A stretch of 49,779 nt of DNA, from NCBI GenBank assembly GCA_016788065.1, contig JAEUTI010000021.1, positions 1-49,779 of the forward strand, given 5' to 3'. The translations under genes were made by a program, and so were the position numbers. The notes beneath the pieces are model-generated. The model ran no database searches. It was not told the DNA's origin and worked only from the letters and a program-made list of their open reading frames with translations. Shown piece after piece: positions 1-49,779 of the stretch; position 1 is the stretch's first letter; the number at the start of each line of letters is the position of its first letter. This DNA is from Bacteroidia bacterium (GTDB taxonomy: Bacteria > Bacteroidota > Bacteroidia > AKYH767-A > OLB10).

Positions 1-390
1 TAAACCTTCGTCACTATTACCTTTGTTCAATAAAAGTGTAGCATGAATTTCATCATAGCCATTTTCAGCAGCTATCTGAATGCCCTTTTGCAATACCTCA
101 ACAGAGGGCCCCAGAAGTCCTTTTTCCTTATAACCAACACCTAATGCATTGAAAGCTTCAGCCTGTCCCTTTAAATACTTATTAGCAACAGCAAAATCAA
201 GTGCCTTCTTACCATAAAAAATGATTGAATCGGGATTTGTGTTGTAAAATGATTTAGCCTGACGCAGCAACAATTGAAAAGATGCAACAGGATCTGCTTC
301 TGAGTTAACAGACTGCCCTTGAGCGGAACTACTGTTCAGCGCAGAGAGACTAACCAGAATAAGAAATAACCGCAGGATATAGCAAAACAT
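1..390 (-). CDS. Secreted TPR-containing protein, 3' end outside window
   Basis: Reading the minus strand from an ATG at 390 gives 130 open codons running off the left edge, so only the N-terminus is present. Residues 1-24 look like a Sec signal peptide: a hydrophobic core around ILRLFLILVSLSAL, then small residues ending in SSAQ. The rest is helical. Segments such as DSIIFYGKKALDFAVAN and KGQAEAFNALGVGYKEKG resemble tetratricopeptide repeats. In Bacteroidota, secreted TPR N-termini of this kind often precede a membrane histidine kinase or a LuxR/AraC-type regulator, but that part is not visible, so the function is inferred only as far as a protein-interaction module. It lies in the same direction as the next gene at 449-871. 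Confidence 0.7.
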   Translation of the reverse strand, partial: MFCYILRLFLILVSLSALNSSSAQGQSVNSEADPVASFQLLLRQAKSFYNTNPDSIIFYGKKALDFAVANKYLKGQAEAFNALGVGYKEKGLLGPSVEVLQKGIQIAAENGYDEIHATLLLNKGNSDEGL

Positions 391-448
391 TCAACAAGCC
401 ATGGAGTATGGCTTCAAAGCTAAACAAATGCTGCCGGAAAAAAAACGG

Positions 449-871
449 TTAATCTTCCGTGATAGGAATTTTCACAGATTTGGTACCCGAAGTTTCAGTA
501 ATGGTAACCGGAATTCCACCTTTAACACGTTCGGCGATGCTGACATCCCAACCGGTCATGAACACAAAGTAATTTCCGCATTTAAGGCTATCAACAACAA
601 CTTTAATTGAATCGAGATCACCCACAGCGATGTAATCATACAAAGCGGGGTTATCGCCGGGAAACTCACTCGTGTTATATTTTATCATAGCAGAGTCGGG
701 GTATGATGCAATACCGGGAATTGGTTCGCCATGATGTTCCGGAAAAAAGGAAACTGTTACCTGTCCACCTCTGCCGGCAACACAGGCAGGAGTATTATCC
801 TCATCTTTATCATCTTTACAAGCTGTAAAGGACAGTGTTGCAGCCAGTGCAATCATTAATTTAAATTTCAT
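449..871 (-). CDS. Small predicted surface lipoprotein with a His-His pair
   Basis: This 140-residue protein starts at the ATG at 871. A longer reading from 904 would overlap the preceding gene and put 11 polar residues before the signal peptide. Residues 1-17 form a lipoprotein signal ending in SFTAC, so Cys18 is probably lipidated. The next residues (KDDKDEDN) match the acidic export signal known for surface lipoproteins in Bacteroidetes. The mature part is predicted beta-rich, with a conspicuous EHHGEPIPG stretch (His46, His47) and a YD pair near the middle. It is the last gene of the group that contains the MbnP-like protein, 19 bases after the beta-barrel gene. A metal-related role is inferred from the paired histidines and the neighbours. 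I do not recognise a characterised homologue. Confidence 0.7.
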   Translation of the reverse strand: MKFKLMIALAATLSFTACKDDKDEDNTPACVAGRGGQVTVSFFPEHHGEPIPGIASYPDSAMIKYNTSEFPGDNPALYDYIAVGDLDSIKVVVDSLKCGNYFVFMTGWDVSIAERVKGGIPVTITETSGTKSVKIPITED

Positions 872-890
872 AGGGCGAATTTTAATATGA

Positions 891-1820
891 TTAGAAATGA
901 ACATTCAGACTGAGATAATAAGAAACACCATCTTCAGGTGTATTCTCTGATAAATTATGATAGAAGGGCATCCGGCAATCGGTGCTTACTGAAAATGCTC
1001 CATAATAGGCATCAATTCCAACAGCGCCAAACATAGAATAGCCGCCGGTACCATACTGACTTATTCCATTGCGTTCATCCTTTTTACCACCTTCAAATAC
1101 AACGCCGGAATGAGGGAAAAGTTTGACATTACCAAAGTCAATTTCATAGAAGACTCCGGGATTAACATTTAATGTATTTCCATATCGGTAATCTTCGCTG
1201 TTTTTACCATTAATCTTAACACTGGCATCGGCATTCCAGCCAAGGCGGTTGTATTTTCCGATATAAGAAACTGCTAATAATAGATCGTAAGAACCGGTAC
1301 CTGAAAAAAGGTGATCAGACATAGGAAAATCAGCTACCTCATCACCTTTGTACTTACCGGTAGGAACTTTTATTCCGGCTCCAGCAAAAAGTCGGTGACG
1401 TACCGTTAAAGAGTCCTCTGGAATGGTATTGGCTACCTGATAAAAAGCCAGAACCGATAAATCATCCAATGCTTTTTCAGAAATCGTTTTCTGATTATAT
1501 TCGAGAATATTAAAACTGTAAGGCATAGTTGCAACCAATTGTATTTGAGGTATCGGATAAACCCTTGCATACAATTCTGTAGTTTGAAACCATTCTTTCA
1601 ACATACCTGAGTAACTCACACTGGTAGTACCGTGATCGAGGTGAGTTGTTCTTAAATTGGGAGATTGAATATCTATTTCGGCGGTCCGATATGAATATCG
1701 GAGACCAACCGTATTTTTATTATATCCGGGATTTAATCCCAGATAACAATTACAAAAATCACATGCATGCGCAGATGAGAATGTAATAAAAAAGAGGAAA
1801 CCTATAAGTTTATATTTCAT
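891..1820 (-). CDS. Outer membrane beta-barrel protein with N-terminal CxxCxC motif
   Basis: This 309-residue protein has a signal peptide (residues 1-19, ending SSAHA). The mature chain begins directly with CDFCNC, so Cys20, Cys23 and Cys25 form a CxxCxC cluster at the exposed N-terminus. The rest has alternating aromatic and polar strands typical of an outer membrane barrel and ends in LSLNVHF, with the usual terminal Phe. Bacteroidota genomes often carry barrels starting with a similar Cys-rich stretch next to MbnP-like and redox genes; I know this from family context and have not tested it here. The gene follows the MbnP-like gene, with a strong hairpin in the 56-base gap, and precedes the small His-His lipoprotein. 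Transport or anchoring of a metal-bound factor is an inference. Confidence 0.75.
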   Translation of the reverse strand: MKYKLIGFLFFITFSSAHACDFCNCYLGLNPGYNKNTVGLRYSYRTAEIDIQSPNLRTTHLDHGTTSVSYSGMLKEWFQTTELYARVYPIPQIQLVATMPYSFNILEYNQKTISEKALDDLSVLAFYQVANTIPEDSLTVRHRLFAGAGIKVPTGKYKGDEVADFPMSDHLFSGTGSYDLLLAVSYIGKYNRLGWNADASVKINGKNSEDYRYGNTLNVNPGVFYEIDFGNVKLFPHSGVVFEGGKKDERNGISQYGTGGYSMFGAVGIDAYYGAFSVSTDCRMPFYHNLSENTPEDGVSYYLSLNVHF

Positions 1821-1831
1821 ATTGGTAAATT

Positions 1832-1862
1832 AAACCGGCGGCAGTTTTGCCGCCGGTTTTTT
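1832..1862 (-). terminator. Strong hairpin between MbnP-like and barrel genes
   Basis: A perfect 12-bp inverted repeat (1832-1843 with 1848-1859, core ACCGGCGGCA) has a four-base loop. On the minus strand the stem is followed by TTTAATTT, a weak U-tract. It sits after the MbnP-like stop codon and before the barrel start. It could be a partial terminator lowering downstream expression or an mRNA-stabilising hairpin. On the plus strand it is followed by a run of T, but no plus-strand gene feeds into it. Confidence 0.65.
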
Positions 1863-1876
1863 AAGACTGTAATAGC

Positions 1877-2662
1877 TTATTCTTCGTGAATATGATCGTA
1901 AGAAATCATATTGGCATAATTATCGGCAACAATTGAAGCGTTGGCATTTGGAGACATAATAGTTGCAGGGAAAGTTGCTACATTTATTGTTGTTGGAGAT
2001 TCGAACAATTCCAAAACATCAGTTACAAGATGTAATTCGCGATGAGTGTTATTAGCCAGATTCAGGATATCACCATCGAATTCGAGTTCAACTTGTCTGT
2101 AATTTACAAAAGCACCTTTGTATCCTCCGATGTGATAGGTAAGATCATTAGTAGGAATTGATGGAGATGTAGCTTCCAGTTTAACGAAAATGTAACCACT
2201 ATTCCATGACCAGAACATGCCATTTGCAGGATCAAGCGCACCTGTTTGAGCACCACTGCAATTTCTGGTACTATCAACACCAATAAGGAAACGAATTGCT
2301 TTAAACTGACCTGTTCCCAGACTATCGAAGTCGATAAACCAGGTATTCTCGTCAGAAGCATCAACATAATAATAGGTGTCTTCAATTGTTACAACCGAAT
2401 TGTCGGTTTTTACAAATTCAATATTAGAGATATAATATTTGAACATTGAAGCTGTGATTTGGTCACCATTTGCAGTTGTGTATGTTGAATCGAGATAAAA
2501 TTTCTGATTACCAGCCAGGTGATCCAGTTCTATGGTCAACTTAGGAGCTACAGTTGGGGTTGGGGTTGTTGGATTGTCATCATCATCGTCTTTACAAGCG
2601 TTGAAGAGAGTTACTGTTGCCAGCAAAACCAGCATGAGGGCAAAATTGAGCTTTGTTTTCAT
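1877..2662 (-). CDS. MbnP-like surface lipoprotein
   Basis: This 261-residue protein starts at the ATG at 2662, which begins a clean lipoprotein signal peptide; a longer reading to 2743 adds 27 polar residues. The lipobox is LFNAC with Cys23, followed by KDDDDD, a strong match to the Bacteroidetes surface-lipoprotein export signal. The mature sequence resembles the MbnP family. It has an early beta segment (LTIELDHLAG), a FKYYISNIEF segment, a YYYVDAS stretch, a Trp-rich MFWSWNSGYIFVKLE stretch, GGYKGAFVNYRQVELEF and a C-terminal HIHEE tail. Methanotroph MbnP binds copper and acts with the dihaem enzyme MbnH. No MbnH-like peroxidase gene is in this window, so the partner is missing or elsewhere. 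The family call is fairly secure; copper binding is inferred. Confidence 0.75.
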   Translation of the reverse strand: MKTKLNFALMLVLLATVTLFNACKDDDDDNPTTPTPTVAPKLTIELDHLAGNQKFYLDSTYTTANGDQITASMFKYYISNIEFVKTDNSVVTIEDTYYYVDASDENTWFIDFDSLGTGQFKAIRFLIGVDSTRNCSGAQTGALDPANGMFWSWNSGYIFVKLEATSPSIPTNDLTYHIGGYKGAFVNYRQVELEFDGDILNLANNTHRELHLVTDVLELFESPTTINVATFPATIMSPNANASIVADNYANMISYDHIHEE

Positions 2663-2889
2663 GTTTTTGTTTGAATAGTGTATAATTAATTTTATGTTAG
2701 TTTGAGAATGAATAATTCTGTATTGCGATGTTATTGAATTCAAGGTGATTTCAAAAATGGATGAGCCGTCCTTTTCGAAACCTAAGACTTGTGTTCAGAA
2801 ACAGGCTATTGAGCCTGAAACTAATACAATAACAAAATGACAGAATGAATAGTTACACCCGACCAAAATCGAATGTTAACCCTGAAAAA

Positions 2890-3273
2890 TTAACAGGAAG
2901 GGGGATGAAAAACTGCATTTGCTGCAGTAGTTGGAATAACGGTGGAAAAATGATAATAGAGTCTTACGAAAGGCGTGTTAATTCCACTTACTTCCGACTC
3001 TGCTTTTTCAGAAAATAGAACATCAACAATAGTTTTTACTTTGGTGGATGAATCCTGTTGTCTGGACTCATCTTTTTGCAATTCTTTTTTCAATTGGCAC
3101 TTCCCTTCACAATGTTTTTCAGGAAGGTTTTTGTTCTCACAAAGAAAAGAAGCAATGAAGTTTTTATTGACATAATATCCGGTAACAATCAATTGCTTGC
3201 TGAAAGCCTGCAACAGAAATCCTGAGATCAGAAATATGGATATGAGTCGAATCACGATACAAATATAAGGCAT
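2890..3273 (-). CDS. Membrane-anchored protein with CENK-x6-CxGKC motif
   Basis: This 127-residue protein starts at the ATG at 3273, which begins a hydrophobic N-terminal segment (residues 4-22); the upstream option at 3330 adds 19 residues and overlaps the terminator of the glutamine synthetase gene. After the hydrophobic segment comes a compact Cys motif: FLCENKNLPEKHCEGKC, with Cys45, Cys55 and Cys59. A Lys/Glu-rich linker follows, and the protein ends in FHPPSC. Short proteins with this motif recur in Bacteroidota next to metal or haem uptake genes. That is family-level recollection and no function is established. It lies 227 bases upstream of the MbnP-like gene on the same strand. A thiol-based metal-binding or sensing role is inferred. 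Confidence 0.65.
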   Translation of the reverse strand: MPYICIVIRLISIFLISGFLLQAFSKQLIVTGYYVNKNFIASFLCENKNLPEKHCEGKCQLKKELQKDESRQQDSSTKVKTIVDVLFSEKAESEVSGINTPFVRLYYHFSTVIPTTAANAVFHPPSC

Positions 3274-3312
3274 AAAATAAATGAGAAGTGCATGATTCTT
3301 GTCATAAAATAA

Positions 3313-3346
3313 CAAAGCCCTGAAAATCAATATTTTCAGGGCTTTG
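3313..3346 (-). terminator. Terminator of the glutamine synthetase gene
   Basis: A 15-bp perfect stem (3313-3327 with 3332-3346, core AAAGCCCTGAAAAT) has a four-base loop and lies just past the glutamine synthetase stop codon. On the minus strand it is followed by a T-rich stretch (TTATTTTAT). It separates the glutamine synthetase transcript from the thiol-motif gene at 2890-3273. Confidence 0.85.
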
Positions 3347-3359
3347 AGAAGCTATTATT

Positions 3360-5552
3360 TTAGCGTACTGCGAGCATTTCGCGGTACTTTGGGAGTGGCC
3401 AGTAGGCATCATCTACGAGCAATTCCAACTTGTCAACATGGTAACGGATGGTATCAAAATGAGGCCTTACTTTATCGCAATAAGCAATTGCTTTGGAACG
3501 GACATTTTCAATTTTGTTAGCCTTGCGACGGTCATCGGTCATAGCATCGGTGCTAGCCTTAATTACATTCAAGTGTTCCGAAATCTCCTTAATAAGGTCG
3601 AGTTGGGTCTTGAATGAATCAGCTTTCAAACCTATTGCTTTAATACCTTCTACATTCCGGATTAAATCGGATTGATAACGAATAGCAGCAGGAATAATAT
3701 GATTCAATGACAGGGTTCCAATCACACGACTTTCGATCTGGATTTTCTTGGTATAAGTTTCCAGCAAAATATCGTGACGAGCTTCTAGTTCTCTTTCAGT
3801 GAAAATATTGTTCTTTTTGAACAGTTCCTTCGACTTCTTCGAAACATAAGCATCCAGTGCAGGTGGAGTTGTAGTAATATTCGACAACCCTCTTTTCTTT
3901 GCTTCCTTCACCCATTCATCACCGTAACCATTTCCTTCGAAACGAATATTTTTTGTTTCAACGATATACTTACGAAGCACTTTCAGAATCGCTTCATCCT
4001 TCTTAATATTTTTCGCAATCAATGCATCCACTTCTTTGCTGAATTCTTTCAGCTGATTCGCCATGATGGTATTTAGTACCAGCATTGCATTAGATGAATT
4101 TGCAGATGATCCTACTGCACGGAATTCGAATTTATTTCCTGTAAATGCAAATGGAGAGGTTCTGTTACGATCGGTATTATCGAGCAGGATTTCAGGAATA
4201 CGTCCGATATTAATTTTAATCTGAGTTTTTTCTTCCGGAGTCAATTTTTCTTTCACTACAGTCTTTTCAATTTCATCAAGAATCTGACTTAACTGTGAGC
4301 CGAGGAAAATCGACATGATAGCAGGAGGAGCTTCATTGGCACCTAGACGATGGTCGTTGCTTGCTGAAGCAATACTTGCACGTAACAAATCGGCATGCTC
4401 ATGAACAGCTTTAATCGTATTGATAAAGAAGGTAAGGAATTGCAGATTCGTTTTTGGAGAATTTCCGGGAGAAAGCAGATTTTTTCCGGTGTTTGTAGTC
4501 AGAGACCAGTTATTGTGTTTTCCTGATCCATTGATACCCGCATATGGTTTCTCATGCAACAAAACTTTGAAGTCGTGGCGACGTGCAACTTTGTCCATTA
4601 CATCCATCAGCAACTGATTGTGATCAACGGCCAGATTAATTTCTTCAAACACCGGAGCACACTCAAACTGACTTGGAGCTACTTCATTGTGACGAGTTTT
4701 AAGAGGAATGCCTAATTTGAATGCTTCAATTTCAAATTCCACCATAAAGGCATACACCCTTGAAGGAATAGAACCAAAATAATGATCTTCGAGTTGCTGA
4801 CCTTTTGCAGGGATATGTCCGAATACGGTACGACCTGAAGTCTCGAGATCGGGGCGAGCATTAAACAATGCAATATCGATAAGGAAATATTCCTGTTCAA
4901 TACCCAGTGTTGCATTTACCTTAGTAACATTTTTATCGAAATACTGACAAACAGGAACAGCAGCCTGATCGAGTTCGTGAAGTGCTTTCAGAAGAGGCGC
5001 TTTGTAGTCGAGTGTTTCGCCTGTGTATGAAACAAAGATAGTAGGAATGCAAAGTGTTTTTCCTGCATTGCTTTCCATGATAAACGCCGGTGATGTCGGA
5101 TCCCATGCAGTATAACCACGTGCTTCAAATGTATTTCTGATACCACCGTTTGGGAAGCTTGATGCATCAGGCTCTTGCTGAACGAGAGCAGAAGAAGAGA
5201 AATTTTCAATTGGTTTATTGCCATCACTCAATTCAAAGAATGAATCGTGCTTTTCAGCAGTTGATCCGGTAAGAGGTTGAAACCAGTGTGTATAATGAGT
5301 AGCACCTTTTGATATTGCCCAGGCCATCATCGCTGTTGCAACTTGTTCGGCAACCCTGCGCTCAATTTGTTGTCCACTTTCTACTGCTTCAAGCACCTGC
5401 TTAAACGACTCTTTAGAGAGGAATTTCTGCATGGTGTTTTTATCAAACACATTTTGTCCGAAGTAATCTGAGATCTTTCCTTCAGGAGCCGGTACCGTTC
5501 TTGGTACTCTTGTTAGTGCACTTTCAAGTGCTTTGAACCTTAGAGTTGACAT
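3360..5552 (-). CDS. glnN: Type III glutamine synthetase
   Basis: This 730-residue protein is the length expected of GSIII and much longer than GSI (about 450). It makes glutamine from glutamate, ammonia and ATP in the cytoplasm. Visible landmarks are the N-terminal RFKALESA segment, LGIEQEYFLID (metal-ligand glutamates), RHNEVAPSQFECAP, the GSGKHNNWS loop, and ANEAPPAIMSIFLG followed later by RNRTSPFAFTGNKFEFR. All are typical of the Bacteroidetes GSIII family. The start is the ATG at 5552 (MSTLRFKA); an upstream reading to 5603 would pass through the promoter. It is monocistronic, with a terminator at 3313-3346 and a promoter preceded by spaced direct repeats, so nitrogen-responsive control is plausible but inferred. 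Confidence 0.95.
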   Translation of the reverse strand: MSTLRFKALESALTRVPRTVPAPEGKISDYFGQNVFDKNTMQKFLSKESFKQVLEAVESGQQIERRVAEQVATAMMAWAISKGATHYTHWFQPLTGSTAEKHDSFFELSDGNKPIENFSSSALVQQEPDASSFPNGGIRNTFEARGYTAWDPTSPAFIMESNAGKTLCIPTIFVSYTGETLDYKAPLLKALHELDQAAVPVCQYFDKNVTKVNATLGIEQEYFLIDIALFNARPDLETSGRTVFGHIPAKGQQLEDHYFGSIPSRVYAFMVEFEIEAFKLGIPLKTRHNEVAPSQFECAPVFEEINLAVDHNQLLMDVMDKVARRHDFKVLLHEKPYAGINGSGKHNNWSLTTNTGKNLLSPGNSPKTNLQFLTFFINTIKAVHEHADLLRASIASASNDHRLGANEAPPAIMSIFLGSQLSQILDEIEKTVVKEKLTPEEKTQIKINIGRIPEILLDNTDRNRTSPFAFTGNKFEFRAVGSSANSSNAMLVLNTIMANQLKEFSKEVDALIAKNIKKDEAILKVLRKYIVETKNIRFEGNGYGDEWVKEAKKRGLSNITTTPPALDAYVSKKSKELFKKNNIFTERELEARHDILLETYTKKIQIESRVIGTLSLNHIIPAAIRYQSDLIRNVEGIKAIGLKADSFKTQLDLIKEISEHLNVIKASTDAMTDDRRKANKIENVRSKAIAYCDKVRPHFDTIRYHVDKLELLVDDAYWPLPKYREMLAVR

Positions 5553-5571
5553 TTTTTTTATAGATTTTCGA

Positions 5572-5603
5572 CAAAAGTATATATTTTTAGGGGGGTAAGT
5601 CAA
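5572..5603 (-). promoter_or_regulatory. Promoter of the glutamine synthetase gene
   Basis: On the minus strand TACTTTTG (5579-5572) matches the Bacteroidetes -7 consensus TAnnTTTG exactly. A TTG (5603-5601) lies 21 bases upstream as the -33 element. The start would fall near 5568, giving a leader of roughly 15 bases before the ATG at 5552. Confidence 0.65.
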
Positions 5604-5669
5604 GAAAAATGATAAATTTTATCGACACCCCCTGTTAAAAAGGGGGGTAAGGGCGAAAAAAATGATAAA
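5589..5669. repeat. Spaced direct repeats upstream of glnN
   Basis: Two copies of AGGGGGGTAAG (5589-5599 and 5641-5651), each followed by AAAAATGATAAA (5605-5616 and 5658-5669), are offset by 52-53 bp. A C-run between them (ACACCCCCT) is complementary to both G-runs. They overlap and lie upstream of the glnN promoter, and the second copy ends 14 bases from the stop codon of the NDH-2 gene. They look like paired operator half-sites about five helical turns apart. Confidence 0.6.
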
Positions 5670-5682
5670 ATTTTCTAAAATC

Positions 5683-6963
5683 TTACTTTTTTCCTGAAAA
5701 TGGCCGGATTATTAACCTTACTGCACGGTCGTAGGAGAAATAACTGACCATCCAATTGACAAACACGACGAGTCTGTTCCGGAAACCCACCAAAGTCATT
5801 AAATGGATTGCCATCCAAAGAATCCAGGCAAAAAATCCACTAAGTTTCAGGAAAGGCAACTCCGCTACGGCTTTGTTTCTGCCAATTGTGGCCATAGCAC
5901 CTCTGTTGGTATAGGAAAATGGTTTCCAATTTACTGTATCTGATGATTGAATCAGGTTGGCTGCAAGGTTGGAAGCCTGTTGAATAGCAACCGGCGCAAC
6001 CATTGGATGGCCATTTGGGTACTTTTCTTCAGACATAAACGCCAGATCACCAATTACAAAAAGGGAACTCTCCCCTTCTACTCTATTGAACCGATCCACT
6101 TTTACCCGACCATTCCTCAACAAAACAGCTTCCGGAATACCGGGAATAGAAGCACCTTTTACGCCAGCTGACCATATTAAGGTGCGGGTGGTGATGGAAT
6201 TCCCATCTGCCAAAGTGACTTTCTTCCCATCGAATTGCTTCACCGGATTATTCAGCATCACCTCAACACCCATTGTTTGCAGGGCGTGCAAAGCTTTCAC
6301 TGAGGAAAAATCAGACATCCCCGCAAGGAGACCTTTACCGGCTTCAACTAGTATTATCCGGGTTTGCATGAAATTAATTTCGGGATAATCGTTTGGAAGA
6401 ACATGATTTCGAAGTTCACATAGGGCTCCGGCAGTTTCAACACCTGTTGGTCCGCCACCTGCCACGACGATATTCAACAATTCTTCTTTATCGGCTCCCG
6501 GTTCAAGAGCCTGCTCCAGATTTTGAAGAATCAAGCTACGGAGATCCAACGCATCGGTGACAGACTTCAGCGGCATGGCTTTGGCTCCAAGCTCATCCAT
6601 ACCAAAAAAATTATTGGTTGATCCGCAGGCCAGAATCAGGTAATCGTATGAAATTGGACCTGCATCTGTTTCAAGGACTTTAGCATGGACATCAACACGC
6701 TGAATTTCAGCCATTCTGAAATAAAAATTGGTATAACCCTGAAATATTTTGCGTAAAGGATATGCAATTGAATCGGGCTCTAACCCACCGGTTGCCACCT
6801 GATAAAGTAAAGGCTGGAATGTGTGGAAGTTATTTCTGTCGATAAGTACGACCTGAAAGTTCTTGTTTCGAAACTTCTTCACCATGGTTATTCCGCCAAA
6901 GCCACCGCCGGCAATAACGATTCGCTTTAATGGGGAATCGGGCACAATTGAAGAAATACTCAT
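5683..6963 (-). CDS. ndh: Type II NADH dehydrogenase (NDH-2)
   Basis: This 426-residue FAD enzyme oxidises NADH and reduces quinone at the inner membrane without pumping protons. The N-terminal FAD-binding loop is IAGGGFGG (residues 17-24), followed by an acidic strand end LIDRNNFH. The second nucleotide-binding motif is VAGGGPTGVETAG (167-179). LFVIGDLAFM is the conserved FAD-contact region, and VAIQQASNLAANL follows. The C-terminal 60 residues contain a hydrophobic stretch (FFAWILWMAIHLMTLVGF) that probably anchors it to the membrane, as in other NDH-2 enzymes. It lies 43 bases downstream of the tatA gene on the same strand, so the two are probably cotranscribed. The start at 6963 is the only sensible ATG before the FAD motif. 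Confidence 0.95.
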   Translation of the reverse strand: MSISSIVPDSPLKRIVIAGGGFGGITMVKKFRNKNFQVVLIDRNNFHTFQPLLYQVATGGLEPDSIAYPLRKIFQGYTNFYFRMAEIQRVDVHAKVLETDAGPISYDYLILACGSTNNFFGMDELGAKAMPLKSVTDALDLRSLILQNLEQALEPGADKEELLNIVVAGGGPTGVETAGALCELRNHVLPNDYPEINFMQTRIILVEAGKGLLAGMSDFSSVKALHALQTMGVEVMLNNPVKQFDGKKVTLADGNSITTRTLIWSAGVKGASIPGIPEAVLLRNGRVKVDRFNRVEGESSLFVIGDLAFMSEEKYPNGHPMVAPVAIQQASNLAANLIQSSDTVNWKPFSYTNRGAMATIGRNKAVAELPFLKLSGFFAWILWMAIHLMTLVGFRNRLVVFVNWMVSYFSYDRAVRLIIRPFSGKK

Positions 6964-7006
6964 AAAAAAAGTGAATTGGTACTCTTATTAAAACAGAAAG
7001 GATGAA

Positions 7007-7264
7007 CTAAAGTTCATCCTTTGTCGATTCAATATCTTTTTTCACATCCCGAATCATTTTCTTTTCTTCTTCGAGATTTACACCTTGTTTGATGTCGTTT
7101 TCAATCCCTTGCATGGCATCTTTAACTTCCCGCATTCCTTTTCCGAGTCCACGGGCTAAATCAGGAATTTTTTTGGATCCAAAGAAAAAGAGCACAAAAA
7201 GAAGGATCACCAGCAATTCGCCGGTACCAATACTTTCCAGAAAGAGGAGCATGCACAATTTCAT
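7007..7264 (-). CDS. tatA: Twin-arginine translocase subunit TatA/TatE
   Basis: This 85-residue protein has one N-terminal transmembrane helix ([15 protein letters not shown], about residues 15-29), the conserved FG hinge, and an amphipathic helix ([21 protein letters not shown]) followed by a charged tail. This is the classic TatA/E layout; it forms the pore for folded twin-arginine substrates in the inner membrane. Two ATG codons are possible: 7264 (listed) and 7252 (MLLFLES). The promoter -7 element at 7269-7276 puts transcription start near 7265, so the 7252 start would leave a short leader while 7264 would be leaderless. The NDH-2 gene follows at 43 bases. No tatC is in view. Confidence 0.9.
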
Positions 7265-7268
7265 ACAG

Positions 7269-7276
7269 CAAAGATA
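7269..7276 (-). promoter_or_regulatory. -7 element of the tatA-ndh promoter
   Basis: TATCTTTG on the minus strand (7276-7269) matches the TAnnTTTG consensus exactly. It lies five bases before the first possible tatA start codon. No clear -33 TTG is at the expected spacing. Confidence 0.5.
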
Positions 7277-7328
7277 AGCAATCCGATAATGAATGACAGG
7301 AACCGGTTAAAAATATCGGTGCTTTGCC

Positions 7329-7336
7329 TATTTTTG
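7329..7336 (+). promoter_or_regulatory. -7 element of the yitT-like gene
   Basis: TATTTTTG (7329-7336) matches TAnnTTTG and ends seven bases before the ATG at 7344. The transcript would then have a leader of only a few bases, or start translation at the ATG pair 7371/7374. It is divergent from the tatA promoter 53 bases away. Confidence 0.4.
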
Positions 7337-7343
7337 ACCCCAT

Positions 7344-8258
7344 ATGACGCTATTTAAGAGACGCAGCACCATGATGTCGCCGAAAACCTATCGCAGGAAG
7401 GTTTTCACCAAGAATATACTAATAGACATCTTTATGGTCATTTGTGGTATATTCAGTGCTGGTCTGGGATTGAAAGGCTTTTTGCTTCCAAACGATTTCA
7501 TTGATGGTGGTGTAACAGGAATTTCACTGCTCATTGCACAACTGACTAATGTAGGTTTACCTTTCCTCATTGTGATTTTCAACATTCCATTTATCATCAT
7601 GGGATATTTTCAGATGGGAAAAAACTTTGCCTTTAAAACCATATTGGCGATTGTAGGACTTGCACTGTGTCTTTATTTTGTAGAGTTCAATATTGTGACC
7701 AACGACAAACTCTTAATTTCGGTTTTCGGAGGATTTTTTCTTGGAATGGGAATCGGATTATCGGTGCGTGCCGGATGTGTTATCGATGGCACCGAGATAT
7801 TGGCTTTATATTTAAGTAAACGTACACCCGTCTCTATTGGTGGTGTAATTCTTATCATAAACATTATTATATTTTCGTTTGCCGCTGCTTTGCTGGGCGT
7901 AGAACCTGCATTGTATTCCTTGCTCACCTACCTTGCAGCATCTCGAACGGTTGATTTTATTGTTCATGGTATAGAAGAGTATACTGGAGTGACTATTATC
8001 TCTTCTAAAAGTGAGGAAATAAGAAAAATGATAACAGAGCGTTTGGGACGAGGTGTTACTGTATATAAAGGCAAAGGTGGTTATCGTCAAAAGGGTGAAG
8101 AAGAAAAAGAGGTAGATGTAATTTTCACAGTAGTAACCAATTTGGAGATGCCAAAACTCAAAAGTGAGATTCAGAAAATCGATTCGAAAGCTTTTATAGT
8201 AATGAACACGGTGAACGATACCAAAGGCGGAACAGTTAAGAAGAGAAGATTAACTTAA
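7344..8258 (+). CDS. YitT family membrane protein (DUF161 with DUF2179 domain)
   Basis: This 304-residue protein has about five or six transmembrane helices in residues 25-215, with the conserved family pattern GLKGFLLPNDFIDGGVTGIS near the first helix and GLSVRAGCVIDGTEILALYLS in the middle. The soluble C-terminal part (about 215-290, GVTIISSKSEEIRKMITERL to FIVMNTVND) is the DUF2179 domain, a ferredoxin-like module. Family members are widespread; transport is suspected but no substrate is agreed. The start could be 7344, or 7371/7374 where two ATG codons adjoin; the longer form is listed. The gene stands alone and ends at a shared terminator facing the secDF gene. Confidence 0.85.
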   Translation: MTLFKRRSTMMSPKTYRRKVFTKNILIDIFMVICGIFSAGLGLKGFLLPNDFIDGGVTGISLLIAQLTNVGLPFLIVIFNIPFIIMGYFQMGKNFAFKTILAIVGLALCLYFVEFNIVTNDKLLISVFGGFFLGMGIGLSVRAGCVIDGTEILALYLSKRTPVSIGGVILIINIIIFSFAAALLGVEPALYSLLTYLAASRTVDFIVHGIEEYTGVTIISSKSEEIRKMITERLGRGVTVYKGKGGYRQKGEEEKEVDVIFTVVTNLEMPKLKSEIQKIDSKAFIVMNTVNDTKGGTVKKRRLT

Positions 8259-8314
8259 CTTAATAGTTCCTGCATCTGTACAAAATTTAAGGATTATTGT
8301 CAGCACCAAAAAAT

Positions 8315-8342
8315 AAAAGCCCCGGAAATCCGGGGCTTTTTT
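8315..8342. terminator. Bidirectional terminator between yitT-like and secDF genes
   Basis: An 11-bp GC-rich stem (8315-8325 with 8330-8340, core AAAAGCCCCGG) has a four-base loop. It has a T-run on the plus strand and an A-run before the stem that serves as the T-run on the minus strand. It can end both converging transcripts. Confidence 0.9.
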
Positions 8343-8369
8343 ATTGAATAGATAATTTTCTATCCGCTA

Positions 8370-11360
8370 TTATTTTTTCACTTCATCTTTCTTGCTGCGA
8401 TCGAGATCGACAACAATTGGAGTTGCAATGCACAGAGATGAGTAAGTACCGACAACGATACCGATCATCAGAGCAAAAGAGAAACCACGAATTACTTCAC
8501 CACCAAAAACGAAGATAGCAAACAATACGAAGAAGATAGTAAGCGAGGTATTGATTGTTCTGCTTAATGTAGCATTCAATGCATTATTGATAATTTCTTT
8601 CAATTCTGATTTGTGGTGGATGCCAAGGTATTCACGGACCCTGTCAAATACAACCACCGTATCGTTAATGGAGTAACCCATTACGGTAAGGATGGCAGCA
8701 ATGAACGCCTGATCAATTTCAAGAGAGAAAGGAAGGATTCCCCAGAATAAGGAGAAGATTGAGAGAAGAATTAAAACGTCATGCGTGAGGGCAACAATAG
8801 CTCCTAAACCAAATGTCCATTTACGGAATCGCAACAGGATATAGAGGAATATTACAATCATAGAGAAGATAATTGCATAACCAGCAGAAACCTTGATATC
8901 ATCTGCAATGGTAGGTCCAACTTTTTGCGAACTCATAATTTGAGTTGCATCAATACCTAAACCTGAAGTTATTGCTGTCTCAACTTTAGCATCAGCTTCC
9001 TGGCTATTATCATCGATCAGATAAGAGGTAGTAATTTTCACCTGATTACCTGCACCAAAAGTTTTAACTTCAGGAGCACCGCCACCAAAAGGTTGAGTAA
9101 GTTTTGCACGTACATCAACGGTAGAAACTGTTTCGTCGAAACGAACGACATACGAGCGACCACCTTTAAAGTCGACACCGGTACTGAACCCACGAACAAT
9201 CATGGAACCGATACCTATAACGATTACTATACTTGAAATTGTATAATACAATTTACGCTTTGACACCCAGTCGAATTTGATATTCTTGAAAGCATTCTCA
9301 GTCATAGGAGTTGAGAATCGGATCACCCTATTCTTAGCAAGTTGCCATTCAAAAATTAAGCGGGTAATAAAGATTGATGAGAACAACGAAGTTAAGATAC
9401 CGATGATAAGCGTAGTTGCAAATCCCTGAATTGGACCTGAACCGAAAACGAAGAGGATGATACCGGAAAGTAACGTTGTTACGTTGGAGTCGATGATAGA
9501 AGAGTAAGCCATTTTAAATCCGTCGGTAATAGCCAAACGAACCCCTTTTCCGGCTCTTAACTCTTCCCGGATACGTTCATAAATAAGGATGTTGGCATCG
9601 ACCGCCATACCGAGGGTAAGTACGATACCGGCAATACCGGGTAAAGTAAGTACGGCTCCCATGGAAGCGAGTACTCCGAATATAAAGAAGACGTTTGCAA
9701 ACAGTGCAAGATCGGCAACCCAACCTGCATTGCTATAATAGAATACCATGAATACCAGGATCAATACCAAGGCAATCACAAACGAAATCAAACCTGCATT
9801 GATAGCTTCCTGACCAAGAGATGGACCTACGATTGCCTCTTCAACAATACGTGCAGGAGCAGGCAATTTACCTGCTTTCAGAATATTTGCAAGATCTTTT
9901 GCTTCATTGATTTCAAAACTTCCGGTGATAGATGAACTACCTCCGGCAATTTCTCCCTGTACTGTTGGGAAAGAATAAACGTTATCATCAAGTACAATTG
10001 CAATTGATTTACCTACGTTTTCAGCAGTAAGTCTTCTCCAGCTTTGTGCACCTTCAGGATTCATGCGCATCGCGATTTCAGGTTTTCCATTATATGGTCC
10101 GAAATCCTGGCGTGCATCAGAAATTGCTCCTCCATCAAGTGGTGGCTGATTATCACGGCCATTGGTTTTGATAGCAATCAATTCCAGAGCTTTTGATTCC
10201 GGTGTTGGAGGCTTAACACCCCAAAGGAATTTAATGTTCTTAGGTAATTTAGCCAATACATCTTCACGATGTAAAAAGGCATTCACTTTAGAAGTATCCT
10301 TAATCAATGAATAACCAACAACTGGTCCTTTCATATATTCGCTTTGTCCTTGTGCATTTTGAACTATGGCAGGACTTAAAACAGCAAATAATGGATTCTC
10401 TTTTGCAAACTGCTCGAAAGACTGATTTGCTGAATCTGCAGCAGCAGTAGTAGTATCGCTTTTTATCTGATCAAGCAGAGCGGTTTTAGCAGTGTCAGGA
10501 GTTACCATTGTAGAGTCCGTTGATGCAACTGGAGCATCCATAGGAGCAGTCGTGGTATCAGCCTGAGTCGCAAGAATAGAATCTTTTTTCTCAGCAGATT
10601 TTAAAGTCTCATTGATAGTATTGAGATAATTGAAAGCATCTTTGTTCTCATAAGTTTCCCAGAACTCCAAACGTGCAGTTCCCTGAAGCAGTTTACGAAC
10701 ACGTTCCGGTTCTTTAACACCTGGAAGTTCAACCAGAATACGTCCTGATCCTAATTGCTGAATGTTAGGCTGGGTTACTCCGAACTTATCGATACGGGTA
10801 CGAAGAATGTTGAATGAGCGGTTGATAGCTGCATCTGATTCTTCTTTGATAACTTTCAACACTTCCGCATTGGTAGAGTTGAAAGTTACTCTATCCTGCA
10901 ACTCCATAGTACTGAATACAGCAGCAAGCTTTGCATTCGGATCAGCTGCAGCAAAAGCTTCTCCAAAAAGAGTCACGAAATCCTTCTGACTATTTTTCTG
11001 AAGTTCAATAGCATTTGCAATTGCCTTATTGAAAGTTGGGTCGGTACTGTTATTGGACATAGATCTGATCAGATCAACTACCGAAACTTCTAAAGTTACG
11101 TTCATACCACCCTTAAGGTCGAGACCCAGGTTGATTTCACGTTCTTTACATTCGCGGTAAGTATATTCCTTTACCAACAGGTTGTAAGCGGGTAATGATG
11201 ATACAGAATCGATGTAAGCCTGATAGGCTTTAGCATCTCCACCTGTAGCTTCCCGCGCCTTGCTTTCAACGTTTCTGGTTACCAGTGTAAATGACAACTG
11301 GTACAGACAGACAATAGCCAGCGTGATTGCAAAAAATTTAATAGCGCCTTTACTTTGCAT
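8370..11360 (-). CDS. secDF: Fused protein translocase subunit SecDF
   Basis: This 996-residue protein joins SecD and SecF, the proton-driven accessory of the Sec translocon. The SecD half shows INLGLDLKGGMNVTLEV (residues 76-92), the P1-domain segments RTRIDKFGVTQPNIQQLG and RILVELPGV, and the membrane signature GMAVDANILIYERIREE. The SecF half starts at about residue 700 with STGVDFKGGRSYVVRF and contains GYSINDTVVVFDRVRE. The fusion, rather than separate genes, is usual in Bacteroidota. A low-complexity Thr/Ala/Asp-rich insertion lies at about residues 255-310 in the periplasmic domain. The gene is monocistronic, with a textbook promoter (11396-11426) and a bidirectional terminator (8315-8342). 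Confidence 0.97.
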   Translation of the reverse strand: MQSKGAIKFFAITLAIVCLYQLSFTLVTRNVESKAREATGGDAKAYQAYIDSVSSLPAYNLLVKEYTYRECKEREINLGLDLKGGMNVTLEVSVVDLIRSMSNNSTDPTFNKAIANAIELQKNSQKDFVTLFGEAFAAADPNAKLAAVFSTMELQDRVTFNSTNAEVLKVIKEESDAAINRSFNILRTRIDKFGVTQPNIQQLGSGRILVELPGVKEPERVRKLLQGTARLEFWETYENKDAFNYLNTINETLKSAEKKDSILATQADTTTAPMDAPVASTDSTMVTPDTAKTALLDQIKSDTTTAAADSANQSFEQFAKENPLFAVLSPAIVQNAQGQSEYMKGPVVGYSLIKDTSKVNAFLHREDVLAKLPKNIKFLWGVKPPTPESKALELIAIKTNGRDNQPPLDGGAISDARQDFGPYNGKPEIAMRMNPEGAQSWRRLTAENVGKSIAIVLDDNVYSFPTVQGEIAGGSSSITGSFEINEAKDLANILKAGKLPAPARIVEEAIVGPSLGQEAINAGLISFVIALVLILVFMVFYYSNAGWVADLALFANVFFIFGVLASMGAVLTLPGIAGIVLTLGMAVDANILIYERIREELRAGKGVRLAITDGFKMAYSSIIDSNVTTLLSGIILFVFGSGPIQGFATTLIIGILTSLFSSIFITRLIFEWQLAKNRVIRFSTPMTENAFKNIKFDWVSKRKLYYTISSIVIVIGIGSMIVRGFSTGVDFKGGRSYVVRFDETVSTVDVRAKLTQPFGGGAPEVKTFGAGNQVKITTSYLIDDNSQEADAKVETAITSGLGIDATQIMSSQKVGPTIADDIKVSAGYAIIFSMIVIFLYILLRFRKWTFGLGAIVALTHDVLILLSIFSLFWGILPFSLEIDQAFIAAILTVMGYSINDTVVVFDRVREYLGIHHKSELKEIINNALNATLSRTINTSLTIFFVLFAIFVFGGEVIRGFSFALMIGIVVGTYSSLCIATPIVVDLDRSKKDEVKK

Positions 11361-11395
11361 GAATCTAAGTATTAATGTTCCGTTTTTTAGAGGCG

Positions 11396-11426
11396 CAAAT
11401 ATAGGATTAAAAGTGAACTAATACAA
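11396..11426 (-). promoter_or_regulatory. Promoter of secDF
   Basis: On the minus strand TTG (11426-11424), a 20-base spacer and TATATTTG (11403-11396) match the Bacteroidetes TTG-N19/20-TAnnTTTG promoter. Transcription would start near 11392, leaving a leader of about 30 bases before the ATG at 11360. Confidence 0.75.
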
Positions 11427-11592
11427 TATCAGGGCAATCCTTTCATTATATTGATATTCAGTTAATTAATAATTAACCTAAACAGTCGGGTGCCGGTTTA
11501 TGTTGTTGCCTTATTGCCATTAATTGAACCCAAGGGTACATATTAGATGGTATTCAGACAGTTAATTATCTGCATAAATCAAACCAGCAACC

Positions 11593-11600
11593 TATCTTCG
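11593..11600 (+). promoter_or_regulatory. -7 element upstream of the ABC exporter operon
   Basis: TATCTTCG (11593-11600) differs from TAnnTTTG at one base. It ends eight bases before the apparent TTG start codon at 11609, so the leader would be about five bases. Confidence 0.4.
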
Positions 11601-11608
11601 CACCGATT

Positions 11609-12517
11609 TTGGAAAAGCAACCGGTAATAGAAATAAGAGACCTTTATAAGTCCTATAAAGGGTTTGATGCCGTTAAAGGTATCAACCTCACCGTTTACAA
11701 AGGCGATGTATTTGGCTTTTTAGGTCCAAATGGTGCCGGAAAAAGTACTACCATCCGAATGATGATGTCGCTGATTAAACCTACTTCGGGAGAAATCAGA
11801 ATTTTCGGTAAACTTTTGTCAGAAGAGCGGGAATCAATATTAAGAAAAATTGGTGCAATTGTCGAAAAGCCTGATTTATACGGGTTTATGTCGGCATACG
11901 ACAACCTGAGACTTTTAGGAAAGATGAGCGGTATTCAACCAACCCACGCCGGAATAATGGATGTTTTGGAACTTGTTGGACTGAAAGACAGGGCAAAGAG
12001 TAAGGTAAAGACTTTTTCACATGGGATGAAGCAAAGGGTCGGATTGGCGCAGGCACTGATCCATGATCCGGAATTAATTATTTTGGATGAGCCTACCACG
12101 GGACTTGATCCGCAGGGGATGGTGGAAATTCGGGATTTGATTTTAAAACTGAGTAAGGAGTATCATAAAACCATTTTGCTTTCCTCACATATATTAAATG
12201 AAGTGGAATTGGTTGCCAACCGGATGGTAATTATAAACAAAGGCAAAGTTGCGATTGAGGGTGATGTGAAAGAATTGCTGAATCGCGATGAAATGAAAGT
12301 TACCATTGAGGTGTCTGATATCACCAAAGGTGTGGAAGTTATTAAGAACAGAGGATTGAGCAACGCTATGCGGGATACAGCAGGAAATAAAATTATCTTG
12401 CATATCAGTCAAAATGAAATGGCAGGTATAAACAGAGCATTAATTGAAGGAGGCGTAGATGTTGTATCCGTTGTTCCTTTGCGTACGCTGGAAGAATATT
12501 TTTTAAATTTAACCTGA
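11609..12517 (+). CDS. ABC transporter ATP-binding protein
   Basis: This 302-residue protein is an ABC ATPase of the ABC-2 exporter type. It shows Walker A GPNGAGKST (39-47), a signature loop FSHGMKQR (136-143, SHGMK instead of LSGGQ, common in this branch), Walker B LIILDEP (156-162), the D-loop GLDP, and the switch histidine in LLSSHIL. The C-terminal region after residue 215 is the accessory domain usual in this subfamily. The only start near the 5' end is TTG at 11609; no ATG is upstream in frame near the promoter, and the next ATG lies after Walker A. The permease gene follows after 5 bases, then a LolA-like gene, so this is a three-gene operon. The substrate is unknown. Confidence 0.93.
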   Translation: MEKQPVIEIRDLYKSYKGFDAVKGINLTVYKGDVFGFLGPNGAGKSTTIRMMMSLIKPTSGEIRIFGKLLSEERESILRKIGAIVEKPDLYGFMSAYDNLRLLGKMSGIQPTHAGIMDVLELVGLKDRAKSKVKTFSHGMKQRVGLAQALIHDPELIILDEPTTGLDPQGMVEIRDLILKLSKEYHKTILLSSHILNEVELVANRMVIINKGKVAIEGDVKELLNRDEMKVTIEVSDITKGVEVIKNRGLSNAMRDTAGNKIILHISQNEMAGINRALIEGGVDVVSVVPLRTLEEYFLNLT

Positions 12518-12522
12518 AAATT

Positions 12523-13359
12523 ATGTTCTCACTAATAAGGATTGAACTATACAAAATTTTCAGCCGGATCCGGACATTCATTGGATTCATTGCAATTGGA
12601 TTGCTTGTGCCTTTAATTCAGGTTGCCCTTTTTATTGATGGGGAAACCTACATTGAATTCAGTTTGCAAAATCTTAAAGAAGCATTCGATTTTCAGGGTA
12701 ACTTATTAAACGGTTACCTTGCTTGTTATATAATTCTGGCTACACTGTATGTGCATATTCCATTTCTGATCACATTGGTAACAGGCGATTTACTGGCAGG
12801 TGAAGCTGCAGGTGGGACATTCAGGGTATTACTGACGAGACCGGTGAGTCGCACGAAACTACTATTTGCGAAATTTATTTCCGGACTCATTTATACTGCT
12901 GCATTAATATTTTGGATGGCATTAATAAGTTTGTTACTAGGAATTGCCATCATGGGAACCGGCGATTTAATTGTCATAAAAAATACGGTTTATATTTTTG
13001 CAGAAGATGATGTTCTCTGGCGATTACTCGCTGCATTTGGATTTGGATTAATTGCCATGTGGTGTGTAGCATCCTTATCATTTATGTTTTCGTCATTTGC
13101 CGATAATTCAATAGGTCCGATTATTCTTACGATGACCGTGATTATTTCTTTCATCGTAATTTCTGCAATTGATCTGAGCTTATTCCGAGTTGTGAAACCT
13201 TTTCTGTTTACCAACTATATGGGAAGCTGGAAATTATTTTTTGAAACACCTGTTAACTACGATAAAATTTTGATGTCGGCCGGTGCATTAATTGCACATA
13301 TAATTTTATTTTTCGGCATTGCCTGGTATAATTTTAAAAAGAAAGATATTCTTACGTGA
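12523..13359 (+). CDS. ABC-2 type transporter permease
   Basis: This 278-residue integral membrane protein has six predicted helices: about 18-38, 64-86, 118-145, 165-188, 198-218 and 248-268. The pattern GEAAGGTFRVLLTRPVSRTKLLFAKFISG, just before the third helix, is the characteristic cytoplasmic segment of ABC-2 permeases that contacts the ATPase. It is the membrane partner of the ATPase encoded 5 bases upstream. Its stop codon overlaps the start of the LolA-like gene by one base (TGATG), so translation is probably coupled. A family with RTRPVSR-like segments includes NatB-like and copper- or lipid-linked exporters; the cargo cannot be told from the sequence. Confidence 0.9.
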   Translation: MFSLIRIELYKIFSRIRTFIGFIAIGLLVPLIQVALFIDGETYIEFSLQNLKEAFDFQGNLLNGYLACYIILATLYVHIPFLITLVTGDLLAGEAAGGTFRVLLTRPVSRTKLLFAKFISGLIYTAALIFWMALISLLLGIAIMGTGDLIVIKNTVYIFAEDDVLWRLLAAFGFGLIAMWCVASLSFMFSSFADNSIGPIILTMTVIISFIVISAIDLSLFRVVKPFLFTNYMGSWKLFFETPVNYDKILMSAGALIAHIILFFGIAWYNFKKKDILT

Positions 13360-14069
13360 TGAAAAAACACTTTCGGTTTTCTATTTTATTGGTGCTTGCA
13401 ATACTGACTTTTAAGGCAAGTGTTGCTCAGGAAAAAAATGCTGCTTTGATTCTTGAAGGTGTTAAGAAAAAATTTGCTTTGGTTAACGAATATGAAGCCA
13501 GCGTAAAAATAAAAGTGGATGTGAATTTTGTGAAAATTCCTGAAAAATCAGGTAAGATCTGGTATATGCAGCCCGGTAAAGTAGTTGTAAAAACGCCAGG
13601 GTTTTCATTACTACCAAAACGAGGCATGAACTTCACTCCTAATCAACTTTTTTCAGGTGACTATACTGCACTTTATGCGCGCGAGGAACAATATGCCGGC
13701 GTTACCACACAGGTTATTAAAGTGATTCCTAACAGTGATGCCGATGATATTATTTTGTCGACATTGTGGATAGACACACAAAGAAATGTGATCCGCAAAT
13801 TAGAAACCACCACCAAGTCTGAAGGAACCTTTTCCATGCAATTCCGGTTTCCTGCCGAAATTAAAACATACGATCTACCAGATCAGATTTTATTCAATTT
13901 CGATATTCGAAAAAATGAGTTGCCATTAGGACTAACCGGCGATTTCGAAAATCAGGGTAACAAAGACAAAACCCCAAAAAATTCGAGAGGAACTGTTACC
14001 ATCACGTACCTGAATTATCTTGTAAATCAAGGGAAAGCCATTCCTGTCTTTCAGAAGAAATCCAAATAA
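13359..14069 (+). CDS. LolA-like periplasmic outer membrane lipoprotein-sorting protein
   Basis: This 236-residue protein has a signal peptide ending SVAQ (about residue 23). The mature part fits the LolA/LolB half-barrel fold: an initial helix (NAALILEGVKKKFALV), then strands such as YEASVKIKVDVNFVKIP and SGKIWYMQPGKVVVKTPGF, and a mid-protein TQVIKVIPNSD stretch. LolA carries lipoproteins across the periplasm; related proteins bind other lipids. ATG at 13359 is preferred to the GTG at 13356 because it overlaps the permease stop codon in the coupled form TGATG. Being in an operon with an ABC-2 exporter suggests that this LolA-like protein receives a lipid or lipoprotein from it, but that is inference. 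Confidence 0.75.
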   Translation: MKKHFRFSILLVLAILTFKASVAQEKNAALILEGVKKKFALVNEYEASVKIKVDVNFVKIPEKSGKIWYMQPGKVVVKTPGFSLLPKRGMNFTPNQLFSGDYTALYAREEQYAGVTTQVIKVIPNSDADDIILSTLWIDTQRNVIRKLETTTKSEGTFSMQFRFPAEIKTYDLPDQILFNFDIRKNELPLGLTGDFENQGNKDKTPKNSRGTVTITYLNYLVNQGKAIPVFQKKSK

Positions 14070-14201
14070 TAATCTGATAATCAGTATTATATAATTTTTC
14101 TAAATTATATTTCCATTAATTTATTGCACAACTGATTGAAGTATTTTTTTTATTCAACCCCTTTTTCTACTTTTCCAATTCACACTAACACCCAAAAAGT
14201 T

Positions 14202-16535
14202 ATGAAACGATTACTGACCATTTTGGCCATTGTCTGCCTGACTGGCCAAGCCTATTCACAGGACATGCTTGGTATACGAAGTTCCAATTACTCCGGCTTG
14301 CATGGTCTTGGGATAAATCCAGCCTCCATACACACATCTCGCCTGGATCTTGATATCAATTTATTTTCAATCGGTGTCACAGCTGAAAATGACTTTATCT
14401 ATATACCAAAAGATAAGCTGAAGTTTTTTGGTATTAAGAACATCATCGAAAACTTTGATGAGAAAGGTTATATTGATGAATTCGAATTTGGAAATCCGGA
14501 CAAGACATATAACCTTAACACTGCCATTTCCATTATGGGACCATCGGTAATGTTTAATATTTATCCGAAGCACACCATAGCAATCACCACTCAAATGCGA
14601 GCAGGAATTTCAGGAACCGAAATACAGGGACATGCCGGAAAATTTGCAGTTGAAGGATTTGGTTATAATCCCTTACAGAATCAGTTCTTCCTGGGAAAAG
14701 ATTTTGAATTAAATATTTTGAGTTGGGCTGAGTATGGATTGTCGTATGCAACCACACTTACTGAAAATGAAAAAGGAGCACTTACAGGCGGATTAACTTT
14801 AAAACTTCTGCATGGAATTGGTGGCGCCTATGCCGAAAATGCCGATCTCTACTACAATGTATTAAATGACTCCGATATGGTTTTCGGTGTTCAGGGATTC
14901 GCTCAAATCGACTATGGCAGAGTGGACTACAATTCATTTGATGAAATTGGCGGTTACAGTGATTTCATTAATGGTAAAGGATTTGGTTTTGATGTTGGAT
15001 TTTCCTACGACTTCTTTAAAGAGCCAACTTCCTGGCAATATGAAATGGATGGAAAGAAATTACATGATCCCTTGATCAATCGCTATAAACTAAGAATAGG
15101 TGCTTCATTACTTGATGTTGGAAAAATTAAGTTTAATGAAAACGCCGGCACTTATCATCTGGAAACAAATAACGGTTATTATCCGAATTTCAATACAGAT
15201 GAATATGATAACAACATCGATTTCGACCATACATTTTCTGCTGTATTCTATAATGGAGATTCATTGGCTTCATTCCGAACCAACAATTTTAAAATGGCAT
15301 TACCTACTGCTGTAAGTTTGCAAGTCGACTGGAATGCTTACAAAAAATTCTATGTAGCAGCAAACTACATTCATGGTGTGAAGCATAGTGAGCCGGGCAT
15401 TGATCGTGCCAGTGTTTTATCGGTAACACCACGATATGAATCACCATGGCTCGACATCAGTATGCCGGTTTCCTATTTTAATTACACCGGTAAAATAAGT
15501 CGTGTTGGATTAGCATTTCGTTTTGCCAGCTTCTTCCTCGGAAGTGACCGTATCGGAACGTTATTTGGTTTGGGTGATTTGAATGGTATGGATGTTTACG
15601 CAGGTTTAAAATTCTCTATGAACAAACAACGAATCAGAGATCTTGACAACGACAGAGTATCTGATAAGATGGACAAGTGTAAAGAGATTGCAGGTATTTT
15701 GAAATTCGAAGGTTGTCCCGATAAAGATCTGGATGATGTTCCTGATGCCATTGACCAGTGTCCGGATGTTAAAGGATTGGTATCCTTGGCAGGTTGTCCC
15801 GATACTGATAGCGATGGAATTACAGATGCTAAAGATGATTGTCCCGAAGTTGCAGGTTTACCTCAATTCCGTGGCTGTCCTGATACCGATGCTGATGGAA
15901 TTATGGATTCAGAAGATGAATGTCCATCCATCCCAGGTTTGGCATTATATAAAGGATGTCCTGATACCGATAACGACAGCATTCCTGATCCACAGGATGA
16001 TTGCCCAACCACTGCGGGGCCTGCAATGTATAAAGGATGTCCTGATACCGATGGTGATGGCATTCCTGATCCACAGGATGAATGTCCATTTGATATTGGA
16101 CCACCTGCAACTAAAGGTTGTCCTGTAAAAGTTACTCAGGCACCTGTGAATACTGCTCCTGTTGTTGTTCAATTAACTCAGGAAGAACAGGAGATTATCA
16201 ATAAAGTATTTAAGAATCTTCAATTTGAAACCGGCAAAGCAATTATTAAGGAAAGTTCTTATGCCTCATTAGATGAATTGGCAGGATTGCTTCAGAAAAA
16301 GCCATCCTTCAAATTAAAAATCGATGGACATACTGACAACACCGGTTCTGCATCTTTGAATAAAACATTGTCGAAGAAAAGAGCGGAAGCTGCTCGAACT
16401 TATCTCATCAGTAAAGGAGTTGATGGAGGCCGGATCATGCCAAATGGCTATGGCAAAGACCGTCCTGTGGCACCAAATACCACTGCTGAGGGAAGAGCAC
16501 AAAACAGACGGGTAGAGTTCACAATCATCGAATAA
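14202..16535 (+). CDS. DUF5723 / thrombospondin type 3 / OmpA family outer membrane protein
   Basis: This 777-residue protein starts at the ATG at 14202, which begins a signal peptide ending QAYSQ (residues 1-20). An upstream TTG at 14136 has no support. Residues 20-480 form a barrel-like region matching DUF5723 (DMLGIRSSNYSGLHGLGINP near the start). Residues 485-650 are Asp-rich thrombospondin type 3 calcium-binding repeats, with units such as GCPDTDGDGIPDPQDECP. The last 120 residues are an OmpA peptidoglycan-binding domain (DGHTDNTGS, RAEAARTYL, GYGKDRPVA, NRRVEF). It probably links the outer membrane to the cell wall. The gene stands alone after the ABC/LolA operon and ends at a strong terminator. 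Confidence 0.92.
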   Translation: MKRLLTILAIVCLTGQAYSQDMLGIRSSNYSGLHGLGINPASIHTSRLDLDINLFSIGVTAENDFIYIPKDKLKFFGIKNIIENFDEKGYIDEFEFGNPDKTYNLNTAISIMGPSVMFNIYPKHTIAITTQMRAGISGTEIQGHAGKFAVEGFGYNPLQNQFFLGKDFELNILSWAEYGLSYATTLTENEKGALTGGLTLKLLHGIGGAYAENADLYYNVLNDSDMVFGVQGFAQIDYGRVDYNSFDEIGGYSDFINGKGFGFDVGFSYDFFKEPTSWQYEMDGKKLHDPLINRYKLRIGASLLDVGKIKFNENAGTYHLETNNGYYPNFNTDEYDNNIDFDHTFSAVFYNGDSLASFRTNNFKMALPTAVSLQVDWNAYKKFYVAANYIHGVKHSEPGIDRASVLSVTPRYESPWLDISMPVSYFNYTGKISRVGLAFRFASFFLGSDRIGTLFGLGDLNGMDVYAGLKFSMNKQRIRDLDNDRVSDKMDKCKEIAGILKFEGCPDKDLDDVPDAIDQCPDVKGLVSLAGCPDTDSDGITDAKDDCPEVAGLPQFRGCPDTDADGIMDSEDECPSIPGLALYKGCPDTDNDSIPDPQDDCPTTAGPAMYKGCPDTDGDGIPDPQDECPFDIGPPATKGCPVKVTQAPVNTAPVVVQLTQEEQEIINKVFKNLQFETGKAIIKESSYASLDELAGLLQKKPSFKLKIDGHTDNTGSASLNKTLSKKRAEAARTYLISKGVDGGRIMPNGYGKDRPVAPNTTAEGRAQNRRVEFTIIE
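15949..16091 (+). repeat. Near-identical 84-bp repeats in the type 3 repeat region
   Basis: Within the OmpA gene, consecutive units starting GGATGTCCTGATACCGAT (near 15953 and 16035) share almost all bases through TGATCCACAGGATGA. The encoded 28-residue units differ at few positions, which points to recent internal duplication. The flanking units are more diverged. Confidence 0.6.
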
Positions 16536-16554
16536 ACTACTGTTTTACAGAATC

Positions 16555-16594
16555 AAACGGGATTTCATTCAATTGAAATCCCGTTTTTGTTTTA
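16555..16594 (+). terminator. Terminator of the OmpA-family gene
   Basis: A 13-bp perfect stem (16555-16567 with 16574-16586, core AAACGGGATTTCA) with a six-base loop is followed by TTGTTTT. It lies 20 bases after the stop codon. Confidence 0.9.
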
Positions 16595-16668
16595 GTGTAA
16601 TATGAATCATTTATTTGGTTGTTTCAATTAAAATTCAGATTATTGTTGAATATCCTTAAAAGTCAATT

Positions 16669-18327
16669 ATGAGTTCATTAAAGAAAGATTCCTGGGGTTC
16701 CCGGGTAGGATTGATCCTGGCGATGGCGGGAAACGCTGTCGGTTTAGGGAATTTCCTGCGATTTCCGGTTCAGGCAGTTGAAAATGGTGGTGGTGCTTTT
16801 ATCATCCCCTACCTGGTTTGTTTCCTTTTGATGGGAATACCACTTTTGTGGATTGAATGGTCGACCGGCCGTTTGGGTGGAAAGCATGGACACCACTCCA
16901 CTCCCTTTATCCTTGATACCATGGATAAGCGAAAATTCTGGAAGTACCTGGGTGTATTCGGAATTTTCACCAACATTGCAGTTGCGGCATATTACTGTTA
17001 CATCGAGAGCTGGACAATGGCTTATGTATATCATTCCATTGCAGGAACATTCGACAGCATGAAGCAATCGGAAGTAGCTGCATTTTTCGGAAGCTACATT
17101 GATATTGGTCATTCAACAACCGGAATTCCTTACGAAGCCATAATATTTTACATTCTTTGTTTGTTACTGAACACTTTCATATTGTCTCGTGGATTAGCTG
17201 GAGTTGAAAAGGCCGCAAAAATTGGTATGCCATTGCTTATCATCTTTGGAATCTTTCTGGCATTTAAAGGTCTCACACTTGGAACATCAGGTGCTACGGC
17301 AGAACATCCGGATGCAAATGCATTTGAAGGATTGAACTTTTTATGGACACCACAATATGATTCATTAACTAATCCAAAAGTGTGGTTAGCAGCTGCCGGG
17401 CAGATATTTTTTACGCTATCGGTAGGAATGGGAACTATTCAATGTTATGCCTCTTACGTTCGTTCTAAAGATGATATTGCTTTGAATGCTGTGTCAGCAG
17501 GATTCATGAATGAATTTGTGGAAGTGGTATTAGGAAGTTTAATTGTTATTCCAATTGCTGCAGGATATTTAGGTGTTGACTGGTTAAAAGAAAATGCAGG
17601 ATTCGGAATGGCATTTCAAACCATGCCTTACCTTTTTGAACAATGGGGACCTGCTTTATCGGTTATTGCCGGAGTAATGTGGTTCGGATTGTTATTCTTT
17701 GCAGGAATTACATCGTCACTTGCCATGGGTACACCATGGATGGGCTTTATGCGTGATGAATTTAAATGGGATCAAAATAAAGGAGCCTGGTCGTTTGGAT
17801 TGATCACTCTTATTATGGGATTACCTACTGTTATTTATTTCCAGCAGGGTGTTTTTGACGAGTATGATTATTGGGCCGGTACTGTTTCATTAGTTGTATT
17901 TGCACTTGCTGAAACTATTTTGTTTGCCTGGATTTTTGGCATGAATAAAGGATGGAAAGAAATTAATCAGGGTGGTGACATAAAAATTCCTTCCGTTTAC
18001 CGGTTTATTATAAAATGGGTAACACCATTGTTATTGTTATTTGTATTTATTGGCTCCCTAGTTACACCATTAAACAACGACTGGATAGGAGCAATTCAAA
18101 ATGGCTGGGTACTCGATAATTCATCTATTATAAAACAACTCACTAATGCGGGATTAAAAGAACAAATTGCTGCTGCTACTGATCCTGCTGTTATTAAAAC
18201 ACTAGAAGAAAAACTTCATTATTCACTCATAGCACGATTTATGCTAGTGGCACTATTTGCAGGAATTTCATGGTTGGTTTATGTTGCCTATCAAAAACGA
18301 ATTAAAGAAGGGAGAATAAAATTATGA
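16669..18327 (+). CDS. Sodium-dependent neurotransmitter:sodium symporter (NSS) family transporter
   Basis: This 552-residue protein has 12 predicted membrane helices. Helix 1 carries the NSS signature AMAGNAVGLGNFLRFP with the unwound GNAVGLGN centre that binds Na+ and substrate, followed by GGGAFIIPYL and the helix 2 segment GIPLLWIEWSTGR. Helix 6 shows FFTLSVGMGTIQCYASY. Bacterial members carry amino acids such as methionine, alanine or tyrosine. The overlapping small subunit gene that follows suggests the MetP-type methionine/alanine subfamily, but the substrate itself is inferred. Its stop codon overlaps the small gene by four bases (ATGA). Confidence 0.93.
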   Translation: MSSLKKDSWGSRVGLILAMAGNAVGLGNFLRFPVQAVENGGGAFIIPYLVCFLLMGIPLLWIEWSTGRLGGKHGHHSTPFILDTMDKRKFWKYLGVFGIFTNIAVAAYYCYIESWTMAYVYHSIAGTFDSMKQSEVAAFFGSYIDIGHSTTGIPYEAIIFYILCLLLNTFILSRGLAGVEKAAKIGMPLLIIFGIFLAFKGLTLGTSGATAEHPDANAFEGLNFLWTPQYDSLTNPKVWLAAAGQIFFTLSVGMGTIQCYASYVRSKDDIALNAVSAGFMNEFVEVVLGSLIVIPIAAGYLGVDWLKENAGFGMAFQTMPYLFEQWGPALSVIAGVMWFGLLFFAGITSSLAMGTPWMGFMRDEFKWDQNKGAWSFGLITLIMGLPTVIYFQQGVFDEYDYWAGTVSLVVFALAETILFAWIFGMNKGWKEINQGGDIKIPSVYRFIIKWVTPLLLLFVFIGSLVTPLNNDWIGAIQNGWVLDNSSIIKQLTNAGLKEQIAAATDPAVIKTLEEKLHYSLIARFMLVALFAGISWLVYVAYQKRIKEGRIKL

Positions 18328-18467
18328 ATTCATCAGCACTAACTCTGATGGTAGTTACTATGTTAACAGTAACATCCATTACACTTTATTTCTTCTGGCT
18401 GGTATTAAAAACTCCACCAAAACAAGAGCCCGATTCTTATGTCGATAACGATGACGAATTGCGTTAA
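18324..18467 (+). CDS. Small subunit of NSS transporter, MetS-like (47 residues)
   Basis: The ATG at 18324 overlaps the transporter stop codon as ATGA. The reading frame encodes 47 residues with one transmembrane helix (about residues 6-28, TLMVVTMLTVTSITLYFFWL), a short basic/Pro linker (KTPPKQEP) and an acidic tail (DNDDELR). This is the layout of MetS, the small partner needed by MetP in methionine and alanine uptake in Corynebacterium. The gene is short enough to be missed by ordinary ORF length cut-offs. Its stop codon sits in the loop of a 13-bp hairpin. I am confident that it is a gene and fairly confident of the family. Confidence 0.8.
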   Translation: MNSSALTLMVVTMLTVTSITLYFFWLVLKTPPKQEPDSYVDNDDELR

Positions 18468-18480
18468 ACGCAATTCGTCA
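18452..18480 (+). terminator. Terminator whose loop contains the small-subunit stop codon
   Basis: A perfect 13-bp inverted repeat (18452-18464 with 18468-18480, core TGACGAATTGCG) has a three-base loop that is part of the TAA stop codon. It is followed by TTTAAACTTTT. The 3' coding end and the terminator stem are the same bases. Confidence 0.75.
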
Positions 18481-18517
18481 TTTAAACTTTTCACTTTTAC
18501 TTTTCAATATTTTTCTT

Positions 18518-19435
18518 ATGATTTTTCAAAAATTAAAATCCTTTATACGGGATTATTTTACTCTTACCACCCGTGAAAGAAATGGTGGTTTAGCACTGAT
18601 GTTTATCATTCTTGTGCAAATTGGTTTTTTAGCCTGGTACAATTACTTCAAAGAACCAGATACATCCATCTTGGAAAAGCACCAATTGGTTATCATGCAG
18701 GCTGAAGAAAAATTAGCTCATCAGCAACAACAGAAAAAAGATGCATTGGATAAAAAATTCGCCGGCAACTATGAACCTGTTCCAATAAAACCTGAAAGGC
18801 TTTTTGATTTTGATCCCAACACAATTACCGATGCGGAGTGGCAAGCATTAGGTTTGTCGGAAAAGCAAACCCGCATTGTCAGAAACTATCTGAACAAAGG
18901 AGGCAAATTCCGAAAAAAAGAAGATGTTGCATCGATTTACGGAATTCAACCTGCATTGTATGAACGGCTTGAGCCGCACATCAAAATTAATACTCCGGAA
19001 AAATTATCGAATCCAATTTCATTTGAAAAGAAAACTCATCCTGCCAAAGCCAAAATAGATTTGAATACGGCAGATACTACATTGCTTTGTGAATTACCAA
19101 TGGTTGGACCGGGAAGAGCCCGTATGATTTACAAATACAGAGAAGCTTTAGGTGGTTTTCATCGTAAGGAACAACTGCTTGAAGTCTTCACAATCGATAG
19201 TGCAACGTATGAAGCAATAAATAAATCTTCTGTTATATCAGTCACAGCACTCCGAAAATTAAACCTCAATCAGGATACTTTGAAGCATCCATACCTTACA
19301 AAATCCATAGCAAATGCCATAGTTTCGTATCGGAGGCAACATGGTAATTTTTCGAAACCGGAAGATGTCAGGAAAGTATTACTAATTGATAATCAACTTT
19401 ATAACAAACTTGCTCCTTACCTGACAATTGAATAA
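18518..19435 (+). CDS. Membrane-anchored helix-hairpin-helix protein (ComEA-like)
   Basis: This 305-residue protein has an N-terminal anchor: basic TTRERNGG, then a helix at about residues 26-42 ([17 protein letters not shown]). After a coiled linker come repeated helix-hairpin-helix units: [20 protein letters not shown] with [33 protein letters not shown] with [15 protein letters not shown], and [20 protein letters not shown] with YRRQHGNF. These modules bind DNA in ComEA-type competence proteins; in Bacteroidota they are common and rarely characterised. Whether it acts in DNA uptake here is inference. It is 50 bases downstream of the small transporter subunit, beyond that gene's terminator, and the acyl-CoA dehydrogenase promoter overlaps its stop codon. 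Confidence 0.8.
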
Positions 19436-19440
19436 TTTTG
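19433..19440 (+). promoter_or_regulatory. -7 element of the acyl-CoA dehydrogenase gene
   Basis: TAATTTTG (19433-19440) matches TAnnTTTG exactly, and its first three bases are the stop codon of the preceding gene. It places transcription start near 19444, so translation must begin at the ATG at 19480 rather than the TTG at 19438. Confidence 0.5.
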
Positions 19441-19479
19441 CAACTTAGAAAAACCTATTTAAAGCACTATTCAGCCCTT

Positions 19480-20619
19480 ATGGAATTTACCAGGAACGAA
19501 AATCAGGAGTTAATTGCACAAACGATTAAAAATTTTGGTGACAAACATATTCGTCCCCGATTAATGGAATGGGATGAATCGCAGGAATTTCCAATTGAGG
19601 TTTTCAAGCAATTAGGTGAACTTGGTTTGATGGGTGTAATAGTACCTGCGGAATATGGTGGATCGGGATTCGGATATTTTGAATATGTAACAGCAATCTC
19701 TGAGCTGGCAAGAATTTGTGGTTCTATCGGATTATCGATGGCAGCACATAATTCACTTTGTACCGGTCACATTCTGGCTTTTGGAAATGAAGCTCAAAAG
19801 AAAAAATACTTACCAAAACTTGCTACTGCAGAATTCATCGGTGCATGGGGTTTGACTGAAGCGAACACCGGAAGTGATGCGATGCGCATGCAATGTGTTG
19901 CGAAAAAAGACGGTGATCATTGGGTTATTAACGGAAGCAAAAACTGGATTACCCATGGTATTACAGGTGATGTGGCTGTTGTATTGGCTCGCACAGGTGA
20001 GTTACTTGACTCGAGAGGAATTACTGCTTTTGTGGTAGAAAGAGGAACGCCAGGTTTTCGTGGGGGTAAGAAAGAAAATAAATTAGGAATGCGTGCTTCT
20101 GAAACTGCAGAAATGATTTTCGAAGATTGCAGGGTACATCAGGATCAGGTATTGGGAGAAGTTGGTGATGGATTTGTGCAAGCCATGAAAGTTTTAGATG
20201 GTGGTCGTATATCGATTGCAGCCTTATCACTTGGTATTGCAAAAGGTGCGTTTGATGCTGCTCTGAAATATTCTCAGGAACGCGAACAATTTGGAAAACC
20301 TATTTCGAGTTTTCAGGCTATATCTTTCAAATTAGCCGATATGGCCACGCAAATTGAAGCAGCCGAATTATTGACTTTTCAAGCTGCTGATCTCAAAAAC
20401 CGCGGACAGAAAGTAACACGCGAGTCGGCATTTGCCAAGTATTATGCATCTGAAGTTTGTGTTAGGGTTGCTACCGAAGCCGTTCAGATTTTCGGCGGTT
20501 ACGGATACACCAAAGATTTTCCTGTTGAGAAATTCTATCGTGATTCTAAGTTATGCACTATTGGTGAAGGAACATCTGAAATTCAGAAACTCGTTATTGC
20601 GCGAGAACTGCTTAAGTAA
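19480..20619 (+). CDS. Acyl-CoA dehydrogenase, short-chain type
   Basis: This 379-residue FAD enzyme removes two hydrogens from an acyl-CoA, giving the trans-2-enoyl-CoA. Landmarks are [13 protein letters not shown] and [13 protein letters not shown] (FAD and substrate contacts), [56 protein letters not shown], and [11 protein letters not shown], whose Glu is the catalytic base in the short-chain and branched-chain subfamilies. The start is the ATG at 19480 (MEFTRNENQ), because the -7 promoter element lies inside the longer reading from 19438. It converges with the radical SAM gene at 20657; no hairpin lies in the 37-base gap. Confidence 0.93.
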
Positions 20620-20656
20620 AAAGCAAATTCAAAAATTTACAGATTTTTTTATTGAA

Positions 20657-22192
20657 TTAAAATCCCTCCCATTCCGGTTGTCGGTATTTTAACCAGAATT
20701 TCTGAAGCAACTTTATTTCTACAGGGAATTTATTCCATCCTGAATGGTAACGCCATGAGCTTACGGCACTAATCGTTTTTCGTTGGGTAGGGGAAAGTTT
20801 CGTATCTGAAACTGTAGGAAAATGACCATTCAATACTGTTTCAAAATTTCGAATTTTATCGATCATGTATGGCTTGAGCCATGGAGTCAGTGGATTTCGT
20901 CGCAGATCAAAATTTTCCCAGGTAGGATTTAACCAATCTTTTAAAGTCTCCGGAAAAGAAAATCCAGCTCGTTTGGCCTCTTCGTACATTGCACTTCCTT
21001 CGGTAGGAACCGGACTATAAACATAAATTATTATTTCCGTGTCGGGGTTTACCTCTTTTACTTTTTTGATAAACAAAATATCTTCATCAATTCGTTTGTT
21101 TACTTCTTCTTCAGTTGAGGCAGGTGTTCCAAGCACAAAGGAATATTCGGGAATGATTCCAAACTTGCGGAGACGTGCAGCAAATTCCAGAATCTGAGCC
21201 CCCGTTTGCGTTCCACCTTTATCCATTTCTTTCAGAATTGCATCATTACCGGTTTCAGCACCAAAAAAAATCATGTTACAACCGGAAGCTTTCATCAGTG
21301 ATAATGTGTCATCCGAATACTTCCAAAGTGTGTCAATTCTGCCTTCACCCCACCAAACCATATTCTCGTGCAACATTAATTTCGAAAAAGCTTCGGTACG
21401 TTTTTCTGAAACAAAAAAATTATTGTCGTGGAACTCTATAGCATCTCCGCCATAGGTATTTTTAAGAAACTTGATATCCTTGTATATAAGTTCTGCCGAT
21501 TTCCCTTTCCATCTGGCATTGTAAATGGGTACTACAGCACAAAACGAACATGTAAACGGACAACCAAAACTGGAATGATATGCAATTGTTTTTTTTCCAA
21601 GATAAGTTTTACCTAAGTACTTATGAATCGGATAAAATTCATTCAATTTCTCATAGGGTAATGCAGGTAATGAATCCTGATCGTAGATTTCATCTTTACC
21701 CGTAACAATTACTTTACCAGCAGCATCCTTAAATATTAAATTATTTATAGATGCAGGATTGCTACCATCTTCAATTGCATTCAACAAAGCAGGAAAGGAT
21801 TTATCACCTGGTCCGTTAATTATATAATCGACTACACCTGAATTAATAGCTACTTTATATTGGTTAGTTGCAAAATAACCTCCCCAGATTATTTTCACTG
21901 AAGGGAATTCTTCCCGAATGCGATAAGTATAAGGAATTGCCTGCTTCAACTGAGGACCGGGCATTACCGTACAACCGAAATAAGCAAACCTGCCTTCTTT
22001 CAGATACATTTCAATCTTGGTCCAAGGATCCTGTTCCAGATTACCATCAACAATAACAAACTCGCGAACCCCATTGATTGAAGCAGCTACCTGCAACACC
22101 GAATTCGGAATTCTTGGTTTATAATGGTTGCTTCTGGGGTTAAAAAGCAACACCGCGCCATTATAAGTATCTGATTTTAAGTTATTTGTCAT
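20657..22192 (-). CDS. B12-binding-domain radical SAM enzyme
   Basis: This 511-residue protein has an N-terminal Rossmann-like region (residues 10-150: AVLLFNPRSN, FAYFGCTVMPGP, IIWGGYFATN) of the cobalamin-binding type, without a DxHxxG motif. The central radical SAM domain has Cys211, Cys215 and Cys218 (CPFTCSFC), the ligands of the 4Fe-4S cluster, and later MIFFGAETGND and FVLGTPAST. This is class B radical SAM architecture; such enzymes methylate or rearrange unactivated carbons in cofactors, lipids or antibiotics. The C-terminal 110 residues are Trp- and aromatic-rich. The substrate cannot be told. The start is the ATG at 22192; the longer reading to 22234 adds 14 hydrophobic residues. 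It stands alone, divergent from the marR-like gene. Confidence 0.85.
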   Translation of the reverse strand: MTNNLKSDTYNGAVLLFNPRSNHYKPRIPNSVLQVAASINGVREFVIVDGNLEQDPWTKIEMYLKEGRFAYFGCTVMPGPQLKQAIPYTYRIREEFPSVKIIWGGYFATNQYKVAINSGVVDYIINGPGDKSFPALLNAIEDGSNPASINNLIFKDAAGKVIVTGKDEIYDQDSLPALPYEKLNEFYPIHKYLGKTYLGKKTIAYHSSFGCPFTCSFCAVVPIYNARWKGKSAELIYKDIKFLKNTYGGDAIEFHDNNFFVSEKRTEAFSKLMLHENMVWWGEGRIDTLWKYSDDTLSLMKASGCNMIFFGAETGNDAILKEMDKGGTQTGAQILEFAARLRKFGIIPEYSFVLGTPASTEEEVNKRIDEDILFIKKVKEVNPDTEIIIYVYSPVPTEGSAMYEEAKRAGFSFPETLKDWLNPTWENFDLRRNPLTPWLKPYMIDKIRNFETVLNGHFPTVSDTKLSPTQRKTISAVSSWRYHSGWNKFPVEIKLLQKFWLKYRQPEWEGF

Positions 22193-22267
22193 TTGGGTTA
22201 GGATTATGCTAATATACGATAAAAAGCTTTGCATAGCAATTATATGTCACTACATCTAATTTTACCC

Positions 22268-22275
22268 TATCTTTG
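22268..22275 (+). promoter_or_regulatory. -7 element of the marR-like operon
   Basis: TATCTTTG (22268-22275) matches the TAnnTTTG consensus exactly, 23 bases before the ATG at 22299. No clear -33 element is seen at the normal spacing. Confidence 0.55.
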
Positions 22276-22298
22276 CAAAGCAATTAATATTGCGGACC

Positions 22299-22751
22299 AT
22301 GGAAATTGAAAAAGAAATTAAACAGAATCTGAAATTCAGTTCAGAATATCAAAAAGTGGCAGTAAACATATTATACACCGCATCGTGGTTGAGTACACAT
22401 CACGCCAATGCCTTAAAGCCATTTGGATTAACACCGCAGCAATTTAATCTCTTAAGAATTTTAAGAGGACAACATCCACAGCCGGCAACCATCAACTTAT
22501 TAATAGATCGGATGATTGATAAGAGCAGCAATGCATCGAGACTGGTTGATCGTTTGCTTGAAAAAGAATTTGTTTCAAGATGTGTGAGTGAAGCGGATAA
22601 GAGGGCGGTGAATGTTACCATTACGGAGAGAGGATTAAATGTTTTAACTCAGATTGATAAGAAGTCAGAATCACTGGAACTACCATTACGAAATATCAGT
22701 GAGGAAGAAGCCATTCAATTGAATCAACTGTTAGATAAATTACGGGGCTGA
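22299..22751 (+). CDS. MarR-family transcriptional regulator
   Basis: This 150-residue winged-helix protein has the MarR layout: a dimerisation helix (YQKVAVNILYTASWLSTHHA), a recognition region (LTPQQFNLLRILRG, then DKSSNASRLVDRLLEKEFV) and the wing DKRAVNVTITERGL, which carries the conserved DRR-like pattern. It starts at the ATG at 22299 (MEIEKEI). The FMN-reductase gene begins three bases after its stop codon, so the two form a small operon. MarR and NADPH-FMN reductase pairs often respond to quinones or other oxidants; control of its own operon is likely but inferred. Confidence 0.88.
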   Translation: MEIEKEIKQNLKFSSEYQKVAVNILYTASWLSTHHANALKPFGLTPQQFNLLRILRGQHPQPATINLLIDRMIDKSSNASRLVDRLLEKEFVSRCVSEADKRAVNVTITERGLNVLTQIDKKSESLELPLRNISEEEAIQLNQLLDKLRG

Positions 22752-22754
22752 AAA

Positions 22755-23279
22755 ATGATCACAATTATATCGGGCACGAATAAAAAGAACAGTTTGTCGA
22801 GGGTAGTTGCCTCCTTGTATTACTCACGTTTACGATCAATGAATATCAACACCAGGTTTCTGGCTTTGGATGATATTCCTTATGATTTCGTAACTGATAC
22901 CATGTACGATAAAAAATCACCATCCATAATTAAACTTCAGGAGCAGGTTTTCAATCCCACACAAAAATTTGTATTTGTTTTACCTGAATACAATGGAAGT
23001 ATACCAGGAGTATTAAAGCTTTTGATTGATGCCTTGGATGTGAGACAGGCATTCGAAGGAAAAAAGGCAGCACTGACCGGAGTTGCAACAGGTCGTGCAG
23101 GCAATCTACGGGGGCTCGATCATATGGCATCGATACTAATTCACATGCGCGTTACCGTTATGCCCTACATGTTACCCATTTCAAGGGTGAAAGATGAACT
23201 CGATATCAAGGGAGAATTAAATAATCCGGCTACCGAGAAAGTGGTGCATGCTCATGTGAAAAGTATTCTGGAATTCTGA
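22755..23279 (+). CDS. NADPH-dependent FMN reductase family protein
   Basis: This 174-residue flavodoxin-like protein shows the family landmarks: an N-terminal phosphate-binding loop GTNKKNSLSR (residues 7-16), FVLPEYNGSIPGVLKLLIDAL in the middle (the conserved PEYN contact with flavin), and ALTGVATGRAGNLRG after the substrate region. Members reduce FMN, quinones or azo and nitro compounds with NADPH. It follows the marR-like gene by three bases. Its stop codon abuts the stop codon of the glycosyltransferase gene on the other strand, with no space for a terminator. Confidence 0.85.
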   Translation: MITIISGTNKKNSLSRVVASLYYSRLRSMNINTRFLALDDIPYDFVTDTMYDKKSPSIIKLQEQVFNPTQKFVFVLPEYNGSIPGVLKLLIDALDVRQAFEGKKAALTGVATGRAGNLRGLDHMASILIHMRVTVMPYMLPISRVKDELDIKGELNNPATEKVVHAHVKSILEF

Positions 23280-24338
23280 TTATATTTTTTTATATACCTC
23301 AATCACGGCTTTTGCAGTATCACTGACTCGAACCACTGGAACAGGTTTGTATTCTTGTTTATAAGAAAGTAAAGATTTCAATGCATTTCGCATAGCCTCT
23401 TCTGATTCGCATGCATAGGCACCAACAATATTCGGCAAATAACCTGTTTTAAAACTAACAACTTTCATACCGGCAGCAAGTGCTTCCAGGAAAACATAAC
23501 CTGCAGACTCAAACAATGACGGGTGTAATAAAATTTTGCTGTGAGTCATTAAATGAAGAACATCCGGTCGTGATAAACGTCCTTCCAGCAACAAACTTTT
23601 TTCGAGATGTTTATCTGCTATCAGTTTTTCTAACATACCAAACTGTGGACCTTCGCCAATAATTCTACCAGACAAGGCTGGGTAAATCTGTTTCAATTCG
23701 GCAAAAATCTTTACAAACAATTCATAATTCTTGAGAGGGATGAGAGATCCAACACCAAGGATATCGGTATGTCTTTCATCATTAAGATTTAAATTTCGAA
23801 AATCATCGGCATTAATTCCATTAGGAATAACTTTAACATTTGTTATGTTGAAATGGGAAGTCAGTTTTTCTGCTGCAAAATCAGAGACAGCAATAATATT
23901 CAGCGACTTTGGCTTAATATACTTCATGTACTTATTAGAAGGCAAAACATCCTGACCCATTGCGTGACAAACTAGTTTAGCTCCGGATAACTTTGAAATC
24001 CATTTTCCTACCAGCGTACATTCATTCAACCAAAAAGCATGTACAATATCGATTGGAGTCTGGTGGTGCAACTTTCTGAGGAACTTCATAACCGACAACC
24101 AGGTTTCCCATTTGCCGGGAAACTTTTTATTGGAACCACCGGCCGACCAGCATGGGATTCCATGCCAAGTATAGCTTCCAGGATTAAACGGGTATTGAAA
24201 AGAAACAATTTGTAAATTAACTGCATCACAGTGCTGTTGATGCAATTCCAGAATCAGCGACTGCAGAGGTGGTATACAAGTAGTATCCTCTTCAGAAATC
24301 GGGAATCCCGGCGTTAATATCACTACATTCTTTTTCAT
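23280..24338 (-). CDS. Glycosyltransferase family 4 protein
   Basis: This 352-residue protein has the GT-B fold of family 4. The N-terminal domain has IVHAFWLNECTLVGKW and the linker VIPNGINADDF. The C-terminal domain has DILGVGSLIPLKNYELFVKIF, GRIIGEGPQFGMLEKL, LEGRLSRPDVLHLM and ILLHPSLFESAGYVFLEALAAGMKVV, the last with the conserved Glu of the nucleotide-sugar E-x7-E motif. It transfers a sugar to a growing polysaccharide or glycolipid in the cytoplasm. It lies downstream of the O-antigen ligase and Wzz-like genes on the same strand, 135 bases away, so it belongs to the same polysaccharide group. Confidence 0.88.
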   Translation of the reverse strand: MKKNVVILTPGFPISEEDTTCIPPLQSLILELHQQHCDAVNLQIVSFQYPFNPGSYTWHGIPCWSAGGSNKKFPGKWETWLSVMKFLRKLHHQTPIDIVHAFWLNECTLVGKWISKLSGAKLVCHAMGQDVLPSNKYMKYIKPKSLNIIAVSDFAAEKLTSHFNITNVKVIPNGINADDFRNLNLNDERHTDILGVGSLIPLKNYELFVKIFAELKQIYPALSGRIIGEGPQFGMLEKLIADKHLEKSLLLEGRLSRPDVLHLMTHSKILLHPSLFESAGYVFLEALAAGMKVVSFKTGYLPNIVGAYACESEEAMRNALKSLLSYKQEYKPVPVVRVSDTAKAVIEVYKKI

Positions 24339-24473
24339 AATCAGTTGATCCGTAGTTTCAAAACAACATATGGATCAAATTCAACAGATAGCTAAAGATA
24401 CAAAAGAACCAATTAAAATACCATGCATTAAACAACGAAATAGCTGAAATAAATTGGGAATATCACAATTCTT

Positions 24474-25937
24474 CTATTTCTGCATGGACTTAGCATTCAA
24501 AAGAGTTTCGGAAGGCCCGGAAAAGCAAGCCATAAAAAATGCTGCAGGCAGGTAAAAAAGAGCTGCAATTTTATCGGTGTCAAGGAAATTATTGAACAAA
24601 CTATGCACAGTGAGTGAAGTAAATCCGATTAGCATTGCATATGCCATTGGCCTTTTAAGAACATGGATAACATGGAAGGCGCGTCGATAGGTGAGCAATA
24701 TCAATATTAGAAATGAAATAGCTGCAAAAATTCCTGATTCAGAAAGTATAAGTAAATATTCATTGTGGGCGGTACCTCCTCTTCCCTTTCTTATATTATA
24801 GGGATTACTAACAGAAATTTGGGTCATCTCATATTCCCGTTGAAACGGAAAATACACAAACTGATAAGTGCCGGGGCCAAAACCGGTTAATGGCTTTTCT
24901 TCAAACATGCGCCAGGCACATAACCACCTGTTCAAACGTTCAGCATTACTTTCATCGTTTGAAATACTGACCACCGAAATAGTTTGATCTTCCAAAGTAG
25001 CATTTCTGGCATTGGAATCGGCCTTTATAGATTTAGCGGAATAAAGGAGGCTATCAGAATTAAATAATATCAATACGAAGGCAGTTCCAATCAGTAAAAT
25101 AAAATATTTGAAGTTTAATCCGAATCTTACAAATGCAGCTAACAGCAAAGCAATCACAAAACTCAACAATGCAGCGCGAGATGAGGAAACCATAAGGGCT
25201 ATGATCAGTGCCAGACCAAGAATCCAATACACCCATGCACTTTTACCGTTATAATTGGTTGATATAAAAACGAAAGGAATAACAAAAACTAAAAAGGCGC
25301 TGTAAATAGTATGATCTCTGAAAAATGGTTCAGTTACATAATTGGCAATTCCCTTTGCAAAATCAAATTGTGCGTGGGAAATAAAAATAATCACAGCAAC
25401 AATTGCAAGTGTAAAAAACAATCCATTAAACAAATGTGTTGGCTGAACAGACTTCCTAAAGAAAAGGAATCCGCCACCTAGAAATGCTATAGCATAGATA
25501 CTTTTTATTATAAATGCCTTCACAGAAACCATAAACATTTCAGAGAACAAAACCGTAGCAGCAGTTGCAATTAGAAAAAAAACAAGCCACCAGATTTCAG
25601 CTTTATCAAATAAACTGCTAAAATCACCAGGTCTCCTTATCCAATGAATGAAAACCCCGAAAGCAACAGATGCCACAATAATTTCAGAGGGAAATTGCAA
25701 GGTAGTCTCTCCGGAAATAGGAAGCAAAACTGAAACAGGCAAAGAAAACAACAACAATGGGTAGACTTTTTCAAAACCAGTATAAGAAATCAATATTCCG
25801 GCACTCACAATAAACATAAATGCCATAAAAAAAATGAAATAGCCCGGATACTTCCATAAAACAAAAGTTGTGATTACCAGAAATATGGCAGCTAAAAAAT
25901 GTAGACTGTATTGTTTTACCGAGACCATCATGGTCAT
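24474..25937 (-). CDS. O-antigen ligase / polymerase family membrane protein
   Basis: This 487-residue protein has about 12 predicted membrane helices and the hallmark large periplasmic loop, in which GPGTYQFVYFPFQREYEM and TAHNEYLLILSESG resemble the conserved O-antigen ligase loop (HNEYL pattern). It would join or polymerise polysaccharide units on the periplasmic face of the inner membrane. The ATG at 25937 overlaps the TGA of the Wzz-like gene by four bases, so the two are translationally coupled. Whether it is a WaaL ligase or a Wzy polymerase cannot be decided; pairing with a Wzz chain-length protein favours Wzy-like use. Confidence 0.85.
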   Translation of the reverse strand: MTMMVSVKQYSLHFLAAIFLVITTFVLWKYPGYFIFFMAFMFIVSAGILISYTGFEKVYPLLLFSLPVSVLLPISGETTLQFPSEIIVASVAFGVFIHWIRRPGDFSSLFDKAEIWWLVFFLIATAATVLFSEMFMVSVKAFIIKSIYAIAFLGGGFLFFRKSVQPTHLFNGLFFTLAIVAVIIFISHAQFDFAKGIANYVTEPFFRDHTIYSAFLVFVIPFVFISTNYNGKSAWVYWILGLALIIALMVSSSRAALLSFVIALLLAAFVRFGLNFKYFILLIGTAFVLILFNSDSLLYSAKSIKADSNARNATLEDQTISVVSISNDESNAERLNRWLCAWRMFEEKPLTGFGPGTYQFVYFPFQREYEMTQISVSNPYNIRKGRGGTAHNEYLLILSESGIFAAISFLILILLTYRRAFHVIHVLKRPMAYAMLIGFTSLTVHSLFNNFLDTDKIAALFYLPAAFFMACFSGPSETLLNAKSMQK

Positions 25938-26905
25938 GATTTAACAGATGACAGAAAGTCTTTAAACCTGCTATTAATAACAACCAACAAGCAAGCCATA
26001 AAAAACCCACCAATTGCTCCGGCCAAAACAATAATCCATCGCACAGGAAAAGTTTTCTTATCTGGAATATCTGCCGGAGAAATTACAAAGCTGGAAGGAA
26101 CCTGGTTACTCAATCCAACCAAGGCCTGATCGTAGGAAAGCTGAATTGTAGACATTTGTTGAAGCTTTGATTCGTAAAAATAAAGCAGCTCCAAATTAGC
26201 TGTCCGTTGATTTCTTCTGGCTTCCTGAATCAATTCTTTCAGATCGAGTTGTTCTTTAAGTTGCTCCATTGAATTCCTTTTGGTGAAGGTAGTTCCGGAA
26301 GCAACAGGCTTGCCATAGGTCTTATTTAATTCTTCAGCAATTTTATCGGTGCTAAACGACAATTCAAAGAGACTCTTTTCCAAAGAACGCACAGCTTCGG
26401 TGAGTTTGCCCTTGATGATAGATGACCTCAAAGCATCACCGGTGGCAACTATGAAATCAGCCATAGCAGCAGCCTGCATTGGATCCTTATCTAGTACTGA
26501 AATACTTATTGAATTAAACCGGGTACGGTCAATTTTCACATGATCATCATAAACTTTATATAGCTTATATTTTTTATCCGATATCGTCGTATCGATTTCA
26601 TAATGTTGATAAAGTTTGAACTTAACAATTACAGAATCGCGAACAACGGAGGAGCGGAGTAATTGAATTTGTTCATCGATTTCCTTATCCGAACCAAATC
26701 GTGCATCTCTTTCGATCAACATTCGGTTCGAGTTGGTTGCTGGGGGATAAATAATAACTTCCGACTGATATAACGGAGTAAGGAAAAACGGAGCAGAGAA
26801 CACTCCGCAGCAAATTACAATGATAATCGAAAATATAAAAATGAAAAATCGGTGCCGGTAAAGCAGTTTCAACACCTCATTATTTGTATTTGATGCTGAT
26901 TCCAT
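25934..26905 (-). CDS. Wzz-like polysaccharide chain-length determinant
   Basis: This 323-residue protein has the polysaccharide co-polymerase layout: a first membrane helix at about residues 20-41 (FFIFIFSIIIVICCGVFSAP), a beta-rich start (YQSEVIIYPP), a long coiled periplasmic region (about 180-260) and a second helix at about 288-311. There is no C-terminal kinase domain, so it is the Wzz/PCP1 type. It sets the chain length of polymer made by the coupled O-antigen polymerase/ligase. The TonB receptor gene ends 46 bases upstream; the two may or may not share a transcript. Confidence 0.85.
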   Translation of the reverse strand: MESASNTNNEVLKLLYRHRFFIFIFSIIIVICCGVFSAPFFLTPLYQSEVIIYPPATNSNRMLIERDARFGSDKEIDEQIQLLRSSVVRDSVIVKFKLYQHYEIDTTISDKKYKLYKVYDDHVKIDRTRFNSISISVLDKDPMQAAAMADFIVATGDALRSSIIKGKLTEAVRSLEKSLFELSFSTDKIAEELNKTYGKPVASGTTFTKRNSMEQLKEQLDLKELIQEARRNQRTANLELLYFYESKLQQMSTIQLSYDQALVGLSNQVPSSFVISPADIPDKKTFPVRWIIVLAGAIGGFFMACLLVVINSRFKDFLSSVKS

Positions 26906-26951
26906 TTTTCAATTATAGTTACCGCCAAAATAAAATCAGCGGAAGGTGATT

Positions 26952-29273
26952 CTAGAAAGTTAAACTTGCACCAATTCCAGGCAAAACCGGCAATTGATCC
27001 ACTCTTTCATTCGTGATACGATCCACATAAAATACATTCGAGCGGTTGTATGCATTAATTACACTGGCCGTAACCTCCAAATTAGAGTTTTTACCAACCA
27101 TGAATGTTTTCTTGAGGGAAACATCCAGGCGGTGATAATATGGTAAGGTTCCTTTATTCAACTCACCATAAATAATTCCAAGTTGACCGTTGTCATCAGT
27201 TGGGTCGACATTAATACCACCTGTGAAGTCAAGGTATTCATAGAATCCCTGAGTTTGTGTAAAAGGAAATCCGGAACCGAGATTCCATCGGGCATCAAAC
27301 TGCCAGTTCAACTTCTTGCCAAAAGTATAAGAACCAACAAGGTTCACGTTATGGCGACGATCAAAGTGAGGAATATATTCTCGTACTTCATCTTCACGGG
27401 TTACAAATCCAAGTGAATAAACTGCCCAGAAGTAATATCTTTTGTAATCATATTTCAATGTTACATCAACACCTTGTGCAGTTCCTGTTTCAATGATGTA
27501 ATCAGTTCTCAAAATTTCAGGCTCGGCGGAATTGGCGGCAACATCTTCAAATAATTTATCACGATTTATATTTGAAAGCTGCGTGAACTGCTTAATATAA
27601 ACTTCAGCATTCAAAGATAAGTGATATGGCAAATCGATTTCAGCACCTGCAATTCCGTGAATTGCTTTCTGAAGTCTTGAATCAACAGCATCACCACGAT
27701 AGGTATCAGGTAAATTTTCCGGGCCGGAAAGGAATCCATAGAATAAATTCACTACATCGCGATCGGAAACAGTACTGATCAGATTTTGAGCATACATACC
27801 ACCTGCCAGTTTCAAACGAATACTGTTACTAACGTTATACTTGGCACCAAATCGAGGCTCAAGAGAAAGTTCCGAAAGCGAAGCATAGTAGTGGAAACGC
27901 ATTCCCGGTTCAAGAACCAGCTTGCCCAGAACTTTTTTGTAATTAATATAACTTCCTAACTCGGTAGTATTTTCTTCCTGTTCAACTTTAGTACCTAAGA
28001 AATTATAAAATTCGAAATCGGTTTTGAATCCTAATGCTTCCAAACCATATTTTATCTCATCTTTATTAATGAAATAAGTGAAATTCAATCCGATATTAAA
28101 TCCGTTAATAAGACTGCTTCTCGGGCGTGAATCGGCTTCAGTAAGTTTTATTTTGTATTGCGAAAAGGCGAAGTTACCATCGAGTAATACTGCAGAATTT
28201 CCGGGAACAATTACAAAGCTTGAACCAAAACCATTCGAATTCCATTTGTAATCAGAAACACCTCTGTATTTAGCCTGATCGTTGAAACTGAATCCGAAAA
28301 CATTTAATTTACTACCATTGGAATTGTTGGTTACAAACTTTGCATATAAATCATTAAAGCTGTAAGGCAATCCATTTTCATTCACATAACTGTAAAGTTG
28401 TTTTGATGTTTGATCGAGGTAGGAAGTTTTACCGGAGATCACGAATGAAGCATCTCCTCCCCCTTCAACTTTTGATTTTTTAATTGGTCCTTCAAGAAGA
28501 AGTTTAGATGTAAATGGATTGGCAGAAATTTTTCCTGCGAAACGTTTTTTATTTCCATCTCTGGTCTTAACATCCATGATAGACGAAATTCTACCACCAT
28601 ATTCCGCACCAAAACCACCGGCATAAACATCGGCATTACGTATGATATCGGTATCGAAAACAGAAAATAATCCGATAGAGTGAAATGGATTGTAGATTAC
28701 CATTCCATCGAGCAATACTTTATTCTGAATAGGTGTACCACCGCGAATATAAAGCTGACCACCCTGATCACCTGAGAATACCACACCTGGCAATACCTGT
28801 AAATATTGCACCAAATCTGGCTCACCACCTACTGAAGGCAATTGTTTAAGTTCTTTGGGAGTAATCTTCGTTACCGACATTTTCACCTCTGATCTTTGCT
28901 CCTGCTTTTCGGCAGATATATCAATAGCTTTCAGATTAACTGTTCGCTTTACCAAATATAACTTCTTAGTAATAATTTCATTTGCTGCAACAGTAATTGG
29001 AGTTACCAGCGTATCAAATTCAATTGATGAAACTACCAGATTGTAATTTCCGGGCGGCACTTTAGTTACTGAATAATATCCGTTCACATCTGTTGCTGCG
29101 CCATAAGTGGTGCCACTCAGATAAACGTTGGTAAATAAAACGGGTTCTCCATTCTCTTTGTCATATACAAAACCACGGATAGTTCCGGTTTGTGCGTATG
29201 ACATTGAAGTTATCAGAAGTAGGATTGAAATGAAAAAAGGTAAGTGTGTGCTGGAAATTCTGCGCATATACAT
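26952..29273 (-). CDS. TonB-dependent receptor with carboxypeptidase-regulatory-like N-terminal domain
   Basis: This 773-residue outer membrane receptor has a signal peptide ending SYAQ (about residue 28), a carboxypeptidase-regulatory-like domain (30-110, GTIRGFVYDKENGEPVLFTN to LVVSSIEFD), a plug domain (125-240, with LLDGMVIYNPFH and YIRGGTPIQNK) and a 22-strand-type barrel ending in LPGIGASLTF. TonB receptors import large ligands such as siderophores, B12 or glycans with proton-motive force. No SusD partner is next to it, so glycan uptake is not favoured. The EVE gene ends five bases upstream, so they are probably cotranscribed. An alternative start is the ATG at 29267. Confidence 0.9.
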   Translation of the reverse strand: MYMRRISSTHLPFFISILLLITSMSYAQTGTIRGFVYDKENGEPVLFTNVYLSGTTYGAATDVNGYYSVTKVPPGNYNLVVSSIEFDTLVTPITVAANEIITKKLYLVKRTVNLKAIDISAEKQEQRSEVKMSVTKITPKELKQLPSVGGEPDLVQYLQVLPGVVFSGDQGGQLYIRGGTPIQNKVLLDGMVIYNPFHSIGLFSVFDTDIIRNADVYAGGFGAEYGGRISSIMDVKTRDGNKKRFAGKISANPFTSKLLLEGPIKKSKVEGGGDASFVISGKTSYLDQTSKQLYSYVNENGLPYSFNDLYAKFVTNNSNGSKLNVFGFSFNDQAKYRGVSDYKWNSNGFGSSFVIVPGNSAVLLDGNFAFSQYKIKLTEADSRPRSSLINGFNIGLNFTYFINKDEIKYGLEALGFKTDFEFYNFLGTKVEQEENTTELGSYINYKKVLGKLVLEPGMRFHYYASLSELSLEPRFGAKYNVSNSIRLKLAGGMYAQNLISTVSDRDVVNLFYGFLSGPENLPDTYRGDAVDSRLQKAIHGIAGAEIDLPYHLSLNAEVYIKQFTQLSNINRDKLFEDVAANSAEPEILRTDYIIETGTAQGVDVTLKYDYKRYYFWAVYSLGFVTREDEVREYIPHFDRRHNVNLVGSYTFGKKLNWQFDARWNLGSGFPFTQTQGFYEYLDFTGGINVDPTDDNGQLGIIYGELNKGTLPYYHRLDVSLKKTFMVGKNSNLEVTASVINAYNRSNVFYVDRITNERVDQLPVLPGIGASLTF

Positions 29274-29278
29274 TGTTT

Positions 29279-29692
29279 TTATTTTTTCATGCCGGATAAT
29301 TCCAGCAATACATCATATTCGTTTTGTGTTAAAGGCATTACCGACAATCTGCCGATACGCACCAGAGCAATATCTTTTAACCGGGCATCAGCCTTAATAG
29401 TCTTTAAAGAAACAGGGGTCTTCAAAGTCTTAAACGGTTTTAGATCCACTGCTACCCATCGTTCATCGGTAGTTGTTGGATCCTGATAGGATTCTTTGAT
29501 CACTTTAGCAATGCCAACAACTTCGAGTCCGACATTACTGTGATAATACATCACAGGATCGCCCTTTTTCATGGAATTTAAATGAATCCTGGCTGCATAA
29601 TTCCGAACCCCACTCCAGCACGATTGACCATCTTTCAGGAATTCCTGCCAGGAATAAACGGTAGGTTCTGATTTTACAAGCCAATAATTCAT
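29279..29692 (-). CDS. EVE domain protein
   Basis: This 137-residue protein is a single EVE domain of the PUA-like fold. It shows the family's N-terminal NYWLVKSEP, then WSGVRNYAARIHL, GDPVMYYHS and IGRLSVMPLT near the C-terminus. EVE domains are thought to recognise modified bases in DNA or RNA, and some are part of restriction or translation-linked systems. Here the gene lies just upstream of the TonB receptor (gap five bases), an odd pairing with no evident functional link. The function is unknown beyond the fold. Confidence 0.88.
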   Translation of the reverse strand: MNYWLVKSEPTVYSWQEFLKDGQSCWSGVRNYAARIHLNSMKKGDPVMYYHSNVGLEVVGIAKVIKESYQDPTTTDERWVAVDLKPFKTLKTPVSLKTIKADARLKDIALVRIGRLSVMPLTQNEYDVLLELSGMKK

Positions 29693-29955
29693 TTAGTCTT
29701 ATTACTCTAATTTAAAGGGACGGCAAAGTAATGAAAATTCTCAATCAAATAGGGGGGCGCAATTACAAAAAAGTTAAACGATACCTATTGTATCTATTTA
29801 TATATCAATATCTTATGAATGTAATTAAAATTTTACCTTAATTTGAACCTGCATATTATTGCGTGCGGCTTGCTTATTACCTTTAAGGATCGTCAATTGC
29901 CGGGCTATTTGTAATTCCAAAATCGTTCAAAAACATATATTAAAACTAACCACTT

Positions 29956-30801
29956 ATGAAAAAAACCATTCTATTGTTTGCGCTAGCCCTTATTGGCTAC
30001 ACGACGTATGCTCAAAAGCATTCTTGTTGCCAACCTGCTGCCACTGAGGCATTTGCGATGCTAGGAGCAAAAAGCGACTTTCAATCGGCACATTTAGCGC
30101 CGGAACCCATTTCATTTGAACCAACTAGAGGTAAAATGATAACTTTCAAAACCAGTGATGGTAAGGATGGAAACGCCTTTCAGGTAAATAGTGCTTCTCA
30201 ATCAAACCACTACTTGTATGTATTTCATGAGTGGTGGGGATTGAATGATCACATTAAAAAAGAGACGGAAGAACTGGCTGCTGCATTACCGGGAGTTAAT
30301 GTAATTGCAGTGGATTTATACGATGGAAAAATTGCAACCAATGCAGAAGAAGCAGGAGCTACCATGCAAGCAGTCCGCAAAGAGCGTGCTGAAAGTCTTA
30401 TTTTAGGTGCCTATGAAATCGCAGGAAAAAGTGCTTCCATTCAAACAATTGGCTGGTGCTTTGGTGGCGGATGGTCGTTGCAGGCTGCCATGCTTGCCGG
30501 CACTAAAAATATTGGTTGTGTAATGTATTATGGAATGCCGGAAAAAGATGAAAATAAACTCAAAGCTCTAAATGCACCTGTATTGGGAATATTTGCAACT
30601 CAGGATGGATGGATCAATAAGCCTGTTGTTGATGCATTTGAAACACAAATGAAGCAATTGAATAAAGCAGTTACCATCCACTGGTATGATGCTGAACATG
30701 CTTTTGCAAATCCCAGTAATCCGAAATTTAATAAAGATGCAGCGTCAGATGCTATGGCAAAATCTATTGCATTTATAAAATCAAATTTCCTGCAGAGATA
30801 A
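29956..30801 (+). CDS. Secreted dienelactone hydrolase family protein
   Basis: This 281-residue protein has a signal peptide ending TTYAQ (residues 1-20), so it acts outside the cytoplasm. It is an alpha/beta hydrolase with Cys168 as nucleophile in GWCFGGGWS, Asp217 in FATQDGW and His248 in DAEHAF. HEWWGLNDHI (91-100) matches the dienelactone hydrolase segment with the acid that controls the cysteine. The family opens dienelactones and other esters; the natural substrate is unknown. It stands alone with a terminator after it (30818-30855). Confidence 0.88.
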   Translation: MKKTILLFALALIGYTTYAQKHSCCQPAATEAFAMLGAKSDFQSAHLAPEPISFEPTRGKMITFKTSDGKDGNAFQVNSASQSNHYLYVFHEWWGLNDHIKKETEELAAALPGVNVIAVDLYDGKIATNAEEAGATMQAVRKERAESLILGAYEIAGKSASIQTIGWCFGGGWSLQAAMLAGTKNIGCVMYYGMPEKDENKLKALNAPVLGIFATQDGWINKPVVDAFETQMKQLNKAVTIHWYDAEHAFANPSNPKFNKDAASDAMAKSIAFIKSNFLQR

Positions 30802-30817
30802 TTAGCCTGTAGAAAAT

Positions 30818-30855
30818 AAAAAAGCCTGATCAAAACAACTGATCAGGCTTTTTTT
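30818..30855. terminator. Bidirectional terminator after the dienelactone hydrolase gene
   Basis: A 15-bp perfect stem (30818-30832 with 30840-30854, core AAAAAGCCTGATCA) has a seven-base loop and runs of T on both strands. It sits between the hydrolase gene and the converging unknown gene at 30870-31733. Confidence 0.9.
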
Positions 30856-30869
30856 ATGTAAAGGATATT

Positions 30870-31733
30870 TCAATTCCATACAAAAGAATATGCAGCAAAA
30901 TTTATTTTAGTGGCAGAGTAACTGCTGATTCCCCAAATTTTCTTTTGCGATTTATTGGTTGCATAATCTAACTGCACCGGTTCACTATTAGGTACCGGAC
31001 TGCCATACTCGAGAATCCTGCCATTTTTAAAATCTTCATAAATCAAAACGAGTGCACGGTTATAGTAAACAACGACCTGTCTTTCGAGATCAATGAGTAA
31101 CATTTTACATTTATTACTCAACCGATCACTGAACCAGAGATCATCTTTTTTGAGTGCCAGATATGTTTTTCTGTTCCCTACTTTACGAATAAAATTATAT
31201 GCATACTGATAAATATAACCATTCGAATAGTTCAGATACAAATTATAGGAATAATCAAATCGGGTATAATAAAAATCCTGAAGATATTCCCGGTTATTAT
31301 AGAAGGTAGGAACGGATCCTATTTCAAAAAATTTATACCAATGGTTCTGCAGGATGAACCAATCTTCCGGTTTATTGTATGGCAATTTTTCCATTGCAAA
31401 ATTCCGGTATGAATAACGATAAATTGTTTTTTCTTCGTTATCCATTATCAGCAAATTGTCGTTTTCATCAAACTCCATATTTCGAATACATCCTTTATAT
31501 TCGAGCTTAAGGCTATCGGTCACCTTACCATTTCTGATAAAATAAACGACAGGTCGGTTGCAGGAATTAAATGCAATTACTTCTTCTGAATTCACTGCAA
31601 TTTTAAAGTTGAACTGACCGTCACCCATAATTAAATTTCGGGGAATTGAAAACAACTCCTCTTTAACAAGTTGAGCATTGATGGAGGATACTCCACACAA
31701 AACAGAAACCAGCAGACAAAATAATTTATTCAT
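30870..31733 (-). CDS. Secreted protein of unknown function
   Basis: This 287-residue protein has a signal peptide (residues 1-20, ending SINA). I do not recognise the mature protein. It is unusually rich in Tyr, Asn and Phe in residues 130-200 (for example YYTRFDYSYNLYLNYSNGY), and the strand-turn pattern FDENDNLLIMDNEEKTIYRY could be a six-bladed or similar beta-propeller unit. The same family may resemble NHL/6-bladed propellers, but this is only a shape impression. It is isolated, between the hydrolase terminator and the efflux operon terminator, with its own orientation on the minus strand. Confidence 0.6.
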   Translation of the reverse strand: MNKLFCLLVSVLCGVSSINAQLVKEELFSIPRNLIMGDGQFNFKIAVNSEEVIAFNSCNRPVVYFIRNGKVTDSLKLEYKGCIRNMEFDENDNLLIMDNEEKTIYRYSYRNFAMEKLPYNKPEDWFILQNHWYKFFEIGSVPTFYNNREYLQDFYYTRFDYSYNLYLNYSNGYIYQYAYNFIRKVGNRKTYLALKKDDLWFSDRLSNKCKMLLIDLERQVVVYYNRALVLIYEDFKNGRILEYGSPVPNSEPVQLDYATNKSQKKIWGISSYSATKINFAAYSFVWN

Positions 31734-31822
31734 AATAATAGTGCGGGTGCAAATTTAAGAAAGGTTCAGACAGTAAAAGGTGACTTTATCAACAAACATT
31801 ATAAAGCTTTTATTCATGACAT

Positions 31823-31852
31823 AAAAAAAGCCCTGACTACTGCCAGGGCTTT
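31823..31852 (-). terminator. Terminator of the efflux operon
   Basis: A 9-bp stem (31827-31835 with 31844-31852, core AAAGCCCTG) with an eight-base loop is followed on the minus strand by a run of seven T. It lies just past the RND pump stop codon. Confidence 0.85.
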
Positions 31853-31872
31853 ATAACTATATTGTAAATCAA

Positions 31873-34800
31873 TTAACTGCCAGAAATTTCAGTTGCCGGA
31901 TCTACCGGAAATTTCTGATGAGAAGGTTGATGAACAGGTTGTTTCTTTAATTTCAGTTTGAATCTTTCAGAAATCAGATACATAGCAGGAACCAACACCA
32001 GAGTAAGGAATGTCGCAAAACTTAATCCGAATATCATGGTCCACGATAAAGGTCCCCAGAAGGCAACACTGTCTCCACCGAAGAAAATGTGTGGATTTAA
32101 CTCCGTAAACAGCTTCACGAAATCGATATTAAGTCCTACCGCCAATGGAATCAGTCCTAACATTGTTGCTGTAGCAGTCAGCAATACCGGAGTCATTCTT
32201 GTTTTACCGGCTTCAATAATTGCCTCACGTAACTCCATACCCTGTTCACGAAGGAGGTCCGTAAATTCAACCAGCAGAATTCCATTTCGCACCACAATTC
32301 CGGCCAATGCAACGATACCGATACCTGTCATCAGAATCGACATTTCCATACCGGTAATTGCATAACCCAACAATACTCCAATTAAACTGAAAACAATTTC
32401 AGTAAGAATAATCAGAGGCTTACTTACAGAATTAAATTGGGTTACCAGAATCAAGAAAATCAAACCTAATGAAATTAATAAGGCTGTTCCGAGGAAAGAC
32501 ATAGTTTCCTGCTGCTCTTGTTGCTGTCCGGTCATATCAATGGTAACACCCTCCGAGAATTTATAATCCTTTGCAGCTTCCTGTACTCTAGGCACAACTT
32601 CATTTTCAGAAAATCCTGTCAGAATATTAGAATATAAGGTAATTACACGTTTCTGATTTTTTCTTTTAATACCGGCATAAGTTGACGAATACTTAATATC
32701 AGTAAATGCAGAAAGTGGCACCTGACGAACCATACCTCCCATATTCATATCACGATAAGTGATCTTCATATTTCTGAGCTGATCAATATTATCTCGCTGT
32801 TCTTTTTGCAAACGTAATTGAATTTTATATTCGTCATTGGCATCTCTGAATTTGGAAACTTCTTTACCAAATAGAGCCGTTCTTAATTCAGAACCAATTT
32901 GTCCGGTAGAAATACCTTCTCTGTTGGCTCTTTCCCTGTCGATATTGAATACAATTTCAGGTTTATTATTCTGAAGATCTGTTTTCAGTTCTTCCACACC
33001 GGGAATTTGTAAAGAGTCGAGATATTTTTTCAATCCTGCGGAAGCGCTTATCAGATCTTCGAAATTATCGCCACTAATTTCAAGATTGATTGGTTTACCA
33101 ACTGGTGGTCCACCTTGCTCCTGATCAACTGAAATTTCAACTCCCGGAACTCCTTTGATTTCTTTTCGGATTTTAGCAAGGTAATCTTTTGTAGAAACTC
33201 CGTTGCGCTTTCCAAATTCAACAAATGCAATCGACACTTTCGACCGATTTGGATAAGTAGCAAAATCATTCTCTGCCGGATCGGTAACACCAACTGCGAC
33301 ATTCGAAATAATTGAAGATACAATTGGATTGTCTGCACCGACTACTTCGGTAACTCTTTTTTCCACAATTTGAGTTATACTATCTGTATAAGCCTGATCG
33401 GTTCCAACAGGTAAGGTCAGATAAACATAAATAAAATTCGGCTCAGCTGTCGGGAAGAAACTTACTCCCGGAGCACGAGCTATTAATAGCATGATGGTAA
33501 GTACAAATAAACCAAGTACGCCCATCAACAAACTCCAGGGACGATCGAGTGCCCATGAAAGGAACTTTTTATACCTGTTAGTGAATGCAGGCCATAAGCG
33601 TTCCTGGAATGTTTGTATAGCTTTTACCATCCACAATTTATAGAGTGTAAATAGCAGGAATAAAGTGACAAAGAAATTACCAAGTCCGAAATTACCGCCT
33701 ATATATGATAACAATGCCAAAGCACCCAAAACCACACCTGCAATCAATAAAGATCTTTTACGCTTTTGTTTATCAACCACGAATTCATCGGGCTTCATGA
33801 AACTAACTGCGAAAACCGGATTTATAATATAGGCGACAAGGAGCGAGGCTGTTAAAGTTATAATAAGTGTGATTGGCAGGAAGAACATAAACTCACCGAT
33901 TACACCTTTCCAGAATGCGAGTGGAACGAAAGGAGCCAGCGTAGTCAGTGTTCCTGAAAGCACAGGCATAAACACCTCCCCCGTGGCTGTCTTGGCGGCA
34001 TTAACAATATTAACCTTCCCATTATTAAAAATTCGATGGGTATTTTCGATCACAACAATTGCATCGTCGACTACAATTCCTAAAGCAAGAAGGAATGAAA
34101 ACAATACAATCATGTTCATTGTAAATCCGATTGTTGGCATAATAAGGAAAGCAACAAACATCGAAAGTGGTACAGAAAGGGCAACAAATAATGCATTGGT
34201 TGCTCCCATAAAGAACATGAGCAATATAGTTACCAGAATAAATCCGATAATGATGGTGTTAATCAAGTCGTGTAGGGTAACACGTGTTTGATTCGACTGA
34301 TCACCGGTGATTGTAATTTTTAGATCACGAGGGAACTCATCCATTTGCATGGTGGAAACAATCTCCTTGATTTTATCGGATGCTTCAATCAGGTTCTCAC
34401 CACTTCTTTTAACTACATTCAGAGTAATTACATTCTTACCATAAAGTCGGGCATAACTTTCCTGTTCCAGGAATCCATCTTTAATTTCCGCAATATCTTT
34501 CAAATAAATTGGTGCACCTTCAGTAGAAACGACTACCAGATTCCGAAGTGTTTCTACATCCTTAAATTCGCCTTTCACACTTACAGATCTTCTCAGACCA
34601 TCCATTGCAACGGTACCACTTGATATGGTTAGATTCTCGAAACCAATTGCATTTTCGATATCCCGCATAGAAACTCTGGCAGCCTGAGCTTTGTACATGT
34701 CAACGTTCACCTGAATTTCTCTTTCAAGAGCTCCTACCATATCGACACGGGTAATTTCCTTCATCGATTCGATACGATCCTTCAGGTCGTCGGAATATTC

Positions 34801-35283
34801 TTTCAGCTTATCAAGTGGATAATCGCCGGCGATATTGATATACAAAATCGGAATATCAGAGAAATTAATTTCCTGAACATTCGGATCAGTTGGTAAATCA
34901 GTTGGAAGATCATTACGAGCTTTGTCGACTGCATCTTTTACCTTTTGCTTGGCAACGGCAACATCCACATCGGTATTAAACTCAACGATGATATTGGAGA
35001 AATCCTGAAGCGAATTCGAAGTAATTTTCTTCACTCCGGAAATCGATTTCATTTGCTTTTCGAGTGGCTTAGAAACCAGATTCTCCATATCTTCGGGAGA
35101 AGTACCGGGGTAAATGGTAGAAACAAATACCTGAGGAACCACAATATCGGGGAAGTTCTCTTTCGGTAATGCGTTATATGTTGCGAGCCCGGCAAGGGTA
35201 ATGATAATCGTAAGTATATAAATACTGGTGCGATTATCAATTGCCCAACTTGAAGGTTTAAACTCTTTAAATTTATCGATCAT
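31873..35283 (-). CDS. RND efflux pump inner membrane subunit (HAE1/AcrB type)
   Basis: This 1136-residue pump belongs to the AcrB/HAE1 family, which exports drugs or other compounds with the proton gradient. The proton-relay aspartates are Asp406 and Asp407 in LALGIVVDDAIVVIEN. The TM10 position that is Lys in AcrB is Arg999 here (GIVVRNGILLVEF). The protein is longer than AcrB (1049) because of an extra hydrophobic pair at about 511-551 between TM6 and the second half (SLLIAGVVLGALALLSYIGG). It is the last gene of the TetR, TolC, adaptor and pump operon; the terminator is at 31823-31852. Confidence 0.95.
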   Translation of the reverse strand: MIDKFKEFKPSSWAIDNRTSIYILTIIITLAGLATYNALPKENFPDIVVPQVFVSTIYPGTSPEDMENLVSKPLEKQMKSISGVKKITSNSLQDFSNIIVEFNTDVDVAVAKQKVKDAVDKARNDLPTDLPTDPNVQEINFSDIPILYINIAGDYPLDKLKEYSDDLKDRIESMKEITRVDMVGALEREIQVNVDMYKAQAARVSMRDIENAIGFENLTISSGTVAMDGLRRSVSVKGEFKDVETLRNLVVVSTEGAPIYLKDIAEIKDGFLEQESYARLYGKNVITLNVVKRSGENLIEASDKIKEIVSTMQMDEFPRDLKITITGDQSNQTRVTLHDLINTIIIGFILVTILLMFFMGATNALFVALSVPLSMFVAFLIMPTIGFTMNMIVLFSFLLALGIVVDDAIVVIENTHRIFNNGKVNIVNAAKTATGEVFMPVLSGTLTTLAPFVPLAFWKGVIGEFMFFLPITLIITLTASLLVAYIINPVFAVSFMKPDEFVVDKQKRKRSLLIAGVVLGALALLSYIGGNFGLGNFFVTLFLLFTLYKLWMVKAIQTFQERLWPAFTNRYKKFLSWALDRPWSLLMGVLGLFVLTIMLLIARAPGVSFFPTAEPNFIYVYLTLPVGTDQAYTDSITQIVEKRVTEVVGADNPIVSSIISNVAVGVTDPAENDFATYPNRSKVSIAFVEFGKRNGVSTKDYLAKIRKEIKGVPGVEISVDQEQGGPPVGKPINLEISGDNFEDLISASAGLKKYLDSLQIPGVEELKTDLQNNKPEIVFNIDRERANREGISTGQIGSELRTALFGKEVSKFRDANDEYKIQLRLQKEQRDNIDQLRNMKITYRDMNMGGMVRQVPLSAFTDIKYSSTYAGIKRKNQKRVITLYSNILTGFSENEVVPRVQEAAKDYKFSEGVTIDMTGQQQEQQETMSFLGTALLISLGLIFLILVTQFNSVSKPLIILTEIVFSLIGVLLGYAITGMEMSILMTGIGIVALAGIVVRNGILLVEFTDLLREQGMELREAIIEAGKTRMTPVLLTATATMLGLIPLAVGLNIDFVKLFTELNPHIFFGGDSVAFWGPLSWTMIFGLSFATFLTLVLVPAMYLISERFKLKLKKQPVHQPSHQKFPVDPATEISGS

Positions 35284-35309
35284 AAATTATATTTTTAGAA
35301 AAGTCAGTA

Positions 35310-36428
35310 TTATTTCGTTCTTACTTCTTCACCATCATTCAAATCTCTGTAGCCGGTAGTAATAACAACATCACTGTCATTTATTCCTGACAATACCTCA
35401 GCATGACCGTTGTAGATAAGACCGATCTCCACATTCTTTCTCTTCGCAATAAGCTTATTTCCCTCTTGTACAGCAGACATCAGGTAATAACCATCTCCTG
35501 ATCTTTGTAACAAATCAACAGGAACAATCATAGCTTGTTCATTTTTGTAATCAACAATTTTCATGACAACAACCATGTTTGGTGTTAATCCTGTTTCAGA
35601 GGAGCTAACTGGAACTTCCACATTGAAAGTACGGTTAAGCGAATTAATCATCCTTGAAGAGAAACCAACTTTAGTAGAAATTTCTCTTTTCAAATCAGGG
35701 AAGTAAAGAATTACATCATCACCTTTATTAATTTTTCCGGCATAAGACTCACCCACTTCACCTTTAACCTTAAGATTTGAAAGATTCACAATTGAGAATA
35801 CAGGAATACCCGGTGTAACAGCTTGTCCGATTTTAATTCCAACATTATCAACTGTACCATTAACAGGAGCTTTTATTCTCGTAAGATCGAGTTGCTCATT
35901 CATGCTGGCCATTCTCTTTTCGAGTGATTCTTTATTATTCTTTGCAGTCAGGTATTGGATTTCACTACCAATTTTCTGATCCCAAAGATTTTTTTGCTTG
36001 TCGTATACATTTTTAGCAAAGCTGTATTGTGTTTCGACCTCAGCCAAGGTTTGTTTCAGAATCTGATCATCTAAAACAGCCAGCACCTGACCTTTAGAAA
36101 CTTTGTCGCCTTCTTTCACCAGAATAGAATTCACTATTCCCTGTGAGCGGGCACTTACATTTACGCTTTCGTCGCCATCAACTTTAGCCTGAACTTCCAC
36201 ATAGTGACGGAAAGGGGCTTTAGCAATTGGTGCTGCCACCACAAGCCGGCTTCCACCTTTTTCAGGATCAGCAGCCTTAAGTTCATCCCGCAGCGTGCGG
36301 ATTTTGTCATTAATTTCTGTTTGTTGTTTAATTAACTGATCCAATTCGGCTTGTTTGTCGCCGGCCTGACCACCGCCACAAGCGGCAATAAACAATGATG
36401 TAATAATTACTGCAAGTATAGATTTCAT
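35310..36428 (-). CDS. RND efflux periplasmic adaptor subunit, lipoprotein
   Basis: This 372-residue membrane-fusion protein has a lipoprotein signal LFIAAC (Cys17), a coiled-coil hairpin (about 25-50 and 130-185) and the lipoyl half-motifs VKEGDKVSKGQVLAVLDD and RIKAPVNGTVDNVGIKIGQ. The beta-barrel and membrane-proximal domains follow. It bridges the pump to the TolC-like channel across the periplasm. It lies 26 bases upstream of the pump and 35 bases downstream of the channel gene, all one direction. Confidence 0.92.
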   Translation of the reverse strand: MKSILAVIITSLFIAACGGGQAGDKQAELDQLIKQQTEINDKIRTLRDELKAADPEKGGSRLVVAAPIAKAPFRHYVEVQAKVDGDESVNVSARSQGIVNSILVKEGDKVSKGQVLAVLDDQILKQTLAEVETQYSFAKNVYDKQKNLWDQKIGSEIQYLTAKNNKESLEKRMASMNEQLDLTRIKAPVNGTVDNVGIKIGQAVTPGIPVFSIVNLSNLKVKGEVGESYAGKINKGDDVILYFPDLKREISTKVGFSSRMINSLNRTFNVEVPVSSSETGLTPNMVVVMKIVDYKNEQAMIVPVDLLQRSGDGYYLMSAVQEGNKLIAKRKNVEIGLIYNGHAEVLSGINDSDVVITTGYRDLNDGEEVRTK

Positions 36429-36463
36429 AGAATTATGATTTGAAAATAGTAAGTGAGCTGTTA

Positions 36464-37831
36464 TTAATATTTTATAGTTCCGGAAGCTTTATCCAGTTCA
36501 ATTTTAGAGATAATAGTTTCGAGTAATGCTGTGTAATAGTTGGCTTCCGCTTCCCGAAGAGATGTTTCAGCATCCACTACTTCAAGATTTGAACCAACAC
36601 CCTGTTCATATTTAATTTTAGAGACCCGGGCAATTTCACGTGCCAGTTCTCTGTTTTTCTTTTGCGTTTCCAGGTTGTCGATGTTATTTTTCAATCCGGT
36701 AACTGCATTATTAAATTCCAGTTTTATTCCCTGCTCCAGTGCATAAAATGCATTTTCAACTTTCAACTGTGCCAATTTTGCTTGTTTGGTTTGAGCATAT
36801 TTCTGAAATCCACCGAATATAGGAACAGAAAGAGATGCACCGATAATTGCAGTTGGATACCATTTATAATCGGTATTGAAAATATTAAATTCGTTTCTGG
36901 ATGCATTGGCACTTACATTTCCAAATAATACTAAACTCGGTAATCTCGAAAACTGATTTTTCTTTACATCAAGTTCGGTAAGGCGGTGCTGTGTTTCGAG
37001 AATTGAGTACTCAATACGACTCGAGACCTGAACACTATCGGTATTGATGACTGCAATATCAGGCATAACATCATCAATTTTTTCTGTCAGTGTAATTGGA
37101 GTTTTTAAATCCATTCCCATTTGAAATTTCAACAACAAATAGCTGTTTTCAACGACACGCTTTGTCTGATTTCTGGCGCTTTCTAGCAGATTATAATTTA
37201 ATTCGACTCTATCGTAATCGATTTTCTCTACAAAACCATTATCGAACAATGCTTTGGTATCGCTTTTTAATTTGGCAATTCTTTGAATATCGCTTTCAAG
37301 TTGTTTGAAACGCTCTTCAGCAACCAGCACAAAATAATATGCTTTGCTAACATTAACAGCAACATCAATTTTTGATTGCTGTAGTCCTTTGCGGGATAAG
37401 TCTGCATAAGTACGTGATGCCTGAAGTCCTACCAGATACGACCCATCGAATAATAATTGCGACGCACTCAATCCGGCGGATGCAGAATAATTTTGACCGA
37501 ACTGCACCGGTGCATAGGTTCCGGGTTCACCGCCAAAGAATTCACCTGGCACAAATGAAGTCGGGATTTCAATAAATTTATTGATGTCGGCACTACCTTT
37601 TACCTGCGGCAATCCAACACCTATTAGTTCATTGATTTTTGCCTGCGCAATCTGTGTTTCAATCTGTGCATTTTTTACATTGGTTTCATTTTTCAATGCA
37701 TACTCAATTGCCTGTTGAACCGTAAATCCGCTGCCGGCCGGAGTTTGTGCAGTTACGGTTTCGCTCAACACGAATGTTGAAAGCATCATTCCGAATGCTG
37801 CCAGATTTTTTTTATTGAAGGCTATTCTCAT
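36464..37831 (-). CDS. TolC family outer membrane efflux channel
   Basis: This 455-residue protein has a signal peptide ending TVTAQ (about residue 29) and two repeated TolC-type halves rich in long helices: FTVQQAIEYALKNETNVKNA in the first and LTELDVKKNQFSRLPSLVLFG in the second. GVGSNLEVVDAETSLREAEANY near the C-terminus is the conserved helix found in this family. It forms the outer membrane exit duct of the efflux system. Eleven bases separate it from the TetR gene upstream. Confidence 0.92.
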   Translation of the reverse strand: MRIAFNKKNLAAFGMMLSTFVLSETVTAQTPAGSGFTVQQAIEYALKNETNVKNAQIETQIAQAKINELIGVGLPQVKGSADINKFIEIPTSFVPGEFFGGEPGTYAPVQFGQNYSASAGLSASQLLFDGSYLVGLQASRTYADLSRKGLQQSKIDVAVNVSKAYYFVLVAEERFKQLESDIQRIAKLKSDTKALFDNGFVEKIDYDRVELNYNLLESARNQTKRVVENSYLLLKFQMGMDLKTPITLTEKIDDVMPDIAVINTDSVQVSSRIEYSILETQHRLTELDVKKNQFSRLPSLVLFGNVSANASRNEFNIFNTDYKWYPTAIIGASLSVPIFGGFQKYAQTKQAKLAQLKVENAFYALEQGIKLEFNNAVTGLKNNIDNLETQKKNRELAREIARVSKIKYEQGVGSNLEVVDAETSLREAEANYYTALLETIISKIELDKASGTIKY

Positions 37832-37842
37832 AAAAACAGTGT

Positions 37843-38463
37843 TTATTCTTCTTCTGTAATTTGTTTGTACTTATTAATTAATTTATGCCCTTTAATAGTT
37901 GTTATTCCATGTAAAAAATGATCGAACAGAATTATGTGCAAGGTTGCAAAGTTGTACTTGTCTGGTGGAAAAATTTCCGGATTAAATCCCATTTCCACCT
38001 GTTCAATCCGCAAACGCGCCAATACCGGAATATTGATGTCTTTGCGATATAATCCCTGACGAATTCCTTTATGAAGATTTTCTTCAACCATCTTCATCAT
38101 ATTCTGCTCCTTGAAATCGCGGAACATTTTCCAAACTGCAGGATGGTATTTCTGCATGTCATAAAATAAATTGGGATTCATTTTAGTAAACATCGATTCC
38201 ATATGCTTCATCAACTGCATAATTTCATGAATGGCATCAGTTGACTGCACTGCTATATCCTTGAACAAACATTCTCGGGATAACAAATCGTGACTACAAC
38301 ATTGCATCACCATATCGTTTTTATCACGGAAATGCTGATACAAAGTTTTCTTCGACATGGCCAAATGTTTCGCAACATCATCCATGGTTATACTGCGAAT
38401 CCCAAACTTGTAAAACAACTCTCTTGCCGACCCTATTATCCGCTCTTCTGCTTCTGTTTTCAT
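37843..38463 (-). CDS. TetR-family regulator of the efflux operon
   Basis: This 206-residue protein has an N-terminal TetR DNA-binding domain (ERIIGSARELFYKFGIRS, then ITMDDVAKHLAMSKKTLYQHFRDK at about 24-47) and a larger ligand-binding part. It is the first gene of the operon (TetR, TolC channel, adaptor, pump), so it probably represses its own operon. The promoter immediately upstream contains a 9-bp inverted repeat that overlaps the -33 element, the kind of site expected for a TetR operator. Inducers are unknown. Confidence 0.9.
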   Translation of the reverse strand: MKTEAEERIIGSARELFYKFGIRSITMDDVAKHLAMSKKTLYQHFRDKNDMVMQCCSHDLLSRECLFKDIAVQSTDAIHEIMQLMKHMESMFTKMNPNLFYDMQKYHPAVWKMFRDFKEQNMMKMVEENLHKGIRQGLYRKDINIPVLARLRIEQVEMGFNPEIFPPDKYNFATLHIILFDHFLHGITTIKGHKLINKYKQITEEE

Positions 38464-38471
38464 TTCGGGCG

Positions 38472-38508
38472 CAAAACTATGGAAACTTTTTTCGTGCGCA
38501 AAGTTTCC
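38472..38508 (-). promoter_or_regulatory. Efflux operon promoter with overlapping inverted repeat (probable TetR operator)
   Basis: On the minus strand TTTG (38502-38499), a 19-base spacer and TAGTTTTG (38479-38472) match the Bacteroidetes promoter exactly. A 9-bp inverted repeat, GGAAACTTT (38481-38489) and AAAGTTTCC (38500-38508) with a 10-base spacer, covers the -33 element and the spacer. A bound dimer would block RNA polymerase. The leader to the ATG at 38463 would be only a few bases. Confidence 0.75.
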
Positions 38509-38653
38509 GTCAAAAATATTCTACAAGAAATTGATTGTCAGCGACAAAAATTTTATTTTTCGCTGAAAAACAAGATGTTAAGTGAAAATTAAGAGTCTAA
38601 GTTTTGTAAAAAGTAGATTATTTTGTTGACTTGAAAATCAAATAATTACCTTG

Positions 38654-39358
38654 CTAATGGACAGTCTCTTTCACAATTTTACCCTTTTCATATAAAACTG
38701 TCTTCAACAAGGTACCCCGGTCATCATAACTTTTCCACGAACCGGTTTCCAAATCATCAGCATATTGGCCTTCAGTTTGCATTTTGCCGTTGTAGTAAAA
38801 AGTTTTGGCAGGCCCATCCAGCTTACCGGCTTTATATTCATACTCTATAGTAATCACCTCACTTTGATTATACCATCTGGAAATGCCATCTCTCAAACCA
38901 TTTTTATAGTTTGCTTCTTCCTGACGGAATCCATTATCATAATAGACTGTTTTCAATCCGTCGAGTTTTCCATTCACAAAATAATCAGATGACCGCTTTA
39001 TCCCGCCAAAGCGGTATTGTACTCTTTTGCCATGCAGCACACCTTCTTTATAGTTTTCTTCCAGCTCCAAACCACCGCCATCACCAAACTTCAAAAAGAT
39101 TCCATCCGGTATATCGTTACGAAATTCCTGAACCGAGGTAATAGTACCCTTGGCATTGTAATTCCGGAATACCCCTTCTTTTTTACCATTCAACAAATGG
39201 CCGGCACTAATAATGATATCGTTGGCATCTCGAACTTCAAAATGCACCAGACTTTTCACCCGGCTATCATTTGTGAAAGTGGTGTCGAATGGTGTTGCAA
39301 CTGCACTAAATTGGCTGCAAAAGCTAAATAAGATGCTGATGATCACTAAGTTTTTCAT
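38654..39358 (-). CDS. Secreted MORN-variant repeat protein (YwqK-like)
   Basis: This 234-residue protein has a signal peptide ending SAVA (about residue 21) and about eight repeats of the MORN-variant type, for example LNGKKEGVFRNYNAKG, NGKLDGLKTVYYDNG, KNGLRDGISRWYNQ and YADDLETGSWKSYDDRG. Such proteins are often labelled YwqK-family antitoxin by homology, but there is no toxin gene nearby and the signal peptide argues for an envelope role. It is divergent from the adenylosuccinate lyase gene. Confidence 0.8.
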   Translation of the reverse strand: MKNLVIISILFSFCSQFSAVATPFDTTFTNDSRVKSLVHFEVRDANDIIISAGHLLNGKKEGVFRNYNAKGTITSVQEFRNDIPDGIFLKFGDGGGLELEENYKEGVLHGKRVQYRFGGIKRSSDYFVNGKLDGLKTVYYDNGFRQEEANYKNGLRDGISRWYNQSEVITIEYEYKAGKLDGPAKTFYYNGKMQTEGQYADDLETGSWKSYDDRGTLLKTVLYEKGKIVKETVH

Positions 39359-39438
39359 AATTGAACGAATTTACAGACTACAAATGTGAAAAATTGGCGG
39401 TTCATTTGCAAAGGCAGGAACAGGATTGCAGGAATGTT

Positions 39439-39446
39439 TATCTTTG
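39439..39446 (+). promoter_or_regulatory. -7 element of purB
   Basis: TATCTTTG (39439-39446) matches TAnnTTTG exactly and lies inside the longer reading from 39426, so translation starts at the ATG at 39465 with a leader of about 15 bases. Confidence 0.55.
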
Positions 39447-39464
39447 TACTTTGAACACAAAGCT

Positions 39465-40823
39465 ATGAAACTGAATAATTACGATGCCATTTCCCCTGTT
39501 GATGGCAGATACCACAAAAATACTGCTGAACTCGGTCCTTTTTTCTCTGAAGCGGCATTGATCCGTTACCGGATTAAAGTTGAAGCAGCTTACTTTCTGG
39601 CTCTTTGTAATATTCCATTACCCCAATTAAACACAGTTTCTGCAGATGCTAAAAAAGCACTTGAAAAGCTGGTGAACGGCGAGACTCCAATTGATATTGA
39701 AGCGGTCAAAGCCATTGAAGCGGTTACCAATCATGATGTGAAGGCTGTAGAATATTACATCAAACAAAATTACGAATCCATGCTAGGACATGCTTCGGAA
39801 TTTATTCATTTTGGCCTTACATCACAGGATATCAATAACACCGCCATTCCTTTGGCAACTAAAGATGCAGTTGAACAAATCATGTTGCCGGTGCTTGACC
39901 AATTACGCAGCAAACTTGCATCCTTAGCTGAAGAATGGAGAACTATTCCTTTACTTGCTCATACGCACGGGCAGCCTGCATCTCCAACAGGCTTGGGAAA
40001 AGAAATCGCTGTTTTTGTGGAGCGTCTTGATTCGCAAATTGCTCAATTGAAACATATTCCCTGGTCTGCGAAATTTGGTGGTGCAACAGGAAATTTCAAT
40101 GCACATTATGCAGCTTATCCTCAAATCAATTGGGTAACATTCGGTAATGAATTCGTTTCTTCATTGGGATTACACCGATCACAGATTACAACTCAAATAG
40201 AGCACTACGATAATCTCGCAGCACTATTCGATTGTTTTAAAAGAATAAATACCATTCTGGTAGATTTATGTCGCGATATGTGGACTTATATTTCCATGAA
40301 CTACTTTACACAACAAGTAAAAAAAGGTGAAGTAGGATCGAGCGCCATGCCACACAAGGTTAATCCGATTGATTATGAAAATGCGGAAGGTAATTTTGGA
40401 ATTGCAAATGCCGTATTTGAACATTTGTCGGCTAAACTTCCGGTTTCCCGTTTACAACGCGACCTGACCGATTCTACCGTATTGCGGAATGCCGGAGTTC
40501 CATTTGCTCATTCACTCATAGCATTAAAGTCTTTGCTTCGTGGTCTAGATAAAATTACCGTTAACACAGCCACTATTGCTGCTGATTTGGAAAATAATTG
40601 GGCAGTTGTTGCAGAAGCCATACAGACTATTCTGCGAAGGGAAGCCTATCCAAATCCTTATGAAGCATTAAAAGATCTGACCAGAACAGGATCCAAAATC
40701 ACGAGCGAAACATTGCACAACTTTATTGCAAGCTTGAATGTCAGTGATGCCATAAAGCAGGAACTAATGCAATTTTCACCTTCCACTTATGTTGGGATGG
40801 CAATGAAATTTGATCAGAAATAA
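39465..40823 (+). CDS. purB: Adenylosuccinate lyase
   Basis: This 452-residue enzyme of the fumarase/aspartase superfamily acts twice in purine synthesis, releasing fumarate from SAICAR and from adenylosuccinate. Landmarks are ISPVDGRYHKNT at the N-terminus, LGHASEFIHFGLTSQDINNT, AHTHGQPASPTGLGKE and the superfamily signature GSSAMPHKVNPIDYENAEGN, with the mobile catalytic Ser in that loop. It resembles the longer E. coli-type PurB. The start at 39465 (MKLNNYDAISP) is set by the promoter at 39439-39446. The GT2 gene follows 43 bases later. Confidence 0.96.
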   Translation: MKLNNYDAISPVDGRYHKNTAELGPFFSEAALIRYRIKVEAAYFLALCNIPLPQLNTVSADAKKALEKLVNGETPIDIEAVKAIEAVTNHDVKAVEYYIKQNYESMLGHASEFIHFGLTSQDINNTAIPLATKDAVEQIMLPVLDQLRSKLASLAEEWRTIPLLAHTHGQPASPTGLGKEIAVFVERLDSQIAQLKHIPWSAKFGGATGNFNAHYAAYPQINWVTFGNEFVSSLGLHRSQITTQIEHYDNLAALFDCFKRINTILVDLCRDMWTYISMNYFTQQVKKGEVGSSAMPHKVNPIDYENAEGNFGIANAVFEHLSAKLPVSRLQRDLTDSTVLRNAGVPFAHSLIALKSLLRGLDKITVNTATIAADLENNWAVVAEAIQTILRREAYPNPYEALKDLTRTGSKITSETLHNFIASLNVSDAIKQELMQFSPSTYVGMAMKFDQK

Positions 40824-40866
40824 TTTACTTTCTAAAACAGTTTTTGCACAGTTCAAAATTTGCTAA

Positions 40867-41736
40867 ATGAAAGTATCAGGTTTTACATTCATCCGAAATG
40901 CAGTCAAATTTGACTACCCGATAAAAGAGGCAATCTTATCGATTTTACCTCTATGCGATGAAGTGATTGTGATGCTGGGACAGTCAGAGGATGGCACCAG
41001 AGAATTGCTTCAATCAATTTCTGATAACAGAATAAAAATAATTGATAGCACCTGGGATGATTCTCTACGTGAAGGCGGTAAAGTACTGGCTGATGAAACA
41101 AATAAAGCATTGAGTCACGTAGCTGCTGATTCTGACTGGGCATTTTATATTCAGGGTGATGAAGTATTGCATGAGCATAGCTATGAAGCCATTAATGATG
41201 CTTTAAAAAAATATAAGGATGATAGTAATGTAGAAGGTTTGCTTTTCAATTATCGTCACTTCTACGGATCGTACGATTATGTTGGAAATTCCAGAAAATG
41301 GTATCGTAAGGAAATCAGGGTTATCAAGAATGATAAAACCATCAAATCGTACAAAGATGCTCAGGGATTTCGTAAGAATGGCAAGAAATTAAAAGTAAAG
41401 CCGGTTTATGCTTTCATTCATCACTATGGTTGGGTAAAGCCACCAAAAGCCATGCAGGAGAAACAGAAAGAGTTTCACAAGATGTGGCATGATGATAAAT
41501 GGGTGGAAGCAAATATTCCGAAATCGGATGAATTTGATTATTCTAAAATTGATTCCCTTGCAGTATTCAGAGGAACACATCCTGAAGTTATTAAAGAGCG
41601 AATCAAACGGCAGAACTGGAAGTTTACTTTTGATCCTACCACTAAGAAAATGCCGTTGTTAACTTCATTGCTCCATGGTGTGGAACAATTTACAGGTTGG
41701 CGTCCGGGGGAATACAAAAACTACAAAATAATTTAG
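40867..41736 (+). CDS. Glycosyltransferase family 2 protein
   Basis: This 289-residue protein has the GT-A fold start (KVSGFTFIRNAVKFDYPIKE, then LPLCDEVIVMLGQSEDGT) and the acidic metal-binding stretch FYIQGDEVLHEHSY. The C-terminal half (KEIRVIKNDKTIK, HHYGWVKPPKAMQEKQKE) carries basic and aromatic residues. It adds a sugar to an acceptor in the cytoplasm; donor and acceptor are unknown. It follows purB and ends one base from the stop codon of the converging Fe-S protein gene, with no terminator between. Confidence 0.85.
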   Translation: MKVSGFTFIRNAVKFDYPIKEAILSILPLCDEVIVMLGQSEDGTRELLQSISDNRIKIIDSTWDDSLREGGKVLADETNKALSHVAADSDWAFYIQGDEVLHEHSYEAINDALKKYKDDSNVEGLLFNYRHFYGSYDYVGNSRKWYRKEIRVIKNDKTIKSYKDAQGFRKNGKKLKVKPVYAFIHHYGWVKPPKAMQEKQKEFHKMWHDDKWVEANIPKSDEFDYSKIDSLAVFRGTHPEVIKERIKRQNWKFTFDPTTKKMPLLTSLLHGVEQFTGWRPGEYKNYKII

Positions 41737-41737
41737 T

Positions 41738-42472
41738 TTAAACCAGGTCGTAGCCTTCCGACAATACATCCGCAAGATGCATTACTTTGAGTGGGATATT
41801 ATTTTTATTGATATATCCTTCAAGGTGCATCAGGCAACCCATATCTGTTGATATTGCTACTTCGGCACCGGTTTTAAGAATTTGTTCGACTTTCTTCTCG
41901 GCCAGTTTCACAGCAATTTCTTCAAACCTTGTAGCAAAAACACCACCCCAGCCACAACAGGTTTCCGTATCGGAAGTCCGCATCTCCACCAATTTTAATC
42001 CTTTGACTTTACTCAGTAATAATCGCGGACTTTCATGAATACCACACTCACGCATCGCGGTACAATTATCGAGGAAAGTTGCTTTGGTATTTAGTTTTGC
42101 TCCTACATCGGAGACATGCATAATATTGACAAGAAAATCGGAAAGTTCGAAAAAATATTTTTGCATTTGTTTATACTCATTGTGCAACGATGAGTTATGA
42201 AACATTTCAGGATAATAATTTTTCACCATGCTGACACAGGATGCACCGGGGGAAACAATGTAACGGTCGTTTTGAAACTCATGAATCAGCTTCTCCCCTA
42301 CTTCTTTACAATGATCGCGATATCCTTCATGGAATGCCGGAAGTCCGCAGCATGTTTGTTCCGGATTGTAATTCACTCCACAACCAACTTTCTCGAGAAC
42401 CTTAACCATATTCATGGCGGTATCAGGATAAAACTGATCAATGTAACAAGGTATAAAAATATCAACAATCAT
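41738..42472 (-). CDS. CCG-domain (Fe-S)-binding protein, LutA/GlcF-like
   Basis: This 244-residue protein has two cysteine-rich CCG domains: the first contains FIPCYIDQFYP and TCCGLPAFHEG, the second NCTAMRECG and TCCGWGGVFATRFEEI. CCG domains bind a non-cubane or 4Fe-4S cluster and occur in LutA, GlcF and heterodisulfide reductase. LutA-type proteins usually act with LutB and LutC in lactate oxidation, but neither is in this window. Here it is the third gene of an operon with aconitase and a UMF1 transporter, 26 bases after the transporter. Oxidation of a hydroxy-acid is possible, not shown. Confidence 0.85.
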   Translation of the reverse strand: MIVDIFIPCYIDQFYPDTAMNMVKVLEKVGCGVNYNPEQTCCGLPAFHEGYRDHCKEVGEKLIHEFQNDRYIVSPGASCVSMVKNYYPEMFHNSSLHNEYKQMQKYFFELSDFLVNIMHVSDVGAKLNTKATFLDNCTAMRECGIHESPRLLLSKVKGLKLVEMRTSDTETCCGWGGVFATRFEEIAVKLAEKKVEQILKTGAEVAISTDMGCLMHLEGYINKNNIPLKVMHLADVLSEGYDLV

Positions 42473-42498
42473 ATAATTTTCATTCGAGGTATTAACTA

Positions 42499-43863
42499 TT
42501 AATTTATTGCTATTTGTCGTGCATCTCTTCGTTGCAGAAACATGGAGCGTAGCAGGAAGAATAAACCAATAACAAAAAAGAAAATAAGTGCGAGCACGGA
42601 ATTACGCATACTTCCGGTGAGCTCTTCTATTAAACCATAGGATGCGGAACCTAAGACTAATCCCATTTTTTCACATACATCATAGAAACTGAAATATGAG
42701 GCATGATCCTGCGTTTCAGGCAGCAATTTAGAGTAGGTACTTCTGCTTAACGATTGTATTCCACCCATTACCATTCCTACTACAAATGCCAGCACATAAA
42801 ATGCATTGGGATCATATAAATTATAGGCACCCATACATATTCCAATCCAGATACTTATTGCAATCATCAACGCCTTCATATTCCCGAAACGAGCAGAAAG
42901 CGAAGAGAACATAAACGCTCCTCCGATTGCAACGAACTGAATAATTAAAACAGTAATGATGAGTTCGGAAGTACCCAGTTTGATTTCTTTCTCACCAAAC
43001 AATGTTGCCACATACATGACTGTTTGCACTCCCATATTGTAAAAAAAGAATGAAAGTAAAAATCTTGTCAGGTATTTCAGATTTTTCAACTCACGAAATA
43101 CCTTAATCAATTCTGAATATCCTTTCATCAGATACTTACCTTCCCGCTTCTTATTGTAAACATTTGACGGAAGATGATAAAAAGTATAAGATGAAAATCC
43201 TATCCACCAAACTCCAACCATCAGGAATGAAAGTCGTGCAGGAAGCGTTGTGCCGGCAGCAATTCCAAACAGATCGGGCTTCATAATCATAACCAGATTC
43301 AGAATAAGCAGAATGGAACTGCCAATATATCCTAATGCATATCCTTTAGCACTTACCCGATCCTGATCGGCGGGATCGGCAATTTCGGGAAGATAGGAAT
43401 TATAAAAAACGATACTGCCGGAAAACCCGATACTTGCGAGCATAAAGAAGAGTAATCCCAGCCAGAGGTTTGAACTGTCGAAGAAAAACAAACCGGCGCA
43501 GGAAAAACCACCCATCCATGCAAAAAATTTCATAAATCCCTTTTTACTTCCACTTGCATCGGCAATTGCAGAAAGCATGGGAGATAACAAGGCAACCAGT
43601 AAAAACGCAATCGATAAGGTGTAGGTATATAAGGCAGTATTCTTAAAATCTCTTCCCAAAAAATTTACTATATCAGAACCATTCTGAGTAGTTACTTCCG
43701 TAAAATAAATAGGAAAGATTGCGGTGGTAATCGTTAATGAATAAACAGAATTCGCCCAGTCATACATCGCCCAGGCGTTGATGATCTTCTTATTGCCTTT
43801 CACAACAAGAGCAGGAGCAGATGCCTCAGTTTTATTCAAGAGTATAAGAGATAAGAATCCCAT
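42499..43863 (-). CDS. MFS transporter, UMF1 (Atg22-like) family
   Basis: This 454-residue protein has 12 predicted helices and the family hallmark AWAMYDWANSVYSLTITTAIFP near the N-terminus, plus GSIVFYNSYLPEIA and GMVMGGIQSLSRSTYSKLLP further on, the latter a typical UMF1 pattern. Family members are related to yeast vacuolar amino acid effluxer Atg22; bacterial substrates are unknown. It lies 21 bases after aconitase and 26 bases before the CCG protein in one operon. The start at 43863 is the first plausible ATG. Confidence 0.9.
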   Translation of the reverse strand: MGFLSLILLNKTEASAPALVVKGNKKIINAWAMYDWANSVYSLTITTAIFPIYFTEVTTQNGSDIVNFLGRDFKNTALYTYTLSIAFLLVALLSPMLSAIADASGSKKGFMKFFAWMGGFSCAGLFFFDSSNLWLGLLFFMLASIGFSGSIVFYNSYLPEIADPADQDRVSAKGYALGYIGSSILLILNLVMIMKPDLFGIAAGTTLPARLSFLMVGVWWIGFSSYTFYHLPSNVYNKKREGKYLMKGYSELIKVFRELKNLKYLTRFLLSFFFYNMGVQTVMYVATLFGEKEIKLGTSELIITVLIIQFVAIGGAFMFSSLSARFGNMKALMIAISIWIGICMGAYNLYDPNAFYVLAFVVGMVMGGIQSLSRSTYSKLLPETQDHASYFSFYDVCEKMGLVLGSASYGLIEELTGSMRNSVLALIFFFVIGLFFLLRSMFLQRRDARQIAIN

Positions 43864-43884
43864 CCCGCCACAGCGGAATACCTT

Positions 43885-46155
43885 TTACGATGCTTTAAGT
43901 GACAGCTTAATAAGATTCAGAGCAGAACCGGCTCTAAACCATTCTATCTGTCCTTCATTATATGTGTGGTTCACTTTAATTTCATCGGTTGTTCCATTAT
44001 CATGATTCAATACCAGTGTAAGTGGCACACCGGGAGCAAATGTCATCAATCCTTTGATATCGATTGAGTCATTCTCCAGAATTTTATCATAATCAGATTT
44101 ATCGGCGAATGTGAGTGCAAGCATCCCTTGCTTTTTAAGATTCGTCTCGTGAATTCTTGCAAATGATTTTACAAGAACTGCACGCACACCCAGGAATCGT
44201 GGTTCCATGGCGGCATGTTCACGTGATGAACCTTCACCATAATTTTCATCCCCAACAACAATGCTACCAATGCCGGCAGCTTTATAAGCCCGTTGAGTTG
44301 CAGGAACAGCACCATATTCACCGGTGAGCTGATTCTTTACATTATCGGTACGATCATTGAAATAATTAACTGCACCAATGAGCATATTATTGGAGATGTT
44401 ATCGAGGTGACCACGATACTTCAACCATGGACCTGCCATAGAGATGTGATCGGTAGTACATTTTCCTTTAACCTTAATAAGCAACTTCAATCCATGTAAA
44501 TCGGTTCCTTCCCAAACAGGAAAAGATTCGAGTAATTGCAAACGTGTTGAAGCAGGATCAACTGCAACTGTAACTTTACTTCCATCTGCAGCGGGTGCCT
44601 GGAATCCTGCATCTTCCACATCAAAACCTTTGGCAGGAAGTTCAATACCTTTAGGTTCGTCAAGTTTAATTTTCTCTCCTTTGTCTGTAGTGAGGAAATC
44701 TGTTACGGGATTAAAAGTAAGATCACCTGCAATTGCTAATGCAGTAACTATTTCGGGAGAAGCAACAAATGCATGTGTATTTGGATTACCATCATTACGT
44801 TTTGCAAAATTTCTGTTGAATGAAGTAATGATAGAATTTCTTTCTCCGAGTTCTGCATTATGGCGTGCCCATTGTCCGATACATGGACCACAAGCATTTG
44901 CCAGAACAACACCACCCATTTTATCAAATATACCTAAATACCCATCGCGTTCAACAGTATAACGAACCTGTTCAGAACCGGGAGTGATTGTATATTCTGA
45001 TTTTGCAACCAGGCCTTTATCGACTGCCTGTTTAGCAACAGAAGCAGCACGTGTAATATCTTCATAAGAAGAGTTGGTACAACTACCAATCAAACCAACA
45101 TCAAGTTTTGCAGGCCAGTTATTTTCTTTAACGGCAGCAGCAAATTTTGAGAGTGGCCAGGCTAAATCGGGAGTAAATGGTCCATTAATATGTGGCTCGA
45201 GTTCTGAAAGATTAATTTCAATAACCTGATCAAAATATTTCTCTGGAGAAGCATAAACTTCCGGATCTCCTTTCAGATGTTCAGCTACTTTATCTGCCAT
45301 TTGTGCAACATCTGCACGACCGGTAGAGCGAAGGTAGTCGGCCATCTTTACATCATAACCAAACACCGAAGTGGTAGCACCAATTTCAGCACCCATGTTA
45401 CAGATGGTTCCTTTACCGGTACAAGAAAGGGAATCGGCTCCATCGCCAAAATATTCAACTATGGCACCTGTTCCACCTTTAACGGTGAGGATACCAGCAA
45501 CTTTCAGAATAACATCTTTCGCGGAAGTCCACCCACTTAGTTTACCGGTAAGCTTCACACCAATAAGTTTAGGGAATTTCAGTTCCCAGGGGAGTCCTGC
45601 CATAACATCACAAGCATCGGCACCACCAACACCAATGGCGATCATACCTAAACCACCTGCATTAACAGTGTGGGAGTCGGTTCCAATCATCATTGCACCC
45701 GGGAAAGCATATTGCTCCAAAATTACCTGGTGGATAATTCCGGCTCCGGGTTTCCAGAAGCCGATACCATACTTATTAGAAACAGAAGCAAGAAAATCAT
45801 ATACTTCTTTGTTGGCATCTTTAGCAGTTGCCAAATCAGTAACAGCACCAGTTTTAGCCTGGATCAGGTGATCGCAATGCACGGTAGAAGGAACGGCAAC
45901 TTTAGGGCGGCCGGCCTGCATAAACTGCAGTAAAGCCATTTGAGCCGTCGCATCTTGCATAGCCACGCGATCGGGATTAAAATCGACATATGACTTACCC
46001 CTTTCATATGCTACCGTAGCATTTCCCTGAGTCAAATGTGAATAAAGAATTTTCTCAGTCAGGGTTAGTGGTTTACCTAAAACAGCGCGTGCTGCTGCAA
46101 TACGGGATGGAAAAGATTCGTAAACCTTACCAATCATGTCAATATCAAAGGCCAT
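43885..46155 (-). CDS. acn: Aconitate hydratase, mitochondrial type
   Basis: This 756-residue TCA-cycle enzyme interconverts citrate and isocitrate through aconitate. The cluster cysteines lie in [11 protein letters not shown] and [10 protein letters not shown]; catalytic and substrate contacts are in [14 protein letters not shown] and [14 protein letters not shown]. The length and the [14 protein letters not shown] start match the mitochondrial-type enzyme rather than AcnA/IRP (about 890) or AcnB (about 865). It is the first gene of the operon acn, UMF1 transporter, CCG protein, spaced by 21 and 26 bases. Confidence 0.96.
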
Positions 46156-46357
46156 TTTTAATGTTATTTTATTGATTATTAATTACTTAATTAATTTCGA
46201 TGCATTTTTTAACCTGCCTGCAAGATACAAAATCAACAGGGTTCTGAAAAAACAACCCAATGATGTTGATAAATGTTAATAACAAAGGTCGATTTTCTCC
46301 GTTTTACCTAAAACCAGCAAACGCAGTTTTACGTTAAATTCAACTTTACCGAAGAAA

Positions 46358-46495
46358 ATGAAAAGTACAGCCAAAATAGAAATCATACAAAAGTCCTATT
46401 TCCAAAGGTTATTATCAGACCGCTCGGTTGACGATAAGATGCCCCTTTTCACGAAAGCCAAACAGATTTTTGAAATGATCAAGAAAAAACGTTAG
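46358..46495 (+). CDS. Possible 45-residue small protein
   Basis: An ATG at 46358 opens a 45-codon frame ending at TAG 46495. The product is basic and helical (KIEIIQKSYFQRLLSD, then DDKMPLFTKAKQIFEMIKKK), soluble, with no signal peptide, and does not resemble a family I know. It lies 202 bases from the divergent aconitase gene and just before the repeat-rich stretch. No clear promoter or terminator supports it. Coding-like amino acid composition is the only evidence. Confidence 0.4.
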   Translation: MKSTAKIEIIQKSYFQRLLSDRSVDDKMPLFTKAKQIFEMIKKKR

Positions 46496-46542
46496 TTTCT
46501 TAGCTGATAAAGAATGGCACTAGTTTTTCGTGATAAGTTATC

Positions 46543-46640
46543 AGTGACCAGTGTTCAGTGACTAGTGCTCAGTGACAAGTGTTTAGTTCCTAGAGTTCAG
46601 TGACTAGTGTTCAGTTCCTAATGTTCAGTGACTAGTGTTA
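46543..46640. repeat. Seven tandem 14-bp repeats
   Basis: Seven units of 14 bp follow one another exactly in phase. Typical units are AGTGACTAGTGTTC and AGTTCCTAATGTTC; units 1-3, 5 and 7 begin AGTGAC, and units 4 and 6 begin AGTTCC. There is no coding frame across them. An AT-rich stretch with nothing I recognise (46641-46800) follows. Confidence 0.85.
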
Positions 46641-46800
46641 AGTATTATTTAAATAAATTTCGGAATTTCGTTGTTTCAATTGTGATTAAGAATGTTTCCG
46701 CAAAACATGCAATTTTATCGTTCTCAAGATGTTTTTATTGAATATTGATTAGCAAGAATTGAATTAAGACATTTGGATCGAGCACTGAAGTGTTTTCTAC

Positions 46801-47242
46801 CAAAAATTCCATTTATCATCTATCATTTATAATCTATCATTATAACGAATTTTCATTCTGAGCAGCACCAAAAATTCCATAATTCTTAATAAATCCGTCT
46901 TAAGCATATTTTTTAAGCAGCAACACATCTATCATGTATCATTTATCATCTATCATATTTTCGGTGCATTCCTTCTGCGCAGAATCCACTAATCCTTAAT
47001 CCTTAATTCTTAATTCTTAATTCTTAATTCTTAATAAATCCGTCCTAAACATATTTTTTAAGCAGCAACACATCTATCATGTATCATTATTTATCATCTA
47101 TCATATTTTCGGTGCATTCCTTCTGCGCAGAATCCACTAATTCTTAATCCTTAATTTTTAATTCTTAATTCTTAATAAATCCGTCCTATGCATATTTTTT
47201 AAGCAGCAACAAATTTATCATCTATCATTTATCATCTATCAT
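46801..47242. repeat. Composite tandem repeat of about 143 bp
   Basis: Units begin at AATTCTTAATAAATCC near 46881, 47026 and 47167 (lengths about 145 and 141 bp, third partial). Each contains CATATTTTTTAAGCAGCAAC, then runs of the words ATCTATCAT and TTATCATCTATCAT, and (in the first two) TTCGGTGCATTCC followed by the 12-bp palindrome TTCTGCGCAGAA (46972-46983 and again near 47120) and runs of CTTAATTCTTAATT. An imperfect precursor lies at 46801-46880. Together with the 14-bp repeats this fills the gene-free stretch 46496-47303. Confidence 0.8.
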
Positions 47243-47249
47243 TTCACAA

Positions 47250-47278
47250 AAAGGGCTGCCCTTTCGGAACAGCCCTTT
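47250..47278 (-). terminator. Terminator of the giant surface protein gene
   Basis: A 9-bp stem (47250-47258 with 47270-47278, core AAAGGGCTG) with an 11-base loop is followed on the minus strand by TTTTTGTG. It lies just past the stop codon of the gene at 47304. Confidence 0.8.
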
Positions 47279-47303
47279 ACTCAACTCATCATCATAAACT
47301 AAC

Positions 47304-49779
47304 TTATTCCACAATCAACCTGATTGTCCGAGGTATTCCACTATCACTAACTCTGATGAGATATATTCCGGCATTCAATCCGGTGGTATTAAAGGTTACT
47401 TTGGTTTGACCTTTTGCTACTAAATTTGTGCAAATGGTTTTTAACTGGCGACCTGTCATGTCATATAATTCGGCGCTCATAAGCACTTCTTTGTGATAGA
47501 AGGTTTCAATTGCTACCTGACCTTTTGCAGGGTTAGGTGAAACCTGAAGCATATCAGATAAACGTGTGTCGTTGCAATTGATACTTACTGTTAATGAGTT
47601 TGAAATTTTAGAACAACCGTTTGCAGCTGTAACTTTTACATTGTAAACTCCGGGGTTCTTAGTGACATAAGTTAAGCCATTTGCTCCAGGAATATCAATT
47701 CCATCCATTCTCCACTGATAAATAGCACCTGCACCTGCTGTGGTATTCAGTGTTAAAGTAATATCGTCATAACAAGTAACCAATGGAATGTCGTGAGTGA
47801 TATTCGCAGTGAAGTTCAATACGGTAATTCTGGATTGATTGGAGAGTCCGGTACAACCTGTTAGCAGATTAGTAGCAACAACCTTAAACCTTCCGGTAGT
47901 TTTTGCATAGTAGGTTGCATTAGTAGCTCCAGCTATTGGCTGATTGTTACGATACCATTGGTATCCAACGTTACCTGACAAGTTTACTGATGCCGTTAAT
48001 AAAATGCTATCACCAATACACACATTATTGAATCCACCTGGAGAAACAGAAACCACAGGCAATGGATTTTTAGTAACTACAATTTTATTGGAATATCTTA
48101 AACCACAAGCAGTAGTTATCTGCATTTTATAATTACCGGATTTGTTTGCTACATAAGTTTGAGAAGTTGCTCCATTTATTGGTGCATTGTTTCTTAACCA
48201 CTGATAATTGGCTTCCGCAGATGAACTTAAAGTCACTGAACCTCCTGCACAGAAAGTAGTTGAACCCTGAGCAGTGATTACCGGTACCGAAACCTGAATG
48301 AAACTTAAAGTGGTGGTTACAATACTGTCGCAACCCGACTGTGTAGTTAAATTGGAAGTATATACACCCGGCTGACTAACAGTCTGGCCACTTGGAAGTA
48401 CATAACTTTGCCCGCTGCAAATTGAAACTGATTCTGCAGATTGAAACACATCATTCACTGTGAGGTTTGTTGTTACAATGCTGTCACAACCAGCCTGAGT
48501 TTGTAAGGTGCTGGTATAAGTGCCGGTTTGGTTTACAACAACACCATCAGGCAATGTGTAGCTACCACCTGCACAAATGGCCGCATTGGTTGTAGAAGCT
48601 GCAACTGAGTTGATAGTTAATGTTGTGGTAATAATGGAATCACAACCTGCTGTAGTCTGCAGATTTGATGTGTAAACACCACCGGTTGAAACCACCTGAC
48701 CATTTGGAAGTGTATATGATGAACCATCGCAGATAGAAACATTTTCTGCAAGAGCATAAACCGGATTGACAGTAACATTGGTAGTAATTACTGAATCACA
48801 TCCTGAAACTGAAGTGAGTATACTCACAAACGAACCTGCTACATTCACCGTGTTACCATTTGGCAATACATACGAAGCACCATCACAGATAGAAATATTT
48901 TCTACGAATGCATAAATCGGATTCAAAGAAAGATTGGTTGTTATCACTGAGTCACAACCTGAAACAGATGTAAGCATGCTCACATAAGTTCCTGCTGTAC
49001 TAACTGAATTTCCATTTGGAAGTGTATAAGAATTACCATCACAAACCGAAACATTTTCAACAAATGCATACATCGGATTTACGGTCAAGGTAGTAGTTAT
49101 AATAGAATCGCATCCTGCTGAAGTCAGTAAATTAGAAATGTAAACACCACCCGTTGAAACGACCTGACCATTCGGCAACAAGTAGGAATCACCATCACAA
49201 ATTGCAACACTTTCCTGCGAAGTAATAACTGAATTTACACTTAAAGTAGTTACAATTACGGAATCACATCCCAATGAACTCGTTAAAGTTGTGGTATAAA
49301 CACCTCCAACAGAAACTGAGGATCCATCAGGCAGCAAATAAGAACCACCTGAACATATTGATGCATTAACATTTTGTTGAGAAGGATCTCCTACATTCGT
49401 AATAATTGCCTGAGCAACTGCGGTACATCCGTTCACATCGGTTACAGTTCCTGTATAAGTTGCAGGAGATAACCCGGAGTTAAGTGCAGTTGTTACTCCA
49501 TTGCTCCAGTTATAAGAATATCCACCGGCACCACCGCCACCTGAAAGCGTTGCGCTTCCATTTGCATTGGCACAGGTTGCATTTTGATTTACAACAGCAC
49601 TTGCATTCAGTAATGATGGTTCAGTTATTGACCCATTCAAAGTAACCTGACATCCGATTGAATCGGTAACAACAACCTGATAATTTCCTGCGCCCAAACC
49701 TGTGGCAACAGCACCGGTTTGTACCGGATTAGTATTCCAGGAATAGGTGAATGGCGCAATACCACCTGTTGGTGTAACT
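47304..49779 (-). CDS. Giant surface protein with SprB, 52-residue and Ig-like repeats and a T9SS sorting domain; 5' end outside window
   Basis: The reading frame is open from the right edge to a stop at 47304, so about 825 codons of a longer protein are present; the N-terminus lies beyond 49779. From the N-terminal side the order is: two SprB-like repeats (GIAPFTYSWNTNPVQTG with AGNYQVVVTDSIGC, and GGYSYNWSNGV with TYTGTVTDVNGC); seven repeats of exactly 52 residues (48300-49373), each with two Cys and the pattern CxGxSYxLPxG with GCDS; three Ig/PKD-like domains (YQWLRNN, YQWYRNN and YQWRMDG segments); and a C-terminal type IX sorting domain (VSPNPAKG, YDMTGR, GIYLIRV). It is probably exported by T9SS and attached at the cell surface as an adhesin or gliding-type protein. 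No start can be assigned. Confidence 0.9.
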   Translation of the reverse strand, partial: VTPTGGIAPFTYSWNTNPVQTGAVATGLGAGNYQVVVTDSIGCQVTLNGSITEPSLLNASAVVNQNATCANANGSATLSGGGGAGGYSYNWSNGVTTALNSGLSPATYTGTVTDVNGCTAVAQAIITNVGDPSQQNVNASICSGGSYLLPDGSSVSVGGVYTTTLTSSLGCDSVIVTTLSVNSVITSQESVAICDGDSYLLPNGQVVSTGGVYISNLLTSAGCDSIITTTLTVNPMYAFVENVSVCDGNSYTLPNGNSVSTAGTYVSMLTSVSGCDSVITTNLSLNPIYAFVENISICDGASYVLPNGNTVNVAGSFVSILTSVSGCDSVITTNVTVNPVYALAENVSICDGSSYTLPNGQVVSTGGVYTSNLQTTAGCDSIITTTLTINSVAASTTNAAICAGGSYTLPDGVVVNQTGTYTSTLQTQAGCDSIVTTNLTVNDVFQSAESVSICSGQSYVLPSGQTVSQPGVYTSNLTTQSGCDSIVTTTLSFIQVSVPVITAQGSTTFCAGGSVTLSSSAEANYQWLRNNAPINGATSQTYVANKSGNYKMQITTACGLRYSNKIVVTKNPLPVVSVSPGGFNNVCIGDSILLTASVNLSGNVGYQWYRNNQPIAGATNATYYAKTTGRFKVVATNLLTGCTGLSNQSRITVLNFTANITHDIPLVTCYDDITLTLNTTAGAGAIYQWRMDGIDIPGANGLTYVTKNPGVYNVKVTAANGCSKISNSLTVSINCNDTRLSDMLQVSPNPAKGQVAIETFYHKEVLMSAELYDMTGRQLKTICTNLVAKGQTKVTFNTTGLNAGIYLIRVSDSGIPRTIRLIVE
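48300..49373 (-). repeat. Seven 156-bp repeats in the surface protein gene
   Basis: The first Cys of each unit recurs every 52 codons without exception (seven units). Units 2 and 5 are nearly identical in protein sequence (LPNGQVVSTGGVY), as are units 3 and 4 (LTSVSGCDSVITTN), so the order suggests duplication of a multi-unit block or gene conversion. Confidence 0.85.

Follow-up and report, generated by a model that had tools for sequence, protein, structure and literature searches.

The four minus-strand genes described here are most plausibly the MbnP side of an MbnP/MbnH copper system of Bacteroidota that has been split, its di-haem enzyme being encoded elsewhere in the genome; the probability of this reading is put at roughly 0.6. 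These genes belong to a widespread, apparently undescribed gene set that probably handles copper at the outer surface. The copper role is suggested by MbnP itself and by relatives of the first (thiol) protein, which head loci with TonB-copper-receptor-like and HMA genes. In a literature search, with most subscription papers outside its scope, neither an operon with the thiol protein and the barrel, nor an unlinked MbnH, nor a paper on Bacteroidota MbnP was found.

The window, that is, the whole stretch of 49,779 nucleotides that was analysed, is contig C80 of a 97-contig genome that is 100% complete. A sequence-only reading had described in it a unit of four consecutive genes, coding for a thiol-motif membrane protein, an MbnP-like lipoprotein, a barrel beginning with CxxCxC and a lipoprotein with a His-His pair. 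This description holds in each of its parts: all the open reading frames are present, closely spaced and in the order claimed (Table 1), the predicted mature barrel begins with CDFCNCYLGLNP, and the lipoprotein has a lipobox cysteine and the motif EHH. That the genes form one unit is borne out by a sister genome (locus L053), which has all four, and by the class-wide linkage of the thiol protein and the barrel to MbnP. The unit is flanked by a glutamine synthetase gene and by a TPR-type protein gene (1-390), and its downstream end is only partly visible because the latter gene is cut by the contig end. On the other side, a hairpin of 15 pairs followed by TTATTTTATG separates the unit from the glutamine synthetase gene and marks its start. 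No Bacteroidota-type promoter pattern was found in the four-gene region. The opposite contig end cuts a gene (47304-49778) for a secreted protein that is very long and rich in repeats and whose C-terminus is of the sorting type.

Table 1. Features of the four-gene unit and of its hairpins (window coordinates).
Feature	Position	Strand	Characteristics
Terminator-like hairpin	3313..3346	-	between glutamine synthetase gene and thiol gene
Thiol protein	2890..3273	-	N-terminal membrane segment; three invariant Cys (CxnnnPxxxCxGKC); C-terminal Pro-Pro
MbnP lipoprotein	1877..2662	-	PF20243; WxW at W151/W153, with M149 and H177
12-bp G+C-rich hairpin	1832..1859	-	between MbnP and barrel; z-score -4.6
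Outer-membrane beta-barrel	891..1820	-	predicted mature N-terminus CDFCNCY
Small lipoprotein, His-His pair	449..871	-	upstream ATG at 904 also a possible start

The second gene codes for a true MbnP. Its product matches PF20243 with 177 bits against a cut-off of 27 (E 5e-52), and it is assigned to this family rather than to the NCBIfam equivalog TIGR04052, since its 45 bits there fall below the cut-off of 140. A phmmer search of the PDB with the window MbnP found no relative, and the profile of the MbnP alignment reached the solved MbnP 7L6G at E 0.1 only; because these sequence searches were weak, folds were compared instead. The predicted fold matches 7L6G with Z 11.7 over 193 residues (rmsd 3.9; Z 6.5 for the next row, identity about 12%), in a model with a pLDDT of 66 in which the WxW loop is poorly modelled (pLDDT under 50). 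In the alignment, the window protein keeps the WxW motif, the preceding methionine (GMFWSWN) and a histidine, at positions conserved in 93% (M149), 99% (W151), 95% (W153) and 91% (H177) of 132 MbnPs. It is without the four-cysteine feature named for 7L6G and has one cysteine besides the lipid cysteine. According to a 2021 structure paper on the 7L6G protein, MbnH reportedly brings about the conversion of the first WxW tryptophan to kynurenine, and a histidine, a methionine and solvent are said to make up the Cu(I) site.

In an even sample of 247 genomes from the class, 179 had MbnP. Relatives of the operon were gathered from a barrel search of the order, named contigs and fetched regions, MbnH being defined here by two CxxCH motifs and membership of the CCP_MauG family. 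The usual gene order is thiol-MbnP-MbnH-barrel (L038, L039, L041, L044, L045) or thiol-barrel-MbnP-MbnP2-MbnH-lipoprotein (L032, L033, L035). Four operons (L039, L046, L048, L049) contain two divergent MbnPs each, and each group forms its own clade across genomes. In L164, L166 and L167, a small HMA-like protein (GNCxMCKKTIE), another possible link to copper, is encoded directly after MbnH. For the counts, 100 MbnP loci, taken among the matches listed from the upper part of the score list, were annotated with profiles built here, and genes in one same-strand run with MbnP were scored. The thiol protein was present in 28 runs, the barrel in 28, both in 25, MbnH in 73 and the lipoprotein in 13. 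The thiol-barrel association (Fisher p 7e-17) spans many families, although this value overstates the case because genomes that are related do not count as independent and high-scoring MbnPs are over-represented in the sample. The association of the lipoprotein with the thiol protein or MbnH was not significant. Thus, the co-occurrence on which the shared role was proposed to rest exists for three of the genes, while the lipoprotein is optional.

Gene order in the window is the canonical one, except that MbnH is missing from the slot between MbnP and the barrel. A search of it by tblastn with 30 MbnHs yielded no MbnH-like gene (best match E 0.004, 106 aa, at 30.1-30.4 kb), and the 56-base gap between MbnP and the barrel holds no MbnH remnant. 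In effect, the lack of a peroxidase-like gene noted in the sequence-only reading is real for the window but not for the system: most relatives have MbnH in the operon, often in that very slot, and both this genome and its sister encode one at an unlinked site. Since MbnH is absent from eight of the 25 thiol-barrel-MbnP runs, the arrangement in the window is a recurrent minority. The slot is occupied by the 12-bp hairpin, which is kept in the sister genome (G029) with a G-U pair. This hairpin is a possible attenuator or bidirectional terminator and may reduce the expression of the barrel and the lipoprotein relative to MbnP. Its T-run was scored on the plus strand only, and an attenuating role is uncertain because the run is better on this opposite strand.

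In the genome as a whole, there are three MbnPs (C80, C50 and C29) and two MbnHs (C29 and C34), which led to the rejection of a locus that is MbnH-free at the genome level. The unpaired MbnH (C34:50786-51826) adjoins a desaturase gene and a gene for a repeat-rich surface protein. It has two CxxCH motifs (SCGSCH and CASCH) and a CCP_MauG domain (169 bits against 25.6), and it matches the di-heme enzyme of PDB 6E1C at 4e-44; its best NCBIfam family is MbnH (TIGR04039), with 226 bits, below the cut-off of 363. Its identity is 54-62% to in-operon MbnHs of the main group, 42-53% to more distant ones and 63% to the G032 MbnH, with which it groups in the MbnH tree (96/91). In the MbnP tree, the window MbnP and that of G032 were not resolved together, nor were the nearest relatives of the former. 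C29 holds a linked MbnP/MbnH pair, which is an unlikely source of the enzyme, as it has its own MbnP and its MbnH is only 36% identical to the C34 protein of the in-operon type. This pair (L052, about 2863-13466) lies with an Rrf2-type regulator, subunits resembling NO reductase, a Ric/ScdA-like protein and an anaerobic ribonucleotide reductase (names assigned by eye), that is, in a nitrogen-oxide or anaerobic setting. On C50 (L051, 2510-6699), the third MbnP has no linked MbnH; its neighbours are a TonB-receptor-like gene in convergent orientation and a gene for a repeat protein that resembles LVIVD/choice-of-anchor proteins.

The sister genome shares the four-gene operon and also the lone MbnH, which has the same genes beside it, and it lacks the third MbnP. 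As it encodes two MbnPs and two MbnHs with one linked pair, the lone MbnH is matched to the operon MbnP by elimination, as far as the 97% completeness of this genome allows. Two further genomes are independent splits of MbnP from MbnH. In G032, of the same family, thiol-barrel-lipoprotein lies by the glutamine synthetase gene and an MbnP-MbnH pair is on another contig; the two contigs share the barrel start with one base different, so their joining is likely, not proven. In G118, from another family, the one MbnP is in a thiol-barrel-MbnP run and the one MbnH is unlinked. Each of G079 and G151 encodes a single MbnP and two MbnHs, of which at least one has no adjoining MbnP. By contrast, no clear pairing emerges in G089, G187 and G167, because the other MbnHs examined there adjoin other MbnPs.

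These last three genomes are in keeping with an alternative that we regard as unlikely, an MbnH-free variant in which the window MbnP works without kynurenine through ordinary metal ligands. In this view, the C34 gene would encode either a peroxidase unrelated to the system or an enzyme that acts for the C50 MbnP. The eight runs devoid of MbnH also fit this variant, as does the C50 MbnP, itself without a linked MbnH, which the C34 enzyme could serve. Nevertheless, the window MbnP has kept WxW, and the sister genome retains its lone MbnH in spite of having no MbnP of the C50 type. Moreover, the C34 protein is closest to the MbnHs of thiol-MbnP-barrel operons, which argues for the split system.

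The thiol protein reads CENKNLPEKHCEGKC...HPPSC. Its start was judged from an alignment of 21 relatives, and since their similarity begins near the GTG at 3255, this codon may be the true start. Residues C45, C55, G57, C59, P124 and P125 are invariant in 50 of 50 family members, and a Pfam search assigned the protein to no family. The family is present in 134 of the 247 class genomes and in 79 of 198 genomes sampled across the phylum. Around 38 thiol loci that were not picked for MbnP, there was a barrel of the same profile in 20, an MbnP-like gene in 14, a TonB receptor in 14, a YtkA-like gene in six and an HMA protein in four. One TonB receptor has the copper receptor model as its closest match (179 bits, short of the cut-off of 472), and such copper-receptor-like, YtkA and HMA neighbours support the copper reading independently of the window MbnP. 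Loci with a TonB-dependent copper receptor and a YtkA-like protein (L177, L178, L192, L193) are headed by the same thiol family, although they are without MbnP, MbnH or a CxxC barrel of the window kind, and the receptor checked there falls below the TIGR01778 cut-off. Thiol proteins also head TonB receptor genes best matched by siderophore-type models; consequently, copper is not exclusive.

Among 48 members of the barrel family, 98% have retained C20 and C23, which lie right where the signal peptide is predicted to be cleaved. The model of the window barrel is mostly strand, with the COG4313 channel 4RL8 as the nearest solved fold; the model is of low confidence and too weak for arguing transport mechanics. 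Pfam searches gave no family for the window barrel or lipoprotein, and PF13557 (Phenol_MetA_deg), with no match in the window barrel, matched four of 14 relatives weakly. Matches to the lipoprotein (E 1e-29 to 1e-43) adjoin the barrel or MbnH in relatives, and its H57 and H58 (numbered from the ATG at 904) are invariant in 17 of 17 members. As had been proposed, the barrel and the lipoprotein are outside the described MbnP/MbnH pair.

The siderophore-model receptors and PepSY proteins that follow some thiol proteins, together with barrel cysteines that could form disulfides, might suggest another metal, or mainly a redox or peroxide-stress module in which MbnH is a peroxidase and the cysteines are redox switches. 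This possibility appears somewhat less probable again than the MbnH-free variant, as the positions of the MbnP site are conserved and there are HMA, YtkA and copper-receptor-like neighbours. That the four genes came to lie together by chance and have unrelated functions is very improbable and, in spite of the optional lipoprotein and its lack of significant association, is refuted for the thiol protein, MbnP and the barrel by co-occurrence of the first and last in 25 of 28 cases each.

Under the split-system reading, MbnH, exported and loaded with haem, would oxidise the first tryptophan of WxW to kynurenine in trans. This would create a Cu(I) site and make MbnP a lipid-anchored Cu(I) protein. 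The thiol protein would be anchored in the inner membrane with its cysteines facing the periplasm, and it may pass copper between periplasm and surface together with the cysteine-tipped outer-membrane barrel, while the His-His lipoprotein may bind metal in an accessory role. As for the direction of flow, uptake has a slight edge over efflux or storage, given that relatives of the thiol gene often stand at the head of TonB receptor genes. More generally, we tentatively propose, at somewhat short of even odds, that the copper machine in the outer envelope of Bacteroidota is of a distinct kind and differs from the methanotroph pair. It would consist of a three-cysteine protein in the inner membrane, an outer-membrane channel tipped with cysteines, a lipoprotein that holds copper with kynurenine, and the di-haem enzyme that modifies this lipoprotein and could do so from an unlinked gene. 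MbnP is common in the sampled class, yet the solved example is from a methanotroph. The two families with near-invariant cysteines tied to MbnP are candidates for copper crossing the Bacteroidota envelope, and genomes that combine a single MbnP operon with a single unlinked MbnH are well suited to asking whether kynurenine can form in trans.

The MbnP/MbnH pair is known from methanotrophs (PMC3621798; structures 7L6G and 6E1C, families TIGR04052 and TIGR04039). The window locus shares with it the MbnP fold and the WxW motif, as well as a MauG-like di-haem enzyme of the MbnH kind in its own genome and in the operons of relatives. It differs in its unlinked MbnH, in the additional thiol protein, CxxC barrel and His-His lipoprotein, and in being without methanobactin genes. 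In MopE/CorA, a surface Cu(I) protein with kynurenine is encoded beside a co-transcribed di-haem partner gene (PMC3912023). The proposed model resembles this in pairing a gene of the di-haem peroxidase family with a surface protein that would hold Cu(I) by a kynurenine ligand. The MopE/CorA ligands are two histidines plus kynurenine, and the window MbnP had no match to 4BZ4/MopE in sequence or fold searches.

Finally, a parallel operon headed by the thiol protein and without MbnH is present at L181, L183, L184, L186, L187, L189 and L200. It encodes a different barrel (GVMISHxHPKGxW), a divergent MbnP-like protein and a small CxxxGCH haem-type lipoprotein, and it sometimes adjoins an HMA protein.
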